Part shown: positions 1-64,000 of the stretch, piece by piece
Numbering within the stretch: the stretch's first letter is position 1
Layout: every line of letters starts with the position of its first letter
Source: Verrucomicrobiales bacterium
GTDB taxonomy: Bacteria; Verrucomicrobiota; Verrucomicrobiia; Verrucomicrobiales; DEV007
Reading direction: 5' to 3'
DNA length: 64,000 nt
NCBI GenBank assembly: GCA_029213195.1
Contig: JARGNI010000003.1
Location: forward strand, 1-64,000
Translations under genes and position numbers: made by a program
Notes under the pieces: generated by a model
What the model was told of the DNA's origin: nothing
Databases searched by the model: none
What the model saw: only the letters and a program-made list of their open reading frames with translations

Positions 1-48
1 CTAGGAGAGGTGAGTTTACTGGATAGATTTTCATTGGACGACGTTCTT

Positions 49-417
49 TCACATGGCAATTCCGAATTTCGCCAGAGCCTTTGCCATGAGAAAATACAAG
101 AGCATAGTCAGCGCACATCCTGCAGCGATACTGGGCCAAAACCCGAATTCCCTTTTTAGCATCCACGGGATGAGAAGGAACATCGGCAACGAAGGGAGCA
201 CGAACCAGAAGACCCCGGTCGAGTGCGTCGCGAGCTTTGAGGAGAATCCCTCCGGCTGTGATCGAAGATCGAACCAGATCCAGAAAAACGTCAACAGGGA
301 AACCAGAGGCAGAGATGCGATCAGGCTCCCAAGGAGAGGTTTGCTGTGCCGGACAACGATCTCGTTGACCACGTAAATCAAGGCGGCGGACGTGAGAATT
401 TTTACGAGCGGTAGCAT
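49..417 (-). CDS. DUF3147-like integral membrane protein
   Basis: A 122-residue protein made almost entirely of hydrophobic helices; four segments can be counted (about residues 4-20, 26-48, 65-85 and 93-115). The short loops RHSKP and KREFGFWP and the overall size fit the DUF3147 family of small inner-membrane proteins, whose function is not known. An upstream in-frame Met would add 20 residues, but the ATG at 417 places the start directly before the first hydrophobic helix. It lies downstream of the His-rich protein in the metal locus, separated from it by a hairpin, so membership in that operon is uncertain. Confidence 0.7.
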   Translation of the reverse strand: MLPLVKILTSAALIYVVNEIVVRHSKPLLGSLIASLPLVSLLTFFWIWFDLRSQPEGFSSKLATHSTGVFWFVLPSLPMFLLIPWMLKREFGFWPSIAAGCALTMLLYFLMAKALAKFGIAM

Positions 418-461
418 CTCAGCAAGATAAGATGGGTAAAAATTCAAAAGTGAAATCCCGC

Positions 462-493
462 AGGCTTCTAAAGGCACGCGGTCCTTAGAAGCC
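462..493 (-). terminator. Perfect 10-bp inverted repeat, possible terminator
   Basis: AGGCTTCTAA at 462-471 pairs with TTAGAAGCCT at 484-493 around a 12-nt loop. It lies between the end of the His-rich metal protein and the start of the DUF3147 gene, where a terminator of the efflux operon would be expected. No clear T-run follows on the minus strand, so factor-independent termination is not certain. Confidence 0.45.
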
Positions 494-564
494 TACGAGC
501 TTATCACTTGCAGGTGCGAGAATGGGGAAACGAAGTGGTCAACCTGACGCTTCCCGGGGATCAG

Positions 565-1137
565 TCACTCCCCCTTCTTGTGATCGTGCTCCTTGTGGTC
601 GTCGTCGTGATCGTGCCCTTCGTGGTCACCGTGATCGCAGGTGCAGGCATACTCCTTGTAGTCGCAGGTCGGGCAATCGGCCAGGTTCAGGTTAAACTTC
701 TCGATCACCGTCTTGGCGTCGGCGGCTGGCTTGATTTGCAAGACCACCGGAAAATCATTGCCTTCCGGAAATGCGATATCGGAGACCAAAACTTTGCCTT
801 TCTTTTCCAGCGTCATGCGGGTCGGGTTGGATCGGCTGCCACCGGTGATGCGGACAGTCTGTTCGCCGATCGGAATCGCTTTCCCGTCTTCTCCGAGCGC
901 GGTGATCTGGACTTTACGATCCTCGGTCACGAAGAATTCGAGATGGGGCTCAACCTCGTGAATGACTTTGCCCCCGTTGGGGCCGGCTTCCGCCTTATCG
1001 TGGTCGTGGTCATGGTCGTGCTTTTCATGTTTGTGATCTTTCTCGTCGGCCTGGAGAACGGAAGCTCCAGTCGCAAGGGTGAACGCGGTCGCAAGCGCCG
1101 CGAATGTTTTCAGGGTGATGTTGGTCTTCATTTTCAT
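565..1137 (-). CDS. Secreted His-rich metal-binding protein
   Basis: A 190-residue protein with a clear signal peptide (residues 1-30, ending VLQA). Two His/Asp-rich clusters flank a folded core: HKHEKHDHDHDHD near residues 35-47, and a C-terminal tail of repeated HDHD/HEGHDH units. Before the tail lies a Cys cluster, CPTC followed by ACTC. Such sequences bind Zn, Ni, Co or Cu. The core GPNGGKVIHEVEPHLEFF resembles a segment I recall from His-rich proteins next to Czc/Cus pumps in PVC bacteria (from memory). It is the last gene of the pump operon, 62 bp after the RND gene, and probably buffers or delivers periplasmic metal to the efflux complex. Confidence 0.75.
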   Translation of the reverse strand: MKMKTNITLKTFAALATAFTLATGASVLQADEKDHKHEKHDHDHDHDKAEAGPNGGKVIHEVEPHLEFFVTEDRKVQITALGEDGKAIPIGEQTVRITGGSRSNPTRMTLEKKGKVLVSDIAFPEGNDFPVVLQIKPAADAKTVIEKFNLNLADCPTCDYKEYACTCDHGDHEGHDHDDDHKEHDHKKGE

Positions 1138-1199
1138 TGGTATTTCCTTTGGGTTTCTGAGTTTTGGTTAGACGATTGGGTTCCTGATAAATTCTGTTC

Positions 1200-4100
1200 C
1201 TATCCCGCAGCAGCGGCCCCGCGTGCGAGGGCACGCTCGGCCGCCTTCCGGCAGAAATGGTAGAAAATTGCGGGGGTGACGGCGAGGCCCAGGAGTGTTG
1301 AACTGACCAGCCCGCCTACGATGACGATGGCGACGGGATTGAGGATTTCCTTCCCAGGTTCATCTGCGGCGAGGACGAGTGGCAGCAGCGCGATGCCGGC
1401 GGAAATCGCGGTCATGAGCACTGGGACGAGTCGCTCCTCAGTTCCACGGATTACCATCTTGAGATCGAATTCCTCACCCTCGTGCGCCATGAGGTGGAGG
1501 TAGTGGGAGATCATCATGATCGAGTTCCGCGCCGCGATTCCCGAGATTGCGATGAATCCGACTAGGGTTGCGATGCTGATATTGTCCAGAGTGAAGCGGG
1601 TCAACAGGACACCGCCGATTACGGAAATGGGTATGTTTGTCAGGACCAGCATCACGAAGGTGAAGCTGCGGAAAAAGCTGAAGAGCAAGAATGTGATCAC
1701 CAGCAGAATGATCGCGGACATGATGAGAATGGTGCGCCGTGCCTCCTGTTGCGCCTGATACTCTCCTTCAAATGAAATCGTATATCCGGTAGGTAATTTG
1801 ATCTTCTCTCCTACCTCTGCCTGCAACTGTTCCACAGCGGCATTGAGATCCGGGGTCGTCGGATTGATCGACACAACGAAACGACGGCGGGTGTTCTCAC
1901 GAAGAATGGTATTGGGACCAGACGCCTGCCGGATCTCGGCGACATAGCTCAGAGGGATGCGCTGGCCGCTCTGGGTATCGATATAGAAGTTCTTCAATTT
2001 GTCGGGATCTTCCCGCCATTCCGTCGGCAGTCTCATCACGAGATCATAGACTCGTTGATCCTCGTAAACCTCGGCGACGTATCCGCCACCGATGAGGTCC
2101 GCCAATTCAGTGTTCAGTTCTCCCGGAGTCACACCGTAGGCGGCGGCACGGTCGCGGTCGATCTCGATGCGGAGTTGCGGGACGGAGCCTTGTTGCTCGG
2201 TCCGGGCTTCTTCCATTCCCGGTATTTCGCGGGCGATATCGACGATCTGTGTTCCCAGTCGGCGAAGCTCTTCGAGATCGGGACCGTAGATCTTCACGGC
2301 CACCTTAGCCGAGACGCCGCTTAGCATGTGCCCGATCCGGTCGGCCAGCGGAGTGCTGATCGCGCTGAACGTACCCGGGATGCTCTTCATCGTCTCGCGG
2401 ATCGAGGCCATGACCTCGGCACGGTTCTCTTCTCCATACTCGTCAAACTCGATCTCGAACTCGACTGTAGATACCGGAACAACGTGGTCTCCCCGTTCGG
2501 CGCGTCCTGCCCGATAGCCTACGACATCGACACCTTTGATTTGCAGGAGCAGATCCTGCGCGGTGCGCGATACATCTACGGTGGTTTTCAGCGAGGTCCC
2601 CGGTGCCATCGTGGTCGCGATCACGGCTGTGGGTTCGCGAAAGGCGGGGAGGAAGTTTCCGCCCATCTTCGTGTAGGTGAAGCCCGCGAATACGAGAAGG
2701 AGCAGTGTCATTGCCAGGAGCAGCAGCGGCTGAGCGAGCGCGAATCGGAGACAGGTCGCACTGAAGATCCACTTGAGCTTCCTGACAAACCACCCGTCCC
2801 CATGTTTCTTGCCCGGCTTCGGATTGAGCAGGTAGGAGCTGAGAACCGGAATGACCGTCAGCGAGACCACGAAAGAGGCCGCCATGCTGATCATGGTAGC
2901 AACCGCAATCGGTGTGAAGAGTCGGCCTTCGACTCCGCTCAGGGCGATCAGGGGAAGGAACACGAGAATGATGAGTATCGTGGCGTAGAGAATCGAGGAG
3001 CGAACCTCGGCAGACGCCAGTGCGATGACTTCGAGTTTCGGCTTGGGATTCTCCAGGGCCGCGTTCTCGCGCAGTCTGCGGAAGACGTTCTCCACATCGA
3101 CGATGGCATCGTCGACGACCATTCCGATTGCAACCGCCAGACCACCGAGAGTCATCGAGTTCACGCTCATGTTCATGAGGTCGAATACCAGAATACTGAT
3201 GCCTAGTGAAAGGGGGATCGCGGTGAGCGTGATGAGGGTGACCCGCAGATTGAAGAGAAAAAGAAAGAGGACGATCGAGACCATGATCGCTCCATCGCGA
3301 AGAGCTTCTTCGAGATTGCCGATCGACAGGTCGATGAAGTCACGCTGACGATAGACGGTGATGAGCTCCGACCCTTCAGGTAGGGTTTGCTCGAGCTCCG
3401 CGAGGGCCTTTTCCACCTCGGTCGTCAGGCTGATCGAATCGAATCCCGGGGACTTACGAATGCTGAAAATGATTCCGCTGTCTCCTTTGAGTCTTCCGTC
3501 TTCGGTGGAATCGTCGTGCCTTCCGAGACCCGCGTCTCCACGCATCGGCTCGGTGTCCCAGACGACTTCGGCGACGTCGGAGAGCCGGATCGCCCGGTCA
3601 CCCTCGTATTTCACGACGGTCTTGGCGATCTCGTCGAGCTCGGTCGTCATCGCGAGGTTCCGCACCATGATTTCCTGATCCTGCTCGGTCAGGAAACCAC
3701 CGGTCGAGTTTTTGACCGATTCTTCGGCTGCCTTTTTGATCTGCTCGAAGGTAACACCCAACGCGAGCATCTGATTCGGATCCGGCTGAACCTGGATCTG
3801 TTTGATCCCTCCTCCCATCGAGAGCACTTCGGCGATGCCGGGAATGGACTGGATTCGGCGAGCGATGACCCAGTCGGCCAACACCCGGAGATCGCGGTCA
3901 CTCGTCTTTCCGGTTCGGTCCCGTAAGCCGACGAGGAGAATGTCTCCCATCAGGGAGCTGACCGGCGTCATGTAGGGTGTGATGCCTTCCGGCAGATACT
4001 CACCAGCACCGGTAAGACGCTCCTGCACGAACTGGCGGGCGCGGTAGATGTCGGTGCCCCAGTCGAACTCGACGAAGATCAGCGAAAGGGAGATGTCGTT

Positions 4101-4355
4101 GACCGTGCGGAGGCGATTGACGCCCGTCACTCCCATGAGCGAGGCTTCCATCGGCACGGTGATCAGTGTCTCGACTTCCTCAGGAGCGTAGCCCGGTGCC
4201 TCGACGAGAATGGTCACCGTTGGCTTGGTGAGATCTGGCAATACCTCCACCGGGAGTTCCAACGTCTTCTTCACTCCGAAGACAAGGAGAGCGATCGCTG
4301 CCGCGAGGATCAGGGCGCGTTGCGCGAGGCTGAATCTGATGAGTGCGTTCAGCAT
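1200..4355 (-). CDS. Heavy-metal efflux RND pump (CzcA/CusA family)
   Basis: A 1051-residue inner-membrane proton/metal antiporter, the usual length for HME-RND pumps. The N-terminus (MLNALIRFSLAQRALILAAA) begins transmembrane helix 1. Helix 4 carries VVDDAIVDVEN with D415 and D416, the proton-relay acids. A second half-repeat has the matching helices, and the C-terminal stretch EILNPVAIVIVGGLVSSTLL is typical of HME members. The adjoining ORF extends 38 residues upstream, but that part is proline/arginine-rich and overlaps the fusion-protein gene, so the ATG at 4355 is preferred; the gene then starts 5 bp after the upstream stop. With the fusion protein and outer-membrane channel it forms a tripartite export system. 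The substrate cannot be read from sequence; the adjacent P1B-4 ATPase favours Co/Zn/Ni over Cu. Confidence 0.93.
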   Translation of the reverse strand: MLNALIRFSLAQRALILAAAIALLVFGVKKTLELPVEVLPDLTKPTVTILVEAPGYAPEEVETLITVPMEASLMGVTGVNRLRTVNDISLSLIFVEFDWGTDIYRARQFVQERLTGAGEYLPEGITPYMTPVSSLMGDILLVGLRDRTGKTSDRDLRVLADWVIARRIQSIPGIAEVLSMGGGIKQIQVQPDPNQMLALGVTFEQIKKAAEESVKNSTGGFLTEQDQEIMVRNLAMTTELDEIAKTVVKYEGDRAIRLSDVAEVVWDTEPMRGDAGLGRHDDSTEDGRLKGDSGIIFSIRKSPGFDSISLTTEVEKALAELEQTLPEGSELITVYRQRDFIDLSIGNLEEALRDGAIMVSIVLFLFLFNLRVTLITLTAIPLSLGISILVFDLMNMSVNSMTLGGLAVAIGMVVDDAIVDVENVFRRLRENAALENPKPKLEVIALASAEVRSSILYATILIILVFLPLIALSGVEGRLFTPIAVATMISMAASFVVSLTVIPVLSSYLLNPKPGKKHGDGWFVRKLKWIFSATCLRFALAQPLLLLAMTLLLLVFAGFTYTKMGGNFLPAFREPTAVIATTMAPGTSLKTTVDVSRTAQDLLLQIKGVDVVGYRAGRAERGDHVVPVSTVEFEIEFDEYGEENRAEVMASIRETMKSIPGTFSAISTPLADRIGHMLSGVSAKVAVKIYGPDLEELRRLGTQIVDIAREIPGMEEARTEQQGSVPQLRIEIDRDRAAAYGVTPGELNTELADLIGGGYVAEVYEDQRVYDLVMRLPTEWREDPDKLKNFYIDTQSGQRIPLSYVAEIRQASGPNTILRENTRRRFVVSINPTTPDLNAAVEQLQAEVGEKIKLPTGYTISFEGEYQAQQEARRTILIMSAIILLVITFLLFSFFRSFTFVMLVLTNIPISVIGGVLLTRFTLDNISIATLVGFIAISGIAARNSIMMISHYLHLMAHEGEEFDLKMVIRGTEERLVPVLMTAISAGIALLPLVLAADEPGKEILNPVAIVIVGGLVSSTLLGLAVTPAIFYHFCRKAAERALARGAAAAG

Positions 4356-4360
4356 AGTGG

Positions 4361-5551
4361 TTAGGCGGTGGCAGATTTCGTTTGGGTGGCGCTGTCCCTC
4401 TCGCCGTTTCGCTTTCGGAGGAGGCTTTGGAAGCAGACGAGCAGGAGGATGGTGGCAATAGCCGCCCATACCCGAATGATGAGATCGAGGACGCCTGCAG
4501 GACCGTGCGCCCCTTCGGCATGATCATGACCATCCTCCCCTGCTGCCGCAGCCTTCTTATCGGCCTCGGTCAACTCGGATCCATCCTCGGCGTGCTCGTG
4601 GCCGTGCGCCGCATCGAGAGCTTCCTTCAGCGACGGACCACCGCCACCGCTGGAGAAACTGAGCGAATACGAGCCGTGGGTCACTACTTCGTCTCCCGGA
4701 AACAAACCCTCGATCACCTCATAATATCGGTCGTTCTTTTCGCCCAGCACGACGGGGACTTTGACATAGGCATTGGGCAGATCGAAATCCTCAACAAAGA
4801 TGACGCGCTTGGTTGGATCCCCTTGGACAGCCTCCCGCGGAACGGCCATGACGAGTTCGCGCTTGTCCGTGACGATAGAAAACTCCGCCCGCATACCCGG
4901 CTGCATCCGGCCTTCGGGATTATCGAGGATGAAAATACCGTCCACCGTTCCGGCCTCGCGATCCGCTTCGACTCCGTATTTGGCGAACTCCGCGAGAATC
5001 AACTCGTCTCCCAGTGACGGGATGTGGATGCGGGCTTTGGTTCCCGGTCCAATCGAATTGGCCTCGTTCTCCGGAATCTTGGCAACCGCCCACATGCGGG
5101 ACCGTTCGGAAATATCGAGCACGACTTGGTTCGGCTCGACCGGCTCTCCCAATCTCGCATGAGATTCGACAACGACACCGTCGATCGGCGAAATCAGATC
5201 GATCACCGGAGGAGGGCTGCCGGGCTGGCGGCTCTCCACCTTTGCCAGCACCTCGCCCTTCTTCACCGTGTCGCCCAGAAAAACCTTGAGGTCGACGATG
5301 CGACCCGCGATGCGGGAAGACAGCACGGCGCGGCTTTCTGGCAGTTCTTCGATTCTGCCTACCGCAAAGACTGTGGTCTCGAAGTCACGCTCTTCGACCA
5401 TCTCTGTTTCGATGTTCAGGTTTTTCACACCCGCTTCGTCGAGGATAATGGTATTGGCGGCCCGGTCCGGATCAATCGGACCCTCTTGGGCGCTCGTCGG
5501 TTGTATGGCGACGAGCAGCGCAAGCGCGGGGAGTATTCGGAAATGATTCAT
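4361..5551 (-). CDS. Periplasmic membrane fusion protein with His-rich, membrane-anchored tail
   Basis: A 396-residue adaptor for the RND pump. A signal peptide (about 1-22, ending TSA) is followed by the barrel-sandwich/lipoyl halves (RIAGRIVDLKVFLGDTVKKG, then ISPIDGVVVESHARLGEPV) and a beta-barrel domain (PEGRMQPGMRAEF), as in CzcB/CusB. The alpha-hairpin between the lipoyl halves is very short. The unusual part is the C-terminus: HGHEHAEDGS and GHDHAEGAHG clusters, then a hydrophobic helix (about residues 355-378, LIIRVWAAIATILLLV) and a basic tail, which would anchor the protein in the inner membrane. It sits between the channel gene (stop at 5574) and the pump gene (5 bp downstream). 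The start at 5551 is chosen for the signal peptide. Confidence 0.88.
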   Translation of the reverse strand: MNHFRILPALALLVAIQPTSAQEGPIDPDRAANTIILDEAGVKNLNIETEMVEERDFETTVFAVGRIEELPESRAVLSSRIAGRIVDLKVFLGDTVKKGEVLAKVESRQPGSPPPVIDLISPIDGVVVESHARLGEPVEPNQVVLDISERSRMWAVAKIPENEANSIGPGTKARIHIPSLGDELILAEFAKYGVEADREAGTVDGIFILDNPEGRMQPGMRAEFSIVTDKRELVMAVPREAVQGDPTKRVIFVEDFDLPNAYVKVPVVLGEKNDRYYEVIEGLFPGDEVVTHGSYSLSFSSGGGGPSLKEALDAAHGHEHAEDGSELTEADKKAAAAGEDGHDHAEGAHGPAGVLDLIIRVWAAIATILLLVCFQSLLRKRNGERDSATQTKSATA

Positions 5552-5573
5552 AAAATAATTCGGCGGAAGGTTT

Positions 5574-6866
5574 CTATTTGGCATTGGCACCCCCGGCTCG
5601 GATCAGTCCGGGATAATCTCCGGTGACGAATCGCAACTGAGCGTCGGCGCGGTAGTATTCAGCGACCGCTTCCGTCGCGGCGGTCTGAAGTCCGAGCTGC
5701 TGCTCCTGGGCACGCTGGACCTGGAGAAAGCTCGCCTGTCCCTCCCGGTAAGCTTTTTCGTATTCCTCGAAATTTTCATCCGCCAAGGTCAACACCTCGC
5801 CTGAGGCTTCCCGGGCGAGATTCCAGTTTGCAAGGCGATGCTGGTAGGCTTCCTCATACTCGCTGCGAATATGAAAGCGCGTTGCTTCGACAGATTTCTC
5901 CGCACCAGTGCGATCGATCTGCGCCTTCTCGATTCCAACCTGGTTTCGCTGGCGAAGCGGCAATGGGATCGAAATACCTACACCGAGAAAGGAATTGCGC
6001 TCCAATCCGATCGGCGCGCCCACGGCGCGTTCCCTCTCGGCGAAGACGCGAAGCGAGACATCCTCCCAACGTTTCGCCGTCTCGAAGGCAAGAGCGGCAT
6101 CCGCCTCGCCGATCTTCGCGAGAGCAAGAACGAGGTCCGGTCTCTGGCTGAAAATGGCCTCATAGGCAGTACGGATTTCCGGACGCGAACCGGGAAGTCG
6201 TAGACCATTGGCGAGCGTGATGTGCGTCTCCGGCGCGAGTCCGATTAGTTTCTTCACTGCGGCGGCCTGCACTGCCTCCTGAGCTTCGAGCGCGGTGATA
6301 CGCTGCTTCAACGACCTTCCCGTCAGCTTGGCCTGCGTCGCATCGAGTTTGGATACGACTCCCTGGGCGGCTTGCTCGTCCAGAAAAGAAACAATCTTTG
6401 CGTTCAGTGCGACAAGCTCACGCTGCTGCTTCAACAGGCTGCGGGTCGCCAGCAACTCAATCACCGCCAGATCCACTTCGCCCGCCAGTTCCCGGCGTCT
6501 CTCCGCAATCTCTGCCTCTGATAACAAGATTTGCTGGGCGCGCAGACGCTTCTCATCCTTCAATCTTGAGGTGATGGGAAAACGCTGGGCAAAGGCCACC
6601 TCGAAGACACCCTCGTTGTCATCGAGACCAATTCCGTCGTCGCTATAGTTCAGTTCCAACTCCGGATTGTCGAGCCGGCCAGCCCATCGTTCTTCGACTT
6701 TGGCTCGTGAGATGGCGAGCTCGGCGATCGCCAGTTCGCGATTGTTCCGAAAGGCCAGTTCGATTCCGCTGGTTCGCGAAATGTTGACCGTCTCTCCAGC
6801 CGAAAGCGAAGAAGCGGCCAGCAGGAAAGCGCTGAAGAAATAGGTGATTCGTCGTGTGTCGTGCAT
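5574..6866 (-). CDS. Outer membrane efflux protein (TolC/CzcC family)
   Basis: A 430-residue channel protein with a signal peptide (1-23, ending SLSA). Two long alpha-helical halves show the internal duplication of the OEP family: a first half with YSDDGIGLDDNEGVFEVAFA and a second with FLGVGISIPLPLRQRNQ, the phrase that marks the beta-strand entry in TolC/CzcC proteins. It would form the trimeric outer-membrane duct for the downstream fusion protein and pump. First gene of the leftward operon. The reading frame continues 70 codons upstream without signal-like character, so the Met at 6866 is the likely start. Confidence 0.88.
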   Translation of the reverse strand: MHDTRRITYFFSAFLLAASSLSAGETVNISRTSGIELAFRNNRELAIAELAISRAKVEERWAGRLDNPELELNYSDDGIGLDDNEGVFEVAFAQRFPITSRLKDEKRLRAQQILLSEAEIAERRRELAGEVDLAVIELLATRSLLKQQRELVALNAKIVSFLDEQAAQGVVSKLDATQAKLTGRSLKQRITALEAQEAVQAAAVKKLIGLAPETHITLANGLRLPGSRPEIRTAYEAIFSQRPDLVLALAKIGEADAALAFETAKRWEDVSLRVFAERERAVGAPIGLERNSFLGVGISIPLPLRQRNQVGIEKAQIDRTGAEKSVEATRFHIRSEYEEAYQHRLANWNLAREASGEVLTLADENFEEYEKAYREGQASFLQVQRAQEQQLGLQTAATEAVAEYYRADAQLRFVTGDYPGLIRAGGANAK

Positions 6867-6949
6867 GGAGCTTCGGAATTCCGACGAGTCCAATGCCGCT
6901 GAAAACGAATCCCCCCGAAAAAGATGAAGAAAAATCCGACACGACAAAT

Positions 6950-6980
6950 CAACCCTGTTTGATCGTCGACCCAACCCTGT
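6950..6980. promoter_or_regulatory. Paired direct repeat CAACCCTGT in the divergent promoter region
   Basis: CAACCCTGT occurs at 6950-6958 and again at 6972-6980, a 22-bp period (about two helical turns). It lies 84-114 bp upstream of the leftward channel gene and 132-162 bp upstream of the rightward anti-sigma-like gene. On the minus strand it reads ACAGGGTTG twice. It could be a tandem binding site for a regulator or promoter elements for the neighbouring ECF sigma factor. This is inferred only from position and periodicity. Confidence 0.4.
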
Positions 6981-7111
6981 CATTCGTGAGTCCTTCAGGC
7001 CCGTTGAACTTGATGGGTGAATTTTTTGGCAGCTTCTGAAATAATTGGGGGGATATTGGGACCGTCGGCATATCACTCGATAGGTAATCCTTCAAACCCC
7101 GGACTAGCACC

Positions 7112-7474
7112 ATGAAGAAAGAAACATTCGATCAGCATCTCGAAGAAGCCACTGAACAGCTTCGCACCAACGGCGGAGCAGACGACCTGGGCGGCTTCGA
7201 GCGGGGCGTTTGGGCCGAGATCGCTCTGCACGACGAACGATGGACCACCCGAGTGGTGCAATTCTTTCGCGAAGGTATTCCCACGTTACCCATGCCAGCC
7301 GTGGCCGGTAGCGTTGCCATAGCGGTGGCCGCCGGCGTGCTGACGGGTCTATTCCAAGCGAAAGCGTATGGGGAGTCCGTCTCGGAATCGATGGAAGCGC
7401 AGTACGTTTCCTCCATCCACCCCGTTCTTCGCAGCGAGAGCGAAGACCATCGCCACGATTCCTCAAGCGATTGA
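7112..7474 (+). CDS. Single-span membrane protein, probable CnrY-type anti-sigma factor
   Basis: A 120-residue protein: an acidic, helical N-terminal part (about 1-60, including ERGVWAEIALHDERW), one transmembrane helix (about 61-82, rich in Ala/Val/Gly) and a short tail ending HRHDSSSD. Position, size and topology match the anti-sigma subunit of CnrYXH-like metal sensing systems: a cytoplasmic N-terminus that captures the sigma factor and a membrane anchor next to a periplasmic sensor. The next two genes encode exactly such a sensor and an ECF sigma factor. Sequence similarity to CnrY itself could not be tested, so the assignment rests on architecture and order. The start ATG at 7112 opens the operon. 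Confidence 0.6.
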   Translation: MKKETFDQHLEEATEQLRTNGGADDLGGFERGVWAEIALHDERWTTRVVQFFREGIPTLPMPAVAGSVAIAVAAGVLTGLFQAKAYGESVSESMEAQYVSSIHPVLRSESEDHRHDSSSD

Positions 7475-7499
7475 AAACAGCGTTCGGCTTCCTGTAGTT

Positions 7500-7955
7500 A
7501 TGCGTTCCTTTTTTTCAACCTTCATTCTCTGCGCCATCGTCGGACTGCTCGCCTTCGGAGGAGTCTACTTCTGGAAGAAGAGTCAGATCGACCACCACCA
7601 CGAACACCTCAGCGCGTTCGAGTGGTTTTGCGAGGAGTTCGATGTCGGCCCAGAAGAACGACAGAAAATCGAAGCCCTCCATCTCGCCTACTTTCCCGAA
7701 TGTGAAGACCACTGCATCCACTATGCGGACACCAAGAAGACTCTTGCAGAAATCATTGAAGATCCCGGCCTCGACCAGCACCCGGAACACGCGAAAGCAG
7801 CTGAACAGCTCGCCCAACTGAAGAAGGAGGCCGACAAGGAATTTATCGACTTTATCTACAGTGTGGCAGGCGAAATGGATCCAAAATCCTCCGAGCGCTA
7901 CCTGCAGCGCATGAAGGGCTGGCTGGAGAAAACCACTGAGATCGTAGTGGAGTGA
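7500..7955 (+). CDS. Periplasmic heavy-metal sensor (CnrX/Metal_resist-like)
   Basis: A 151-residue protein with one N-terminal membrane anchor (about residues 5-24) and a helical periplasmic domain. Just after the anchor comes DHHHEHLSAFEWFCEEFDV, followed by PEERQKIEALHLAYFPECEDHC and a second helical pair ending in ERYLQRMKGWLEK. The HxxxH spacing, the 'L..E.F.V...ER..I..L' signature and the length fit CnrX-type sensors, in which His/Glu/Met or Cys residues bind Ni, Co or Zn. Here Cys44, Cys68 and Cys72 are potential extra ligands. An upstream in-frame extension of 44 codons overlaps the preceding gene and is not signal-like; the Met at 7500 precedes the anchor. It lies between anti-sigma-like and sigma genes. 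Confidence 0.75.
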   Translation: MRSFFSTFILCAIVGLLAFGGVYFWKKSQIDHHHEHLSAFEWFCEEFDVGPEERQKIEALHLAYFPECEDHCIHYADTKKTLAEIIEDPGLDQHPEHAKAAEQLAQLKKEADKEFIDFIYSVAGEMDPKSSERYLQRMKGWLEKTTEIVVE

Positions 7956-7973
7956 TTTTTTCACCTACCTTTC

Positions 7974-8564
7974 ATGGCCGATGAAGAAGACAAACGCACC
8001 ATGGAACGTCTCCGACAAGGAGATGATCTCGCGTTGAACGACCTAATGGCCCGGTGGAAGGAGCCACTCGTTACCTACTGCCTTCGCTACACTGGAAACC
8101 TGACTGACGCGAAAGAGATCGCCCAGGAGACCTTCGTGAAAGTCTACAAGGCGCGCCATCGTTACCGTCCGACCGAGGCGGCGTTTTCTACCTGGCTTTT
8201 CCAGATCGCGACGAATCTCTGCCGGATGCGTCATCGCTGGAAGAAACGTCACCCCGAAGTGCTGGAAGCTGACGATCCAACGCAAACCACTCGGAACGCA
8301 AATCAGGCATCTACCAACGACGATCCAGCCGATACGACCGACCGCCGTCTCCTCGCTGATGATCTGGAGCGAGCGATTCGATCGCTCACCCACGATCTGC
8401 GCGCAACATTTTTACTCAGCCAGATCGAAGGGAGATCTCACCGGGAAATCGCGGGCATCCAAAACTGCACCGAGAAGGCGGTCGAACGCCGTCTCTCCCG
8501 AGCAAAGGAAAAGCTCCGATCCGTGCTCGAAACAAAGTGGAGCAACTACTCAGTGGAACCATGA
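7974..8564 (+). CDS. ECF RNA polymerase sigma factor (CnrH-like)
   Basis: A 196-residue sigma-70 family protein. Region 2 lies at about residues 25-95 (CLRYTGNLTDAKEIAQETFV followed by FSTWLFQIATNLCRMRHRW). Region 4 lies at about 131-187 (LRATFLLSQIEGRSHREIAG then EKAVERRLSRAKEKLRSVL, the helix-turn-helix). There is no region 3, as in ECF factors. It follows the metal sensor by 18 bp and overlaps the ATPase start by 4 bp, so sensor, sigma and ATPase are probably one transcript. By analogy with CnrYXH, metal binding in the periplasm would release this factor to transcribe the efflux genes on both sides. Confidence 0.9.
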   Translation: MADEEDKRTMERLRQGDDLALNDLMARWKEPLVTYCLRYTGNLTDAKEIAQETFVKVYKARHRYRPTEAAFSTWLFQIATNLCRMRHRWKKRHPEVLEADDPTQTTRNANQASTNDDPADTTDRRLLADDLERAIRSLTHDLRATFLLSQIEGRSHREIAGIQNCTEKAVERRLSRAKEKLRSVLETKWSNYSVEP

Positions 8565-10618
8565 GCGAAAATAGTCACACCGAGCATCCTGGAGGACATG
8601 ATGCGTCCCATGACGACAAGGAACATCGACACGGCGGGATCTTCGGGGGAAAGACCGAGATCATTTTCTCGCTGATCTGTGGGGCGCTTCTTCTCGTTGG
8701 ATTTTTGATTGGCAGGTTCAACGCCGCGCCGGATTCCGTCTCGCTTGCACTTTACATCGCCGCCTATTTCTTCGGAGGATACTTCGCCGCCAAAGAGGCC
8801 ATCGGTAAGCTTCGCAACCGCTCCTTCGAGATCGACTTTCTCATGCTGGTAGCGGCGGCTGGAGCGGCGACCCTGGGCGAGTGGGCGGAAGGCGCACTCC
8901 TGCTGTTTCTCTTCAGTCTCGGCCATGCGCTCGAACATTACGCGATGGGCCGCGCCCGCCGGGCCATCGAGGCGCTCGCCGAACTCGCTCCCGACTTCGC
9001 GTTGGTCCGTCGCGATGGAGTTACCTCAGAGATTCCAGTCGATGAGCTGAGACGAGGCGATACCGTGATCGTGAAACCGGACGAACGCGTTCCCGCCGAT
9101 GGATTCGTCACCAAAGGCGAAGGCAGCGTAAATCAGGCTCCCATCACCGGCGAAAGTATCCCCGTCGACAAACGTCCTGTCGACGACCCGGATTCAGACA
9201 AAGGCGGCGAAAACCTGTCCCCGGAACACCGGCTCTTCGCTGGGTCGATCAATCAAAGCGGCGCGCTCGAAATGCGAGTCACCAAACTTGCGAGCGAGAC
9301 CACGCTCGCCCGTGTTGTCGAGATGGTGAGCGCGGCGGAGACCCAGCGCTCGCCCACTCAGCAGTTCACCGACAAGTTCGAGAAGATTTTCGTGCCCGCT
9401 GTGCTCGGACTGGTCGTGCTGTTGTTGTTCGCGCCTTTCGTGATCGACGAGAGTTTCGCCGAGTCGTTCTACCGGGCCATGGCCGTGCTTGTCGCGGCGA
9501 GTCCCTGCGCATTGGCGATCTCGACGCCGAGTGCCGTTCTCAGTGGGGTCGCACGGGCCGCGCGCGGGGGAGTTTTGATCAAAGGGGGAGGTCCGCTCGA
9601 AAGCCTGGGGCAACTTGGAGCGATCGCTTTCGACAAAACCGGCACGCTGACCGAGGGAGAACCAAAGCTTACCGACGTAGCGCCCCATGGAGACGCCACC
9701 GAGGACGAACTCCTCCAAACCGCCATCGCCGTGGAAGCTCTCAGCGATCATCCGCTCGCCGCCGCGGTGGTCCGCGATGGTAAGAAACGATTGTCTTCAG
9801 CCCCTGCCGGAGAAGCGGAGGACCTTGTCAGCATCACCGGGCGCGGCATCCAGGCCACGCTTTCGGGTGATATCGTCCACATCGGCAAGGACGATCTGTT
9901 TTCCGAAGTGGATGGCCCGCCCCTGCCCGCCAGTATCCGTGAGAAAATCGAATCTCTCGAAACCGACGGTCGCACCACCATGATCGTCCGGCGCGGCGAC
10001 CGCTACCTCGGAGTGCTCGGCCTCATGGACACCCCGCGTGAGGCCGCCAAGGCCATGGTCGCCCGCCTGCGCGAACTCGGCGTGAAACGCATGATCATGA
10101 TCTCCGGGGACAACCAGAAGGTCGCTACCGCCGTCGCCAAAGAAGTCGGCATCGACGAAGCCTGGGGAGACCTCATGCCCGACGACAAAGTCGCGTCGAT
10201 CAAGAAGCTGCGGGAAGAAGAGGAAGTCGCCATGGTCGGCGATGGAGTGAACGACGCGCCTGCCATGGCCAACGCCACCGTCGGCATCGCGATGGGCGCG
10301 GCGGGATCTGATGTCGCGCTAGAGACCGCCGACATCGCCCTCATGGCTGACAACCTCGATCATCTTCCTTTCGCCGTCGGTCTCAGCCGGAAGACCAGCC
10401 AAATCATCAAGCAGAATCTCTGGTTCAGCCTCGGCGTGGTCGCCCTGCTCGTGCCATCGACGATCTTCGGCATGCGGATGGGCATTGCCGTTCTGTTCCA
10501 CGAGGGCTCGACTCTGCTCGTTGTCGTGAACGCGCTCCGGCTTCTCGCCTATCGGGAGAAACCAGGTTCCGTGCGTAGAAAGATGGCGGCCCTCCCGGTG
10601 CAGCCTCTACCGAAGTAA
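8561..10618 (+). CDS. P1B-4-type heavy-metal translocating ATPase
   Basis: A 685-residue P-type ATPase. The N-terminus is a short His-rich segment (HTEHPGGHDASHDD) with no HMA domain. Helix 6 carries SPC (S314-P315-C316) instead of CPC; the phosphorylation motif DKTGT starts at D358; GDGVNDAPA is the hinge motif; helix 8 carries HEGST (647-651). SPC together with HEGST defines the P1B-4 group (CoaT, CtpD, CzcP), known to export Co, Zn, Fe or related ions. The ATG overlaps the sigma-factor stop (ATGA), indicating translational coupling. It provides ATP-driven export from cytoplasm to periplasm, where the tripartite RND system can take over. Confidence 0.92.
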   Translation: MSENSHTEHPGGHDASHDDKEHRHGGIFGGKTEIIFSLICGALLLVGFLIGRFNAAPDSVSLALYIAAYFFGGYFAAKEAIGKLRNRSFEIDFLMLVAAAGAATLGEWAEGALLLFLFSLGHALEHYAMGRARRAIEALAELAPDFALVRRDGVTSEIPVDELRRGDTVIVKPDERVPADGFVTKGEGSVNQAPITGESIPVDKRPVDDPDSDKGGENLSPEHRLFAGSINQSGALEMRVTKLASETTLARVVEMVSAAETQRSPTQQFTDKFEKIFVPAVLGLVVLLLFAPFVIDESFAESFYRAMAVLVAASPCALAISTPSAVLSGVARAARGGVLIKGGGPLESLGQLGAIAFDKTGTLTEGEPKLTDVAPHGDATEDELLQTAIAVEALSDHPLAAAVVRDGKKRLSSAPAGEAEDLVSITGRGIQATLSGDIVHIGKDDLFSEVDGPPLPASIREKIESLETDGRTTMIVRRGDRYLGVLGLMDTPREAAKAMVARLRELGVKRMIMISGDNQKVATAVAKEVGIDEAWGDLMPDDKVASIKKLREEEEVAMVGDGVNDAPAMANATVGIAMGAAGSDVALETADIALMADNLDHLPFAVGLSRKTSQIIKQNLWFSLGVVALLVPSTIFGMRMGIAVLFHEGSTLLVVVNALRLLAYREKPGSVRRKMAALPVQPLPK

Positions 10619-10692
10619 TAATATATCTTTATTTCGGGGGGAATTGGAGGCGACGGCGTTTCACTTTCAGACAAGCCTTGCCACTCGAATCC

Positions 10693-11244
10693 ATGACTTC
10701 AAATCAACAGTCCTCCGGGAACTCCCGCAATCGCTATCCCCTGAACCTCGTCGTAATCGGCGCCAGCTTCATTGCCGTCCTCATAGGAACCGTATCCTGG
10801 GGCGTCATCGAGTACTTCACCGGGACAAGTCATTCGTGGTCCGATTTCCTTGGCCACCATCTCGTTCCATCGCTCGTTATCGGTCTCATCATCTGGGTCA
10901 TCCTTTCAGCCCTGTTGCAGCGCACCGTGATCGAACCTCTTCAGCAACTTTTCGCGCACCTCTATCGAGTCGGCTCTGGGCGACTGGATTCGGTGACACT
11001 TGATACTCGTATCAAGGAGATCAAAACGATGGTCGATGGGGTCAACCTTCTCGTCCACCGTCTCGAGTCGGCTTCGGGAGATACCGCCTTTTCCGATGCG
11101 CAAACCCGCCTCAAGAAAATCCGAACAGAGCTACGTTCGATGGCCGATGGAGCCGGGGAAGACAGCTCCCTTTTCCTCGGCTTGATTCGAGAGCTCAGGG
11201 CACTGGAGGGAGATCTGCTCTCTCTTGGAGTGGTGAAAGGTTAA
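10693..11244 (+). CDS. Two-helix membrane protein with HAMP-like segment
   Basis: A 183-residue protein. Two transmembrane helices (about residues 17-40 and 54-77) flank a short loop; the second is followed directly by RTVIEPLQQLFAHLYRVGSG, which looks like the start of a HAMP linker, then helical coiled-coil-type sequence to the end. No kinase or methyl-accepting domain follows, so it is not a complete chemoreceptor or histidine kinase. It may be a signalling fragment or a membrane anchor. The ATG at 10693 was preferred over an in-frame TTG five codons upstream. It starts 74 bp after the ATPase and could be co-transcribed with it. Confidence 0.6.
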   Translation: MTSNQQSSGNSRNRYPLNLVVIGASFIAVLIGTVSWGVIEYFTGTSHSWSDFLGHHLVPSLVIGLIIWVILSALLQRTVIEPLQQLFAHLYRVGSGRLDSVTLDTRIKEIKTMVDGVNLLVHRLESASGDTAFSDAQTRLKKIRTELRSMADGAGEDSSLFLGLIRELRALEGDLLSLGVVKG

Positions 11245-11334
11245 GTGTCGTAAATAGATAGAAGACTCTGGAGCCTTCCACACCATCTTGATTATTGTAA
11301 TCGCTCGGCAGGCGAAGGGGGCCGATGCTATCAA

Positions 11335-12930
11335 ATGCGCATCTTTCTACTTTTGTTTGGAGCAGCTACCTTCGGACTCGTCATCTGGCACTATGCCGAA
11401 GCAAGCGAACTGGAGAAGTTTCAGGTTTTTCTTGTAGGCGCACCGATAACCATTTCCTTCTTTGCGATCAACTTCTCACTCTCGACTTTTCAAAATTCGG
11501 AGTTCAGAAGCCTGTATTCGTCGGTCAGCCCACGTCTCACTACGGGGGCCTTTATCTGTTTTCTTATTGGTATCATCCCTGTCGTTTCGTTGGCTTTCCA
11601 ACCAACGCTCAGCGGAAAAATTGGGCTCACACTGATCCCGGTCGCTTTCGTATCCAGTTTCGTTCTCTATCTCGTAGCTCGCTCTGAAACGAACCCTCTG
11701 CGTTTAATCCGACGCGCCACGAAGCCCCGAAAGTGGAAGCGATTTCTCAGAGACTACTGGGTCGCATTCCAGGCACTCGAGCGAAACCCCGCGTGTGCCA
11801 AGTTGGTTGATAGCAGGGACAAACCCACCCACGAATGGGATTGGAAACTTTCCCCACAACTCGAAGCAACGAATCCGGGAGAAGTGGTCAGCGGCATCGG
11901 AGATCTCGCCCTCTCCGCTCGTGATCAAAACGCTTTCCTTGCCGGCGTGAAAGCACTCGTCGAAAGTGATGAGGCAGTGATAGCGGCGAAACCCAAGGAA
12001 CGCCAACCATACGATCTGAGACCATTTTATATCGAGCCGCTCCGCGAACTCTTTCTTCGCGCAGAAAACGAGCCTTCCGAAAAGTTGACCGAATCTGCGA
12101 TTGACTTGGTTGCCTGTCGTGTCTTGGAACTGGTCAAGAAGCCAGCACCAAACTACCGAACCATAGTTGACCCTCTCGGATTGCTCTATCGAACTAGCTT
12201 GCATTGGATGGAGAAGGGGGAAACTGGCCCGGCACGAAAGTCGCTCGTTCTGTTTCGCCAACTTTGGCAGCATGGACTGGATCGGGCAGCAGCCGATAAG
12301 GACGAAGATTCCGAGGGGAACGACGATGGGATCGAATGCTTTTTCTTCTGGCACAATCTCAATCACATGGCCCGACTCATCGAAGGCCTGGGATCAAAGG
12401 CTATCAAACTTAACGACCCCGGATTTCTCCACTTGGTTCATGAGGGCTTTGGTTTTCAGGGATGCTCAGCCGTGAAACAAGACGCGCTTCCTGTCGGAGA
12501 AGAGTGCATTCGCGCTCTCGCTCAACTGGGTAGAGAAGCCCGTGCAGCCAAGCTGGAGTGCCACTGGGAAAAATGTGCAGCTCTTCCTCACGACCACGCG
12601 ATTGAACGGATCAACTGGATCTGGAGTTGGATCGCAAAAATTGAAGAGGACGATGTGGCCGAACTCTGGGTTGATTCGTGTCTTGCGGGCATATCGAGGA
12701 TTGAAGGAAAAGTAATCGAGGTGATCGATCGGGGTCATGGGAAAAAACCGAGGTGGGAACTCAAGAGGACCGACGAACCTTACACGGAATCATTCTCCGG
12801 TCTCGATGGCTCAAGAGTTCTCGACTACAGCGATTCAGAAATGCTGAAAAGCTTTACGCTGATCGGAGCTGGACGAAGCCTTATCCAAGGTCCGCCTGTT
12901 TCAATCAAGTTTGAGGATCAAACTGATTGA
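11335..12930 (+). CDS. Hypothetical protein with four N-terminal membrane helices
   Basis: A 531-residue protein I do not recognise. Residues 1-115 contain about four transmembrane helices. From about residue 120 there is a long soluble, mostly helical region with many Trp and Cys residues (for example ECFFFWHNLNHMARLIEG and INWIWSWIAKIEEDD). It may act as a membrane-anchored scaffold or receptor. It is preceded by 90 bp without a gene, and the next gene on the same strand also has C-terminal membrane helices. Its coding nature is supported by length, absence of competing ORFs and ordinary amino-acid composition. Confidence 0.6.
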   Translation: MRIFLLLFGAATFGLVIWHYAEASELEKFQVFLVGAPITISFFAINFSLSTFQNSEFRSLYSSVSPRLTTGAFICFLIGIIPVVSLAFQPTLSGKIGLTLIPVAFVSSFVLYLVARSETNPLRLIRRATKPRKWKRFLRDYWVAFQALERNPACAKLVDSRDKPTHEWDWKLSPQLEATNPGEVVSGIGDLALSARDQNAFLAGVKALVESDEAVIAAKPKERQPYDLRPFYIEPLRELFLRAENEPSEKLTESAIDLVACRVLELVKKPAPNYRTIVDPLGLLYRTSLHWMEKGETGPARKSLVLFRQLWQHGLDRAAADKDEDSEGNDDGIECFFFWHNLNHMARLIEGLGSKAIKLNDPGFLHLVHEGFGFQGCSAVKQDALPVGEECIRALAQLGREARAAKLECHWEKCAALPHDHAIERINWIWSWIAKIEEDDVAELWVDSCLAGISRIEGKVIEVIDRGHGKKPRWELKRTDEPYTESFSGLDGSRVLDYSDSEMLKSFTLIGAGRSLIQGPPVSIKFEDQTD

Positions 12931-13015
12931 CCCAAACCAGCTCACAGCCCTCACGCTACAATCAATCTAAGGAGTTGTAATTGCAGTAGAGACTCTCGGC
13001 ATCGATAATGAACCG

Positions 13016-13447
13016 ATGATAGAAGGAATCAAATTTCATTTCAAAATTCGTTCATTGCTTCTGAGAAGTCAGCGCGCTGATGAAGATAATCGAGAAGCAA
13101 TCAACCAAGCGAGAAAAGACGGCAAATCTTCAGATGATATCCAGTCGTTGGAGCACGACGCTATGCACGACCATCGGGAGTTTGATGAGTTGATTCGCGA
13201 GGCAATGACAACTTATCTCAGCAATCGAGCAAGGAAACTGATACTTCCCCTTCCATCCGACGACGATGCTTGGAGTAAGGGATACCTCTATCAAAACCGG
13301 ATTCTCACAGAGAAAGGCATCACTCAACTCAGATCGGCGATTCGACAGGAAAAATCTGAAAGAAGCCATTTGTGGGTGACCCCGCTTTCGTTGATCATCG
13401 GCCTGATAGGATCAGCGACCGGGCTGATCGGACTATTGGTAGGATAA
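13016..13447 (+). CDS. Small hypothetical protein with C-terminal membrane segment
   Basis: A 143-residue protein: a charged, helical N-terminal 115 residues (including EHDAMHDHREFDELIREAMT) and a hydrophobic C-terminus (about 120-143, LSLIIGLIGSATGLIGLLVG) that could form one hairpin or one tail anchor. The family is not recognised. An AAGGAG-like sequence occurs near 12970, too far to serve as ribosome site. It converges with the 306-residue gene on the other strand. Confidence 0.5.
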   Translation: MIEGIKFHFKIRSLLLRSQRADEDNREAINQARKDGKSSDDIQSLEHDAMHDHREFDELIREAMTTYLSNRARKLILPLPSDDDAWSKGYLYQNRILTEKGITQLRSAIRQEKSERSHLWVTPLSLIIGLIGSATGLIGLLVG

Positions 13448-13497
13448 CAACGAGATCTCAAGCTCGTCGCTGCGTCGCATGGATCCGAGCCAACAAC

Positions 13498-14418
13498 TCA
13501 TTTCAGGTCAATAAATGTGAACTTCCGAAAGACGGCTTGATTGAATAGTTGCTGGATGTCTTTGTCGTATTTCGTTCTGAACGGGAATACAAGTCGTCCC
13601 ACCCCGTGGCCAACTTCGGTGCCAGGGAAAGACTCTATAAAGTCTTCGTGAGATTGGTGAAGCATACGCAGAACATCATTGCGGAGAGAGTATGCGCCAT
13701 TCCTCGAAATGTAAGCAATCTGGTGAAGGATGCTTTTCAATTCGATTTCAGAGGATTCATCATCCGGAAAAATAGATTCACAAAACCCGGAAAGCCTTTG
13801 ATGAGTATCGGCAGGAATACACTCCATAGATCCGATCTCACGGAGTATCTCCTCCAGCGCCCATCGGCAACTGACGCTGGAATCTGCAAAGAGTTCACTA
13901 CCACGAACAATCAATCGCAAGAGCCATTGAACTTCCTTGTCGGACCCTCCGTGGCACCCATAGAGTCCGCGAAGTTCCTTCTCAAATTTTTGCCAACGCT
14001 CTGATACGGAAGATCGTTGCTCTTCGGAGAGCGACTTCAACATGAAACGCTCGTTCTCCGCACGGTCGTATTTCGGAGTGATCTCGCCGACTTCTACAGC
14101 CTCGGCAAGCGTCGGCAACAATTTGTTCCGGATCAATCTCGATTTCCCTGATAGAGTTTTTTGAGGGTAATGTAGAAGACACTCATCAAAGTTTGCCAAT
14201 CCCCTGCAAGTCAGAGTCAATAGGTTTCGATCGGAGAGCGTTTCAACGGCACGGGTGACCTTGATACTGGTGCTGTTAGGCAAATCGGCCTGGTCACAGC
14301 AGTCACCGTGCGTCTCAAAATACTTCCACCGAAGGCTCTCAATGGTGGACGACGCACAAGATGCACTACGCACCTCTTCCAGCAACCAAACTTGAATTTT
14401 CCCCAAACCGCGAGACAA
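13498..14418 (-). CDS. Hypothetical protein with winged-helix-like N-terminus
   Basis: A 306-residue soluble protein with no recognised family. Residues 5-75 (VWLLEEVRSA, NSTSIKVTRAVETLSDRNLL) have the look of a winged helix used for DNA binding or protein contact; the rest is helical and charged. The start is taken as TTG at 14418, 12 bp after the stop of a 58-residue membrane peptide gene, so the two are probably co-transcribed. No ATG is present near the N-terminus. Its role is unknown. Confidence 0.55.
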   Translation of the reverse strand: MSRGLGKIQVWLLEEVRSASCASSTIESLRWKYFETHGDCCDQADLPNSTSIKVTRAVETLSDRNLLTLTCRGLANFDECLLHYPQKTLSGKSRLIRNKLLPTLAEAVEVGEITPKYDRAENERFMLKSLSEEQRSSVSERWQKFEKELRGLYGCHGGSDKEVQWLLRLIVRGSELFADSSVSCRWALEEILREIGSMECIPADTHQRLSGFCESIFPDDESSEIELKSILHQIAYISRNGAYSLRNDVLRMLHQSHEDFIESFPGTEVGHGVGRLVFPFRTKYDKDIQQLFNQAVFRKFTFIDLK

Positions 14419-14430
14419 AGCCGGAAGACT

Positions 14431-14607
14431 TTAATTGTTAAGTGCCCTACCAGTAGAAAAACAACGATAGGACATTTTTTTCTCAAAGACTTTTCCCTTG
14501 GTATTTTTTTTCTTTGCAGCACGCAGTTCAAACGCACTGACAAGGATCGCAAGCGCTGATGCTAGGGCGGTCAGAGCTTCGGGTAGCAGTTCGAGAAAAG
14601 TGGTCAT
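14431..14607 (-). CDS. Small membrane peptide, 58 residues
   Basis: Starting at ATG 14607 and ending at TAA 14431, the frame encodes MTTFLELLPEALTALASALA followed by ILVSAFELRAAKKKNTKGKV and a basic C-terminus (58 residues). Residues 5-27 form one amphipathic-to-hydrophobic helix followed by a Lys-rich stretch, which is a typical single-span topology with the C-terminus inside. It ends 12 bp before the TTG start of the 306-residue gene and so looks like the first gene of a two-gene operon. Short hydrophobic peptides next to a soluble partner occur in toxin and membrane-regulator loci, but no family is recognised. Confidence 0.5.
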   Translation of the reverse strand: MTTFLELLPEALTALASALAILVSAFELRAAKKKNTKGKVFEKKMSYRCFSTGRALNN

Positions 14608-14712
14608 CTTCTACCCAGAATACTACTCCCGTTAGCCGGAATCAAGATTTAAGTGTTATGTGACTATGAATAATTCCGCAGCCCGCCTGATCATTGACCT
14701 AATAGCTAAAAG

Positions 14713-14743
14713 AAAATCCACCCGTTGCGTAGCGGTGGATTTT
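14713..14743 (-). terminator. Intrinsic terminator of the AAA module
   Basis: AAAATCCACC (14713-14722) pairs with GGTGGATTTT (14734-14743) around an 11-nt loop. On the minus strand it is followed by a T-rich tract (TTTTCTTTT). It lies 60 bp downstream of the AAA ATPase stop. Confidence 0.8.
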
Positions 14744-14802
14744 CCAACCACTCCCCCATCATCTGGGAAAGCGGTCTCATCTGATCGCGTTGACGTTGCC
14801 GA

Positions 14803-16308
14803 TCAGGATAGGTCGAGCTTGCGTTTACCATTCGCAGACTTGTCCGCGTGGGTGGCGTGGCGGGCGCGAGTTTTGGCCCAGTGCCGCAGTTGCTCGATGG
14901 ACTCGCTCATGGTGGTGGCGAGAGGGACGGATTCGCAGAGAACTTCTCCGAGGTCGAGCTCGGTGGGTTCTCGATCCTGGGTGAAACAACGATGGAGTGC
15001 TTCGACGAAGGCCGCTTCGATTTCGGCCCCGGTGTGGAGTTCACAGGCCCGGGAAAGGACGACCGAATCGAAGGCGGTTTTCTCGCGACCGTATTTCTCG
15101 ATCACGATGTCCCAGATCGCTGTGCGCTCCTGGTTGTTGGGGAGATCGACGAACCAAAGCTCATCCCATCGCCCCTTTCGGAGCAACTCAGGCGGTAGTT
15201 TGCTGACGTCGTTTGCGGTGGCGACGACGAACACGGGTTTCGTTTTCTCCTGCAACCAGTTCAGCATGGTGCCGAAGACTCTCGCGCTGGTTCCGCCGTC
15301 GGTGCTGGCGTTGGAACCGCCCATGCCGCCGAAGCCTTTCTCGATCTCATCGATCCAGAGGACACAGGGACTGATCGCCTCGGCGGTCTGAATCACGGAT
15401 CGCAGGTTGGCCTCGGACTGCCCGACAAGTCCGCCGAACAACTTTCCCGCATCGAGCTTGAGTAGCGGGATACCGAACACGCTGGCGGTGGCTTTGGCTG
15501 TCAGGCTTTTACCTGTGCCGGGGACTCCGAGGACGAGCATTCCTTTTGGAATGGGTAGACCGTAGTCACGAGCGCTTTGGGTGAAGGCTTCGCGTCGCTG
15601 TTGCAGCCAAGCCTTCAGCGCATGCAATCCTCCAATGTCGTCCAGAGTGGCCGGGGCATTGATCACCTCAATGAGGCCGCCACTCTTCAGTGCATTGGCT
15701 TTCTCCCTCGCCACGACGGCTGCTTCGACATCGCCCTTTTCGACGATGGACAAAGCGAAGGCGTTTTCCGCCTCGATCGTGGTCATCCCTCCGGCCGCTT
15801 CGAGAACAAGTTCTCGCTCAGGTTCGCCGATGGCAGGAAGTTTGGCCGAGTCAGTGATGGCGTCGAGGACAGTAGCAAGGTGCTCTTTCCCGGGTAGATC
15901 AAAATCAATCCGGGTCATCTCGCGTTCCAGTTCCGGAGGAAGCGGCTTCCACACGCCGACCAGGACGATGAGTTTTCCAGCGGACTTGGCGTGGTTGAGC
16001 GTTTCCCGAAGCATCCTGATCAGCAGCGGATCCTTGTCTTCCAGTAATGCGCCGAAGTCGCGGAGGAGAACAACGCAATCGCTGTGAAGCGACTCGATGG
16101 ATTCGAGAGCTTCCACCGGATCGGTGCATCGATGAACGTTTCCGTTCGATGTGTCAATCATGCCGGTCGTGATACTCCAGGCATGAACACCTCTACCGAG
16201 TTCTTCGGCTGCTTCCTTCAATTCAGCTTCAGCCCGAGCCTCTTCAGTAGTGCACAAAAAAAGGCCGGCAAAACCGGCCCTCGCGTAGCGGGTAATGATG
16301 TCTTTCAT
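14803..16308 (-). CDS. Ycf46-like AAA+ ATPase
   Basis: A 501-residue AAA+ protein. The C-terminal half has a full ATPase core: Walker A GVPGTGKS (261-268, K267), Walker B LWIDEIEKG (D320, E321), sensor/arginine region ELLRKGRWDELWFVDLP and a lid. The N-terminal half (1-200) looks like a degenerate second AAA fold (CVVLLRDFGALLE is in the Walker B position). This two-part layout is that of Ycf46-type ATPases known from cyanobacteria, plastids, planctomycetes and some phages; their biochemical role is not established. Its partners here, DUF1257 and DUF2997, are families I recall occurring next to it elsewhere. It starts 6 bp after the 85-residue gene, last in the operon. Confidence 0.88.
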   Translation of the reverse strand: MKDIITRYARAGFAGLFLCTTEEARAEAELKEAAEELGRGVHAWSITTGMIDTSNGNVHRCTDPVEALESIESLHSDCVVLLRDFGALLEDKDPLLIRMLRETLNHAKSAGKLIVLVGVWKPLPPELEREMTRIDFDLPGKEHLATVLDAITDSAKLPAIGEPERELVLEAAGGMTTIEAENAFALSIVEKGDVEAAVVAREKANALKSGGLIEVINAPATLDDIGGLHALKAWLQQRREAFTQSARDYGLPIPKGMLVLGVPGTGKSLTAKATASVFGIPLLKLDAGKLFGGLVGQSEANLRSVIQTAEAISPCVLWIDEIEKGFGGMGGSNASTDGGTSARVFGTMLNWLQEKTKPVFVVATANDVSKLPPELLRKGRWDELWFVDLPNNQERTAIWDIVIEKYGREKTAFDSVVLSRACELHTGAEIEAAFVEALHRCFTQDREPTELDLGEVLCESVPLATTMSESIEQLRHWAKTRARHATHADKSANGKRKLDLS

Positions 16309-16314
16309 GATGAG

Positions 16315-16572
16315 TCAGTCGGTTGAGGTTTCATTGAAGTGGATCCGTTCCCAGCGTAGGCATTCCTCGCGGGACGGGTGGGTGAAAACGACATGACCGG
16401 TGAAGTCGAAGACTTCCCAATGCTGGAATTCGATATTGAATTCCACGTTAGAAGCGCGGCTCACATCGAGAACGCCAATCTCTTTCAGATCGATGATCTC
16501 GGTGTAAAGCCCCGCGCCGGTTCCGTCGGGTTGGAAGTGAATCACTTCCGGGATGGTGGTGGTTGTGCTCAT
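16315..16572 (-). CDS. Small acidic protein of the AAA module
   Basis: An 85-residue acidic soluble protein (EVIHFQPDGTGAGLYTEIID, then VFDFTGHVVFTHPSREECLR). I recognise no family. Its ATG overlaps the DUF2997 stop by 4 bp and its stop lies 6 bp before the AAA start, so it is translationally embedded between two members of the conserved DUF2997/AAA set. The C/A-rich leader for this gene lies inside the 3' end of the DUF2997 gene and includes an AGGA nine bases before the ATG. Confidence 0.65.
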   Translation of the reverse strand: MSTTTTIPEVIHFQPDGTGAGLYTEIIDLKEIGVLDVSRASNVEFNIEFQHWEVFDFTGHVVFTHPSREECLRWERIHFNETSTD

Positions 16573-16775
16573 GATTTCTGTTCCTGTTGGTTGAGGTTGT
16601 TATTTTTCGCAGAGCGGTAGTAATCGCGGCTGCGTTGTTTGCGCCCGACAGTGCCTAGTTCCTCCTCGAGGAAACGGGTCGCCTCCTCGCAGCTTTTGCC
16701 GGTGAAGCCAAGGGCGTCGATGGTGATGGCTCCCTCGGGACTGACCCACACAACGATTTGTTCTTTCGATGTCAT
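16569..16775 (-). CDS. DUF2997 protein
   Basis: A 68-residue protein whose core, VVWVSPEGAITIDALGFTGK followed by SCEEATRFLEEELG, is the DUF2997 signature (beta hairpin, Gly-x-x-Gly/Lys-Ser-Cys, helix). No function is known for the family; I recall it as a neighbour of DUF1257 and Ycf46-like AAA proteins. The start is placed at MTSKEQ (16775), 4 bp after the DUF1257 stop, because the 20 codons upstream lie inside that gene. Confidence 0.8.
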   Translation of the reverse strand: MTSKEQIVVWVSPEGAITIDALGFTGKSCEEATRFLEEELGTVGRKQRSRDYYRSAKNNNLNQQEQKS

Positions 16776-16779
16776 CGGG

Positions 16780-17157
16780 TCAGGCAGCGAGGGTGAGTTT
16801 GATGGAGCCGTCCGTTTCCTGACGACGGGTAACACGGAGCCGCTTCTTCTGCGCCTCGCGGATGGTCTTGTGGACTCCGTAGAGTTGAATCAGGCGACCG
16901 TATTCAGGGCCGACCTCCTTTTCGACATGCCCGCCCCACCAGTCGGTGGTGAGTTCGTAAGCGTCGTTGGTTTCGGAGCGATTCGCGGCGATGTCGTAGG
17001 GACCGCGTAGCCGGATGACAAGATCGCCGTGGCGCGTCTGCTCGGCATAACCGCGGGCTTGCGCATCGCGAAGAAGCTCGACACCGAGTTCGGTGCAGGC
17101 GTCTTCGAGTGCTTCAGCATCGCGGATCTGGGTTTGGATGGTAGTGAAGTGTGACAT
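16780..17157 (-). CDS. DUF1257 (Ycf35-like) protein
   Basis: A 125-residue protein beginning MSHFTTIQTQIRDAEALEDA, the N-terminal signature of DUF1257/Ycf35. The mid-region (DLVIRLRGPYDIAANRSETN) and the Trp pair TTDWWGGHVEK also fit. The family is found in cyanobacteria, algal plastids and PVC bacteria without an assigned activity. Its start is preceded by a C/A-rich leader containing AACCACAACC and CCCAAC and no Shine-Dalgarno sequence. It is the first gene of the DUF1257-DUF2997-85aa-AAA run and follows a strong terminator, so it probably has its own promoter. Confidence 0.85.
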   Translation of the reverse strand: MSHFTTIQTQIRDAEALEDACTELGVELLRDAQARGYAEQTRHGDLVIRLRGPYDIAANRSETNDAYELTTDWWGGHVEKEVGPEYGRLIQLYGVHKTIREAQKKRLRVTRRQETDGSIKLTLAA

Positions 17158-17203
17158 GATGTTAGTTGGGTTCAGGGTTGTGGTTTCTTGAGAAAAGATT
17201 GAA

Positions 17204-17238
17204 TCAACAGGGTCAGATCGATGACCCGACCCTGTTGA
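17204..17238 (-). terminator. Intrinsic terminator after the DUF3150 gene
   Basis: TCAACAGGGTC (17204-17214) pairs with GACCCTGTTGA (17228-17238). On the minus strand the stem is followed by TTCAATCTTTTCT. It lies between the DUF3150 stop (17265) and the DUF1257 start (17157). Confidence 0.75.
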
Positions 17239-17264
17239 GCTGTGGGATAGACTCTCTCGGAGTT

Positions 17265-18290
17265 CTACCCGGCCAGTTGGAGCTTGCGACGCCCGAGCTC
17301 ACCGAAGCGCTCTACCAGCTCGCGAGCATCTTGAGACGCGAGTTCCCGAGCGTGATTTCGGAGATCGGTCAGCCCGGATTCGAGGCTGCGAGTCGCAACC
17401 GAGCTGCTCCGGTAGTCCTCTGCACTCCGGCTAAGAAGTTGAGATCTCACCAGATCGAGTTGCTTCTCCATCTCGGTATCGCTGGCGAAATTCAGGGACT
17501 TGAAGTCATCAATGAACTTTACGAGCCGGTTCAGAGTCTTCTGGTGGACGCCGTCAGTTTTGCCACCGCGCATGGAAGCGAGCATTTCGTCGCAGAGCTG
17601 GGCAGTTTGCTGACGCAGCTCGGCTACGCACTCCCCAACGAAGGTCTCGACGCCTGTTTGGATTTCACGACGAGCCTCGCGGGCGGCATCATGCCGGGCG
17701 AGCCGGACTTCATTCTGCTCGGCGAAGGTGATCAGCTCCATCCCGAGGTCGTCGGGAACGGCGATTTGGAACAAGCGCACCTCGAACGAAAAGCGCGGTT
17801 CAATGAATTCCCGCGAAGGGAAAGCCTCCTGGATTTGCGAGAACAGCGTTTCTTCTTCATCGTAGGTTTTCGCAATTTGCCGGATGGCGTCGCGCCAATC
17901 GATGAGGGCCTGTTCGCGGGTGCGCTCGTAGCCGCGCAGGAATTTCCCGCGAGCGACCTCAAAGTTTCGCTCCTGTGCGTTCAACTGCTCCTGCACATCG
18001 ACCAGTTTTCCGTTGGGAAGGAAGTGGCTGACATTGAGAAACGGAAAGGTGTATTTCTCAATGACGGCATGGGTGCGGCTTTCGACGAGAGCGAGATCAG
18101 CGAGTGCCTCTTTGGGAAGAAGCTTTTTGTGTCCGAGGCTCATGAGTCGATCGCTGACCTGGTCGGGTTCGAGGCCGAGGTCGGCTGCCTTCAGCTTCTT
18201 GTGAAAGCGCGGATATCTGACGCTGGCATTGATCAACACTCCTTCGCGGGTCAGCACAGCGAGGAGGTCAGTATTGGTTTCGGTGTTCAT
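17265..18290 (-). CDS. DUF3150-like helical protein
   Basis: A 341-residue, highly charged and helical protein. The N-terminus (LLAVLTREGVLINASVRYPR, KKLKAADLGL) and central region (FLPNGKLVDVQEQLNAQERN) fit what I recall of the DUF3150 family, whose members are found in phages, plasmids and integrated elements near AAA ATPases; no activity has been established. The C-terminal half is predicted coiled coil. The leader upstream contains two copies of AAACCAACAAA and no Shine-Dalgarno site. Isolated by terminators on both sides, it is probably expressed from its own promoter. Confidence 0.65.
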   Translation of the reverse strand: MNTETNTDLLAVLTREGVLINASVRYPRFHKKLKAADLGLEPDQVSDRLMSLGHKKLLPKEALADLALVESRTHAVIEKYTFPFLNVSHFLPNGKLVDVQEQLNAQERNFEVARGKFLRGYERTREQALIDWRDAIRQIAKTYDEEETLFSQIQEAFPSREFIEPRFSFEVRLFQIAVPDDLGMELITFAEQNEVRLARHDAAREARREIQTGVETFVGECVAELRQQTAQLCDEMLASMRGGKTDGVHQKTLNRLVKFIDDFKSLNFASDTEMEKQLDLVRSQLLSRSAEDYRSSSVATRSLESGLTDLRNHARELASQDARELVERFGELGRRKLQLAG

Positions 18291-18403
18291 CGTATGTTTT
18301 TGGAATTTGTTGGTTTTTGTTCTTTGTTGGTTTTGCCAATTCGGGGGAATTGCTTGTTAGTAGGTTTTGCGATTTCGTGGGTTTTCGGGAAAGGCGGTAT
18401 GAC

Positions 18404-18447
18404 AAAGGCCCGGCACCTCCGCTGTAGTGCGGAAGCAACCGGGCCTT
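18404..18447 (-). terminator. Nested hairpin terminator after the clamp gene
   Basis: AAGGCCCGG (18405-18413) pairs with CCGGGCCTT (18439-18447), and within the loop TCCGC and GCGGA form a second small stem. It lies 30 bp downstream of the DnaN-like gene on the minus strand. The following T-run is weak (TTTGTC). Confidence 0.7.
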
Positions 18448-18477
18448 CGTTACCTGCTTGGTGTTGGTTGGGGCGAC

Positions 18478-19893
18478 TCAGTTGGAGCCGGTGGCGAGCT
18501 TTTTGATGGATCGGAAAAGGGACCGAAATCCCTTCAGTTCCTTCTGATCTTCGCTTCGCTGATCACGGGCTGTGTTTAGCGAGCCGCGTGCAGATTTCAG
18601 CTTTTTGCCTGCCGTGGCGAGTGCTGTGTTGGCTTCGGTAATCCGAGCTTCGAGTTCCTTCATCGGGTCGGAAGTTGGAGGCGATGCTACCGCCTTCTTT
18701 TTTGAGACCTGATTTTTCGCTGGAGACTTCTTCGGTGGTGTTGACCGCTCCGTGGAAACGATGGGATTCATCTTTCGGGGACGCTTCAGCTTTTGCGTAT
18801 CGCCAACCCGGACCGGCATGACAATCATGAGATCGCCTTTCCGCGAAAATTGCAGAGGCGACTGTGGATCGATCATGCTGATCCCGTTCAGCCCGAATCG
18901 GGCCGCCCGCTGGACATAGTCGCGATTGGCGAAGACCACCTGGTTGGGACCATTTACCTTGGCGGGGCCGATGGGATAGAACTGCCAGGGTTCGTCCGTT
19001 GTCTCGCGAGCGAGCAGGGAAACGAGTCCCTTCTCGACGTGAATACCAACGGGCTTATTGCACAGCTTCTTGCCGGGGAGTTTGGGAATGAGATCCGCGA
19101 TGGCTTCGGCAACCTCAGGCGGCGTTTCCACCCGGGATTTGAAGTCAGTCCCCTGAGGTATGACCTGCCGGTAGTTCGGGTAGCTGCCGGAGATGGTTTT
19201 CCCGGACAGTCGCCAGTGCTTGGCATCGATCCGGAAGGGAGTAGTCTCTCCCTTTTCGGTTCCGACCCGCAAGGTCCACGGTGTGGTGTTTGCCGAGTCG
19301 GCGATCTGCTTCCATTTCCACAAAGCGTGGTCAGGAAGGATGACCGAAGACTTCAAGGCGGGAAGATGCATCGAGTTGCTCGAATACAGCTGCCGCCCAT
19401 CAGTCGCGACGATGCGGTGGGCGTTTTTGCCTTTTCCCGAGACATCGAGAAAGGCACCCTGCAGAATGTAGCGAGTCGTATCGCTGGAGGAGCAAGCGAA
19501 CGCCTTGAGTAGGCTGGCGCTCATTTCTGCGGTGAGCGGAATCGGCGTTGCCCGAAACCTGGGTGGCTCGGGAAATTCCGACACCGGTGGTGCCTTGGCA
19601 AGAGACCGAAGCTCCATCGTGTCACCGGCCTTGGTTCCGCGAACTTGATCGCGGAGCACGGTTAGAGGCACAAGAAACGGCTCACACTTCTTCCCAACCT
19701 CGGCTTCAATCGTCAGATCGAGATGAAAGTCGAGATCGCTGGCGCTGAGCTGGACAGTGTTGGTTTTGAGCGGCTCGACCCGGATGCATTGCAGAGCCGG
19801 GAGCGACGCCTTCGGGTTGGCGACTTTCCCGAGACCGACGAGAGCCGGTTTGAAGTCGCCTGCCCGGATTTGGATAGGTATAGGATGATTCAT
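18478..19893 (-). CDS. DnaN-like sliding clamp with basic coiled-coil tail
   Basis: A 471-residue protein. Residues 1-370 follow the bacterial beta-clamp plan: TDGRQL at 164-169 and SYPNYRQVIP at 237-246 correspond to conserved clamp motifs (TDGHRL; G.FPNY..VIP), and the last strand reads DLMIVMPVRV. After a Lys/Pro-rich linker (about 375-415) there is a coiled coil (ELEARITEANTALATAGKKL and onward) absent from chromosomal DnaN, which is about 370 residues. It is therefore a clamp paralogue, not the housekeeping copy. A role in DNA replication, repair or loading of an element-encoded nuclease is an inference. Leader C/A-rich (CCAACC, AACCAAC), no Shine-Dalgarno. Confidence 0.8.
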   Translation of the reverse strand: MNHPIPIQIRAGDFKPALVGLGKVANPKASLPALQCIRVEPLKTNTVQLSASDLDFHLDLTIEAEVGKKCEPFLVPLTVLRDQVRGTKAGDTMELRSLAKAPPVSEFPEPPRFRATPIPLTAEMSASLLKAFACSSSDTTRYILQGAFLDVSGKGKNAHRIVATDGRQLYSSNSMHLPALKSSVILPDHALWKWKQIADSANTTPWTLRVGTEKGETTPFRIDAKHWRLSGKTISGSYPNYRQVIPQGTDFKSRVETPPEVAEAIADLIPKLPGKKLCNKPVGIHVEKGLVSLLARETTDEPWQFYPIGPAKVNGPNQVVFANRDYVQRAARFGLNGISMIDPQSPLQFSRKGDLMIVMPVRVGDTQKLKRPRKMNPIVSTERSTPPKKSPAKNQVSKKKAVASPPTSDPMKELEARITEANTALATAGKKLKSARGSLNTARDQRSEDQKELKGFRSLFRSIKKLATGSN

Positions 19894-19927
19894 GTTGGTT
19901 TTTTAGGTTGGATGTTCAGGTTTCAGA

Positions 19928-20392
19928 TCACTGGTAGTACCCATCGCTCTCACCGAATCCGGTCCTGCCTCGGCGATTCCGAAAATGCCGGAAGCGTCGG
20001 TAGCCGACGAAGGCCAGGTAGAGGACGGCCAGTGAAATGAGGACGGGTGGAACGGCAGAGGCCACGCCGAGGAAATCGGCGAGAATCTGGCCGAGCCAAT
20101 GGCTGCTGCTGGCGAGCTGTTCCAGGACTCGATTGACCGGAGGCAGGAGCAGAACTCCCGCGACCGCAAGGGTGATCGAGAGAAACAGGTTCAGCCGCAG
20201 CCACGCACGGAGCCACCCGCTTCCGCTGAGCCAGTATTCCAGCCGGCAGAAGTGCCAGCCGATCACTTCGGCACCCCGTTCGACCCACGAATCTTCCGTG
20301 AGTTCGAGCCGGGGGCTGGGTGGTTCGACAGGATCCTGTTTCCAGAGCTGTCGAAGTTCTTTGAAGTCGGGGAGTTCAGCGAACGATTTCAT
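19928..20392 (-). CDS. Two-helix membrane protein
   Basis: A 154-residue protein with a soluble N-terminus (about 1-60) and two transmembrane helices (about 68-85 and 110-130), ending in an Arg-rich, Gly-rich tail (YRRFRHFRNRRGRTGFG). No family recognised. Its start overlaps the 3' end of the upstream lipoprotein gene by 17 bp, so the two are translationally linked and may form a membrane complex. Confidence 0.6.
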   Translation of the reverse strand: MKSFAELPDFKELRQLWKQDPVEPPSPRLELTEDSWVERGAEVIGWHFCRLEYWLSGSGWLRAWLRLNLFLSITLAVAGVLLLPPVNRVLEQLASSSHWLGQILADFLGVASAVPPVLISLAVLYLAFVGYRRFRHFRNRRGRTGFGESDGYYQ

Positions 20393-20738
20393 GCGTGGTA
20401 GCGTCGAGGTTTTCTGGATGGGAGTTGGCCTGGAAACGGCGTGCCTGGGAACCGAGGGCCGCGCCGTAGATCAGCGCGAAACCGGCCAGGACGATGAAGA
20501 GCGCGGCGACGCCCTGCCAGATGGCGGCCTGGTCGCTGGCTTTCTCCGCCCTCGCCTCGGTGGTTTCGACCCGGGCCTGCAAGGCCTCGTATCGCTCCTC
20601 GAGAGAAGGTTGGCCGGACAGCCCGAAAGGCAGCCAGGAGTAGTCGCTCTTGCTGCAACTGACCGTGGAGGTCAGCAGAAGCGCGAGAAGTAAGGAAGTG
20701 AGAATCCGCTGAAGTAGCGGGAGTGATGTGGGTTTCAT
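20376..20738 (-). CDS. Small lipoprotein-like membrane protein
   Basis: A 120-residue protein. The N-terminus carries a signal-like helix ending LLTSTVSCSKS, a plausible though not perfect lipobox (V-S-C). A coiled coil follows (RYEALQARVETTEARAEKAS), then a transmembrane helix (VAALFIVLAGFALIYGAAL). The start at 20738 follows a long C/A-rich leader (AAATCCAAACCC, AACCACAAC). The in-frame upstream extension is low-complexity Asn/Pro sequence encoded by that leader and is rejected. Confidence 0.6.
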   Translation of the reverse strand: MKPTSLPLLQRILTSLLLALLLTSTVSCSKSDYSWLPFGLSGQPSLEERYEALQARVETTEARAEKASDQAAIWQGVAALFIVLAGFALIYGAALGSQARRFQANSHPENLDATTHEIVR

Positions 20739-20789
20739 AATGTTGTGGTTTGGATTCAGGTTTGGGTTTGGATTTGAGTGAAAAGGAAG

Positions 20790-20822
20790 AAGGCCGCTCC
20801 CCTGGATCAGAGGAGCGGCCTT
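20790..20822 (-). terminator. Intrinsic terminator after the nuclease gene
   Basis: AAGGCCGCTCC (20790-20800) pairs with GGAGCGGCCTT (20812-20822). On the minus strand it is followed by CTTCCTTTTC. It lies between the nuclease stop (20860) and the lipoprotein start (20738). Confidence 0.85.
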
Positions 20823-20859
20823 CCGGTTGGTGTTGGTATTGTGTGGTTGCTGGGAGCGA

Positions 20860-21711
20860 TCAGAGCCCCGACATCTTTCGGCACTCACGGGAGTAAGGGC
20901 ACCAAGAGCAGTGCTGGTTTGGAGAAGTGAGCCAGCTCTCGTTGGCGATGCCTTCGAGATAGGCTTCGATGAGCCGGAAGAATTCCGCCTCTAGCCGGTC
21001 ACTCATGGGATCGAGTGACGATACGAGGACCTTGGGCTGCTTGGTTTTGATCAAGTAGTGCAGCTCGAATCCCGATTCCGTCTGCCCGGTGGCACTCCGA
21101 TAGAGAGTCCCGTAGGCGGCCAGTTGCGTAGCATGCTGTTCAGGACCACTTCCGGAGCTTGGGGCTCGCGCGGCCGTCTTGTAGTCGACGATCTTTCCGC
21201 CGCGACGGACCAGATCGATGATGCCGACCAGACGGATTCCGAATCGATCGAGGTGGCAATCCACCTCAACCTCGACACCTTCCGGAGTCTCGGAATACGG
21301 AACCGGCGATTCGGCGAAGTAGGTTTCGAGCATCGACCAGGCTTGCGCTTTGGCGTTTGCTTCGTCGCCCTCCTTCTTCCAGGGAACCGACTCGCTTTCG
21401 AGACAGCATTTCCAGTTTTCGTCGAACTCGGCCCGAAGCTGATGGGCGTCGAACGGTTCGCTTTTCCAGCGTGCCCAGTTCAAGGACTTCAGGCACTCAT
21501 GCACCTGCTGTCCGATGAACAAGGCCGGGGCCGTCGGCGTTGCGATCCTCTCCACATATCGGAAGAAGAATTGACGCCGGCAGGTTTGCCAGCATTTCAG
21601 GCGACTCGCGGAGAGGTAGTCCAGTAATCCTGGATTCGAACTCGGCTCCGGGAGAACGTGGAGATTGGATGGGGCCATCTGCCGAGGAGGAACAGGCTGC
21701 GCCGCGTTCAT
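20860..21711 (-). CDS. PD-(D/E)XK nuclease with Fe-S cysteines (Cas4/RecB-like)
   Basis: A 283-residue nuclease. The catalytic fold shows H71, D166 (GIIDL), D176-Y-K178 and QLAAY at 196-200, matching the RecB/Cas4 nuclease motifs. Cysteines at C40 or C44 and at C268, C271 and C277 (CSWCPYSREC) are spaced like the 4Fe-4S cluster of Cas4 and AddB. No helicase domain is present and there is no CRISPR locus in the window, so a stand-alone element nuclease for DNA end processing or recombination is more likely than Cas4. It overlaps the preceding gene by 4 bp, indicating coupling. Confidence 0.88.
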   Translation of the reverse strand: MNAAQPVPPRQMAPSNLHVLPEPSSNPGLLDYLSASRLKCWQTCRRQFFFRYVERIATPTAPALFIGQQVHECLKSLNWARWKSEPFDAHQLRAEFDENWKCCLESESVPWKKEGDEANAKAQAWSMLETYFAESPVPYSETPEGVEVEVDCHLDRFGIRLVGIIDLVRRGGKIVDYKTAARAPSSGSGPEQHATQLAAYGTLYRSATGQTESGFELHYLIKTKQPKVLVSSLDPMSDRLEAEFFRLIEAYLEGIANESWLTSPNQHCSWCPYSRECRKMSGL

Positions 21712-22259
21712 CGGCCACCTCCATTCGTCGCAGGACGATGCCCGTTCCGGTTTCCATTCCGACCGTTGGATTTCCCCGCCATCTCAAGGAGGGCGGTGAT
21801 CAGTCCGGAGGCCGAGAGCTTGTTGAGCTGACGGACTGGTTTGCTGAACAGTTGGTGCGAATGCTCGTCGAGATCGGCATCGCTCAGCCCGAGCTGCTTC
21901 TGCAGATCGAGGATCAGCGTTCGCTGCTTCTCGGAGCATTGAAAAGCACCGTTGGTGGAGTGACTGCCGTTGTTTCCGTGATTGTGATTTCCGTTCGACG
22001 AGTGGATGGAGTGGCCGTTGCCGTTCGGGCTGGGCTGCTGGACATCGGTGACGCCGTAGTTTCCTTCAGGGACGAATCCGACGTGCTCCGCCAACTGCGA
22101 GTCGACGCTCGATTGGAGGACATGATAGAGCTTCTCGATCTCGGAAGGAATCGCTTCCAGGTCGTGAAGCTCGACTTCGACGGATGCCGATGCGGAAATC
22201 GACGAGTAGTGTGGAATCCCGCATTTCTTCGAATAATGGGTCAAAAGGGTGATTGGCAT
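21708..22259 (-). CDS. Unknown protein with Asn/Gly/His-rich linker, partner of nuclease
   Basis: A 183-residue protein in three parts: an N-terminal domain (ITLLTHYSKKCGIPHYSSIS to about residue 75), a low-complexity linker (NGNGHSIHSSNGNHNHGNNG, about 80-105), and a C-terminal helical domain (SEKQRTLILDLQKQLGLSDA, then LNKLSASGLITALLEMAG) before a second Asn/Gly-rich tail. The helical domain resembles a small module I recall at the C-terminus of phage recombination proteins, which read 'Q...I..L....G....L......V..L....AS.LI..L'. It is coupled to the nuclease by a 4-bp overlap. The start is placed at MPITLL, preceded by a CAACCAACC leader. A role in single-strand DNA handling is a guess. Confidence 0.55.
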   Translation of the reverse strand: MPITLLTHYSKKCGIPHYSSISASASVEVELHDLEAIPSEIEKLYHVLQSSVDSQLAEHVGFVPEGNYGVTDVQQPSPNGNGHSIHSSNGNHNHGNNGSHSTNGAFQCSEKQRTLILDLQKQLGLSDADLDEHSHQLFSKPVRQLNKLSASGLITALLEMAGKSNGRNGNRNGHRPATNGGGR

Positions 22260-22306
22260 GATTTTGGTTGGTTGAAGTTGAAGACCGGAGGAGCTCGGTC
22301 GTGAGC

Positions 22307-22507
22307 TCAATCCGATCGTTTGGGTGAAGGCATTTCACGCGGGTATTGCTCGCTTGCGGCGGTCCATCCGGGAGTTCCGGACAGAGCACCAACGAGCAGT
22401 TCCTCGATCAGTTTCGTCATCGGCATGCGACGACGTTTTGCCTCATGGAAGGCAGCACAGATCAAAGGACGCGAAATGACCGGCTGATAATGCGTCGGTC
22501 GCGCCAT
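22307..22507 (-). CDS. Ribbon-helix-helix-type small protein
   Basis: A 66-residue basic protein: a strand (HYQPVISRPL) followed by two helices (ICAAFHEAKRRRMPMTKLIE and LLVGAL), the layout of RHH/CopG regulators. It is the first gene of the leftward module and probably regulates it. Upstream lies a palindrome (22533-22549) that could be its operator. The leader contains AACCAAA without a Shine-Dalgarno sequence. Confidence 0.55.
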   Translation of the reverse strand: MARPTHYQPVISRPLICAAFHEAKRRRMPMTKLIEELLVGALSGTPGWTAASEQYPREMPSPKRSD

Positions 22508-22532
22508 GTGAATTTGGTTTTACTTTTAAAGG

Positions 22533-22549
22533 CCAGCCGACATGGCTGG
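22533..22549. promoter_or_regulatory. Palindrome CCAGCC-N5-GGCTGG, operator or terminator
   Basis: CCAGCC (22533-22538) and GGCTGG (22544-22549) form a 6-bp inverted repeat in the 109-bp gap between the zinc-ribbon gene and the RHH gene. It may be the RHH operator. It could instead be a short terminator for the leftward zinc-ribbon gene, since CCTTTAAAAG follows on the minus strand. The two readings cannot be separated by eye. Confidence 0.4.
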
Positions 22550-22616
22550 TTATCAAAAGTATATGCCGCGGGAATCTGCCCCATTGCAGCGTGGCAGAGC
22601 TGAACAGCAAAATCTA

Positions 22617-24176
22617 TCAGCCGCCCTCGCCAGCAGCTTTGGGATCGCCGAGCATCTTCAGAATCTCTTCGTGCTTCGTGTAAACGCCCTTGTGCACATC
22701 CAAGAATTTCGGGAGAGCCTCCAAAGAAGCCTGGGGAGTATTTGCTCCCACGAAATGAAACCCGGTTCCAGCTGCCCCTATGTAGCTCAGAATCAGCTTT
22801 CGCTGCTCTTCGGAAGGCTCGAGCAGGTCCAGTTGTTTTCGGAGCTTCTTCTCTACCTCAAACCGATGAAGCCCGACGGCATACGCGTTCCTCATCTGAT
22901 GCATCTTCAGAATTTCTTGATTGAAATCGTGAACGTCTCCTTTTTGTATCCCTTCCACGACACTAAAAATCGAATAGAACGGGGTAACGTGCTCAGCATA
23001 AAGACCGTGAAATTCTTCCAGTGCCGTTAGAAACGACTCACTGAAATCCTGCGTAATTTCATCTGGCGAACCTCCTTTCCTCCGCAGTGAGCCGTTGTGG
23101 AACTCCCACTTGCTTGGAGAAATGAAGCGTTCATCCTCGACCTCCACCAAACTTTGCGCAGCGTCCTTCCCGACCAGCCACCAACCGACGTTCCATTCCA
23201 TGATGATCTCTTCACGGATGCAGACATGGGTTACCCCCTCTTTGCGGAGCGCACGGGCATTCCCTTCACTCACAAAAAGATCCTCTGTGACCACCGGCGG
23301 ATAGGGATTGTCCATTTGATGCCCACCCTCATCTTCGGGATAAGAATAGGAATGCGAAAGATGAAATGCAGATTCATCGAAGTCGAATTCACCGAGCTTA
23401 AAAACCTGATCAATGATGACGGTGTATTTGGATTCATCGGGTAGCGCTGTGAGGATCTCCTCGTATGCGGCTTTCTCCGAACTGATCAGGTCCCGGCGCT
23501 CGAATTCGTCTAAATCTTCGATTCCAAAGTGTGCTAACCATTCGCTCCACTTTTCGGCCTGAACTTCGTCGCTTCCGCCTCTGACAGTTTGGCAAAAATG
23601 AAGCCCTTGATGGAATCCAAGAAGTTCCGGGGAAAGGGTCTCTTCGTGCAAACTTACTACTACGCTTCCGTCGATGTCGGTCCATTCTGGAGCATCATCG
23701 ACGAAATGGATCTTCCTTCGTTCGCCCTTCAGGAACTCTTGCCAATAGCGATTCTCTTTGAATTTCGCCAGCGGCTCCGCCACTTGCGAATACTTGGGCA
23801 ATGACCCCACACTCCGAATAGATCCGCTCTTTTGATCGGAAACAGAGGTAGCTCTATCTGCTTCGTCGAGATCACCCTTCTCTAAGTTTGATTTGTCGAA
23901 GACGCCGACCGAAACAAACATCAAGGCCAATGCGGCCACCGCCACAATACCTCCAACAATAGGCCACGCCCAGGACGATCCTCCCGTCTCTTTCTTCCGG
24001 CAAGAGCGCGGTCTCCCTGAGGCGGATCTTGAAGGAGGAGCGGTTTCGGGGGCTTGAAACGCCTGAGCGCAGGAAGGGCACTCGACTTCCTGACCCGCAA
24101 CCTCATCACCAGCCGAAATTGTCTGGCCGCAGTGAGGGCAATCGAATTTTAAGGCCTGTTGATTATTGTTCCCCAT
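22617..24176 (-). CDS. Double zinc-ribbon, single-span membrane protein
   Basis: A 519-residue protein. A zinc ribbon with C13-P-H-C16 and C33-P-S-C36 lies at the N-terminus, followed by a basic linker, one transmembrane helix (about 69-93) and a large acidic C-terminal domain of unknown fold, rich in Trp and Phe. Many PVC membrane proteins start with this ribbon. Its start codon lies inside a 16-bp palindrome shared in sequence with one before the divergent XRE gene, so repression by that regulator is likely. No enzymatic motif was seen. Confidence 0.6.
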   Translation of the reverse strand: MGNNNQQALKFDCPHCGQTISAGDEVAGQEVECPSCAQAFQAPETAPPSRSASGRPRSCRKKETGGSSWAWPIVGGIVAVAALALMFVSVGVFDKSNLEKGDLDEADRATSVSDQKSGSIRSVGSLPKYSQVAEPLAKFKENRYWQEFLKGERRKIHFVDDAPEWTDIDGSVVVSLHEETLSPELLGFHQGLHFCQTVRGGSDEVQAEKWSEWLAHFGIEDLDEFERRDLISSEKAAYEEILTALPDESKYTVIIDQVFKLGEFDFDESAFHLSHSYSYPEDEGGHQMDNPYPPVVTEDLFVSEGNARALRKEGVTHVCIREEIIMEWNVGWWLVGKDAAQSLVEVEDERFISPSKWEFHNGSLRRKGGSPDEITQDFSESFLTALEEFHGLYAEHVTPFYSIFSVVEGIQKGDVHDFNQEILKMHQMRNAYAVGLHRFEVEKKLRKQLDLLEPSEEQRKLILSYIGAAGTGFHFVGANTPQASLEALPKFLDVHKGVYTKHEEILKMLGDPKAAGEGG

Positions 24177-24183
24177 AGGGAAC
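24168..24183. promoter_or_regulatory. Palindromic operator 1, GTTCCCCATAGGGAAC
   Basis: A perfect 6-bp-arm palindrome (GTTCCC-CATA-GGGAAC). It covers the start codon (24174-24176) of the zinc-ribbon gene. The arms are identical to those of operator 2, 46 bp away centre to centre. A repressor bound here would block transcription or translation initiation of the zinc-ribbon gene. Confidence 0.75.
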
Positions 24184-24213
24184 CTATAATCCTACTTTTT
24201 GAATCAAGGTCAA

Positions 24214-24229
24214 GTTCCCCATTGGGAAC
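24214..24229. promoter_or_regulatory. Palindromic operator 2, GTTCCCCATTGGGAAC
   Basis: The same palindrome arms as operator 1 with a CATT centre. It ends 4 bp before the XRE start codon at 24234, so the regulator probably represses itself. No separate ribosome-binding site fits between palindrome and ATG, so the transcript may be leaderless or initiate within the site. Confidence 0.75.
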
Positions 24230-24233
24230 TTGA

Positions 24234-24512
24234 ATGCTACGACGTTACAGAAACTGCATCGGCCCCCAGGTTCGCCGCCTTCGCATGGAAAAGACGCTGA
24301 CTCAGGACCAGTTTGCCGCCCGCCTCCAGTTGGCTGGGTTGCATTCCCTCGACCGGGTCGCCGTGGCCAAGGTCGAATCACAGATCCGCAGTGTATTCGA
24401 CTACGAGATCGTCATCATCGCTGCCGAGCTTGGCGTGGAACCGGAGAAGCTCTTGCCATCGATTCGCTCGCTCAAGTCCGATTTGGATGATCTGATCGCC
24501 GGGGAGCGTTGA
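24234..24512 (+). CDS. XRE-family helix-turn-helix regulator
   Basis: A 92-residue protein. Residues 8-70 have the Cro/CI-type fold: IGPQVRRLRMEKTLTQDQFA (helices 1-2), VAVAKVESQIRS (recognition helix) and YEIVIIAAELGVEPEKLL (helices 4-5). The only rightward gene between about 13.4 and 36.7 kb, it is divergent from the zinc-ribbon gene. The two palindromes between them are the natural candidates for its binding sites. A similar arrangement is common in mobile elements. The start at 24234 is the only ATG that keeps the first helix. Confidence 0.8.
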   Translation: MLRRYRNCIGPQVRRLRMEKTLTQDQFAARLQLAGLHSLDRVAVAKVESQIRSVFDYEIVIIAAELGVEPEKLLPSIRSLKSDLDDLIAGER

Positions 24513-24651
24513 ATTTCCGCATTCTCGAATCTTGGATTTGTAGAGAAGATTCCGGAAGGAACGGATCATCCCATTTTGTCCCAATCTTATCTCTCGGGAG
24601 GTAAGAAAGATCATAGGCTGATCTTCTGCCACTACAGCTACAGACCGCAAT

Positions 24652-26019
24652 TTATCTTGGCTGCTGAGAGTGGGGAGTGCCCATCTCAAACTGCTTCGGA
24701 GAAGATTGGTATACCTTGCCGCCCTTCAGCTCGATCAACTCTCTCCCTATCAATGAGGCGAGTACCCGGTCACGTTCCGGCTGATTCAGCTTCTTGAAGG
24801 TTCGACCTAGCTCAGAGCGAGTGAGGCCGGGACGCTCACAGATACGCATAAAGACCGCAAGCTCCCGCTTCGACAGGCCTTCCGTGTCCGGGACGTGACT
24901 CACAGAAATTGGAAGGAGTTTTGCAGTTGTCTTCAGGTGCCGAGTATAAAGACGTTTGGCGAGTTCGAGCCCGTAAAAAGCCGCCACTAGATCTGGTTTT
25001 GGTTTCTTGTCGAGGACGGTGAACAGCAGTGCGAAGCGAAGTGCGAGCTCTACTACCCGAGAAGGGCGAATCAGGGAAAGCTCTTTTGTTCCGTTTTCCC
25101 ACTCTTGCGCCGCTGTGAGAAATTCATGTACTGGCTGAAAGGGCTTCGACTCCACTGCGAAAGTAGTCGATCGCAGCATGGCGTGGTGACGCATTACGAA
25201 GAGATCCAGACATCGTCGATGAATTTCACCTGCAACGCTCCCATCTGGAGCGAGCGCCGCAATTCCCGGTCTGTCTGACTCAAGGATCAGAGTGGGCAAT
25301 CTGGTGATCCAGGGATTTTCTTCCACTATTTTCCGTGCTTCCGTTCGCTCCACCTGCCAGTAGAAACTTGGGGCTGCTCCTGAAAATTCTCCGACACTTG
25401 GTCCCAACGGAGCATTCGAACTCAATGCATGTTCAAATCTGATTGTGTTGTCGGGCGATAGCTGCCGCAAGGCGCGACATGGACCGACAGGTGGAGTCGT
25501 TAGCAAGACATGGTGATCAAAAGGAACCCGCGGAAACGGTATTTCCAAAGAGGCCGAGGTGATTCGTTCCGACACCTTGTCAGCATATACCGCTTTCGCC
25601 GTATCAACCGTGTTGGCTACACGGTCGGCTATCGGATGGTGTGATTCATTTTCTGCACCATCTTTCTGTTCTGAACCTTGGTGAAGATTTACTTTGGCAA
25701 ACAACCGCATCGTATCCTGGAAGTCCTCCACCAGAAAACGGATTGGGATCCGGGGCCAGACTGCGTCCGTCTCAGGAGTTATCAGTAGCAACGAAAACGG
25801 CGGACGGATGATGCCGAGTGTGCTGTCGATTTCAAATGCGCCTCCAACCGAATGACCAAACCCTGCCAGCAGTGAAGCAAATGCTATCTCATGGTCGATC
25901 TGAAACTCGCGAGCAAAGCGGTCAACCAGATCGTAGATGCCCAAAAGACGAAACGAGCCGATTCCCCCCGCCCCTTCACCAGGAGAGAGAAAGTCCGGGA
26001 TCTCGATTTGGGTGTCCAT
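24652..26019 (-). CDS. Element protein, possible degenerate helicase/primase relative
   Basis: A 455-residue protein. The N-terminal part (FASLLAGFGHSVGG, then FSLLLITPETDAVWPRIPIR) sits where a DUF3987-type ATPase would have its P-loop, but no GKT/GKS is present. The middle (SRVVELALRFALLFTVLDKK) resembles the helical segment of that family, and the C-terminus (ERPGLTRSELGRTFKKLNQP) is a winged helix. The next gene upstream (513 residues) has the same overall plan, so they may be distant paralogues. A non-catalytic role in element replication is an inference. Confidence 0.5.
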   Translation of the reverse strand: MDTQIEIPDFLSPGEGAGGIGSFRLLGIYDLVDRFAREFQIDHEIAFASLLAGFGHSVGGAFEIDSTLGIIRPPFSLLLITPETDAVWPRIPIRFLVEDFQDTMRLFAKVNLHQGSEQKDGAENESHHPIADRVANTVDTAKAVYADKVSERITSASLEIPFPRVPFDHHVLLTTPPVGPCRALRQLSPDNTIRFEHALSSNAPLGPSVGEFSGAAPSFYWQVERTEARKIVEENPWITRLPTLILESDRPGIAALAPDGSVAGEIHRRCLDLFVMRHHAMLRSTTFAVESKPFQPVHEFLTAAQEWENGTKELSLIRPSRVVELALRFALLFTVLDKKPKPDLVAAFYGLELAKRLYTRHLKTTAKLLPISVSHVPDTEGLSKRELAVFMRICERPGLTRSELGRTFKKLNQPERDRVLASLIGRELIELKGGKVYQSSPKQFEMGTPHSQQPR

Positions 26020-26422
26020 CCATTTCCGAGTGTTCCCCGAGAATCTGAAATTTCCACCAAAATCTAGCGACCGCAGGATACTCGGTTGTCAGTGAAGTCA
26101 GTGCGTCAGTTTAGATTTACGAAGTCAGGAGATGGGGCTGTTTTCCTTTTCTGAACGCCAAAATTCCTATGGAGGAGTTTCAGACCATTCAATGCGCCAT
26201 ATCGCTGCATTTCTGCGACTTTTTGCAACCATGTGCCCAACAACCATAGTCGACCGCTCCGAGATCCATCGATAGAAGACGGGACGGCTCTCAAGTGACG
26301 GAAATCTACGAGAAAAGATCGGATTGATTCTTGTCCCGCCCCAAGAGAAATGGCGATTGTCAGTCCTGGTCGGCTGTGAACCGCAAGTCTTCACTGACAG
26401 TTGGGCTCACACAGATGCCTTG
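26020..26422. other. 403-bp intergenic stretch with 11-bp inverted repeats
   Basis: No convincing gene is visible. TGTCAGTGAAG at 26087-26097 is repeated inverted as CTTCACTGACA at 26389-26399, bracketing about 300 bp. Three TCAGT words occur in a row at 26089-26110. It could hold a promoter for the 455-residue gene, a remnant insertion, or nothing of note. Confidence 0.35.
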
Positions 26423-27964
26423 CTAGTTGTCTCCTATCCCCGCCAACTCGCTTCGCCCTCGCTCCGTCGTGCGGAGAATGCCCTTTTCGAACTTCTGAAC
26501 CCGGTTGGTCACAATCAAATGTTCCAGAACCGGCTCAAGAATAGATTTCCGCTGTATGTCGTACTTTCGTTGTAACTCGCGAAACCGACAAGGTTCCGAC
26601 CGATAGAGCTTACGCAGCATCTTCCGGCCTTCTTCTTCCAGTCGTTGCAGTTTCCCGGTATCAAGCCCAGTCTCCACTAGATTGAGGTGAGTATGCAGCG
26701 CGGATTCGGCGAGATGAATTGCCGCAGGAAGGAGGTCCTCGGTCTTACGTCCTTCACAGAGCTTCTCAAGTGACCACCACATGGCCGCGGGGAGGTGAAT
26801 GAAATTTGCCGCAAACGGCTTTAGGTGTGGCTCTACTTCACTGATCTGCTGGTGAAACTTGTGCTGCTCATGAAAGAACTTTTCGGCTGTCTTATTATCC
26901 AGGATGGGAGCAATACCGGGAGCATCGAGTCTACGCAGGCGCAGAACACCTTTCACGGCTTTTCGAAATTGCTCGTAGCCGCGTCGGATCACGTCAAAAT
27001 CGAGAGTGTTCCCTCCGTCATCTTCCTTGGCGGTGGGATCTACCAATAGCGTTCGACGCAAGAGTCTGTCACTCTCCGGGGTGCTGATCCACTGAGCAAG
27101 GTGAGTTCGGTCGGCAACCGAATACAGGATCCCTCGACTAGGTCTTGCTCCTACTTTGCTCGTGGCCCGGGTGCTGCGCCCGGTAAGTAGTCCTTCAACA
27201 ACCTCCGCGACTTTGTCAGGGTTTTTGGCGAAGACTCTGGCGAGGAGGCGACTTTCGGAGTCCAGGACCAGCGGTGACTGCCGATCAACTTCGCCCATTC
27301 CCTGTTGCAGCAGTTGCGAGTCAGGATTTTCCAGGAATACAAGTGGCTCGCGCAAACAACGTGCCTCGTTGTATTCAAGCATCGTTTCGTAGTTGATCTT
27401 GGCGAAAGGGCTCTCCTCGGCCATACGAGTGTCACGCGCTCGTTCCTCCTCTGTCATTGAGTAGTCCCGCTTGAAGTTCTCGTAGCGATCAACGGGATGA
27501 GACGACGAAACCATCTGGGCTGACTTTTGGGCCTGTCCAGTCGCGTGCTTTAATTCCGTCTCTACACGAACCTCATCAACCACGGCTCGGCGACCTCCGT
27601 AGTCTTTGCAATGCGGATCAGCCAGGGAGGTGGCAAGGCGATTTCGCAACTTGGGATCGACTCGAGCACTGTAGTCGATGAGGTCCACCTGGAGGAATCG
27701 CAGCGGGGCGAACAGCAGCTCGGTCAAACGTGCTTGTTCCGCTGAGTCGCCGCCGACGCTGATCATGCTTGATCCGATCGGGTGAACTTCTCCACCGAGA
27801 CCTACGAGCCCTCCGCGTGGCCCTGCCAATGCGGCTAGGAAGTTAGTGGCTTGGATCGCAGTCTGCACCTCCGAGTTGTCGGACAGCACCGCAAGGGCGG
27901 AAACAGCTTCTCCGAAATCAGGATTCTCTTTTGTGGTTTGCAAGGGGTTGGCGATAGTTCCCAT
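26423..27964 (-). CDS. Element protein, 513 residues, helical with C-terminal winged helix
   Basis: A 513-residue protein of unknown family. The N-terminus (TAIQATNFLAALAGPRGGLV) has a Gly-rich loop without a canonical Walker Lys. Residues 355-420 (WWSLEKLCEGRKTEDLLPAA, IHLAESALHTHLNL) resemble the C-terminal helical part of DUF3987-type proteins. The end (LYRSEPCRFRELQRKYDIQR) looks like a winged helix. It follows the primase zinc-finger gene by 78 bp in the replication operon. Same plan as the 455-residue neighbour. Confidence 0.5.
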   Translation of the reverse strand: MGTIANPLQTTKENPDFGEAVSALAVLSDNSEVQTAIQATNFLAALAGPRGGLVGLGGEVHPIGSSMISVGGDSAEQARLTELLFAPLRFLQVDLIDYSARVDPKLRNRLATSLADPHCKDYGGRRAVVDEVRVETELKHATGQAQKSAQMVSSSHPVDRYENFKRDYSMTEEERARDTRMAEESPFAKINYETMLEYNEARCLREPLVFLENPDSQLLQQGMGEVDRQSPLVLDSESRLLARVFAKNPDKVAEVVEGLLTGRSTRATSKVGARPSRGILYSVADRTHLAQWISTPESDRLLRRTLLVDPTAKEDDGGNTLDFDVIRRGYEQFRKAVKGVLRLRRLDAPGIAPILDNKTAEKFFHEQHKFHQQISEVEPHLKPFAANFIHLPAAMWWSLEKLCEGRKTEDLLPAAIHLAESALHTHLNLVETGLDTGKLQRLEEEGRKMLRKLYRSEPCRFRELQRKYDIQRKSILEPVLEHLIVTNRVQKFEKGILRTTERGRSELAGIGDN

Positions 27965-28042
27965 GCTTTCTGAGGATTCCTGAGATTTAGGAAATTTCCA
28001 GCGGAAGTTGTGGAGTTGGTTCCGAACTACTGCGGCGAAGGG

Positions 28043-28330
28043 TCAGCTACCAAGGTAACCGCGTCGTGGTTTCCACGATCTCTTGGGATTCACGCTGACA
28101 CATACTCTACGGCTCGCTGCCGACCCAGTGCTTCCTGCGAGCTTGTAGATTTGCTTCCGGTGGTCACCGTCTCCTTGGTGAGCTGCGCACGCGAACTTGC
28201 CGTCCGGGAAAATGACGAGGTGTTCCATCTTCCGGTCTCCGCCAGATTCAGCGCATGCGGGGCACTGAGCGGTTCTGCGTCCGTCAGGTAGTTCGCGGCA
28301 GTTTTCGAGTTTTTGGAAGTCCAAGCTCAT
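28043..28330 (-). CDS. Stand-alone primase-type zinc finger protein
   Basis: A 95-residue protein with C23-P-A-C26 and C48-A-A-H51 flanking a strand-rich segment (HLVIFPDGKFACAAHQGD). This is the CHC2-like zinc-binding domain that normally begins bacterial and phage primases. Here it is a separate gene directly after the PrimPol-helicase, which lacks such a domain, so it may complement it in trans. The start at MSLDFQ (28330) removes eight residues encoded by the leader hairpin region. Confidence 0.7.
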   Translation of the reverse strand: MSLDFQKLENCRELPDGRRTAQCPACAESGGDRKMEHLVIFPDGKFACAAHQGDGDHRKQIYKLAGSTGSAASRRVCVSVNPKRSWKPRRGYLGS

Positions 28331-28344
28331 CGTCCTCGCGAGGC

Positions 28345-28388
28345 CACACACCAAACACGGCAGTAGGGGCCTAAAGTGGTGGTGTGTG
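28345..28388 (-). promoter_or_regulatory. 9-bp inverted repeat in the zinc-finger gene leader
   Basis: CACACACCA (28345-28353) pairs with TGGTGTGTG (28380-28388) around a 26-nt loop, in the gap between the PrimPol gene and the zinc-finger gene. No T-run follows. It may attenuate or protect the transcript, or be a binding site. Confidence 0.35.
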
Positions 28389-28444
28389 TATCCATTGTTC
28401 TTCTCAAGCTATTCCTAGTCTTTCAAAACCTCCCAAGTGCCGTG

Positions 28445-30463
28445 TTATCCGTGTTGTTGGGATTCCTCTGAAGACCTCGACTTCAGCGCCAATCCTCGAT
28501 AGCCTCTCCCTCGACCTCCATCACCCTGTAAGTTCTCAGTACGCCGGACACTGTCACCGAAGCGCGACTCAATGATGGATTTCATCTTCCGATAGAATTC
28601 GGCCTGCGTTACAGCATGGAGGCCGAGAGACTCGCAAAAGCCAGAATATGCATCAAGGAGCTGCTGGCTCGACATCTCGCGTTCATTGTGGGGGACGAGG
28701 CACTCGTCTGCGAAGAAGGCCACTGAGTCTGAGGCGCGAACTCGGCCATCGACCCTGGCCTCTTGATGGGGTGTGAGCGCAATCGTCCCATACTTATCAA
28801 TATCTGAGAACGCGAGCAATGCTCCATCCAGCATCCACTTGAGAATGCCGGGTCCCTCTTCTCGAATCAGTTTCTCCTCGAACTTCTGGATAATCTTGAA
28901 CGGCTGTCCCGAGTCGTGAAAGGGAACGATGACCAATCGCCGTTTCCATGCGCTTGCGTCTTCGTCGACCCGCAGGAGGAGAGGGGAGTTGCTCGTGATG
29001 ATTACGTGAAAAACGCCCTCGATATCTTCGAATTCATTCGAGTTCTTGCTCTCGGTGCTTAGACGGTCACCACCAGTTAGCGCCTTGAGGCGCGTTGCCG
29101 AACTTGAGCGGAGGAAATCGGGATCGACGTCGCGGCCCGCCAACAAACGCTTTCCACGATATCGGCTCGTTTCAAAACGACTCCCCAAGTGGTCGGTACG
29201 GAGTTCAGTAACGAGCTTCGAACCCAGAATTTGGTCGAGCAAACGAGTAACAACTCCCTTTGAAGTTCCCCCCGGCCCTTCCAGCAGCAGAATCTTCTGG
29301 AGCTCATTGTCACCCGCTAGTACTAGCCCGAACATCTTTTGCAGCAAGCGAATGTCATCGGGCTTGAGAAATGGAGCTAACACCTCGTCGTGGAATCGCG
29401 GACAAGTTGCGTTGACTTCATAGTCGACACATGACTTTGCGATGAGGCGATCTCCCGGGAAAAATGGCAACTCACAAATCTGGGCCTGCATCTCATCAGA
29501 GGGGAGGATCAACGCGACCTTCGTGTTGTTGGCTGCGAAGCTACGCCAGCCCTGCGGAGTAATTGCGCGATAAAACTCACATGCCACTTCCGCTTCCAAC
29601 TGACCTCGGACGGAGTTGATGACCGTGGCTTTTTTCTTGAAGTGGACGGTATCGAGATCGTTTTCGCGGGCTAGACGGCCCAGGTAATCCGCAATCAGTT
29701 TTTTAACAATCTGATTGGGCATCACCATCCAAATTCCTTCGGGTTCCTCGTAATGAAAGAACTGCTGGGTCTCCAGAGCATAAAGGATTTCTCGCTCGGT
29801 TGCGATCCAGCCAGCCACGAACGACTCGTTCAGCTGAAGCCCGCCCTGCTTTCCTTCTAAGACGGGAGGTCCAAATTCTTCAACGAGATCGTTGAAAGGA
29901 TCAACACGCCCAGGAACTTTGACCCAGCCCTCCGGCCATTGAATATCTCCGAAGGGTACCTCCAGCAGAGGATCGGATGAGAAGATTTGATACGTGACGC
30001 CCTCGGGATGCTGCCCATCGACGATCGTGATGCCACGTCCGGCGCGCCACTCCCCGATCTCTTCTTCAGACTCGTTTACCAACTTGCTCACGCCCTCCGG
30101 GTATTCCCCTTTCAGTCGATACCAAAGGTTACACCCTCGGGATGCTTGGGACGTTACCGTGGAGCAGAGTTGGGGGTTACAGGCTCGGAACTGCTCAAAA
30201 GCAGCATCGTCATCAAAATCGATGGAAACGAGGTTGCCCGACTTCGGCCCGGTAAGGACGGCAATATTGTTGCTCTCGAGGAGTTGAATGTGTTGGGGGT
30301 CGGACATCTTTTCTTGCCCGAATTCAGTGTAGCCTTTCTGGATCGGTTTCTTCGTCCCCCATTTGGTAGGAACCAAGACGGTGCCATGGCCAAAGATTTC
30401 GCGAATCTTCGCTACACGGGTTGGAGGGCCTTGCGGAAGGCCTTGATGGATATTACTGTTCAT
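28445..30463 (-). CDS. PrimPol-SF3 helicase replication protein (P4 family)
   Basis: A 672-residue protein of the phage/plasmid primase-helicase type. The N-terminal primase-polymerase domain (about 15-170) has the acidic motif SIDFDDD (80-86, D82 and D84), a second motif at SRGCNLWYR and a third at VDGQHPEGVTY. The C-terminal SF3 helicase has a Walker A-like loop GPGGTSKG (396-403, K402), a Walker B position at RLLAGRDVDPDF (439-450) and motif C with N492 (VIITSNSPLLL). Such proteins initiate and drive replication of plasmids, P4-like satellites and integrative elements. Motif II lacks the usual His, so polymerase activity is not certain. Confidence 0.85.
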   Translation of the reverse strand: MNSNIHQGLPQGPPTRVAKIREIFGHGTVLVPTKWGTKKPIQKGYTEFGQEKMSDPQHIQLLESNNIAVLTGPKSGNLVSIDFDDDAAFEQFRACNPQLCSTVTSQASRGCNLWYRLKGEYPEGVSKLVNESEEEIGEWRAGRGITIVDGQHPEGVTYQIFSSDPLLEVPFGDIQWPEGWVKVPGRVDPFNDLVEEFGPPVLEGKQGGLQLNESFVAGWIATEREILYALETQQFFHYEEPEGIWMVMPNQIVKKLIADYLGRLARENDLDTVHFKKKATVINSVRGQLEAEVACEFYRAITPQGWRSFAANNTKVALILPSDEMQAQICELPFFPGDRLIAKSCVDYEVNATCPRFHDEVLAPFLKPDDIRLLQKMFGLVLAGDNELQKILLLEGPGGTSKGVVTRLLDQILGSKLVTELRTDHLGSRFETSRYRGKRLLAGRDVDPDFLRSSSATRLKALTGGDRLSTESKNSNEFEDIEGVFHVIITSNSPLLLRVDEDASAWKRRLVIVPFHDSGQPFKIIQKFEEKLIREEGPGILKWMLDGALLAFSDIDKYGTIALTPHQEARVDGRVRASDSVAFFADECLVPHNEREMSSQQLLDAYSGFCESLGLHAVTQAEFYRKMKSIIESRFGDSVRRTENLQGDGGRGRGYRGLALKSRSSEESQQHG

Positions 30464-30627
30464 TATCTCACTTAGGGATTTGGTCGGCTTTCGAGGTAGG
30501 ACTTGGGGCCGGCCAATTTATTGATATCAGGATTTGGGTGTCGGGAAAGTTGGAGATGAGTCTGTGGCAGCGGAGCTCGAGCGGGATGGACTTCCGGTCA
30601 GGATTCGGTGGCGATTTCTTTGCTCGC

Positions 30628-31563
30628 CTATTTGGACGTTGGTCGCAGAAAGGCAGTTAGATGCCGAAGGTCCTCGATCGCCCAGTAAATCTGGTCCCGC
30701 TTGGTAGGCGAGGGTGCAGCCCCAGCAATCCGGTTAACTGCAGACGCCAGTTCAAGGAAAGCATCTTGGCGCATCGCAAGCACTTCGGGCTCAACCCAGA
30801 GGTGTTGCGGAGCGTTGGCGTTGTTTTCTTTCGTGCTCTTCAGTTTGGATTCGAGATAGTCGGCAGACAGGAGATCGTCTTCTTCATTGAAGTAGTGTTC
30901 AGCCGACACGCTTCCGTCGGCGAGCTCGAATGAGGTTCCGGGAATATTGCATTCCTCGGATGTAGTTTGCGAGGGCGGCACTTCCAGATTCGAAATTGTT
31001 TCGTGATCCGGAACTACCTCGGATTGATTGCGTTCGTCCTCCGGGGTAGAAAGGGTTTTGTCCGCCCCTCTGAGAGAACCTGCTGCCGTCTTGGGATCAT
31101 CCGTTTTCTCGGCGGCCGATTTGGATTCTTTTTCGCTGAGCGAGACGACTGCCTCCTTGACGAGACGGCCAGAGATATCCTTCTTGCCAGCCAATTTCTC
31201 CGCCAATTTCCACGCTTCGACCGCCTGATCGTCGGACAGCCCGATGAGAGGACGAACCTGAGCTTCGTTGGTAGGCTCAATGTCAACAGCTGTTGACAAA
31301 TAATCAGCTTTTTCGGCACCCCCGATCAGTTGAAAGGCACGCTGTCGGGTAAATCCCCAGCGATTCCGGCAGTATGCTTCGAATGTGTCGTAGTGTTCCC
31401 GGTAGAGTCGGCTTGCTCGAATATCTATAAGAGCGAAACCCATTTCAACGAAGGACAACAGACCGTTGTGAATCGCGGCTTCGTTCTCCTCAAACCTCGC
31501 CCGCTCAGACTCGGAAAGGAGGATATTATCAATGGAGCTATTCGTGAAGTTGAGAGTTTTCAT
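30628..31563 (-). CDS. Element protein with plasmid-type helical N-terminus
   Basis: A 311-residue protein. Residues 15-120 (SFVEMGFALIDIRASRLYRE, then YCRNRWGFTRQRAFQLIGGA) are of a type I recall in phage and plasmid proteins of the ParB-accessory/DUF3102-like kind: helices with an embedded helix-turn-helix. The middle (130-230) is acidic and disordered, the end helical. There is no catalytic ParB box. It lies between the HTH gene and the PrimPol gene and may be a replication or partition accessory DNA-binding protein. Confidence 0.55.
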   Translation of the reverse strand: MKTLNFTNSSIDNILLSESERARFEENEAAIHNGLLSFVEMGFALIDIRASRLYREHYDTFEAYCRNRWGFTRQRAFQLIGGAEKADYLSTAVDIEPTNEAQVRPLIGLSDDQAVEAWKLAEKLAGKKDISGRLVKEAVVSLSEKESKSAAEKTDDPKTAAGSLRGADKTLSTPEDERNQSEVVPDHETISNLEVPPSQTTSEECNIPGTSFELADGSVSAEHYFNEEDDLLSADYLESKLKSTKENNANAPQHLWVEPEVLAMRQDAFLELASAVNRIAGAAPSPTKRDQIYWAIEDLRHLTAFLRPTSK

Positions 31564-31592
31564 TCCAAACGTGATAGAATCTCGTTGTCGCT

Positions 31593-31823
31593 CTAGCCCT
31601 TGGCATTTGCCTCCTGGTCCTTCTTTTCGAGGAATTCGGTAAGGTCCGAAGGGTAGATGAATCTTCTGTTATTCACTCGGAGAATGCGGAGACCTTGCGC
31701 CTCCCACCTCCAAAACGTTGGACGTGAAGCGATGCCAAGCTTACGGAAGTGTTCCTCGGGAAGTGGAATCTCCATGCCACCGCGCTGGCTGATGTCGCCG
31801 GGTTTTGAAATGTCTGCTGCCAT
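31593..31823 (-). CDS. Excisionase-like helix-turn-helix protein
   Basis: A 76-residue protein in the AlpA/Xis-type winged HTH layout: FRKLGIASRPTFWRWEAQGL followed by RILRVNNRRFIYPSDLTEFL. Such proteins act as excisionases or repressors of mobile elements. It lies near the tRNA end of the element, 29 bp before the downstream 311-residue gene, and just below the 13-bp tandem repeats. Confidence 0.7.
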   Translation of the reverse strand: MAADISKPGDISQRGGMEIPLPEEHFRKLGIASRPTFWRWEAQGLRILRVNNRRFIYPSDLTEFLEKKDQEANAKG

Positions 31824-31899
31824 GAATATATCATTTCATGACGTATCATGATTGCACCGGACACCGAGTATTTCTTCAATGTCCGGATTCCAGTCCGAC

Positions 31900-31946
31900 G
31901 GCTGATTTCAGGGGCTGATTTCAGGGGCTGATTTCAGGGGCTGATT
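31900..31946. repeat. Tandem 13-bp repeats (3.6 copies of GGCTGATTTCAGG)
   Basis: Three identical copies at 31900-31912, 31913-31925 and 31926-31938, then GGCTGATT at 31939-31946. They lie upstream of the HTH/replication operon and end at the stop codon of the 348-residue gene. Perfect short direct repeats next to a replication operon resemble iterons or a regulator array; slippage is an alternative. Confidence 0.8.
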
Positions 31947-32991
31947 AAAGCGCTTCGAAAGCGATCGAGAGGTTGAATCGATCAAACCACCTGTTGAACT
32001 GCTTTCGCGCGTTCTCACCTTTCACACCTTTTTCTGAAGCGTTCGAAATATGCTGAAGAATAGACGGATGGACACGGTAGGGAACAATTTTATCTGAGTG
32101 GCCTTCAACGGAACTATTGAGCTCTCGAAGTTTACTTTCAAGACTGCGAGTGATCGACGCTGCATCTAGACCGCCCTTTACCGCTGAAACAATGATTTCG
32201 CGCCCGATCTTGGAAAGTTGATCTTCCAAATCATCGAGCATCAAAACTCTCTTGGTCGATGGCTTTCTTTCATCGGGCTCCGCAATCGTCATCACCCCGG
32301 ACTTAGAATCGATGTTTACGAATTTGATGAAGTTGGAAGGAAGAAATAGATCTCCTAATCCTGATTTCTCCACACCTCCGGGGGCATCTCCGCTGTCGAT
32401 GCGGTCCGATTCGAGATCACACTCAAGATTGTTCGTTTCGGTGGCGTGATCATTTTTCGAGGTTGCTGATTGGTAGAAGATCTTGGCGGCATCCTGTACC
32501 AATGCGTTTGATGAAAGTGGCCTGAGAAATTCGAGCAACGGATTGAGGGTTTCCACGAATCTAAGTCTGTGGTAACTCGGAATTCGAATCCAAGGTAGTT
32601 GGTAACCTGCCAAAAGCTGAAAAACACATCGCTGCCAGTCTTCCGAGAGTTCAATTTGATCACGCAAGCGTCGAAGGATTTCGCCGTATTCTGCCTCAGT
32701 ATAGCAATACTGGCTTGGATCCGAGGGAACCGGTTTCAAGTGTCTACCGAGAAATTGCATAGCAATCTTCTCGATTGCCGGGTGTCTGCGCAGGCACTCC
32801 CAAAAGATAGGCCCCGGAGAAAACGCCATCACGCCTCCAGTCCCTTCTACTCGCAGCACCAATTCCTCATGATCTTCGTCGAGTCTCAATTCGTGGCCGT
32901 CTGCCGTCCGAATCTCTTTCAACCACCAATTCGTGTCATCGAAAAGAGGATTTTCTCGCCACCACAGGAGGTCTATTTTGCTGAAACTCAC
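31945..32991 (-). CDS. Hypothetical element protein next to the tRNA boundary
   Basis: A 348-residue soluble protein not recognised. The N-terminal half is strand-rich and aromatic (LLWWRENPLFDDTNWWLKEI); the C-terminal half is helical and charged. It has none of the Arg-His-Arg-Tyr residues of tyrosine integrases or the serine-recombinase N-terminus, although it occupies the place where an integrase is usually found. The start is GTG at 32991; no nearby ATG gives a better start. Confidence 0.5.
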   Translation of the reverse strand: MSFSKIDLLWWRENPLFDDTNWWLKEIRTADGHELRLDEDHEELVLRVEGTGGVMAFSPGPIFWECLRRHPAIEKIAMQFLGRHLKPVPSDPSQYCYTEAEYGEILRRLRDQIELSEDWQRCVFQLLAGYQLPWIRIPSYHRLRFVETLNPLLEFLRPLSSNALVQDAAKIFYQSATSKNDHATETNNLECDLESDRIDSGDAPGGVEKSGLGDLFLPSNFIKFVNIDSKSGVMTIAEPDERKPSTKRVLMLDDLEDQLSKIGREIIVSAVKGGLDAASITRSLESKLRELNSSVEGHSDKIVPYRVHPSILQHISNASEKGVKGENARKQFNRWFDRFNLSIAFEAL

Positions 32992-33033
32992 GCGAGAATC
33001 TAATGACGAAGAAAAATATTCTCAAATCGATTT

Positions 33034-33054
33034 CGGGGTCAAAACGGGGTCAAA
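33034..33054. repeat. CGGGGTCAAA direct repeat beside the tRNA
   Basis: CGGGGTCAAA at 33034-33043 and 33045-33054, an 11-bp period. It lies between the 348-residue gene and the tRNA 3' end. Such short direct repeats next to an attachment site are typical arm-type sites of integrases, but no integrase is visible here. Confidence 0.55.
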
Positions 33055-33113
33055 CACGCTTTTTCTCAAAATCCCGGTCGCCGCATACTACTTCGCAACC
33101 TGTTGATAATAAA

Positions 33114-33203
33114 TGGCGGAGGGAGTGGGATTCGAACCCACGGTAGGTTGCCCTACACTCGATTTCGAATCGAGCGCCTTAAACCGGACTCAGCCATCCC
33201 TCC
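33114..33203 (-). tRNA. tRNA-Ser (anticodon CGA)
   Basis: Complete cloverleaf on the minus strand: acceptor arm GGAGGGA (5', ending at 33203) pairs with TCCCTCC, discriminator G and encoded CCA (33114-33116). The D-loop region, a CTCGA/TCGAG anticodon stem with loop TTCGAAA (anticodon CGA at 33165-33167), the long variable arm (GTAGGGCAACCTAC) and GGTTCGAATCC T-arm are all present. The long variable arm and CGA identify it as a serine tRNA for UCG. Its 3' end faces the putative element. Confidence 0.97.
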
Positions 33204-33336
33204 GTTTGTATCCGGCTCGAAGGTGAGTCGGAAAATTCATTGAGCCGCGATCAGTCCGGTCATCGCGGCTCCAGATGGGGCGGGTAGTGTCGATCCCCTA
33301 CCACGAAATTTCAACTGGGAAATTCAGACTTCCGCG

Positions 33337-34014
33337 CTACTCATCGAGAACCTCTCGACCGTAGAACTTCACCTTCCGCTTGATCTTCTCGCGACCATTC
33401 TGCTCGCGCCAGGCATTGGTATCACGAAGGCTGTAGACACAACCACAATACTCCTGCTGATAAAACTCTTCGATCTTGGAGATCTCGATCATTCGCTGGG
33501 CCCCTCCCTGCTTCCTCCAGTTGTAGGTCCAGTAATGCATTCCCGAATGCCTCGCCGCAGCCCTCTCGCCGCACCCATTGATCTGCTGCATATTCTTCCA
33601 CCGGGAAATCCCCAGGGTGCTCGAAATCAAGTCGAAGCCGTGCTCGGCTGCATAATCGGCGGTCACCTCGAAGCGCATGTCGAAGCACTCGGTGCACCGA
33701 ATTCCGCGCTCGGGCTCGTCTTCCATTCCCTTGGTCCGCTCGAACCAGTCCTTGGCGTTGTAGTCCCAATCGATGAAATCCATCCCAAGTTTCTCGGCAT
33801 AGCGGATGTTCTCCTGCTTGCGGATCTCGTACTCGTCACGCGGATGAATATTGGGATTGTAAAAAAAGATCGTCGTCTCGATATCCGAAGCCGCGAGAGC
33901 GTCCATGACCTCCGCCGCGCAGGGAGCGCAGCACGAGTGCATCAGGATCTTCTTGGAATCATTGGGGGTATCGAGAACGGGACGCTCGAAATTCTCCACC
34001 GAAAATCGAGACAT
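33337..34014 (-). CDS. queH: Epoxyqueuosine reductase QueH
   Basis: A 225-residue protein of the DUF208/QueH family, which reduces epoxyqueuosine to queuosine in tRNA wobble bases. The N-terminal loop [11 protein letters not shown] (C28, C29, C32), the central RCTECFDMR and the late YCGCVYS provide the conserved cysteines that bind an Fe-S cluster and a second metal. [10 protein letters not shown] in the middle is also typical. The start at MSRFSV is chosen because the 15 codons upstream have no family similarity. It is a stand-alone chromosomal gene, 133 bp from the tRNA. Confidence 0.93.
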
Positions 34015-34071
34015 ATCCTGCTGGCCTCGATCGACCCCATCTTTGCTTCTTCTCCCCATGAAATGCTCTGC

Positions 34072-36507
34072 CTAGTTTCGTGGGTAAAGTAGGAAATCTT
34101 TCCGGCGTTTCAAGAAACGATCGAGATCCTTGTCCCACCCTCGTTTCACTTTTTTGAGAGAGTCTCCATCGAGAATACCGTCCAGGGTCTTCTCGTGACG
34201 AAGGAGAACATCTCCTTTTTCTTTCAGCGTAAAGGTACTGCCATAGAGGTCGTGCAGGGCGACCTTGAGGGCAATTCCAAGATCGACAGCTCGCACGAGA
34301 CTCCGATCGGTCACGAGAAAGCGAACCCCTGCGCAATCCTCTCCGGCATAGACACTCGCATCAGGAGTGAATCGGGTCGGGAGAATGACCAGCCCGGGGA
34401 GATTCTCTTCTCGCAGGCGTGCCGCGAGTCTTCCGTCGTGAATCCAGGGAGCCCCGATGTGCTCGAACGGAGTCGCCGTCCCTCGTCCGACACTGACGTT
34501 GGTGAACTCGATCAACCCAACGCCGGGATAGAGCAAGGCCTGCGTCGGATTCCGGATATTGGGAGACGGATTCACCCAGGGCAGGTTGGTATCGGAAAAA
34601 TGCATTCCAGGATCCCATCCCTCCACGGGGACAACGGTCAGCTCCACATCGACTTTCCGCTCTTTCTGAAACATTCTCGCCAGCTCGCCCACAGTCATGC
34701 CATGGCGGACCGGGATTTCGTGGAAGGCGACGAAGTCATTCCCGGTTCCGGTGCGAATCGGACCGGACACGACGTCTCCCCCGATCGGGTTCACTCGATC
34801 GAGAACGATGAATCGGATCCCTGCTTTCGCGGCAGCATCCATCGCCAGTCCCATGGTCGAAATGTAGGTGTAGAAACGACACCCGATGTCCTGGATATCG
34901 AAAACGAGCGCATCGAGACCCGCCATCTGGGACTCGGTCGGGGCGCGATTCTCCGCCTTGTAGAGACTGTAGACAGGCAGCCCCGTGGCGGCGTCACGCC
35001 CATCGTCGATGCTGTCCATTTCGAGCACACCCCGGATCCCATGCTCGGGAGAAAACAAGGCTTTCAGGTTCACTTCAGGGGCCGAAGCGAGCAGATCGAT
35101 GGTCGAGCGACGATTGCGATTGATCCCGGTCTGGTTCGTGATCAGTCCAATGGTAAACCCACGAAGTGAGGCAAACCGTTCGCTCTCGAGCACGTCGATT
35201 CCGTTCTTTACGATCACTTGATCCCCTCCCGCAGCAATCTGGACGGCTTCCTTCCCTTCGAACAAATCGGAATCGACCTGCGAAAGCGGAATCGTTTCGG
35301 TGTACCCCACCGCTTCTCCTGCCCGAGTTCCGACCGCTATGCGGAGCTTCTTGACGCTTTTTCCTTCTGCGGGATGATTGCGATTCGTCAGGAGAATGAG
35401 AAAGGATTCGGAGGCGGGATCGACCCAGATCGAAGTGCCCGTCCAGCCCGTGTGCCCAAAGCCGGCACGGGGAAACTTTTCTCCCCGCTGATAGGCAAAG
35501 GCCGAACCGATGTCCCACCCAAGACCCCGAGTAGCTCCCAACGAAATCGGGAGGCGGTTTTCCGTCGCGAGAGCGACCGTATCGGGAAGGAGAATTTGCG
35601 ACCCTTCGGTCTCCTTTTCCTTCCTTTTCCCCATCCCGGAAAAACTCTGGAGAAAGGTAGCAATGTCGCCGGCTGTCGAAAAGAGACCCGCATGACCCGC
35701 CACGCCCTGCATTCGCCGAGCTGTGGGATCGTGGACCTCCCCCCGAATCAGCCCGTATTCCTTGATTTCCGTGGTGGGAGCAATCCGAGGGCGCCGAAAG
35801 CGAGGGGGGAGATAACCCGTATCCTTCATCCCGAGGGGATCATAGAAATGATCCTCGACATAGGTATCGAGTCCCATTCCGGAAACCCGTCTCACGATTT
35901 CGCCGAGCAGAATGAAATTGATATCGCTGTAGCGAAAACGAGTTCCCGGGCGCTCGATCAAGCCGATCGTCGCGGCCCGTCGAATGCCTTCGTCGTATCC
36001 CCAGAAATCCCCCTCGCTGAGGTAAATCCCGGGAGGCAATCCACTTTGATGAGTAAGCAGGTGGTGGACCGTAATCTTTTCTCGATCCTCTATCGTGACC
36101 TTGTCATCCTTCGGTTCCGGCCGAACACCCCCTTCGAGAAACTCCGGGAGATACTTCGAGACGGGCGCTCCCAACTCGATCCGCCCCTCCTCGTATAGGA
36201 GCAGGATGGCCGGAGTTGTTGCGAGAACCTTGGTCAAACTGGCCACATCGAAGACCGTGTCGAGGGCCATGGGTTCGGCTGAAGGAGAAACCATTCTCTT
36301 CCCATATGCCTTGTGATAGACCTCTCCCTTCGACTCGAGCCAGACCACGGCTCCAGGAATGACTCCTTCTTCGATCGCGGTCTCGATCTCTCGATCCATC
36401 GCAGCGAGGGCCGAGACCTTCATCCCCGCGAAAGAAGGCACGACCATGGATGCGCAGCCGAGAGTGGCAAGCAACACAAGCAAAAGGGGACGAGAAGAAG
36501 ACTTCAA
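34072..36507 (-). CDS. Serine hydrolase fused to exo-N-acetylmuramidase (NamZ/DUF1343)
   Basis: An 811-residue exported protein of two enzymes. After a signal peptide, residues 30-390 form a beta-lactamase-type serine hydrolase: S90-L-T-K93 (FDVASLTKVL), YSD in place of YxN (RFRYSDINF) and GHTGWTG as the KTG-equivalent. From about residue 420 comes DUF1343, now known as the NamZ exo-beta-N-acetylmuramidase domain (GLITNQTGIN, SPEHGIRG, DIQDIGCRFYTYI, LDRVNPIGGD). It is a plausible peptidoglycan-recycling enzyme. The start is TTG at 36507, needed for the signal peptide; the ATG at 36447 would omit it. Confidence 0.9.
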   Translation of the reverse strand: MKSSSRPLLLVLLATLGCASMVVPSFAGMKVSALAAMDREIETAIEEGVIPGAVVWLESKGEVYHKAYGKRMVSPSAEPMALDTVFDVASLTKVLATTPAILLLYEEGRIELGAPVSKYLPEFLEGGVRPEPKDDKVTIEDREKITVHHLLTHQSGLPPGIYLSEGDFWGYDEGIRRAATIGLIERPGTRFRYSDINFILLGEIVRRVSGMGLDTYVEDHFYDPLGMKDTGYLPPRFRRPRIAPTTEIKEYGLIRGEVHDPTARRMQGVAGHAGLFSTAGDIATFLQSFSGMGKRKEKETEGSQILLPDTVALATENRLPISLGATRGLGWDIGSAFAYQRGEKFPRAGFGHTGWTGTSIWVDPASESFLILLTNRNHPAEGKSVKKLRIAVGTRAGEAVGYTETIPLSQVDSDLFEGKEAVQIAAGGDQVIVKNGIDVLESERFASLRGFTIGLITNQTGINRNRRSTIDLLASAPEVNLKALFSPEHGIRGVLEMDSIDDGRDAATGLPVYSLYKAENRAPTESQMAGLDALVFDIQDIGCRFYTYISTMGLAMDAAAKAGIRFIVLDRVNPIGGDVVSGPIRTGTGNDFVAFHEIPVRHGMTVGELARMFQKERKVDVELTVVPVEGWDPGMHFSDTNLPWVNPSPNIRNPTQALLYPGVGLIEFTNVSVGRGTATPFEHIGAPWIHDGRLAARLREENLPGLVILPTRFTPDASVYAGEDCAGVRFLVTDRSLVRAVDLGIALKVALHDLYGSTFTLKEKGDVLLRHEKTLDGILDGDSLKKVKRGWDKDLDRFLKRRKDFLLYPRN

Positions 36508-36684
36508 AACGCGAAGGAAGAAACGATACGCCCTGGAATCTGAAAACTTCCGAGGCGGCTCTGATTTTTCTCACCGTGCCGTAATTCAGACGTGGATTCA
36601 ATCACGCAAACAGTCGCTTTCGCGGAGCGAGACCCTCCGGGGTTCCAGTTGACCGCCCCCCTCTCGCCCCATACATTCGCCGCA

Positions 36685-37248
36685 ATGCTCCTCGTGATCG
36701 ACAACTACGATTCCTTCACCTACAACCTCGTCCAATATTTCGGGGAACTGGGTGCCGAGATGGAAGTGTATCGCAACGACAAGATCTCCATCGACGAAAT
36801 TCGCGAGAAAGGTCCGGAAAGGATTTGTGTCTCCCCCGGTCCCTGCACCCCGGACGACGCCGGGATCAGCTGCGATGTGATTCGCGAGTTTGCGGGAGAA
36901 CTTCCGCTCTTCGGCGTCTGCCTCGGACACCAGAGCATCGGCCAGGTTTTCGGGGGCGACGTGATTCGGGCCGACCGTCTCATGCACGGAAAAACCTCTC
37001 CGGTTTTTCACCATGGCGAAGGCCTGTTCCAGGGACTTCCCTCCCCTTTCGAAGCGACGAGATATCATTCTCTCATCGTCAAGCGAGAGACCCTGCCCGA
37101 CAGCCTCGAGATCACCGCGGAAACCGAGGAAGGCGAAATCATGGGCCTGCGACACAAGGAATATCCGATCCACGGTGTCCAGTTCCATCCTGAATCAATC
37201 CTCACGGCGGAGGGGAAAAAAATTCTCCAGAACTTCCTCGATCTCTAG
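36685..37248 (+). CDS. pabA: Aminodeoxychorismate/anthranilate synthase glutaminase subunit
   Basis: A 187-residue class I glutamine amidotransferase. Motifs: [14 protein letters not shown] at the N-terminus, [12 protein letters not shown], the nucleophile C79 in [12 protein letters not shown], and H168/E170 in [10 protein letters not shown]. It supplies ammonia to chorismate-using synthases for folate or tryptophan. PabA and TrpG cannot be separated by sequence, and the partner subunit is not in the window. The start at 36685 is at [10 protein letters not shown]. It ends in an overlapping CTAG with the convergent membrane-protein gene. Confidence 0.9.
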
Positions 37249-37733
37249 GTCGCTCGCGGAGGATGACTCCGCTGTCGCCTTTCAAGGATCCACTTCGCTG
37301 CAATGGCGAGGCAGAGGATGACCCCGAGCGCAACAACCGGACCGTCTCCAAAAACGATCGCCCCGTTGAGAATAAAAAAGAAGACGAGACCTTCGGTGAC
37401 ATAGCGAGTCCCACCGATGCGGTCATTCCATCGCTTCGAGAAATCCCAGATCAACCAGGCGCCAAAAAGGAAATTGAGCAGAAGGCCGACTCCGGTTTTC
37501 ACTCCCGTCGCGGCAGCGGTGTCGAGCGCGGTTTTCTCCCACGCGACGGTGTGGCTCCACTCGTAGAAGATCTCGTAGGCGAGGACGATGTGGATCGCAT
37601 AGAAAATCAACCCGAACAGCCACGGTGCCCGGGATCGGAACACCGAGGTCGAGCTCCTGCGCCCTTCGACGATCCCCCAGGTCCAGGCCGCCATCGCGAT
37701 CCAGATGGACGCCCGCGTGAACCATTCTCCCAT
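37245..37733 (-). CDS. Membrane protein with four to five helices
   Basis: A 162-residue hydrophobic protein with helices at about 8-24, 37-55, 77-95, 110-125 and 130-148. No family recognised. The conserved-looking [15 protein letters not shown] segment, with His and Glu inside the membrane, is notable and could bind a cofactor or metal. Its stop overlaps the pabA stop by three bases. Confidence 0.65.
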
Positions 37734-37751
37734 CAGAGTCGCCGGACTGCT

Positions 37752-38903
37752 CTATTTCGTGGGATTCTCATACCACGCGACATTCCCCGTGGCACGCCCC
37801 GCATTGAGTAGATCGAGGTCTCCGTCTCCGTCCATATCAACGGAGCGAAGATCGTAGGATTGCTGAGCTTCATCGAGCACGTGGATCGTGAAATTCCCCT
37901 TTCCATCATTCTCATACCAGGCGACCCGCTCGCTCTCGAAACCACAGGTCGCGCCATCGAGGTCGCCATCGTTATCCAGATCGGCGAGCACGAGACTGTG
38001 CGGCGACTTGATCTCGGGATCGATCTCGCGAGGATTCCAGTCGGGAGCTTCGAACCAGAGCACCCCGGCGCTGTGGCCACGCGAGGCGAGAAAGTCAGGT
38101 TTCCCGTCCCCATTCAAATCTCCCGGAAGAATGTTCGTCGCCGCGAGCTGATTCTCCGAGATAATCGTTTTCTCCCACGGCTCGGTCACCTCGTCCTTAC
38201 CGGGATTCTTCCAGTAGGCAAACCAGTTGCCATCGGCAAAGGGTTTCCCCTTGGCTCCGACCGCAATCTCTCCCCACCCGTCTCCATCGATGTCACCAAA
38301 TCCGAAGTAGTGACTGCCACCCCGCGCATTTCGATCGGCGAAAACGTGACGGTCCCAGCGATCGGCTTCCTTCCATTTTTTCGGCACGCTGAACCAGGCG
38401 ATCGAGTCACCGAGAACCCCCTCGGGTTCGAAATTGTTGATGATCACATCGAGCTTTCCATCGTTGTCCACGTCCGCCTTGAGGATGCAATGGATCCCTC
38501 GAATGTCGTGGTCGATGATTCGAGCGGCCCAGGCCCCTCCGCCATTTCCGGAAAGTTGGCCTCCCGGGTTCTCCAGCCAGAACGGTTTGTCGAAAGCCTG
38601 CGTACCGATCCAATCGGGATCGCCGTCTCCGTCCACGTCGAAGGTCTCGCTGTGAATACAGGTCGCGTTCATTTTCGGAAAGCGATGGAGAACGACCTCT
38701 TTCCAGTCCGGAGCGAAGAAGAGACTGATTTTTCCCGGGTAGCTGGCGATAACATCGACATCGCCGTCCCCATCGTAGTCCGCGGCCACTGCCGTCAGGT
38801 TCCGTCCCGCATCCATCACGGTGTGTTTTTTCCAAGTCTCCGCAGTCGCGGAAACGAGCGGGGAAAACAGGAGGAGGAGGGAAAGGGACACGATAATCTT
38901 CAT
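37752..38903 (-). CDS. Secreted FG-GAP/VCBS-repeat protein
   Basis: A 383-residue exported protein with a signal peptide (1-22, ending SATA) and several VCBS/FG-GAP blades, recognised by repeating D-x-D-G-D-x-D motifs: AADYDGDGDVDVIAS, FDVDGDGDPDWIG, ADVDNDGKLDVII, GDIDGDGWGEIAV, GDLNGDGKPDFLA, ADLDNDGDLDGAT, SVDMDGDGDLDLLN. These form a calcium-binding beta propeller, used for adhesion or carbohydrate contact. The ORF runs another 325 codons upstream, but that part is antisense to the TraB gene; the Met at 38903 is the start. Confidence 0.88.
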   Translation of the reverse strand: MKIIVSLSLLLLFSPLVSATAETWKKHTVMDAGRNLTAVAADYDGDGDVDVIASYPGKISLFFAPDWKEVVLHRFPKMNATCIHSETFDVDGDGDPDWIGTQAFDKPFWLENPGGQLSGNGGGAWAARIIDHDIRGIHCILKADVDNDGKLDVIINNFEPEGVLGDSIAWFSVPKKWKEADRWDRHVFADRNARGGSHYFGFGDIDGDGWGEIAVGAKGKPFADGNWFAYWKNPGKDEVTEPWEKTIISENQLAATNILPGDLNGDGKPDFLASRGHSAGVLWFEAPDWNPREIDPEIKSPHSLVLADLDNDGDLDGATCGFESERVAWYENDGKGNFTIHVLDEAQQSYDLRSVDMDGDGDLDLLNAGRATGNVAWYENPTK

Positions 38904-38996
38904 TTCTTGGTAGCGGAATGCTTGAGGTTCGGGTTCTATCAAAGCATGCTCGCGTCGAACTGTCATCGCTCGACTGGGGCGAGATCCCGCCTTCCC

Positions 38997-39896
38997 ATGA
39001 GAATCGCCCCCCTTATCCTTTCCCCACTCTTCCTGCTCACCCTGGGTTTTTCCAAGGATGTCGCCAAACCCGAAACGGGTAAGACGGCGGTCCAGATGGC
39101 TCCCATCTGGAAGCTCTCGGACGAAGACTCCACGGTTTACCTCGCAGGGTCGGTTCATCTTCTTCGTGAGAAAGACATGCCGATTCCCGAAGCCTTCGAT
39201 CGCATCTACGAGAAGTGCGACGAGCTGGTCTTCGAGATCGACCTGGCGGAAATGATGGACCCAGCAACGGCGGTGAAGATCCGTGCGGCAGGCTCCCTTC
39301 CTGAAGGCGAAACCCTCGCCGATCGATTGGCTCCGGAAACCATCGCGGGCATCCGAAAGTATCTCGCGGACCAGAACCTGCCGGAAAATGCCTTCGACGG
39401 ACTCACCCCGGGCATGATCTACATCAGCCTGGGTTCGATGGAAGCGATGCGGCAGGGGGCTCGTCCCGACCTGGGACTCGAGACCGTCTACTACCGCAAG
39501 AGCACGAATGACAACAAACCCAGTCGCGGCCTCGAAACCGTCGAGTTTCAAATCACCCGCTTCGACGAGATCGATCCCAAGACGGTCGAATCGCTGATTG
39601 TCGACACGCTCGAAGAAGTCGATGAAGCTCTCGATGAAATCATCGACGCCTGGAAAAGTGGAGATGAAGAAAAAATCTCCACCCTCATCGTCGACCGGCT
39701 CGCCGATACCCCGGAAGTCAAAAAGGTGCTCCTCGATGACCGCAACAAGAACTGGATCCCCGAGATCGAGAAAGCTCTTGCAGGCGACAAGAATGTTCTC
39801 TTCATCGTGGGCGCAGCTCACCTCGCCGGCGAGGGTAGTGTCGTTGACTTCCTCCGCAAGAAGGAATACGAAGTCCAACAGGTAAGAGCCAAGTAA
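38997..39896 (+). CDS. TraB/GumN family protein
   Basis: A 299-residue protein with an N-terminal signal peptide. It has the TraB/GumN pattern: WKLSDEDSTVYLAGSVHLLR near the N-terminus, GLETVEFQITRFDEI in the middle and NVLFIVGAAHLAGEGSVVDFLRK at the C-terminus, with two GxxH-type motifs thought to bind metal in this family (putative metalloprotease, Tiki relatives). The in-frame ORF extends far upstream opposite the VCBS gene; only the part from 38997 looks coding. Confidence 0.88.
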   Translation: MRIAPLILSPLFLLTLGFSKDVAKPETGKTAVQMAPIWKLSDEDSTVYLAGSVHLLREKDMPIPEAFDRIYEKCDELVFEIDLAEMMDPATAVKIRAAGSLPEGETLADRLAPETIAGIRKYLADQNLPENAFDGLTPGMIYISLGSMEAMRQGARPDLGLETVYYRKSTNDNKPSRGLETVEFQITRFDEIDPKTVESLIVDTLEEVDEALDEIIDAWKSGDEEKISTLIVDRLADTPEVKKVLLDDRNKNWIPEIEKALAGDKNVLFIVGAAHLAGEGSVVDFLRKKEYEVQQVRAK

Positions 39897-39925
39897 CTTA
39901 TCGGCTTCAACTCCACCCTCTCCTC

Positions 39926-40183
39926 ATGGCCAACCATCCTCCGATCACTCTCTACAACAAGCCAGGCTGCCCCTGGTGCGTCGATGCAATCGCCTATCTC
40001 AAGCGACTTGGGTTCACCTTCGAAATCGTGGACGTCCGCGCCGATCCGAACGCCTTTCGCGAGATGCAGGAACTCTCGGGTCAGACCTGCGCTCCCACCA
40101 TGACCGTCGGGGATCTCGTCCTCGCCGACTTCGACACGGATGAGTTGCAGACCTTCCTCGACGAGCACGGGATCACCGCTTGA
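39926..40183 (+). CDS. Glutaredoxin
   Basis: An 85-residue thioredoxin-fold protein with active-site C15-P-W-C18 (NKPGCPWCVDA), a TVGD..L loop (CAPTMTVGDLVLADF) and typical length. CPWC is less common than CPYC in glutaredoxins but known. It starts 29 bp after the TraB gene and is probably co-transcribed. It would reduce disulfides with glutathione or another thiol in the cytoplasm. Confidence 0.9.
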   Translation: MANHPPITLYNKPGCPWCVDAIAYLKRLGFTFEIVDVRADPNAFREMQELSGQTCAPTMTVGDLVLADFDTDELQTFLDEHGITA

Positions 40184-40220
40184 GGTTGGCGCCAAAGTCG
40201 AAAGAAGACCTGCCGGGCTC

Positions 40221-40238
40221 CGGAAAATAATTTCCGGC
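40221..40238. terminator. Hairpin CCGGAAAATAATTTCCGG between convergent genes
   Basis: CCGGAAA and TTTCCGG pair around a 4-nt loop, in the 126-bp gap between glutaredoxin and the TPR gene. It is a plausible bidirectional terminator, though no long T-run follows on either strand. Confidence 0.45.
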
Positions 40239-40309
40239 AACAATTGGTGCTCGGTCAGGTCACCTTTTTCCTCTAGGACGGGGAACGTCGGATCTCTACC
40301 GACCGCCTT

Positions 40310-42664
40310 CTACCGCATACCGATCGCGGAAAGTCCGGCTTCGGCCTCCTTGAGAAATTCTTCGATTGCCGCGTCTCGAGGGATTCCGAGATGGAGCGCT
40401 TCGAAGTAGTGCTTCTCGGCTGCCTTGGGATCGGGGTTGTCCTTCGTGGCATGAAGGACCGCAAGATTGAAGTGGGCATCGCCATATTTCGGATCGATCG
40501 ACACGGCATTGGTGAAGGCCCGCTCGGCACGGGACACCCACCCCTTTTGCGTCGAGATCACGCCGACAGAGTTGTGAGCCTTGGCATTCTGCGGATCATG
40601 CGTAATTCCCTCTTCCAGCTTCGCGAGTGCATCGTCGAGCTTTCCCTGGAGGAAATAAACCCGACCGAGCAGGTAATGAGCGAGACCTGACTCGCTGTCG
40701 ATCGCGAGGGCTTTCTCGAGGTAATACTCTGCTTCGGAGTAGTTCTTCAATGAAGTCTTCAAGACCCCGAGATTGCAGAGGCAGGAAACGCTCTTTGGGC
40801 GGAAGCGCAGATACTCGAGAAAACCGGCTTCGGCTTCACTGAGTCGGCCTTCCTGGAAATCGAGTCGAGCGGATTTATCAATCTGGGCAAGTTCCACGGA
40901 AACCTTCTGATTGCGGATCACTCCATCGGCAGCAGGCGGACCCGCAGCCGGGGCAATCAGCGTATCCGAAACGCTTTCTCCATTCGAAACCACCTCGGGA
41001 GCGTTCGGCACGGGAGCGGGTGGCCCCATCTCCGTGGAGGGACTGGCGGTCGCCGCCTCGACAATCTCCTGGAACTGGGGAGACTTGAAGAGCTTCTTCT
41101 CTTCCTCCGTCAACTGAGACCCGGTTGCCATATCTTCGACGAGACCCAGCAAAGTCTCGGATCGTGCGCCCACCTTGTCGAGCTGGCTCAGGAGAAGCTC
41201 CTTGGCCTGCTTCATCTGCGCCTGCCGTCGGAGTTGCTTCAATACGATCGATCGCAGCAACTCGTTTTCCTGGCGCTCCATCGGGGAAGCCGTTTCCAAA
41301 GCAGCCTTCTCCTCGGCACTGAGACCGTCGGAAAGAAGCTCCAGTTTTCTCAGAGAAGACTCGATCTCCTGCTGGTGACGAAGATTCTCCGAAAGCAGGC
41401 GATCGCGCTCGATCTTCACCTTCGTGATCTCGGATTTGAGCAGGGCGATGTCCTCATCCTTGGACTTGTTCAGCTCCGAAAGACTGCTGGCCAGTTGCTC
41501 GGCTCGATCGAGCTGCTCGGAAAGCTGTTGGTTGCGCTGCATGAGCTCCTTGAGAGCCCGGCCTCCGTTTCCTTCTCCGCGAACGATCTCGGCTAGATTG
41601 TCCCGCTCTTTCTCCAACTCCGCGACACGATCTCGAAGTTTCTTCATCTCGTTCTGGGAATGAGAGAGCGCGGCAACCAGCTGCTCGTTCTGGTCGGTCA
41701 CCTCCTGGAGTTGGTCGGTCGCGTCGCGGAGGAGCGATTTCAATTGGTCGATTCTCTTCTGAGCTTCCAATCCGACCCCGTTTCGCTCCTCGTTTCGAAT
41801 CTGGCGAAGCAACTCTTCCCGGCTCGCCCGGGTCTTCGCGAGTTCGGCCTCCATATCGTCGAGCTTTCTCTCACGGGAAGCGAGTTCGCGACGAAGCTTC
41901 TGGTTCTCGTCGTTGAGCCAGTTGATCAAAGAATCTTTCCTCGAAAGATCTTCATGAAGAGAATTGGCGATCGCCCCAACACTGGGGGCACGCTGGGTTT
42001 CCACACGAGGCATTCCTGTTGTCTGGGTGACCCGGGGCAAAGCCTGGCTCGAACCTTCATTCCAGCTTGGAAGGGCAAACTCGGTGTCTTCGGAGATGAC
42101 TTCCATGTCCCGGGAACGTGCGCCATAGGATGATGCAACAGGAGGTGGAGTCGCAGGATTGGATCCCTGGCTGGGATAGGGGTTGCCTCCCTGAGCGTAG
42201 CCGGGATTGCTCGGGACCGCTGTCGCCGGCGGAATCTGAGTAGGCACTCCCTGGGGCGGCACCGCTTGGGGTGAACCTCCATTCGGAGGAAAGCCTGGTG
42301 GTGGAACCGCAGGGGTCGCGGGCTGATTTCGATTCGCACGCATGACCTGCTTCAGCTCATCACGCTTTTCCGCAATGAGATGTCTCCGCTCACGGACGAT
42401 TTCCGGTTGGAATTCCGGGAAAGCCTGGGCCAGGTGGTTGTAGAGGGGTTGCGCTTCCGTGAGCTTGTTGAGAGCCCCAAGATACTGCTTCTGCTCCTCC
42501 AATTCTTCCGCTGCCTGGACAAGAAGAAAGCCGCGATACCAGATATCGGACGGGTCGAGCCCCTCCTGTGACTTGAGAGGCGAGCCCACGAAAACGGACA
42601 CGGAAGCTGCCAACATGGCAAGCCATCCGAGTCGTCTTCTTTCAAAGGCGCGCCGAAAACTCAT
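40310..42664 (-). CDS. Exported coiled-coil TPR protein
   Basis: A 784-residue protein. A long signal-like N-terminus (about 1-33) precedes a short helical region with TPR character (35-85), a Pro/Gly/Gln-rich linker (115-200), a long coiled coil (about 230-480, LINWLNDENQKLRRELASRE and onward), and C-terminal TPR repeats (about 620-784: SVSCLCNLGVLKTSLKNYSE, SGLAHYLLGRVYFLQGKLDD, AKAHNSVGVISTQKGWVSRA, GDAHFNLAVLHATKDNPDPK). It is probably a periplasmic or envelope scaffold. No enzymatic domain seen. Monocistronic by spacing. Confidence 0.8.
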   Translation of the reverse strand: MSFRRAFERRRLGWLAMLAASVSVFVGSPLKSQEGLDPSDIWYRGFLLVQAAEELEEQKQYLGALNKLTEAQPLYNHLAQAFPEFQPEIVRERRHLIAEKRDELKQVMRANRNQPATPAVPPPGFPPNGGSPQAVPPQGVPTQIPPATAVPSNPGYAQGGNPYPSQGSNPATPPPVASSYGARSRDMEVISEDTEFALPSWNEGSSQALPRVTQTTGMPRVETQRAPSVGAIANSLHEDLSRKDSLINWLNDENQKLRRELASRERKLDDMEAELAKTRASREELLRQIRNEERNGVGLEAQKRIDQLKSLLRDATDQLQEVTDQNEQLVAALSHSQNEMKKLRDRVAELEKERDNLAEIVRGEGNGGRALKELMQRNQQLSEQLDRAEQLASSLSELNKSKDEDIALLKSEITKVKIERDRLLSENLRHQQEIESSLRKLELLSDGLSAEEKAALETASPMERQENELLRSIVLKQLRRQAQMKQAKELLLSQLDKVGARSETLLGLVEDMATGSQLTEEEKKLFKSPQFQEIVEAATASPSTEMGPPAPVPNAPEVVSNGESVSDTLIAPAAGPPAADGVIRNQKVSVELAQIDKSARLDFQEGRLSEAEAGFLEYLRFRPKSVSCLCNLGVLKTSLKNYSEAEYYLEKALAIDSESGLAHYLLGRVYFLQGKLDDALAKLEEGITHDPQNAKAHNSVGVISTQKGWVSRAERAFTNAVSIDPKYGDAHFNLAVLHATKDNPDPKAAEKHYFEALHLGIPRDAAIEEFLKEAEAGLSAIGMR

Positions 42665-42739
42665 GTAACTGTCTACTGCTGCGTTGGGTTATGGAGGGAT
42701 CCCGGTGAACCATGCAATGCAATCCCTTGCTCGCCAAGT

Positions 42740-42759
42740 GGAAAAATCTCGGTTTTTCC
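42740..42759 (-). terminator. Weak hairpin downstream of the VTT-domain gene
   Basis: GGAAAAA (42740-42746) can pair with TTTTTCC (42753-42759). It is 117 bp downstream of the VTT gene on the minus strand; the stem is AT-rich and termination is uncertain. The rest of the gap 42665-42875 shows nothing else. Confidence 0.3.
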
Positions 42760-42875
42760 TCGCGCTTTTGCGACTTGCATCCCTTCGTTCCCTTCCATTT
42801 CACTCCTTCCTCGTCCCACGAGCGAGGTTTTGTATCAGAATAGGAAGATTTTTGCACCTCTTTTTTGAAAGGTTC

Positions 42876-43532
42876 TCAATCCTCTGCGCCGTTCTCGCGA
42901 GAGAGTCTGCGAATCCATCGATCCAACACCAGCCAGATGAGCGGGGGAAGACCGGCACTCAGAATCAGGGTCCAGATAGGAGATTCATCACCACGGGATC
43001 CGATCCAGGCAAACACCAGGCAAAGCGGCAGGCTTCCGGCCACAAGCGCGGCCACAAACCGAAGGAACGGCATTCGTGAGAGCCCGGCCATGCAGGCCAT
43101 GACCTCCGGCAGGATCGGCATCCAGCGCGAAAGAGCAATCAACCATCCTCCGGCCGAGCCCCGAAACAATCTCTCTCCCTCCTCCAGGCCTTTCTCGCCC
43201 ACCAGCCACACCGCAGCCTTGCGGCCGAGAACTCGAGCCAACCCATAGGCCGTCAGACCAGCCGACATTGCCCCGACCAGGGCGATCAAAGCTCCGAGGG
43301 CAGGCCCGTAAATGAGCCCCAGGGCAGACATGACCACGGTTCCCAGGATGGGGAGAAAGAGATCGATCCAGAGCAGCCCGATCCCCAGCGCCCAGGCCCA
43401 GCTCCCCCAGCCCTGCATCGATTCCACGGTGCTTTCGATAGACATTTTCGACTCGATGTCCTCTCCCCAGATCAGGAAAGGAATCAGCACGAGCAGAGCA
43501 AGAATCAAAAATAGGAGGAAGAGCCGCTTCAT
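42876..43532 (-). CDS. VTT/TVP38-like membrane protein
   Basis: A 218-residue inner-membrane protein. It has an N-terminal helix, a central domain with IYGPALGALIALVGAMSAGL and LSRWMPILPEVMACMAGLSR, and terminal helices. The G-x-x-x-G segments and the 'R..P..PE...AG' motif are those of the VTT/DedA/TVP38 superfamily, implicated in lipid scrambling or undecaprenyl-phosphate transport. A second relative occurs at 45526-46236. Confidence 0.82.
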   Translation of the reverse strand: MKRLFLLFLILALLVLIPFLIWGEDIESKMSIESTVESMQGWGSWAWALGIGLLWIDLFLPILGTVVMSALGLIYGPALGALIALVGAMSAGLTAYGLARVLGRKAAVWLVGEKGLEEGERLFRGSAGGWLIALSRWMPILPEVMACMAGLSRMPFLRFVAALVAGSLPLCLVFAWIGSRGDESPIWTLILSAGLPPLIWLVLDRWIRRLSRENGAED

Positions 43533-43584
43533 TTCGCAAGCATTTCGTGTTTACTGGGGGTTTCCATTTCAGCTCCTACTCATC

Positions 43585-44049
43585 ATGAAGCCAAGACCTG
43601 AACCCGTCGATCCCGAACGCCTACCGGAACTCGCTCATGCGGTCATTCGCAATGCAAAATTCCCCATGCTGGCCACGATCGACGAGAATCGCCCCCGAGT
43701 TCGCCCGGTCTCCCCGGTCCAGGTCGACGAAGACTTCACCATCTACATCGCGAACCTGGCAAGCTATCACAAGACCGGCGAAATCGCAGAGAATCCTGCG
43801 GTGGAGCTGGCCTACCTCGCACCGGATCACGACCAGGTTCGCATTTCCGGACGAGCGGAAACCGTGACCGATGATGCCGAGATCGAGGCCATCTGGGAAA
43901 GAAATCCCCTGCTGAAGCAATACCTCGGAAGCCCCGACAACCCGGAGTTCATTCTCTATCGAGTCGTTCCCGAGCAGGTCCGCTTCATGCGGGAATGGGC
44001 GCTGGACTACCACGAAGTCCCCATTTCTGCCGGCCCCAAGCCAAGCTAG
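43585..44049 (+). CDS. Pyridoxamine 5'-phosphate oxidase-fold flavoprotein
   Basis: A 154-residue protein of the PNPOx-like split-barrel family. AKFPMLATIDENRPRVRPVS and DEDFTIYIANLASYHKTGEI give the first strands that bind FMN, and QVRISGRAETVTDDAEIEAI is typical of the general stress protein 26 group. The reading frame continues upstream for 91 codons opposite the VTT gene; the Met at 43585 is the natural start. Probably a cytoplasmic flavin-dependent reductase or oxidase of unknown substrate. Confidence 0.82.
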   Translation: MKPRPEPVDPERLPELAHAVIRNAKFPMLATIDENRPRVRPVSPVQVDEDFTIYIANLASYHKTGEIAENPAVELAYLAPDHDQVRISGRAETVTDDAEIEAIWERNPLLKQYLGSPDNPEFILYRVVPEQVRFMREWALDYHEVPISAGPKPS

Positions 44050-44142
44050 CGACCCGGCAAATGCGAGCCGTGATCGCAAAGAGATGAGCTCTCTCAAAAC
44101 TTCTCGCTCCCCTGCCCGGACTTTGCTAGCCTCCCAGTCACT

Positions 44143-44730
44143 ATGAAGTGGTTTTACGCCGACGACTCCGATCAACAGCAGGAGTTCTCCGAAGAAGATT
44201 TCTCATCCCTGGTCGAAGGGGGAACCATCCAGGAAAAGACCCTGGTCTGGAACGAGACCATGTCCGACTGGGAGGAGGCTTCCCGGGTGAAGCCCGAACT
44301 TTTCGAAGTGGCATCCAGTCAGCCTTCCGCAGGCCCCGCTGCTCCACCGGCCCTCAGCCTGTCCCAGGAAAAACGGGCCATCTCCCCCATCAATACTCCC
44401 TACACGCCGACAACTCCTGCGACCGACCCTCTCGCGGTCATCGCCCTCGTCTGCGGCATCATGGGATTTCTCTGTTTCCCCTTGATTGGCCTCGGCGGGG
44501 TGATCTGCGGTCATATTGCTTACAACAAAGCAGTGAAGAGCGGCACCCCTTCGCCGAACAAGGGCCTGGCGCTGGGAGGGATCATCACGGGCTACATCGG
44601 GGTCCTCATCATGGTGGTGGTCGCTATCTTTTATGGATTCGCCTTCTTCATGGCTTTCCAGGAAGGCAGCTTCGATATCGACGGAGATTTCGATTTGGAT
44701 GTTTCCCCGGAGGTTGAAGCGGTGGAATAG
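44143..44730 (+). CDS. GYF_2-DUF4190 membrane protein
   Basis: A 195-residue protein. The N-terminus (KWFYADDSDQQQEFSEEDFS to about residue 55) is a GYF_2-type domain, thought to bind proline-rich segments. A Pro/Ala linker leads to a DUF4190 pair of helices (DPLAVIALVCGIMGFLCFPL; GLALGGIITGYIGVLIMVVV). The architecture is common in Verrucomicrobiota and Planctomycetes. A second DUF4190-type pair precedes the hydrolase at 51005. Confidence 0.82.
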   Translation: MKWFYADDSDQQQEFSEEDFSSLVEGGTIQEKTLVWNETMSDWEEASRVKPELFEVASSQPSAGPAAPPALSLSQEKRAISPINTPYTPTTPATDPLAVIALVCGIMGFLCFPLIGLGGVICGHIAYNKAVKSGTPSPNKGLALGGIITGYIGVLIMVVVAIFYGFAFFMAFQEGSFDIDGDFDLDVSPEVEAVE

Positions 44731-44782
44731 GATTCACCACCTTCCCCTGTAAGCTGGCTGGCCGGAATCCGACGAACCATTG

Positions 44783-45493
44783 ATGAAGCTACTGCTCGGC
44801 CTCCTCCTCTTCGCGATCTCCGCCCAAGGCTTCGACCATTCGTCCCTCGATGCGATCCTGAAGGAACACGTCGATGCAAAGGGAATGGTCGACTACGAGG
44901 CGATTCTCAAGGATCGGGAAGCGCTCGACCTCTACCTGGAATCGACCGGCTCGGTATCGAAGGAACAATTCAGCTCCTGGTCCGAATCCGAGCGACTCGC
45001 GTTTCTCATCAATGTCTACAACGCAGAGACGCTGCAGCTGATCATCGATCACTACCCCGTCACCTCGATCAAGAAAATCGGAGGACTGCTTTCCTCGCCC
45101 TGGAAGAAGGATACCGTCACTCTCTTTGGCAAGAAGATCTCACTCGACGACCTGGAGCACGGAATCATCCGGGTCGACTACGCCGAACCTCGGATCCACT
45201 TCGCCGTCGTCTGTGCCGCCATCGGATGCCCCCCCTTGCGGCCGGGTGCCTTCACTGGTGCAAAGTTGGAAAGCCAGCTGGACGAACAGACCCGCCAGTT
45301 TCTCCAGGATCGGGAGAAAAATCGCGTCGAAGACGGACGGCTCCATCTCAGCCCGATCTTCGACTGGTATGAAGGAGACTTCGTGTCGGAAGAGAACACC
45401 GTTGCCGATTATGTGAACCCCTACCTCGAGGAAGATACCAAGGGGATGAAGATCAGCTACACGGACTACGATTGGGATCTGAACAAACAGTAA
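44783..45493 (+). CDS. DUF547 exported protein
   Basis: A 236-residue protein with a signal peptide (1-16, ending SAQG) and a DUF547 domain: KGMVDYEAILKDREALDLYL, ESERLAFLINVYNAETLQLI, DDLEHGIIRVDYAEPRIHFA, VCAAIGCPPLRPGAF and LHLSPIFDWYEGDF. The Cys-rich VCAAIGCP segment and the His residues suggest a papain-like or transglutaminase-like fold, but no activity is established. The ATG at 44783 follows a TTG one codon upstream. Confidence 0.85.
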   Translation: MKLLLGLLLFAISAQGFDHSSLDAILKEHVDAKGMVDYEAILKDREALDLYLESTGSVSKEQFSSWSESERLAFLINVYNAETLQLIIDHYPVTSIKKIGGLLSSPWKKDTVTLFGKKISLDDLEHGIIRVDYAEPRIHFAVVCAAIGCPPLRPGAFTGAKLESQLDEQTRQFLQDREKNRVEDGRLHLSPIFDWYEGDFVSEENTVADYVNPYLEEDTKGMKISYTDYDWDLNKQ

Positions 45494-45525
45494 CCACTCC
45501 GTCCGCTCCCTTTTTCTTCGATCGC

Positions 45526-46236
45526 ATGAGCGACTCCTCCTCGACCCCCTCCCCCGGACGCTCCCGCTGGCTCCTCTGGATCGGAATCCTGATCGGCGTT
45601 TTCGCGGCCTTCCAGTTTCTTCCCGTCCAGGAATGGCTTCAAGCCCTCCAGGGTTGGATCCAATCTCTCGGCTATTGGGGACCGGTCGTGTTTGTGATCC
45701 TCTACATTCTCACCACCGTTTTCCTTCTCCCCGGTGCGGCGATGACACCGCTCGCGGGACTCCTCTTCGGCTTGGGATGGGGAACTCTCTGGGTGGTAAT
45801 CGGTTCGAATATTGGAGCCTCGATCGCCTTCCTCGTCGGCCGCTATCTCGCGCGAGATGCCGTCGCCAGGAAAATTGAAGGCAATGAGAAATTCGCCGCT
45901 GTCGATCGCGCGGTGGGAGAAGGAGGTTGGAAAATCGTCATGCTGACTCGGCTCTCCCCGGCATTTCCCTTTGTGCTCCTCAATTATGCCTACGGACTGA
46001 CACGCGTAAAATGGATCCACTATGCCTTTGCTTCTCTGATCGGCATGTTTCCCGGCACCGTCATGTATGTCTACTTCGGATCTCTCGGCGATCTTGCCGC
46101 GCAAGCGAATGGAGTCAGCACGGCAAAGATCGTGCTCTACATCGTCGCAGGGATCGCGACCATCGCGGTCACCCTCCTGATCACCCGGAACGCCAAACGT
46201 GCCCTGGCTGAAAAAGCCCACATCGAGAGCGAGTGA
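45526..46236 (+). CDS. TVP38/TMEM64 family membrane protein
   Basis: A 236-residue inner-membrane protein with the VTT core: FLLPGAAMTPLAGLLFGLGW, NIGASIAFLVGRYLARDAVA, RLSPAFPFVLLNYAYGLTRV and FASLIGMFPGTVMYVYFGSL. These match the TVP38/TMEM64 (YdjX/Z) family, implicated in phospholipid or isoprenoid-lipid movement. It ends 6 bp before the convergent MobA-FdhD stop. Confidence 0.9.
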   Translation: MSDSSSTPSPGRSRWLLWIGILIGVFAAFQFLPVQEWLQALQGWIQSLGYWGPVVFVILYILTTVFLLPGAAMTPLAGLLFGLGWGTLWVVIGSNIGASIAFLVGRYLARDAVARKIEGNEKFAAVDRAVGEGGWKIVMLTRLSPAFPFVLLNYAYGLTRVKWIHYAFASLIGMFPGTVMYVYFGSLGDLAAQANGVSTAKIVLYIVAGIATIAVTLLITRNAKRALAEKAHIESE

Positions 46237-46242
46237 TTGCCC

Positions 46243-47628
46243 CTACTCCCCTTCGGAGAGTTCCCCGGCGTAGAGATTGAAACCTCTCCCGCGAAGAAAA
46301 CCTGCCAGGGTTTGTCCACTTTCCTCGGCCAGTTGCACGGCAAGACTGCTGGGAGCGGAAATGCCCGCCACCACGGGGATCCCGACAGAGAGCGCCTTCT
46401 GCATCAACTCGAAAGAGATCCGCCCACTCACGAGCAGGATCATTTCGTGAAACTCGAGCCCTTCGCGCAATCCCGCTCCGATGACCTTGTCGAGCGCGTT
46501 GTGTCGGCCGACATCTTCCCGAACGAGGTGCAATTCTCCCTCCTGTGAAAAGAGCGCCGACGCGTGCAGCCCTCCCGTCCGATCGAAAGTGGCCTGTGCC
46601 TCCCGCAGTTTCTCCGGCAGCTCCAGCAGCAAGGATCCCGACACGGAAAGGCCTTTCTCGATGGGAGGAAAGCTCTGGAAAACCGAGTCGATCGTCGCCT
46701 TCCCGCAGACTCCGCAACTGCTCGAAGTAAAGACATGACGGGTCAACTGATCGAGCGACGCGTCCCCGTCGATTTCCACCTCGAGAAGATTCCCCCGGCT
46801 TGCCCGATCGAGATCGGTGAGGTGCCGCATCTCCCTGATCTCGGATGCGGTTTCGATGACTCCCTCGGAGTAGAGAAACCCGATCGCGAGTTCCTCATCG
46901 TGCCCGGGAGTCCTCATCATCACGGACACGCTGCGCCCATTCACCTGCACCTCGAGAGGTTCTTCGGAAGCGACAAAATCCTGCTCCTCCCGTATCGGAC
47001 TCCCTTCCCGAAATCGGTGGAGAGAAATCTCTCGATCGAATCCCAACCGCTCGATTTTCCCGGTATCCCGGCTCGAGTTCAGATTGGTAAAGAAAACGGC
47101 TTCGTCTTCGGAAACCGGTCTCTCGCGGATCAGGCCATTCTCCTCGGCTTGATCGAGAATCCGCTGCATCTTTCGCCTGCCCGAAGCGACCGAGTCTTCG
47201 AGCAGGCGCAACATCTCGATCCGCGGATACCACGCTGCCAGGGGCTCCCAGAAGCGAGTCCTCGGCACCTGGCCAATGTCGCCCGTTTTGAGCGACTCCA
47301 GAAACGATGCCTCCATCAGGGGCAGATCAACACCAAGCACGAGAATCCAATCTGCCGAGCTCGCGCGGAAGGCACTGAGCAGCCCTCCGGCCGGACCCAG
47401 GTCCGAATCCTCATCCCGCACTACCGAGACATCTTCAGGAAGAGAGTCAAACGACTGCTCATCGTTCGCCGAAAGCCAAAGGTGACGGGGACCAACGGAC
47501 CGCAGGATCGAGAGCTGTCTCTCGTAGAGCGGCTCCCCACGCCAATCGAAAAACGCTTTGTCCGATCCGAAGCGACTCGATCGCCCTCCCGCGAGGAGAA
47601 CGGCATCAAATGAAAGGGCTCCTGACAT
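46243..47628 (-). CDS. MobA-FdhD fusion protein
   Basis: A 461-residue cytoplasmic fusion. Residues 1-190 are MobA-like: the nucleotide site LLAGGRSSRFGSDKAFF, then DLGPAGGLLSAF and LVLGVDLPLM, for GMP transfer to molybdopterin. From about residue 195 it is FdhD: EEPLEVQVNGRSVSVMMRTP, HDEELAIGFLYSEGVI, C305-G-V-C308 (the sulfur-carrying cysteines), VREDVGRHNALDKVIGA and SGRISFELMQKAL. FdhD sulfurates the molybdenum cofactor of formate dehydrogenases, so the fusion would join two steps of cofactor completion. The start overlaps the stop of the upstream sulfatase by one base. Confidence 0.93.
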   Translation of the reverse strand: MSGALSFDAVLLAGGRSSRFGSDKAFFDWRGEPLYERQLSILRSVGPRHLWLSANDEQSFDSLPEDVSVVRDEDSDLGPAGGLLSAFRASSADWILVLGVDLPLMEASFLESLKTGDIGQVPRTRFWEPLAAWYPRIEMLRLLEDSVASGRRKMQRILDQAEENGLIRERPVSEDEAVFFTNLNSSRDTGKIERLGFDREISLHRFREGSPIREEQDFVASEEPLEVQVNGRSVSVMMRTPGHDEELAIGFLYSEGVIETASEIREMRHLTDLDRASRGNLLEVEIDGDASLDQLTRHVFTSSSCGVCGKATIDSVFQSFPPIEKGLSVSGSLLLELPEKLREAQATFDRTGGLHASALFSQEGELHLVREDVGRHNALDKVIGAGLREGLEFHEMILLVSGRISFELMQKALSVGIPVVAGISAPSSLAVQLAEESGQTLAGFLRGRGFNLYAGELSEGE

Positions 47629-49517
47629 CAGGGAACGCGATTACTGGTCCCGAGCAGATCATTGACTGCCTTGTTCGAGACTCGGACGATGTATTTGTTA
47701 GGCTGTTTTCCCAGCCCTCCCTGCAGGGTCTCGAGGACAGGGCGAGCCACCTCGTCAAGTTCGTCGAGAACGATGGCAGCTTCCAGCCTCGCCCACTCCC
47801 CTTTCCCTTTCATTTCCTCGGCCACGACGGAGAGCGCAGGGTCTGTCAGCCCCATACGACAGAGGGCTCGACCTGCAGCGATGCGCACGGTGGGACTGGG
47901 ATCTTCAAGCCGTTTTTCGAGAGCGATTGTCGTATCTTTGAAGGACTTGGCCTCCTCGGCAAAGTTCCCCAACCCGGTCGCTCCCCAATAGCGGATCACC
48001 GAGTCTTCGTGATCGAGGGCCTTCCTCAGGGCGGGAAAGGCGGACTCCCCCTCCGACGCTCTCGTCGCGATCGAAGTGAGTTCGCGAATGTAGGCACTCT
48101 GATCGGTCTCCCCATGAAGGATCCCGTAGGTCGATCCCGCACTTTCTTCCCGCTCGTCGATCTCCGATTCCGGGATCAGGCCGAGATCTCCAATGCTCAG
48201 TTGCCAGGCGAAGAGCGCCTCTTCCAGCTCTTTCAGTTTCTCGGCATAGGCCGGATCGTCGGCGAGGTTGTGGATCTCGTGAGGATCCTTCTCAAGATCG
48301 TAGAGTTCCTTGACCGGCTTTCGACCCGCGGAGAAAAGGGCCATTGCGTCGGTCATCTCCCCGGCCCCTTCGGCCTTTCGAATCTCCTGCATCGTCGCCC
48401 CTTTCTCGGGAGTATTCATGTATTGGTAGTACGGCTTGAGCGGCTCGAAATTCCGGATCAGGCGGAAGCGCTTGTCACGCACCGCGCGGATGATGTCATA
48501 GCGTTCGTCCATCCGATCCCGCGCTCCATAAGCATAGGCTCGCGGCGATCGATTGGGCTCCCCATCAAACAGAAAGGGCACTCCCTGCATGCCCTCCGGA
48601 ATCGCCAGCCCGGCGAGTTGAAGCATGGACGGAGCGAAATCGACGGAGTTGATCAACTGATCGTCGACCTCTCCCGGATCGGTGGTCCGGAAGGAAGCAA
48701 ACTTTTCCGGGATGTGAGCAATGAGGGGGATATGCGTTCCCGAGTCGTAGAGCCAACGCTTGGCCCGAGGCAATCCCACGCCATGGTCTGACCAGAACAT
48801 GACAATGGTGTTTTCCCACTCTCCGGCAGCCTTGACTTCTTCGATCAGCTTTCCGGCCCACGCGTCCATCGCGGTGATGAGCTCATAGTTGCGCTTCCAG
48901 TCCTCGCGCACGACAGGCGTATCGGGGTAGTAGGGGGGAAGATTCTCAAAGGCACCCGGATCCTGCCGTTGATCATCCGGCAGGCCTTCCGTTACCTGCT
49001 TGTATTTCGACTCGCTGGCGATCCCGCTCTCATGGCATCCGGTGTAGTTGAAGACCGCGAAGAAAGGCTGTCCCTCCGCGCGATTCTTCCAATGCGCCTT
49101 GGAAGAGCAGGCATCCCAGATCTCGGACTTCGAGGGCTTGGAGAACTGGTAGTCGGTCTTGGAGTTGTTGGTGCAGTAGTATCCGGACGCCTGGAGATAC
49201 ATCGGGAACGGTTTGAGCCATTCCGGCAACTTCCCGTTGCATCGCATGTGATGGGTCCCGATCGAATTCTGATACATCCCGGTAATGATCCCGGACCTGC
49301 AGGGAGCACACACTCCGGCGGTCGTGTAGACATGGGAGTAACGGGTCCCGTTGGCCGCAAGGGCATCCAGGTTCGGAGTCTTGGCATAGGGATCACCAAA
49401 GCAACCAAGGTGCGGACTGATGTCTTCCGCAGAAAGCCAGAGAATATTGGGCTTCTCGGCAGCTGTCGCGGCGCACACGAAGAAGACCAGCGAAAGGAGA
49501 ATGGGAGTTCGAACCAT
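47628..49517 (-). CDS. Sulfatase with C-terminal HEAT repeats
   Basis: A 629-residue exported enzyme. Signal peptide 1-20; sulfatase signature C70-A-P-C-R74, whose first Cys is converted to formylglycine; further motifs FFAVFNYTGCHESG and IVMFWSDHGVGLPRAKRWLY. The first metal motif is SAED rather than ADD, as I recall for one S1 subgroup of this phylum. From about residue 500 there are HEAT-like repeats (DSVIRYWGATGLGNFAEEA; PTVRIAAGRALCRMG; WARLEAAIVLDEL), probably a protein-contact platform. Substrate is likely a sulfated polysaccharide, not determined. Confidence 0.9.
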   Translation of the reverse strand: MVRTPILLSLVFFVCAATAAEKPNILWLSAEDISPHLGCFGDPYAKTPNLDALAANGTRYSHVYTTAGVCAPCRSGIITGMYQNSIGTHHMRCNGKLPEWLKPFPMYLQASGYYCTNNSKTDYQFSKPSKSEIWDACSSKAHWKNRAEGQPFFAVFNYTGCHESGIASESKYKQVTEGLPDDQRQDPGAFENLPPYYPDTPVVREDWKRNYELITAMDAWAGKLIEEVKAAGEWENTIVMFWSDHGVGLPRAKRWLYDSGTHIPLIAHIPEKFASFRTTDPGEVDDQLINSVDFAPSMLQLAGLAIPEGMQGVPFLFDGEPNRSPRAYAYGARDRMDERYDIIRAVRDKRFRLIRNFEPLKPYYQYMNTPEKGATMQEIRKAEGAGEMTDAMALFSAGRKPVKELYDLEKDPHEIHNLADDPAYAEKLKELEEALFAWQLSIGDLGLIPESEIDEREESAGSTYGILHGETDQSAYIRELTSIATRASEGESAFPALRKALDHEDSVIRYWGATGLGNFAEEAKSFKDTTIALEKRLEDPSPTVRIAAGRALCRMGLTDPALSVVAEEMKGKGEWARLEAAIVLDELDEVARPVLETLQGGLGKQPNKYIVRVSNKAVNDLLGTSNRVP

Positions 49518-49611
49518 GTTCGAGACTTCGCATTTTCACGAGGCCGTGACAAGACCGCGTTCACGACCGCTCCCCTGCGGAATCCTTACAGCCAGAGCCA
49601 GCGCTGAAATC

Positions 49612-50835
49612 TCACCCGGCGAGACCAAAGGCATCGTGCATGACCTTGGCCGCCTCGTCGATCTGGTCCTCGGCAACGGTGACCGTGATCTTGATCTCCG
49701 ATGTCGAAATCATCTTGATGTTGATCCCCGCCTCCGAAAGCGCCTGGAACATTTCCGCAGCGACACCGGAGTGCGAGCGCATCCCGATCCCAACGACACT
49801 GAGCTTGGCGATCCCGTCCTGGGCCTCGACACCGACACCGTCACCGAGTTCTGCCAGCACAGGGCTGAGGGCCTTCTCCGCCTTGGCGACATCATCTTTG
49901 TGAACGGTGAAGGAAATGTCCGTCGTCCCCGTCTGGGAAACGTTCTGGACGATCATATCGACGATGAGGTTCGCATCGGAGACGGCTCCAAAGATTTTCC
50001 CGGCCGTTCCCGGTAGATCGTTGACTCCGGAGATGGTGACTTTGGCCTGGGCGCGCTCCAGGCTGACACCGCGAATGACGACGGATTCCATGCTCATGGT
50101 TTCTTCTCGAACGATTGTTCCGGGATTGTTGTTCAAACTACTGCGGACCTCGAAGGTCACTCCAAATTTCTTGGCAAACTCGACCGAGCGCGACTGCATC
50201 ACCTTGGTTCCCGAGCTGGCCATCTCCAGCATCTCATCGTAACTGATCTCATCGATCTTGCGAGCCTCGGGAACGACCCGAGGGTCGCAGGTGTAGACGC
50301 CATCGACATCAGTGTAGATCTGGCAGAGGTCGGCATCGATCGCGGCGGCCATCGCGATCGCGGTCAGGTCCGAGCCCCCGCGTCCCAGGGTCGTGATCTT
50401 TCCGTCGGGGGTTTTCCCCTGGAATCCGGCGAGAATCACGATGTTCCCATCGTTGAGCAGTTCGTGAACGCCTTCGGGAGAAATATTGGAGATCCGGGCC
50501 TTGGTATGGACGCCATCCGTCTCGATTCCTGCCTGCGCGCCCGTGAGAGAAACCGCCTTTTCGCCCATCGCATTGAGCGCCATCGCGGTCAGGGCAATGG
50601 TGGTTTGCTCGCCGGTGGCAAGAAGCACATCCATCTCCCGCTCGGTAGGCTCCGCTTCACCCGTCACCTTGTCGGCCAGTTCGATGAGACGATTCGTCAC
50701 CCCGGACATCGCGGAAACGACAGCGACGACGCGATTCCCCGCTTTCTTGGTTTCAAGAATGCGCTTGGCCACGTTGAGAATGCGCTCAGGTGTTCCTACC
50801 GAGGTTCCTCCGTATTTCTGGACAATCAGGCTCAA
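49612..50835 (-). CDS. lysC: Aspartate kinase
   Basis: A 407-residue enzyme catalysing ATP-dependent phosphorylation of aspartate, first step of Lys/Thr/Met synthesis. The amino-acid kinase domain has QKYGGTSVGT, TLGRGGSDLTAIAMAAAIDA and IYTDVDGVYTCDPR; two ACT domains follow for allosteric regulation (VTISGVNDLPGTAGKIF; VVGIGMRSHSGVAAEMFQAL). The conserved N-terminus begins at TTG 50835 (MSLIVQKYGG). The ORF continues 25 codons upstream, but that part has no similarity to the family, so the TTG is the best guess. Confidence 0.92.
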   Translation of the reverse strand: MSLIVQKYGGTSVGTPERILNVAKRILETKKAGNRVVAVVSAMSGVTNRLIELADKVTGEAEPTEREMDVLLATGEQTTIALTAMALNAMGEKAVSLTGAQAGIETDGVHTKARISNISPEGVHELLNDGNIVILAGFQGKTPDGKITTLGRGGSDLTAIAMAAAIDADLCQIYTDVDGVYTCDPRVVPEARKIDEISYDEMLEMASSGTKVMQSRSVEFAKKFGVTFEVRSSLNNNPGTIVREETMSMESVVIRGVSLERAQAKVTISGVNDLPGTAGKIFGAVSDANLIVDMIVQNVSQTGTTDISFTVHKDDVAKAEKALSPVLAELGDGVGVEAQDGIAKLSVVGIGMRSHSGVAAEMFQALSEAGINIKMISTSEIKITVTVAEDQIDEAAKVMHDAFGLAG

Positions 50836-51004
50836 AAGTCTGGGTGACGTGTTCGAAAGAGGAGACTTATGCCTTAGGAACCGGTTTTGTCCAACGGGTT
50901 TGCGGGTCACCGAGGGAGAGAAGCCCCTCGGATTCGCAGGGGGAATGACTTCGACTCCCGAATTTGAGTTGCCTTCTTTCGCGGATTTTCAAAGGATCTT
51001 CGCC

Positions 51005-52024
51005 ATGTCGGCCCAGTTCAATCTCCCTGCGACAAACTCGCCGAGACCCCAGCCCCCCGTCTCGACGAGCGGGGCCGCCATCACCGGTATGGTTTTCGGA
51101 ATCCTCTCGCTCATCACGATCCCGGGCTTTCTCCCGTTTTCGATCACCGCCGTGATCTTCAGTCACCTCGCGCTGAAACGCATCAAGGCATCCCCTCTCC
51201 TCACCGGGCGCGGCATGGCCATCTCAGGGCTGGTCATGGGATACCTGTCGACCTTGATCGGTTTGGCCGTGGTTGCTTTCTTCGTCTACATCGCCCGGCT
51301 GGATCCCGATTCCAGTCTCGACGACTGGCTCGAATCTTCTCCGGTCGAGGAGGGAGAATTCGTCGAACCCGAGGATGCCGAAGTGTATATCATCATCCCA
51401 CAAGGGCACTCCGCTTCTGACCCCATACCCGGAGCCATCTGGTTGCATGGCTATGGTTGGAATCCCAGCGAGATCAGCATTTTCGAAGAAGAATACCAGG
51501 AGCGAGCCAACGAACTTGGCATCGCGTTCATCGCCATCAGCGCCACCCAGAAAATCGACGAAGGCAGCTACCAGTGGACCGAAGACCTCGAGACCGACTC
51601 GGAGTACATCCAATCCGTCCTCGCGGAGCATGAGGGGAAAGTCCGGCTCCGCTGGCCCGATGTGGCACTGTTCGGATTCTCGCAGGGAGCCAAGGTGGCT
51701 GGCGACGTCGCTCTCGCCGACCCCTCCCGCTACGCCGGAGCGATTCTCTTTTCCCCCGGTGGGTTTCTTACGCGCCCAGCGATTCCGGAGACCGCCCTGC
51801 CAGGCCACGCTGGGCAGCACTTCTTCTGTTTTGTCGGAGCCGACGAAGCCTATGGAAACGTGAGACTCAATCAAAAGTATCACGACGCCTTTCTCGAAAT
51901 GGGCGCCAGTTCAATTCACAAAGAGTATCCCGGGATGGAAGAGCACACGACCCCACCCGATTTCGATGAGAAGTTGGAGGAGTGGCTGAAAACAATCCTG
52001 GGACTGAAAGAGATCCCGAAGTGA
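51005..52024 (+). CDS. Membrane-anchored alpha/beta hydrolase with DUF4190 helices
   Basis: A 339-residue protein. Residues 20-100 contain a DUF4190-type pair of transmembrane helices (GAAITGMVFGILSLITIPGF and RGMAISGLVMGYLSTLIGLA). The C-terminal 200 residues are an alpha/beta hydrolase: an oxyanion-type segment WLHGYGWNPSE, the nucleophile elbow FGFSQGAK, and VGADEAYGN with a late EEHTTPP His, like phospholipase/carboxylesterase enzymes. The ATG at 51005 follows AAAGGA at a good distance; an earlier in-frame ATG at 50945 is the alternative. Confidence 0.8.
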   Translation: MSAQFNLPATNSPRPQPPVSTSGAAITGMVFGILSLITIPGFLPFSITAVIFSHLALKRIKASPLLTGRGMAISGLVMGYLSTLIGLAVVAFFVYIARLDPDSSLDDWLESSPVEEGEFVEPEDAEVYIIIPQGHSASDPIPGAIWLHGYGWNPSEISIFEEEYQERANELGIAFIAISATQKIDEGSYQWTEDLETDSEYIQSVLAEHEGKVRLRWPDVALFGFSQGAKVAGDVALADPSRYAGAILFSPGGFLTRPAIPETALPGHAGQHFFCFVGADEAYGNVRLNQKYHDAFLEMGASSIHKEYPGMEEHTTPPDFDEKLEEWLKTILGLKEIPK

Positions 52025-52048
52025 AAGTAAAAGGGGAACCCCAGGCTC

Positions 52049-52390
52049 TCAGGAAATATGATTCCGCACCCATCCGAGATATCCGGATGATCCTGCAGAC
52101 ACGGGCAGCACGAGGAACTCGGGCTCATCATAGGGATGATGCTCCTGAATCCAGGCTTCCAGTTCTTCGAGTCGAGAGTTCGTCGTCTTGAGGAGACAGA
52201 GACACTCCCCCTCCACCTCGAGATCCCCGTTCCACTGGTAGATGGATTCGACACCGGAAAGAATATTGATGCAGGCCACCAGTTGCAGCTCGACCATCTG
52301 TGTGCCAATGTGACGCGCTTTGTCCGCATCTGCGAAAGTGGTGATCACGAGAACCACATCTTGCTCGGTGTCGTTTTGTCTCTCTATCAT
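52049..52390 (-). CDS. cutA: Divalent cation tolerance protein CutA
   Basis: A 113-residue protein of the CutA1 family: VLVITTFADADKARHIGTQM, VACINILSGVESIYQWNGDL, ECLCLLKTTNSRLEELEAWI and the Tyr/Pro-rich PYDEPEFLVLPVSAGSSGYL. It forms a ferredoxin-like trimer; proposed roles in copper tolerance have not been firmly established. It is divergent from the histidine-kinase gene with only 27 bp between the start codons. Confidence 0.92.
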   Translation of the reverse strand: MIERQNDTEQDVVLVITTFADADKARHIGTQMVELQLVACINILSGVESIYQWNGDLEVEGECLCLLKTTNSRLEELEAWIQEHHPYDEPEFLVLPVSAGSSGYLGWVRNHIS

Positions 52391-52417
52391 TTCCCCTTAG
52401 GGTCTCAAATCCAGCGC

Positions 52418-53626
52418 ATGAAATCCAGCGTAATCGACCGACTCATCGATCGTCTCGACAAATTGGAGCCCGAAGAAATCCAGAGCCTGGTGCTCAAGGC
52501 AATCCAAGAGAAAGGGTTTCTCGAACGAGTCTTCGATGTCCTTCGCGAAGGGATCATCGTCACCGGTACCCGGGGGAAAATTCACTACATCAACCACACC
52601 GCCTGCGAGTTTTTCGGTCTCGACCCGAAATCCGCTTCCGGCGAGTCGGTCTCGGATCTCTTTCCAGGGATCGCCTGGGAAGAAGTCATCGAATCTCGCG
52701 GGGTCGTGAACCGGGACCTCATCGTCCGCTATCCCGAAGTGCGTCTCCTCAACTTTTACATTTCACCCCTCGCGAACCAGGATGCCGGCGAGGATGAGAA
52801 CGAGGATCTCGTGGGCTACGTCATCATCCTGCGAGACAACACCCGCACCCGTGAACGCCAGATCCGGAAAATCGAGTCCGAAAAGATCCAGGCCGTGCAA
52901 AGCCTCGCCGCGGGAGTGGCCCATGAAATTGGCAATCCACTGAACTCACTCAACATTCACCTCCAGGTCATCGAGCGGAAGGTCAGGAAGCGAGCGGATC
53001 CGGAACTCGCCTCGGAGCTTCTCGAATCCCTCGAAATCACACGGAATGAAATCAAGAGACTCGATTTCATCGTTGAAGAATTTCTCTCCGCAGTTCGGCC
53101 GAGCCACCCCCAACTCGAGGCGACCGATCTCAACGAACTGCTCCAGGAAGCCATCAACTTCATCGGCCCGGAAGTCGCCGATCGCCGCATCTCGGTCACC
53201 CTCGATTTCACCGACGAAATCCCTCTCGTGCAGGTGGACCACGACCAGATGAAACAGGTTTTCTACAACCTCATCCGAAACAGCAGCCAGGCGATCGGCT
53301 CGGATGGCAACCTCACGATTCGGACTGGCTTTGACGATGAAAACGTCCTCGTCACCTTCTCCGATGACGGCCCGGGTATTCCAGCCGACCAAGTCAGTCG
53401 CGTCTTCGAACCCTATTACACGACCAAGAAAACAGGGTCAGGTCTCGGGCTCATGATCGTCCATCGAATCATCAACGAACACGCCGGAGAGCTGCAGTTC
53501 CAGAGTGAAGAAGGCGAAGGAACCGAGGTCACGGTCTACCTTCCTCGGGTCGAAAAATTGATGCGTTTCCTCCCGGAAAAATCCGAATCCGAAAGCCCCA
53601 TCATCGATCTCGACATCGTCAGTTGA
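52418..53626 (+). CDS. PAS-domain sensor histidine kinase (NtrB-like)
   Basis: A 402-residue cytoplasmic kinase without a membrane segment. Residues 35-145 contain a PAS domain (IIVTGTRGKIHYINHTACEF). The dimerisation domain has H169 in AAGVAHEIGNPLN, the NtrB-type H-box with Asn-Pro. ATP-binding motifs N (FYNLIRNSSQAIG), G1 (DDGPGIP) and G2 (KTGSGLGL) follow. It lies directly before an NtrC-type regulator, so the two form a two-component pair. The start is MKSSVI at 52418. Confidence 0.92.
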   Translation: MKSSVIDRLIDRLDKLEPEEIQSLVLKAIQEKGFLERVFDVLREGIIVTGTRGKIHYINHTACEFFGLDPKSASGESVSDLFPGIAWEEVIESRGVVNRDLIVRYPEVRLLNFYISPLANQDAGEDENEDLVGYVIILRDNTRTRERQIRKIESEKIQAVQSLAAGVAHEIGNPLNSLNIHLQVIERKVRKRADPELASELLESLEITRNEIKRLDFIVEEFLSAVRPSHPQLEATDLNELLQEAINFIGPEVADRRISVTLDFTDEIPLVQVDHDQMKQVFYNLIRNSSQAIGSDGNLTIRTGFDDENVLVTFSDDGPGIPADQVSRVFEPYYTTKKTGSGLGLMIVHRIINEHAGELQFQSEEGEGTEVTVYLPRVEKLMRFLPEKSESESPIIDLDIVS

Positions 53627-53634
53627 CGCGTTTT

Positions 53635-55053
53635 ATGGACTTCATCGAACACACCGTTCTCGTCGTCGACGACGAGAAAAATACCCGCGACGGACTTCGC
53701 CTTTCACTCGAGGACGAGTTCGATGTCTATGTCGCGGCGAACATCGCGGAAGCGGAGGAGGTTCTCAAAAACGAATCCGTCGATGTCATGCTGACGGACC
53801 TGCGACTCGGAGGCGAGGACGGGATGGAACTCATCTCCCGAACCCTGGCAAAACCAAAAGCGCCCGTCTGCATTCTCATGACCGCCTACGGATCCGTCGA
53901 TGTCGCGGTCGAGGCAATGAAGAAGGGCGCCTACGACTATGTCTCCAAGCCGCTCAACATCGACGAACTGGAGATCGTCATCAAGCGGGCGATCCGAAGT
54001 CGCAAGGTCGAGGAGGAGAACGTTTCTCTCAAAGCCCAGGTGACGGACCGCTACGGGCTCGAGAACATCATCGGCCACTCGGCCGTGATGCAACCCGTCT
54101 TCGATACGATTCAGCAAGTCGCCCCCTCGCGCGCGACTGTCCTGATCGAGGGCGAAAGCGGGACAGGAAAGGAACTGGTCGGGCGAGCCATCCACCACCT
54201 CTCCGGCCGGCCCAAGTCGAAGCTGGTCACCGTCCATTGCGCGGCGCTGAATGAACAGCTGCTCGAAAGCGAACTTTTCGGTCACGAGCGCGGAGCGTTT
54301 ACCGGGGCGAGCGAACGCCGGGTCGGGCGATTCGAAGACGCCAACGGCGGGACTCTTTTTCTCGATGAAATCGGCGAAATCGACCTCAACACCCAGGTCA
54401 AGTTGCTCAGGGCGATCGGAGAACGCACGATCGAACGTCTCGGTTCCAACAAACCGATCAAGGTCGATGTCCGGGTCGTTGCCGCGACGAACAAGGATCT
54501 CAGTGAGATGGTCAAGGAAGGCACCTTCCGCGACGACCTTTTTTTCCGACTCAACGTCGTCTCGATCGAGATGCCTCCTTTGCGGGCCCGGAAAGAAGAC
54601 ATCGTCCTTCTCGTCGATGCGTTCCTGAAGGAGTTCACCGAAGAGAACGGGAAGCCGATGATGGATCTCACGACGGAGGCCCTGCAACTCCTCCTCGACT
54701 ACGATTGGCCGGGCAACGTGCGCGAGCTTCGCACCGCGATCGAACACGGCGTCGTGATGTCGAATGGAACCAAGATCGGGGCTCGCCACCTCCCCCTGTT
54801 CCTGAAGGATCAATCCCATGCCGGCTTTCGCCCGGATTCCGCGAAATCCGCCAGCGGAGAACCCTCGTCCCCCGCCCTCATTCCCTCGCTGGTCTCCGAC
54901 GAAGATCTCAACCTCGCCCTGATGGAGGAAAAGATGATCCGCCTCGCACTGGAGCGCACGGGAGACAACCGCACCGAGGCCGCGCGCCTCCTGGGGATCT
55001 CACGACGCACCATGCAACGGAAACTGAAGGAAATGGGGCTCGTCGAAGGATGA
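53635..55053 (+). CDS. Sigma-54-dependent response regulator (NtrC family)
   Basis: A 472-residue activator. The receiver domain (1-120) has DDE at 10-12, phosphoacceptor D55 (MLTDLRLGG) and VSKPLN; a sigma-54 AAA+ domain (about 138-365) has GESGTGKE, the sigma-54 contact loop GAFTGA and DEIGEID; the C-terminal Fis-type HTH ([20 protein letters not shown]) binds DNA. It starts 8 bp after the kinase stop; a TTG overlapping that stop is an alternative start. Its targets are not visible, but the sulfatase genes downstream are candidates. Confidence 0.94.
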
Positions 55054-55511
55054 GCCAGGATTTTCGATCCGAGCGAGCCCGGCAGCCGGTTCTTCCGTGG
55101 ATGAGGTGGACTCTCTTTTCCATCGCGCTGGTCCTCCTCTTCTTCTCCATCCTATATGCTCCCGGGCGGGGACCGACTCGCCCCCCTGCCAAATTCGAAT
55201 GGGTCATCCCACTTGGGATCGCCCGCATCGTAGGATACACCTCCTTCTGCCTGGCCTGCCTTCTCCTGCGAAAACGAGCCATCCTCAGTCTCGTTCTCCT
55301 CGGCATCGGCCTCCTTGTTCGAGGAATCGACGAGCACTACAATTCTCCCTTGAAGTTCGTCCTGAGCTACGACGTAGCCGGCGGCCCATTCGACATTCTC
55401 CTCATGGTGGCCTACTACGCCCTTCTCTTCGTCCTCCCGGCAGCGATATTCTTCGACCAGGTCCGCTATCTCGGTTCGCGAAGAACCACAAACGCGATGT
55501 CCGATTTTTAA
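55050..55511 (+). CDS. Small membrane protein downstream of the regulator
   Basis: A 153-residue protein with four hydrophobic helices (about 18-38, 50-70, 72-90 and 112-132). The ATG overlaps the regulator stop (ATGA), so it is translated with the two-component pair. I recognise no family. It may be an accessory membrane sensor or an unrelated passenger. The in-frame ORF extends upstream opposite the regulator and is rejected there. Confidence 0.65.
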   Translation: MSQDFRSERARQPVLPWMRWTLFSIALVLLFFSILYAPGRGPTRPPAKFEWVIPLGIARIVGYTSFCLACLLLRKRAILSLVLLGIGLLVRGIDEHYNSPLKFVLSYDVAGGPFDILLMVAYYALLFVLPAAIFFDQVRYLGSRRTTNAMSDF

Positions 55512-55567
55512 CAAAATATGTCCGCTCGACGCAAGACATCGGATGGTCCTTCCGTCATGGTCTAGGA

Positions 55568-57145
55568 ATGAAGAAACTTGGCCTTCTCCTCGCCTTATCC
55601 ATTTCTCTCTCCCCTGCTTTTCTCACTGCGGAAGAAAAGGCTTCGGGCACACGCCCTCACATCATCTTCGTTCTCAGTGACGATATGGGATGGGCACAAC
55701 CTGGCTTCCACGGAAGCGAGAAAGGGCTCACCCCCAACCTGGATACACTCGCCGAGGAGGGCCTTCGGCTCACCGCGCACTACACCCACTCGGTCTGTGC
55801 CCCGACCCGGGGCGCCTTTCTCACCGGCAAATACTCCTTCCGGAACTGGATGGACTGGAGATCGGAGGATTTTGGGAAACCTAGCTACCTGGCCAAACTT
55901 GGCCTGACCCTCGCCAAGAACAGCAAGGGCGAAGACACGCGTCGAATTCATGCCATGGACACCTCCGAGGTCACGATTGCGGAAGAACTCCAGAAGGCCG
56001 GCTACTTCACGGCCCTGACCGGAAAATGGCACGGAGGGGAGTGGCTGCCCGAGCATCTTCCCATGGGGCAGGGCTTCCTGCACCAGTATGGTCACTACGC
56101 CTGGGGGATCGACTACTATACCAAGACCATTGTTCACAACGCCCCTGCACGATTTGCGGTCTACGACTGGCATCGCAACCAGAAGCCCGTCGATGAAGAA
56201 GGCTATGCCACGGACCTCATCGCAGACGAAGCGGCCCGTCTCATCCAGACCCGGACCGAGGAACAGCCTTTGTTTCTTTATGTTGCCTTCAATGCCGTTC
56301 ATGGCCCCCTTAATCCTCCTCCGGGATTCGAAGGCGACGGCAACGACCCTCTCGCGATCCGAGATGCGATGTTGAAGAATCTCGACGACAACATCGGGAA
56401 GATTCTTGGCGCCGTCGACGAAGCCGGAATCAGGGACAACACCCTCTTCATTTTCGCCAACGACAACGGACCCGTGCTCGAGGAGATGAGCGCGCCCTAT
56501 CGTGGTACGAAAAACACCACCTTTGAAGGAGGCGTCCGGACCCCTTGCGTCGTTCGCTGGCCCGGCCATACCGAACCAGGATCGACAACCGACGAAATGT
56601 TCTTCGTTGCCGACTGGTTCGCCACCTTCCTCAACGTTGCCGGAATTCCCCAGAAAGAAGTCACTGCGATCGATTCCATCGACATGACCGAGGTGCTCTT
56701 CGGAGAAGCGAAGAGCAAGCGCGAACAGATCATCTTCGATGTCGAGGGCAGCGTCCGTCTTCCGACGATCCGCAGCGGTGACTACAAACTCATGGGTGAC
56801 ATGCTGTTCAACATCACGAAGGACCCCGCTGAAACGACCGACATTGCAGCCGATCAGCCTGAGGTCGTCGCCGAGCTCTCAGCCCGGCTCAAGGCGGCTG
56901 CAGCCGAGCGTCCTCCCCTGGGTGACAAGCCGCTCCTCATGGAAGATCCGCTCCCGTATGTCTACGGGCTCGAAGAGAGCTCCGATATCCCGGAGTGGCT
57001 CAAGAAAAAGGTCGACGCCGTTCGCGCCACCCAGCCAACGGAATGGGGCCCCGGAGAGACTCCCTGGCCCCAGGCACCGAAAGGCGCAGTCGCCTCCAAG
57101 ATGGATGGGGGTCTCGATGAGAAAGGCGCGGGCCCGAAAAAGTAG
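55568..57145 (+). CDS. Sulfatase (S1 family, CAPTR type)
   Basis: A 525-residue exported enzyme. Signal peptide about 1-21 (ending LTAEE); metal motif LSDDMGWAQPGFHG; formylglycine signature C77-A-P-T-R81; GKWHGGEWLPEHLPMGQGF; IFANDNGPVLEEM for the second metal site. Length and motifs are typical of type I sulfatases acting on sulfated glycans. It follows the two-component operon by 56 bp on the same strand, which hints at control by it. It is convergent with the FAD oxidoreductase, whose stop is one base away. Confidence 0.92.
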   Translation: MKKLGLLLALSISLSPAFLTAEEKASGTRPHIIFVLSDDMGWAQPGFHGSEKGLTPNLDTLAEEGLRLTAHYTHSVCAPTRGAFLTGKYSFRNWMDWRSEDFGKPSYLAKLGLTLAKNSKGEDTRRIHAMDTSEVTIAEELQKAGYFTALTGKWHGGEWLPEHLPMGQGFLHQYGHYAWGIDYYTKTIVHNAPARFAVYDWHRNQKPVDEEGYATDLIADEAARLIQTRTEEQPLFLYVAFNAVHGPLNPPPGFEGDGNDPLAIRDAMLKNLDDNIGKILGAVDEAGIRDNTLFIFANDNGPVLEEMSAPYRGTKNTTFEGGVRTPCVVRWPGHTEPGSTTDEMFFVADWFATFLNVAGIPQKEVTAIDSIDMTEVLFGEAKSKREQIIFDVEGSVRLPTIRSGDYKLMGDMLFNITKDPAETTDIAADQPEVVAELSARLKAAAAERPPLGDKPLLMEDPLPYVYGLEESSDIPEWLKKKVDAVRATQPTEWGPGETPWPQAPKGAVASKMDGGLDEKGAGPKK

Positions 57146-57146
57146 C

Positions 57147-59567
57147 TCAGTCTCCTGTTACCGGTCGGACGACGATCCAGTTCAGACAGGTGTTGCTCCC
57201 TCCTGATGCAACACCCAGTCCGAGGGTCAGTCGTCCGTCGGTGACATCGACGATTTGTTTCACTTCGAGGAAACGTCCCGCTTGAGTGGAAGCGTTCTCG
57301 ACGACGTTCACTCCCTCGATGGATAGATTCTGGTCGGACTGATCATGCGAAATGTCTCCCAGGCAAGCGGTCACCTCCCAAGCCCCATCGGGTAGGGCCA
57401 ACTCCCAGGTATCGGCGGCTCGCGTAAACACGAAGGAATCACGAGGGGCATCGGGATCGATTTTCCGCACTCGGATCTGCTCCCGCAAATCTCGCTTCCA
57501 ACCCATTCCGCGCTCCTCTTCAAAGGCAGCGCCTTTGTCGAGAAGGTAGCCCCCCTTCTCTCCTCCATTCCGCCCCCCGAAATCGATGGCGATCACGTCC
57601 TCGGGAAAGGGCGCCTCGATCCCAGAAACCCCGTCCCGTCGCGGGTCACGCTGCCACTCGAACGTTTCGGAAAAGAAGGAGGGCGAGATCGTTTGCTCGG
57701 CGATTCGGTCCCACAGGTGCAAGGCCACGGCTCTTCGGGTATCCCCGGGAATACCGGCATTGGAAAGCGGGTATCCTCTCTTCTTCAACTCGGATCGGAT
57801 CTGCTCCTTCCATTCAGCCGTCGCCTTCTCGTCCGGTTGAAAGGCTGTATCGGAGGCTCCCAGCGGCAGGATCCTGCGCAAAGCGAGCTGTTGGATCGCC
57901 TCGAATCCGGGATCGAAAGGATCGAGATCGGAAAAAGGCCAGATCGCGAGCGGCGCGCCTTGCTCGGCATCCAGCAGGCCGGACCAGATTCGAGCCATCG
58001 CCTCGGGATCCGACCACAACTCCCGCGGATTCTGCCCGCTTTCCAGGGCAATTGCAGCGACGGCACCGGACGCCTGCCCCGCATGCATCGACTGATCGTG
58101 CAGGCGACAGGAAGAGGAAACGATACTGGAATACCCCAGGTTCTTCTGAGCCCCGAGCAAGCCGTCCACGGACTCCGGAACGAGGGACCGCAGGGGAAAA
58201 ACACAACGCCCTGTGCCCCCCCGACCAAACCGCCGCGCGCCACGAAAGTTTGCCTGCCAAGGTCCTGCCGCGCCCTGATCCGTCGTCCATTCCCGCTTCG
58301 TGGGATGAAAGTCCATCTCAAACTGCCAGGAGAAAACCGCATCGGGAAACATCGCCGTCGCGTAGTTCGACCGAGCCTCAAAACCAACCACCTCCTGCTC
58401 GCGAAGCATGTGCATGGCCTTCAATCGCAAACTCTCACGAATGTAGGGTTTCGGGGGCAGGCGATCCCTCGTCCCAAACTCATCGCTCAGAGCCATGACC
58501 CGGAATTTCGGAAAATGCCGCTGCAGATGGTGGTAAAACTTGAGGGAATGCCGTTTCGCGTCCTCGAAGACGATCTCCCGCTGCCGAGGAGACATCGCGA
58601 CCAGGTTCTTTTTCGAGGCTCCCTCCTCGGTCTTCTCCAAGGCCTTCTCTACGTGCTCTGGATAGACATCCAGCGGGTAATCAATCGGCGGCGTATTGAT
58701 GAGAAGAATGTCAGGATGATCGATCTCCTCATACCCATTCCCGTCAACCAGCCTTCGGGTGGTGTAGGCAAATTCTTCATCAATCCATCCCCACTTGCCA
58801 TTGAAATACCGGGGGTCATATCCCTCGGGTTCCGCGAAGAGAACCTCATTCTCCTGCTCCTCGAGAATGAGGCACCACGTGATGGGATTGAGATCGTTGG
58901 GTGCCTCGACTTCCACAGGAGCGCTGGGCTCATTGTATGTACTCTTCAGATCTACTCCCGCTTCCCAAGCCGCTCCAGACTTTTGAATGACATCTCCCCA
59001 GTCACTGGCGTCGATCGTCAACCGGGCTCGGACGGTGAGTTGGGATGTCCCCTCTGCATCCACGAATCGAACTCCGGTGACCCGACCGGAATCCACCTCG
59101 ACGGAATCGACCCGATACCCTGAGAATCGCCTCAACTGTCCCGATTTCTCGTAAGGCTCGAGAAACTCTCGAAATACCTGCTCCGAAACCTCGGGACGGG
59201 ACGTCGTGATAACTCGCGTATTTCCGGGTCGACGAATCCCTCCGTACAGTTCCGAGTTCTTCTCTTCGATGGCATCGATGATCTCACGAAAGGCTCCTGA
59301 TCGAGGAATCGGAACCGTGCCGTCGTATCCATGCCCTCGGTTCTCATCGATGGCTCCCAAGCCCTCCGCACTGAACTGTCCGCCCAGCCAGTCGATATCG
59401 TTGACGAGAACAACCCGCGACACTCCCATCCTCGCAGCCTGCACCGCAGCAGCACAACCAGACTCGGCTCCGCCAACAACAAGAAGGTCTGCTTCGAGTT
59501 CTTCCCCGATCGCAGACGCTACTACCAGGGAAGCGAGGAGAGAACAAAGACGTGCGGAGAGATTCAT
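57147..59567 (-). CDS. Exported FAD-dependent oxidoreductase (xanthan lyase-like)
   Basis: An 806-residue protein. Signal peptide 1-21; FAD-binding Rossmann motif GGAESG (32-37, variant of GxGxxG) in LEADLLVVGGAESGCAAA; then WLGGQFSAEGLGA and the long central domain of the 'FAD-dependent oxidoreductase' family that planctomycetes and verrucomicrobia carry in many copies. The C-terminal 130 residues (FVFTRAADTWELALPDGAWE onward) are a beta-sandwich like the golvesin/xanthan-lyase ancillary domain. Sits between two sulfatases, so a role in uptake or oxidation of sulfated sugars is likely but unproven. Confidence 0.85.
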   Translation of the reverse strand: MNLSARLCSLLASLVVASAIGEELEADLLVVGGAESGCAAAVQAARMGVSRVVLVNDIDWLGGQFSAEGLGAIDENRGHGYDGTVPIPRSGAFREIIDAIEEKNSELYGGIRRPGNTRVITTSRPEVSEQVFREFLEPYEKSGQLRRFSGYRVDSVEVDSGRVTGVRFVDAEGTSQLTVRARLTIDASDWGDVIQKSGAAWEAGVDLKSTYNEPSAPVEVEAPNDLNPITWCLILEEQENEVLFAEPEGYDPRYFNGKWGWIDEEFAYTTRRLVDGNGYEEIDHPDILLINTPPIDYPLDVYPEHVEKALEKTEEGASKKNLVAMSPRQREIVFEDAKRHSLKFYHHLQRHFPKFRVMALSDEFGTRDRLPPKPYIRESLRLKAMHMLREQEVVGFEARSNYATAMFPDAVFSWQFEMDFHPTKREWTTDQGAAGPWQANFRGARRFGRGGTGRCVFPLRSLVPESVDGLLGAQKNLGYSSIVSSSCRLHDQSMHAGQASGAVAAIALESGQNPRELWSDPEAMARIWSGLLDAEQGAPLAIWPFSDLDPFDPGFEAIQQLALRRILPLGASDTAFQPDEKATAEWKEQIRSELKKRGYPLSNAGIPGDTRRAVALHLWDRIAEQTISPSFFSETFEWQRDPRRDGVSGIEAPFPEDVIAIDFGGRNGGEKGGYLLDKGAAFEEERGMGWKRDLREQIRVRKIDPDAPRDSFVFTRAADTWELALPDGAWEVTACLGDISHDQSDQNLSIEGVNVVENASTQAGRFLEVKQIVDVTDGRLTLGLGVASGGSNTCLNWIVVRPVTGD

Positions 59568-59594
59568 CTGAAATCGGTTCGAGGTTTCTGGTCG

Positions 59595-61058
59595 TCACGG
59601 TGCATCGGCCCAGTCCGGAGTCCCGAACCAGTCGTGCATTTCCTTGAGGAAAGGGGCCACCACCTCGGGTGGCTCGGGAATGTGACCTCGGTCCCCCGTA
59701 TCGATCATCCAGGCATCCAGGGCCGCCCGCAATCGGACCAACGCCTCCTGGTGAACCGGATCCGTCGACGCGGCCAGGTTCCGAATCTCGTGAGGATCTT
59801 CCTGCACATCGAAGAGCATTTCATCCGGAAACGGCTTCATGAGGTCGAGGGCCGGTCCTGTGAGTTTGCCTTCCGCTTTCAGCTCTCGCATCAACGGCTT
59901 TACGAGAAAGCACTTCTCCTTGTAGCGATTGAGCGTCTCGAATCCGGCCCCGGGAGTGTAGTTGCGAATGTAGTGAAAGCGCTTGTCGTGAACCGAACGC
60001 ATTCGCACCACGGTTTCATCGATGCGGTCCCGGGCGGCAAAGGCGTAGGTTCGCGGCGGATCCGCATTCTCTCCGAGAAAAATTCGGCTCTGCATTCCCA
60101 GCGGTCGTTCCACGCCAGCGATGGACAAAGTCGTCGCCGTAAGGTCGAGGAGACTGACGACACGGTCGCTGACAACCCCGGGCTTTTCCGATGCCGTCAG
60201 GATGGGGAAATTCTTCGAATCCCGAACAATGATGGGAACCCGCAGTCCCTGATCGAAGGGCCAGTGAATCCCCCTCGCGGTGAGTCGTCCGTTGTCGGAG
60301 AAAAAGATGATCACCGTATTGTCGTCGACACCATCCTCCTTGAGGCGCTGGAGAATTTTCCCGACGCGGATATCCACACCACTGAGGGAATTGAGATATC
60401 TTGCCCACTCCTGCCGCGCGATCGGATGATCTGGATAAAAGGGAGGAGGAGTCACGTTGTCCTCGGTCGCTATCTGGGGATGCCACTCCTCACCAACCCA
60501 CACCACTCTCTCTTTCTCGGCCGATTTTCGATCGTAGATATCATACTCCGCCTCCGGCATGTTGATGTGGGCAAAGAATGGCTCCTTTCCCTGCAGGTCC
60601 TCCCAGATCTTGGTGTCGTAGAGTTCACCCTCATTCACGAAATTCAGATCGAGCTTACCCGTACCTGTTTCGTCATCGCCAATGTGGGTGATGTTTGCCG
60701 TCGTGTATCCGACATCTTTCAGTCGATGCATCAGGGGACGAATCCCGGGAGGCAACTTGAAGTCATCATCGCGATGCGAGCGCATGTGATGCGTGTCGGT
60801 CGTCGTCTGATACATCCCCAACATGAAACAGGATCGACTGGGGGCACAAACCGGCGAAGTCGAAAAGGCATTCGTATAACGGATCCCTTCCTCTGCCAGC
60901 GCATCGAGATGGGGAGTCGCGACATTCTTCTGACCGTAGCAGGCGAGGTCATTCGAAAAATTCTCCCCGGTGATCCAGAGGATGTTGGGGCGATCCGGTT
61001 TGGACGAGGCACTGGAAATGAACCCAAGGGCGAGTATGACAAAAGGTAAGATTTTCAT
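59595..61058 (-). CDS. Sulfatase (S1 family, CAPSR type)
   Basis: A 487-residue exported enzyme with signal peptide 1-19. Formylglycine signature C71-A-P-S-R75; N-terminal metal motif ITGENFSNDLACYG (GEN in place of ADD); second-site motif VIIFFSDNGRLTARGIHWPF. It closely resembles the 47628-49517 sulfatase in layout but lacks the HEAT tail. Starts 28 bp upstream of the FAD oxidoreductase on the same strand and so forms an operon with it. Confidence 0.92.
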   Translation of the reverse strand: MKILPFVILALGFISSASSKPDRPNILWITGENFSNDLACYGQKNVATPHLDALAEEGIRYTNAFSTSPVCAPSRSCFMLGMYQTTTDTHHMRSHRDDDFKLPPGIRPLMHRLKDVGYTTANITHIGDDETGTGKLDLNFVNEGELYDTKIWEDLQGKEPFFAHINMPEAEYDIYDRKSAEKERVVWVGEEWHPQIATEDNVTPPPFYPDHPIARQEWARYLNSLSGVDIRVGKILQRLKEDGVDDNTVIIFFSDNGRLTARGIHWPFDQGLRVPIIVRDSKNFPILTASEKPGVVSDRVVSLLDLTATTLSIAGVERPLGMQSRIFLGENADPPRTYAFAARDRIDETVVRMRSVHDKRFHYIRNYTPGAGFETLNRYKEKCFLVKPLMRELKAEGKLTGPALDLMKPFPDEMLFDVQEDPHEIRNLAASTDPVHQEALVRLRAALDAWMIDTGDRGHIPEPPEVVAPFLKEMHDWFGTPDWADAP

Positions 61059-61169
61059 GAGGTCAGATCAACCGGGCGAAATTTCTCCATCGCACCTTCC
61101 CTTGATCTAATGAAATCCGACCCTCGGAGGCAATTCGATTTCAACGAGACAACCGAAAAAGTCACCAGA

Positions 61170-61508
61170 TCAAAAACTCATCACCCCAGCGGCGACACAG
61201 AGCCAAGCCATTCCGGAAACGATCAGATAAATGGCTGCGAGAAATCCGAGTATACCTCGTCTTACCGAAACGGACGGTGGTCCCCATTGTTTCAAAACGA
61301 AAACGGCAAGGAAAAAACAAGCCAGCAGGGTAACGACATGCCCTCCATAGATGAAATAAGTCGTCAGCCACCGCTCCTCGATCGTGTTTTGATAGAGGAG
61401 CAAAGGAATGCTCTTCCACAGAATCAGGCCAGCCGGAACCAGAAAGAGAAGGGTGGGCAAAAGCCATCCATTCGTTCTCAACGGTTCTTCACTCGAGAGT
61501 TCTCTCAT
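61170..61508 (-). CDS. Three-helix membrane protein
   Basis: A 112-residue protein with about three transmembrane helices (residues 14-36, 50-70 and 85-108). No family recognised. Its start lies inside the 3' end of the upstream PLDc_N-type gene (20-bp overlap), so the two are linked. Confidence 0.6.
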   Translation of the reverse strand: MRELSSEEPLRTNGWLLPTLLFLVPAGLILWKSIPLLLYQNTIEERWLTTYFIYGGHVVTLLACFFLAVFVLKQWGPPSVSVRRGILGFLAAIYLIVSGMAWLCVAAGVMSF

Positions 61509-61773
61509 CCGTATCCCTGCTCCGTTGGTTCTCTTGAGAAGGGATTCGCGGAATGAACACAAAGTAGATGAAGGTCCCAATGACGTTGAGCAAGGCAATC
61601 ACGACGATCCCGACAATGCGATTGCTATCCGTGAGCCTCTTGTTGAGGCAACAGTGGATCAGCGACCAGATCCACACTCCATTGAGAACGAGAATCAGCG
61701 CAATGACGATCAACTCCTGGATACCGGGAACGCCAAAGGCAAGCAGGGGAAGAAAGGAATTCAATGGGAACAT
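61489..61773 (-). CDS. PLDc_N-type small membrane protein
   Basis: A 94-residue protein with two transmembrane helices (GIQELIVIALILVLNGVWIW and RIVGIVVIALLNVIGTFIYF) separated by HCCLNKRLTDSN, followed by a charged tail. It resembles the PLDc_N domain found at the N-terminus of cardiolipin synthases, here alone. The start at 61773 (MFPLNS) is chosen because the 65 codons upstream are Arg/Cys-rich and unlike a protein of this type. Confidence 0.65.
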   Translation of the reverse strand: MFPLNSFLPLLAFGVPGIQELIVIALILVLNGVWIWSLIHCCLNKRLTDSNRIVGIVVIALLNVIGTFIYFVFIPRIPSQENQRSRDTDERTLE

Positions 61774-62022
61774 CTCGTGATCGTTGGCTTTCCGAGATTC
61801 CACCAGTCGTACGAAACAAAAGCAAGCATCCGGCCATTCCTTTTTCCTGCGCGAACTCCCGGCGAACCGCATTGCCCTTGAACTCTGAATTCCTACACAG
61901 GTGGCCTCACACTGACTCGGTCCCCTTCGGGCGCATTCACGGAAAAACTTTCGAGGAAACGAAACCAATCCCGGATACCAGTGTTAGGGCCAGTGAGCCG
62001 ACGAGGCACTCTCTCCCCTTCA

Positions 62023-63222
62023 ATGCTAACGTTTCCCAGGAACTGCTTTTCTTTTCTCATCTTTCCCTTTCTCCTTGTTTCTGCTTCCGCAAAAGAGGAG
62101 ACCCGCAATCCTTTCCAGGTCGAGAGGCTGCCCGAACGAGCGTGGGGCAGCCTGGAATACTACACACTCTACCTCGAACCATCCGACTCCTTCGTTTCCG
62201 GGATGTCGGATTTCAAGTTCTGGTCGTCCGGCACGCTCTGGATATTCCCGACGCGGGACAAGGAGGAACTCTTCCTTATCTTCCAGAATGCCGGGCTCCC
62301 CGAGGAATGGATTACTCGTCTCCTCGTCGCCGCGAAACCCGTTCCGCAGAGACCGCTTATCGAGATCAGGCCGGATGCAGACATTGTGGAAGGCCTTTCT
62401 CCGCAACAAAGGAATCGCCTCTACCCTCACATTCATACCGAGTCAAAGGAGACCGTATTCTCGGATCCATACGCGCTGATGCCGGGAGGAATCGCCGAAG
62501 CAGCGCTCTTCCCGAGTGGCCTCCGACCCGAATTGATCGGACTTCTCGAACGGCTGAGCTTCCCTCGTGGCAGAACGATGCGGTTTTCAGATATCTACCA
62601 CGTTCTGGGTCACACCCACAGTGAAGAGGAACGTCTCCGGGTGATGAAACTCCTCCTGCGGGAAAAAGCGATTTCCGCCCAACTCCAGATCCATCCAAAC
62701 AGCGACACGCTCAAGATTGCGCAATACTGGAGTTCCGGGGAACGAAACAAACGAATTCTCCCCCTTCTCGAATCGGTTGCCGCCACCTCCGGGGTAGAGA
62801 AAATCGACATCGCACACCTTCTCCCCTCACTCCCTCGGCGGCTTCTGAACACTTACCCATCGCCTGAAGGCTGGCGAACCAGGGACTTGGCCCCCGACTG
62901 TTTCTGGACTTCATTCAGCTTCTTCTCGGAAAGCCCCTCCGCCCGGCTGCTCGAGAACGTCGCTCAGACTTTCGAAGAACGTTACGAGCGGGCCTCCCCT
63001 CCCCTGCAACTGGGAGACCTCATTCTGATTCGGCGTGAAGATGACAGCAGCTGGCTGCACGCTTGCAACTACATCGCCGGAGGGCTGGCGTTTACCAAGA
63101 ATGGTTCGAGTCCCGGAAGGCCATGGGCGATCCAGAGACTGGAAGACATTACCTTCCGCTACCTCGAGGAAGGCAAAGTGGGCATCTCTTTTTTCCGACT
63201 GAAGCCTGAGTATCTCCAATGA
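62023..63222 (+). CDS. Secreted protein of unknown function, paralogue A
   Basis: A 399-residue protein with a signal peptide (about 1-24, ending SASA). Near the N-terminus it has RAWGSLEYYTLYLEPSDSFV, later IYHVLGHTHSEEERLRVMKL and a C-terminal segment LGDLILIRREDDSSWLHACN. I recognise no family. The last part resembles a papain-like/NlpC-type fold, with His-Ala-Cys-Asn near the end, but this is weak. Its neighbour, whose start overlaps this stop by 4 bp (ATGA), is a paralogue: both carry 'WG.LEYY..(L/H)LE..DS.V'. Confidence 0.65.
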   Translation: MLTFPRNCFSFLIFPFLLVSASAKEETRNPFQVERLPERAWGSLEYYTLYLEPSDSFVSGMSDFKFWSSGTLWIFPTRDKEELFLIFQNAGLPEEWITRLLVAAKPVPQRPLIEIRPDADIVEGLSPQQRNRLYPHIHTESKETVFSDPYALMPGGIAEAALFPSGLRPELIGLLERLSFPRGRTMRFSDIYHVLGHTHSEEERLRVMKLLLREKAISAQLQIHPNSDTLKIAQYWSSGERNKRILPLLESVAATSGVEKIDIAHLLPSLPRRLLNTYPSPEGWRTRDLAPDCFWTSFSFFSESPSARLLENVAQTFEERYERASPPLQLGDLILIRREDDSSWLHACNYIAGGLAFTKNGSSPGRPWAIQRLEDITFRYLEEGKVGISFFRLKPEYLQ

Positions 63223-64000
63223 AACAGTGTAGCCTGTTCCTTTTCCTTCTTTCAGCTTCACTCGTCTTTTCCTCGAACGGGGCCGAAAATTCTCCATCTG
63301 CAGGCGAGGGGCCATCTCTCGATAGAGAAACCGTGAAATCCGGCCCGCAGATTTTCAAATCCCGCAAGGGTCCCTGGGGGCAATTGGAATACTATTACAC
63401 CCATCTCGAGGCACCCGATTCCCTCGTGAAATCCGTTCCGACACCTTCCTCCGAGATCATCTGGCATCTCCCAGGGAAAACACGTGAAGAACAACGAAAA
63501 TTACTCGAGTCGGCAGGCATGCTGGCCTCACAGGTCGACGCGATTTTCGACAATTCGAATCCCTCCGATGAAGGAGCAGCCCTCTTTCCACCCCCCGATG
63601 TAATCGCCGAACTGAGCCAGGAGGTTCGCGGCCGAGTCTATCGCACCCTTCGTTCCTTCCCGGAGAACCCCCTCTACCGAACTCCCCTCGTCATGAATAC
63701 CGACGATGTCCACCAGTGGTTCTCCGGCGGACAGCTCACCTCGGAGACCCTGGATCTAGTCGACCTCCTCTCCTATCCCATCGGGAACACACTGGCATTC
63801 AGTGATGTGCCTTTTTTGCTCCAGCAGAGCAGTATGAGCGAACGCATGGAACGAAATCTCATCCGATCGATGACGCGGACGAGAAGCCTGATCCTGCGCC
63901 TCAGGATCGACCGGGATTCCGATCTGGCCCAAATCAAAGAGTATTGGACAGCAGGATTCAAGAACAAGGATGTCCTCCCGCTCCTCAACTCGGTATCGCA
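63219..64000 (+). CDS. Secreted protein of unknown function, paralogue B (cut by window end)
   Basis: Begins at ATG 63219, overlapping the stop of paralogue A, and runs open to the last base, giving 260 residues without a stop. Signal peptide about 1-22 (ending SNGAE). GPWGQLEYYYTHLEAPDSLV matches the paralogue, as do YPIGNTLAFSDVPFLL and IKEYWTAGFKNKDVLPLLNS (compare IAQYWSSGERNKRILPLLES in paralogue A). The C-terminal domain lies outside the window. Confidence 0.65.
   Translation, partial: MKQCSLFLFLLSASLVFSSNGAENSPSAGEGPSLDRETVKSGPQIFKSRKGPWGQLEYYYTHLEAPDSLVKSVPTPSSEIIWHLPGKTREEQRKLLESAGMLASQVDAIFDNSNPSDEGAALFPPPDVIAELSQEVRGRVYRTLRSFPENPLYRTPLVMNTDDVHQWFSGGQLTSETLDLVDLLSYPIGNTLAFSDVPFLLQQSSMSERMERNLIRSMTRTRSLILRLRIDRDSDLAQIKEYWTAGFKNKDVLPLLNSVS

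Follow-up and report, generated by a model that had tools for sequence, protein, structure and literature searches.

An eleven-gene module on the minus strand

The window, by which we mean the whole 64,000-nucleotide stretch of Verrucomicrobiales contig JARGNI010000003.1 analysed here, holds eleven minus-strand open reading frames that fill positions 14803-22507, and the compact leftward module described in an earlier note is thus present with all its genes. Upstream of it lie a D5/DUF5906 primase-helicase gene, an ORF that looks excisionase-like by eye, and a tRNA-Ser gene (33114-33203). The module genes, starting from the first, and the neighbouring element genes are:

22307..22507, minus strand: P0011, small basic protein of 66 aa and putative RHH-type regulator, encoded by the module's first gene; no Pfam, PHROG or NCBIfam match
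21708..22259, minus strand: P0010, beta-hairpin and helix, N/G-rich linker and predicted Red-beta-CTD-like helical domain (AF2 model, fold match)
20860..21711, minus strand: P0009, PD-(D/E)XK nuclease, Cas4/RecB-like, four conserved Cys (PDDEXK_1, 2.9e-34)
20376..20738, minus strand: P0008, 120-aa predicted lipoprotein with one more hydrophobic segment (sequence, counted from the ATG)
19928..20392, minus strand: P0007, 154-aa membrane protein (sequence)
18478..19893, minus strand: P0006, sliding-clamp (DnaN) paralogue with a C-terminal coiled-coil extension of ~100 aa (phrog_947, 3.3e-16)
17265..18290, minus strand: P0005, DUF3150 (PF11348, 2.3e-20)
16780..17157, minus strand: P0004, DUF1257, Ycf35 family (PF06868, 3.7e-13)
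16569..16775, minus strand: P0003, DUF2997 (PF11211, 1.8e-12)
16315..16572, minus strand: P0002, "p85", a short conserved protein of the core with no Pfam family (locus conservation)
14803..16308, minus strand: P0001, Ycf46-type AAA+ ATPase (PF00004, 2e-28; phrog_8638 over the full length, 4.6e-129)
28445..30463, minus strand: D5/DUF5906 primase-helicase near the module, probably belonging to the host element (DUF5906, 2.4e-10; PHROG DNA primase, 2e-48)
24652..27964, minus strand: two element proteins of 455 and 513 aa, family unknown, which recur upstream of the module in five Verrucomicrobiales loci

Profile searches with each gene backed most of the family names given earlier, with Pfam scores above the cut-offs for AAA (PF00004, 99.9 bits), DUF1257 (50 bits against a PF06868 gathering cut-off of 22.2), DUF2997 (47.3 against 24.1 for PF11211), DUF3150 (73.5 against 24.9 for PF11348) and the nuclease (PDDEXK_1, 119.5 against 22), whereas the RHH name found no such support. 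No ribbon-helix-helix match was obtained for the 66-aa protein with Pfam, PHROG or NCBIfam profiles; a homologue stands at the equivalent place in 24 of the 44 DUF1257 loci with at least 7 kb of upstream sequence, and an RHH identity, judged by place, is plausible. Of the two membrane proteins proposed before, P0008 reads as a lipobox-like signal peptide followed by a single hydrophobic stretch; homologues of P0007 and P0008 occupy equivalent places in 14 loci.

P0001 consists of a 210-aa N-terminal region followed by a catalytic AAA module (~213-440), in whose alignment Walker A K267, Walker B D320/E321 and arginine fingers R377/R380 are conserved. It falls in the CDC48/FtsH-like classical AAA group, outside the clamp-loader clade, and is 42% identical over 96% of its length to a cyanobacterial plasmid AAA that adjoins DUF1257/DUF2997. 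Between DUF2997 and the AAA gene, the 85-aa p85, missed by the earlier note, is as conserved as DUF2997 itself. The likely start of DUF2997 is ATG 16775; from the alternative GTG at 16835 the protein would have 88 aa. The AF2 model of DUF1257 was confident (pLDDT 95.2), with no Foldseek match at E ≤ 1e-3 and an uninformative best VIA Z of 6.0 to an adaptin appendage. In a search of PDB sequences DUF1257 matched a designed repeat protein, which was judged to be chance because no stretch passes alone. A ubiquitin-like role, with a C-terminal GG of DUF2997 or DUF1257 and a JAB protein, was rejected: the GG occurs in merely 32/86 and 40/90 sequences and is absent from the window.

A diverged clamp and a nuclease coupled to a partner with a predicted Red-beta-like domain

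P0006 gave no match to Pfam profiles. It matched the PHROG family of DNA polymerase processivity factors (phrog_947, 3.3e-16) and, among PDB sequences, solved beta clamps (1.4e-7), and it scored 44.3 bits against TIGR00663 dnaN, under the equivalog cut-off of 137.65. Since this score is below the cut-off and the host DnaN is encoded on a separate contig (G000:C9), P0006 is a diverged paralogue, which bears out the earlier assignment.

The nuclease P0009 conserves D166, D176, K178, H71, Q196 and Y200 together with C44, C268, C271 and C277 in an alignment of 35 rows, the Q-x3-Y motif being kept; four cysteines are also found in Cas4-like Fe-S nucleases. As a Cas4 proper it scored too low (TIGR00372, 36 bits against a cut-off of 65), and profiles found no cas genes among the eleven module genes or ten neighbours. 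Nor did it fall in the lambda-exonuclease/YqaJ or RecE families, its Pfam match being to PDDEXK_1 and not YqaJ, with weaker PHROG exonuclease matches. The 4-bp overlap previously noted between the nuclease and its unknown partner is real: the stop of P0010 overlaps the start of P0009 at 21708-21711.

P0010 starts at ATG 22259, with a longer TTG start at 22310. Its AF2 model has two domains, a beta-hairpin/helix one and a helical one, both with pLDDT of ~77-92, and a disordered N/G-rich linker between them. In phage lambda, the C-terminal domain of Red-beta contacts exonuclease and SSB. Structures in which this domain was determined together with lambda exonuclease or the SSB tail (6m9k, 8tg7 and 8tfu) matched the helical domain of P0010 at a probability of 0.94-1.00 and E of 0.06 and above. 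The corresponding Z of 8.1-8.4 over ~60 residues, with the next unrelated row at 5.7, is not in itself proof of a Red-beta relationship for a helical domain, yet the matched domain is the one with these lambda contacts, and P0010 is coupled to a nuclease. In a viral library, Essential recombination function (ERF) proteins headed the list. The likeness is confined to the partner-binding C-terminal domain, and a recognisable annealase core is absent: P0010 had no match to single-strand annealing families in Pfam or PHROG, with scattered weak matches only among its relatives; profile comparison with plasmid RecT proteins gave none, and tblastn found no P0010 in phage records. We predict that the formerly unknown nuclease partner carries a Red-beta-like C-terminal domain.

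The module recurs across Verrucomicrobiota

Few genomes of the phylum sample have DUF1257 (10/289), and around its matches the order DUF3150-DUF1257-DUF2997-p85-AAA recurs. The DUF1257 contig also carries a second clamp in four of these genomes (G066, G101, G139 and G178) and a PDDEXK_1 nuclease in six (the same four, G118 and G255). A scan of GTDB contigs yielded 80 DUF1257 loci, nearly all from Verrucomicrobiota and relatives, whose DUF1257 identities range from 99% down to ~55%. Upstream genes were counted in the 44 loci with at least 7 kb of upstream sequence: DUF3150 was present in 43, the PD-(D/E)XK nuclease in 32, the P0010 family in 30 and the clamp paralogue in 26. Downstream, where 48 loci had at least 4 kb, DUF2997 was found in 48/48, p85 in 47/48 and AAA in 45/48. 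About a dozen loci, among them L067, L068, L070, L071, L073, L075, L077, L079 and L144, keep the order RHH-P0010-PDDEXK-TM-TM-clamp-DUF3150-DUF1257-DUF2997-p85-AAA, a few of them short of one small gene. At related loci there are further genes for a WGR ATP-dependent ligase (20 loci), RadC (15), a primase and, by eye, an SSB-like protein.

As the ten phylum-sample genomes each hold few PDDEXK_1 (2-6) and clamp (1-3) matches in 4-7 Mb, linkage within 10 kb by chance is estimated at ~1%. The locus counts are not independent events, because the loci are related by descent; since the set recurs in order and on one strand on dozens of contigs, the grouping nonetheless goes far beyond chance. The earlier note would have regarded the grouping as accidental had the clamp, nuclease and DUF3150 genes not recurred beside AAA-DUF1257-DUF2997, and in other genomes they do. 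The eleven genes are confirmed as a real, repeatedly conserved module.

Integrative elements and phages carry the module

Several genomes hold several copies of the module, and integrases lie near copies in G101, G139, G178 and G255. A D5 primase adjoins the module in another locus (L074), and in L149 the module is preceded by tRNA-Thr, integrase, D5 primase and zinc protein, in this order, with no direct repeat found at the tRNA-Thr as the element end. For the window copy, no integrase was found (no PF00589 among the matches listed on contig C79), nor a direct (att) repeat at the tRNA-Ser (33114-33203) that would mark the element ends.

Genes for the AAA protein occur in many phages and plasmids and in 475 stretches of viral contigs. 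Among isolated phages, those of Pseudomonas, Aeromonas and Rhizobium have AAA-X-DUF1257-DUF2997-p85 just ahead of replication genes, with p85 directly after DUF2997, and a Rhodobacter phage carries AAA-X-DUF1257-DUF2997 at this place without a p85 match. With the DUF3150 profile extended once with viral members for these counts, the clamp was found in 9 of 80 viral loci, all nine of which also have DUF3150-like, DUF1257, DUF2997, p85 and AAA genes, and one of which (L175) includes a portal gene. While tblastn detected no DUF3150 in phage records, profiles do detect it in viral contigs. On plasmid Rts1 and a Pseudomonas psychrotolerans plasmid, DUF3150 lies within arrays of SSB-RecT-lambda exonuclease-MoxR AAA+-DUF3150-VWA. 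In cyanobacteria and some plasmids, the core instead adjoins a ferredoxin or a radical-SAM activase.

Discussion

The gene set and its order, the ATPase and nuclease motifs, the Red-beta-CTD-like fold match and the phage and mobile setting were all observed here, and we consider that the module is, on balance, probably a homologous-recombination and repair unit of mobile elements and phages. The DNA processing suggested earlier is supported, in that the clamp, nuclease and DUF3150 recur beside the core, and the clamp and DUF3150 do so in phage contigs too. We infer that the proteins act jointly, in a physical complex. A Red-like pair for resection and annealing would consist of P0010 and the Fe-S PD-(D/E)XK nuclease, in which the nuclease resects its presumed DNA substrate and P0010 couples nuclease, SSB and ssDNA, and the private clamp may hold this pair at the replication fork of the element or on nicked DNA. 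The Ycf46-type AAA+ ATPase with DUF1257, DUF2997, p85 and DUF3150 could serve as an ATP-driven remodeller whose target would be a nucleoprotein complex that it assembles or strips, or from which, alternatively, it displaces host proteins. The element would thereby gain help with repair, with recombination and with completing its replication.

Several observations speak against the recombination reading. Some loci have no clamp, no nuclease or neither within range; the likeness of P0010 concerns the C-terminal domain only, with a negative RecT profile comparison and a nuclease outside the YqaJ family; cyanobacteria and some plasmids have the ferredoxin or radical-SAM activase neighbours; and the window copy is without integrase or att.

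The same genes could be read as replication support, in which the AAA core acts on the private clamp, by loading, unloading or remodelling it, for a primase-driven replication independent of the host clamp, with the nuclease and P0010 as repair accessories. The private clamp adjoins the core in Verrucomicrobiota and phages, and D5 primase, DnaG-type primase, SSB-like and ligase genes are neighbours, but the AAA protein belongs with CDC48/FtsH-like classical members and not with clamp loaders, and the core is without a clamp in range at 18/44 loci. We regard this explanation as unlikely. Maturation of a protein or cofactor appears more doubtful still: the Ycf46 core would insert or repair a metal or Fe-S cofactor, which might be the nuclease's 4Fe-4S cluster, in the manner of MoxR/VWA pairs with other enzymes, and the DNA genes would be clients or mere neighbours. 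Cyanobacterial ferredoxin fed7 adjoins duf2997-ycf35 (PMC4284462), radical-SAM-type 4Fe-4S proteins adjoin the AAA gene on Paenibacillus, Paenarthrobacter and Treponema plasmids, the nuclease has its four conserved Cys, and NorQD offers a precedent (PMC9976466, PMC13036017). This explanation has to contend with the core being kept at 12/44 loci without a detected nuclease, with phage loci that carry the core and in which no Fe-S activase motif was found, and with recurring neighbours that are DNA-metabolism genes.

An anti-phage defence system on mobile islands is the least credible explanation and, in our judgement, very improbable. Its patchy distribution (10/289 genomes), weak PADLOC matches to an IetA-like AAA and a Cas4-like nuclease, and an AbiEii-family gene near several copies would fit; phages themselves, however, encode the AAA core and the clamp, the module has no toxic effector, and the IetA equivalog NF042959 scored 67 against a cut-off of 510 bits. 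Membership in IetAS is contradicted by this score and by Pfam, which found no protease among the module genes. Both defence and Fe-S or cofactor assembly are weaker rivals of the recombination reading.

The system had been put forward as undescribed, and among the open-access papers searched we found no description of the full module and none on a DUF3150 module. DUF1257/DUF2997 and Ycf35/Ycf46 are treated as unknowns in the papers found, and a plastid survey treats ycf genes as functionally uncharacterised (PMC5940233). Algal plastids and cyanobacteria retain both ycf35 and ycf46. In phages and Verrucomicrobia elements, the ycf35/ycf46 families belong to one conserved set together with a sliding clamp and a Red-like pair of nuclease and partner, and a DNA-recombination or replication remodelling machine is therefore a testable hypothesis for them. 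A wider proposal, which we advance tentatively as possible rather than probable, is that Ycf46-Ycf35(DUF1257)-DUF2997-p85-DUF3150 is an unrecognised multi-subunit AAA+ machine for DNA recombination or replication complexes, of phage or mobile origin. In the window it would work alongside a private clamp and a Red-like nuclease, and its later domestication would have given cyanobacteria and plastids their ycf46/ycf35. The analysis further brings out a small partner protein of the nuclease, with a predicted Red-beta-like domain, and places DUF3150 in two kinds of AAA+ modules.

Comparison with known systems

The recombination logic is of a known kind and the composition is new. Like lambda Red and RecET (SynExo), which also occur in phages and mobile elements, the module has a PD-(D/E)XK-fold nuclease in translational coupling with a protein whose C-terminal domain is predicted to be Red-beta-CTD-like, but its nuclease is Cas4/RecB-like with Fe-S cysteines, P0010 has no recognisable annealase core, and a private clamp and an AAA+ complex are added. 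With the arrays of conjugative plasmids such as Rts1 it shares a DUF3150 gene next to that of an AAA+ ATPase, both located after genes for an annealase and an exonuclease (a putative pair in the module), whereas a Ycf46-type classical AAA, DUF1257, DUF2997 and p85 take the place of MoxR and VWA, and a clamp is present in addition. Cyanobacterial and plastid Ycf46 and Ycf35 (with DUF2997) share the DUF1257 and DUF2997 families with the module and probably also its AAA family (~40% identity to the cyanobacterial plasmid copies), but are linked to ferredoxin or other genes, with no clamp, nuclease or DUF3150 in the stretches examined. With CDC48/FtsH-like classical AAA unfoldases, finally, the catalytic AAA module is held in common, while the N-terminal region and the partners of P0001 are specific to its family.

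Genes within and around the module

The eleven-gene module contains a small predicted lipoprotein (window 20376-20738), which is kept in 14 of the comparison loci alongside the adjoining 154-aa membrane protein. A DUF3150 type other than that of the module, the canonical one, was represented by four genes in a single genome of the phylum sample (G117:C1, loci L063 and L064), with E-values down to 1e-91 and nearly equal scores for three of the four. Close to the Ycf46-type AAA+ ATPase core, a protein combining WGR and ATP-dependent DNA ligase was observed in 20 loci (e.g., L105:14844-15908), and no such protein was found beside the window copy of the module. An HTH regulator is encoded close by in the window (24234-24512), on the strand opposite to the module, and its homologues lie close to module copies in other genomes.

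AAA ATPases on viral, plasmid and satellite phage sequences

In two viral contigs the AAA module is followed, at a distance of a few kb, by a reverse transcriptase gene (RVT_1; L187:13446-14432, 2e-22; L168:16848-17771, 3.5e-21). The 14-kb Streptococcus satellite phage Javan368 encodes a full-length Ycf46-type AAA (L029:11980-13557) without DUF1257 or DUF2997. On the Treponema succinifaciens plasmid pTRESU01 (L033:9246-11401), the AAA occurs together with a radical-SAM-like 4Fe-4S protein, the pair being embedded in a VgrG/baseplate gene cluster of contractile-injection or phage-tail type, and a Pseudanabaena plasmid (L038:6864-12808) carries DUF1257 followed by DUF2997 and the AAA, with GrpE and Hsp70 genes immediately upstream of DUF1257.
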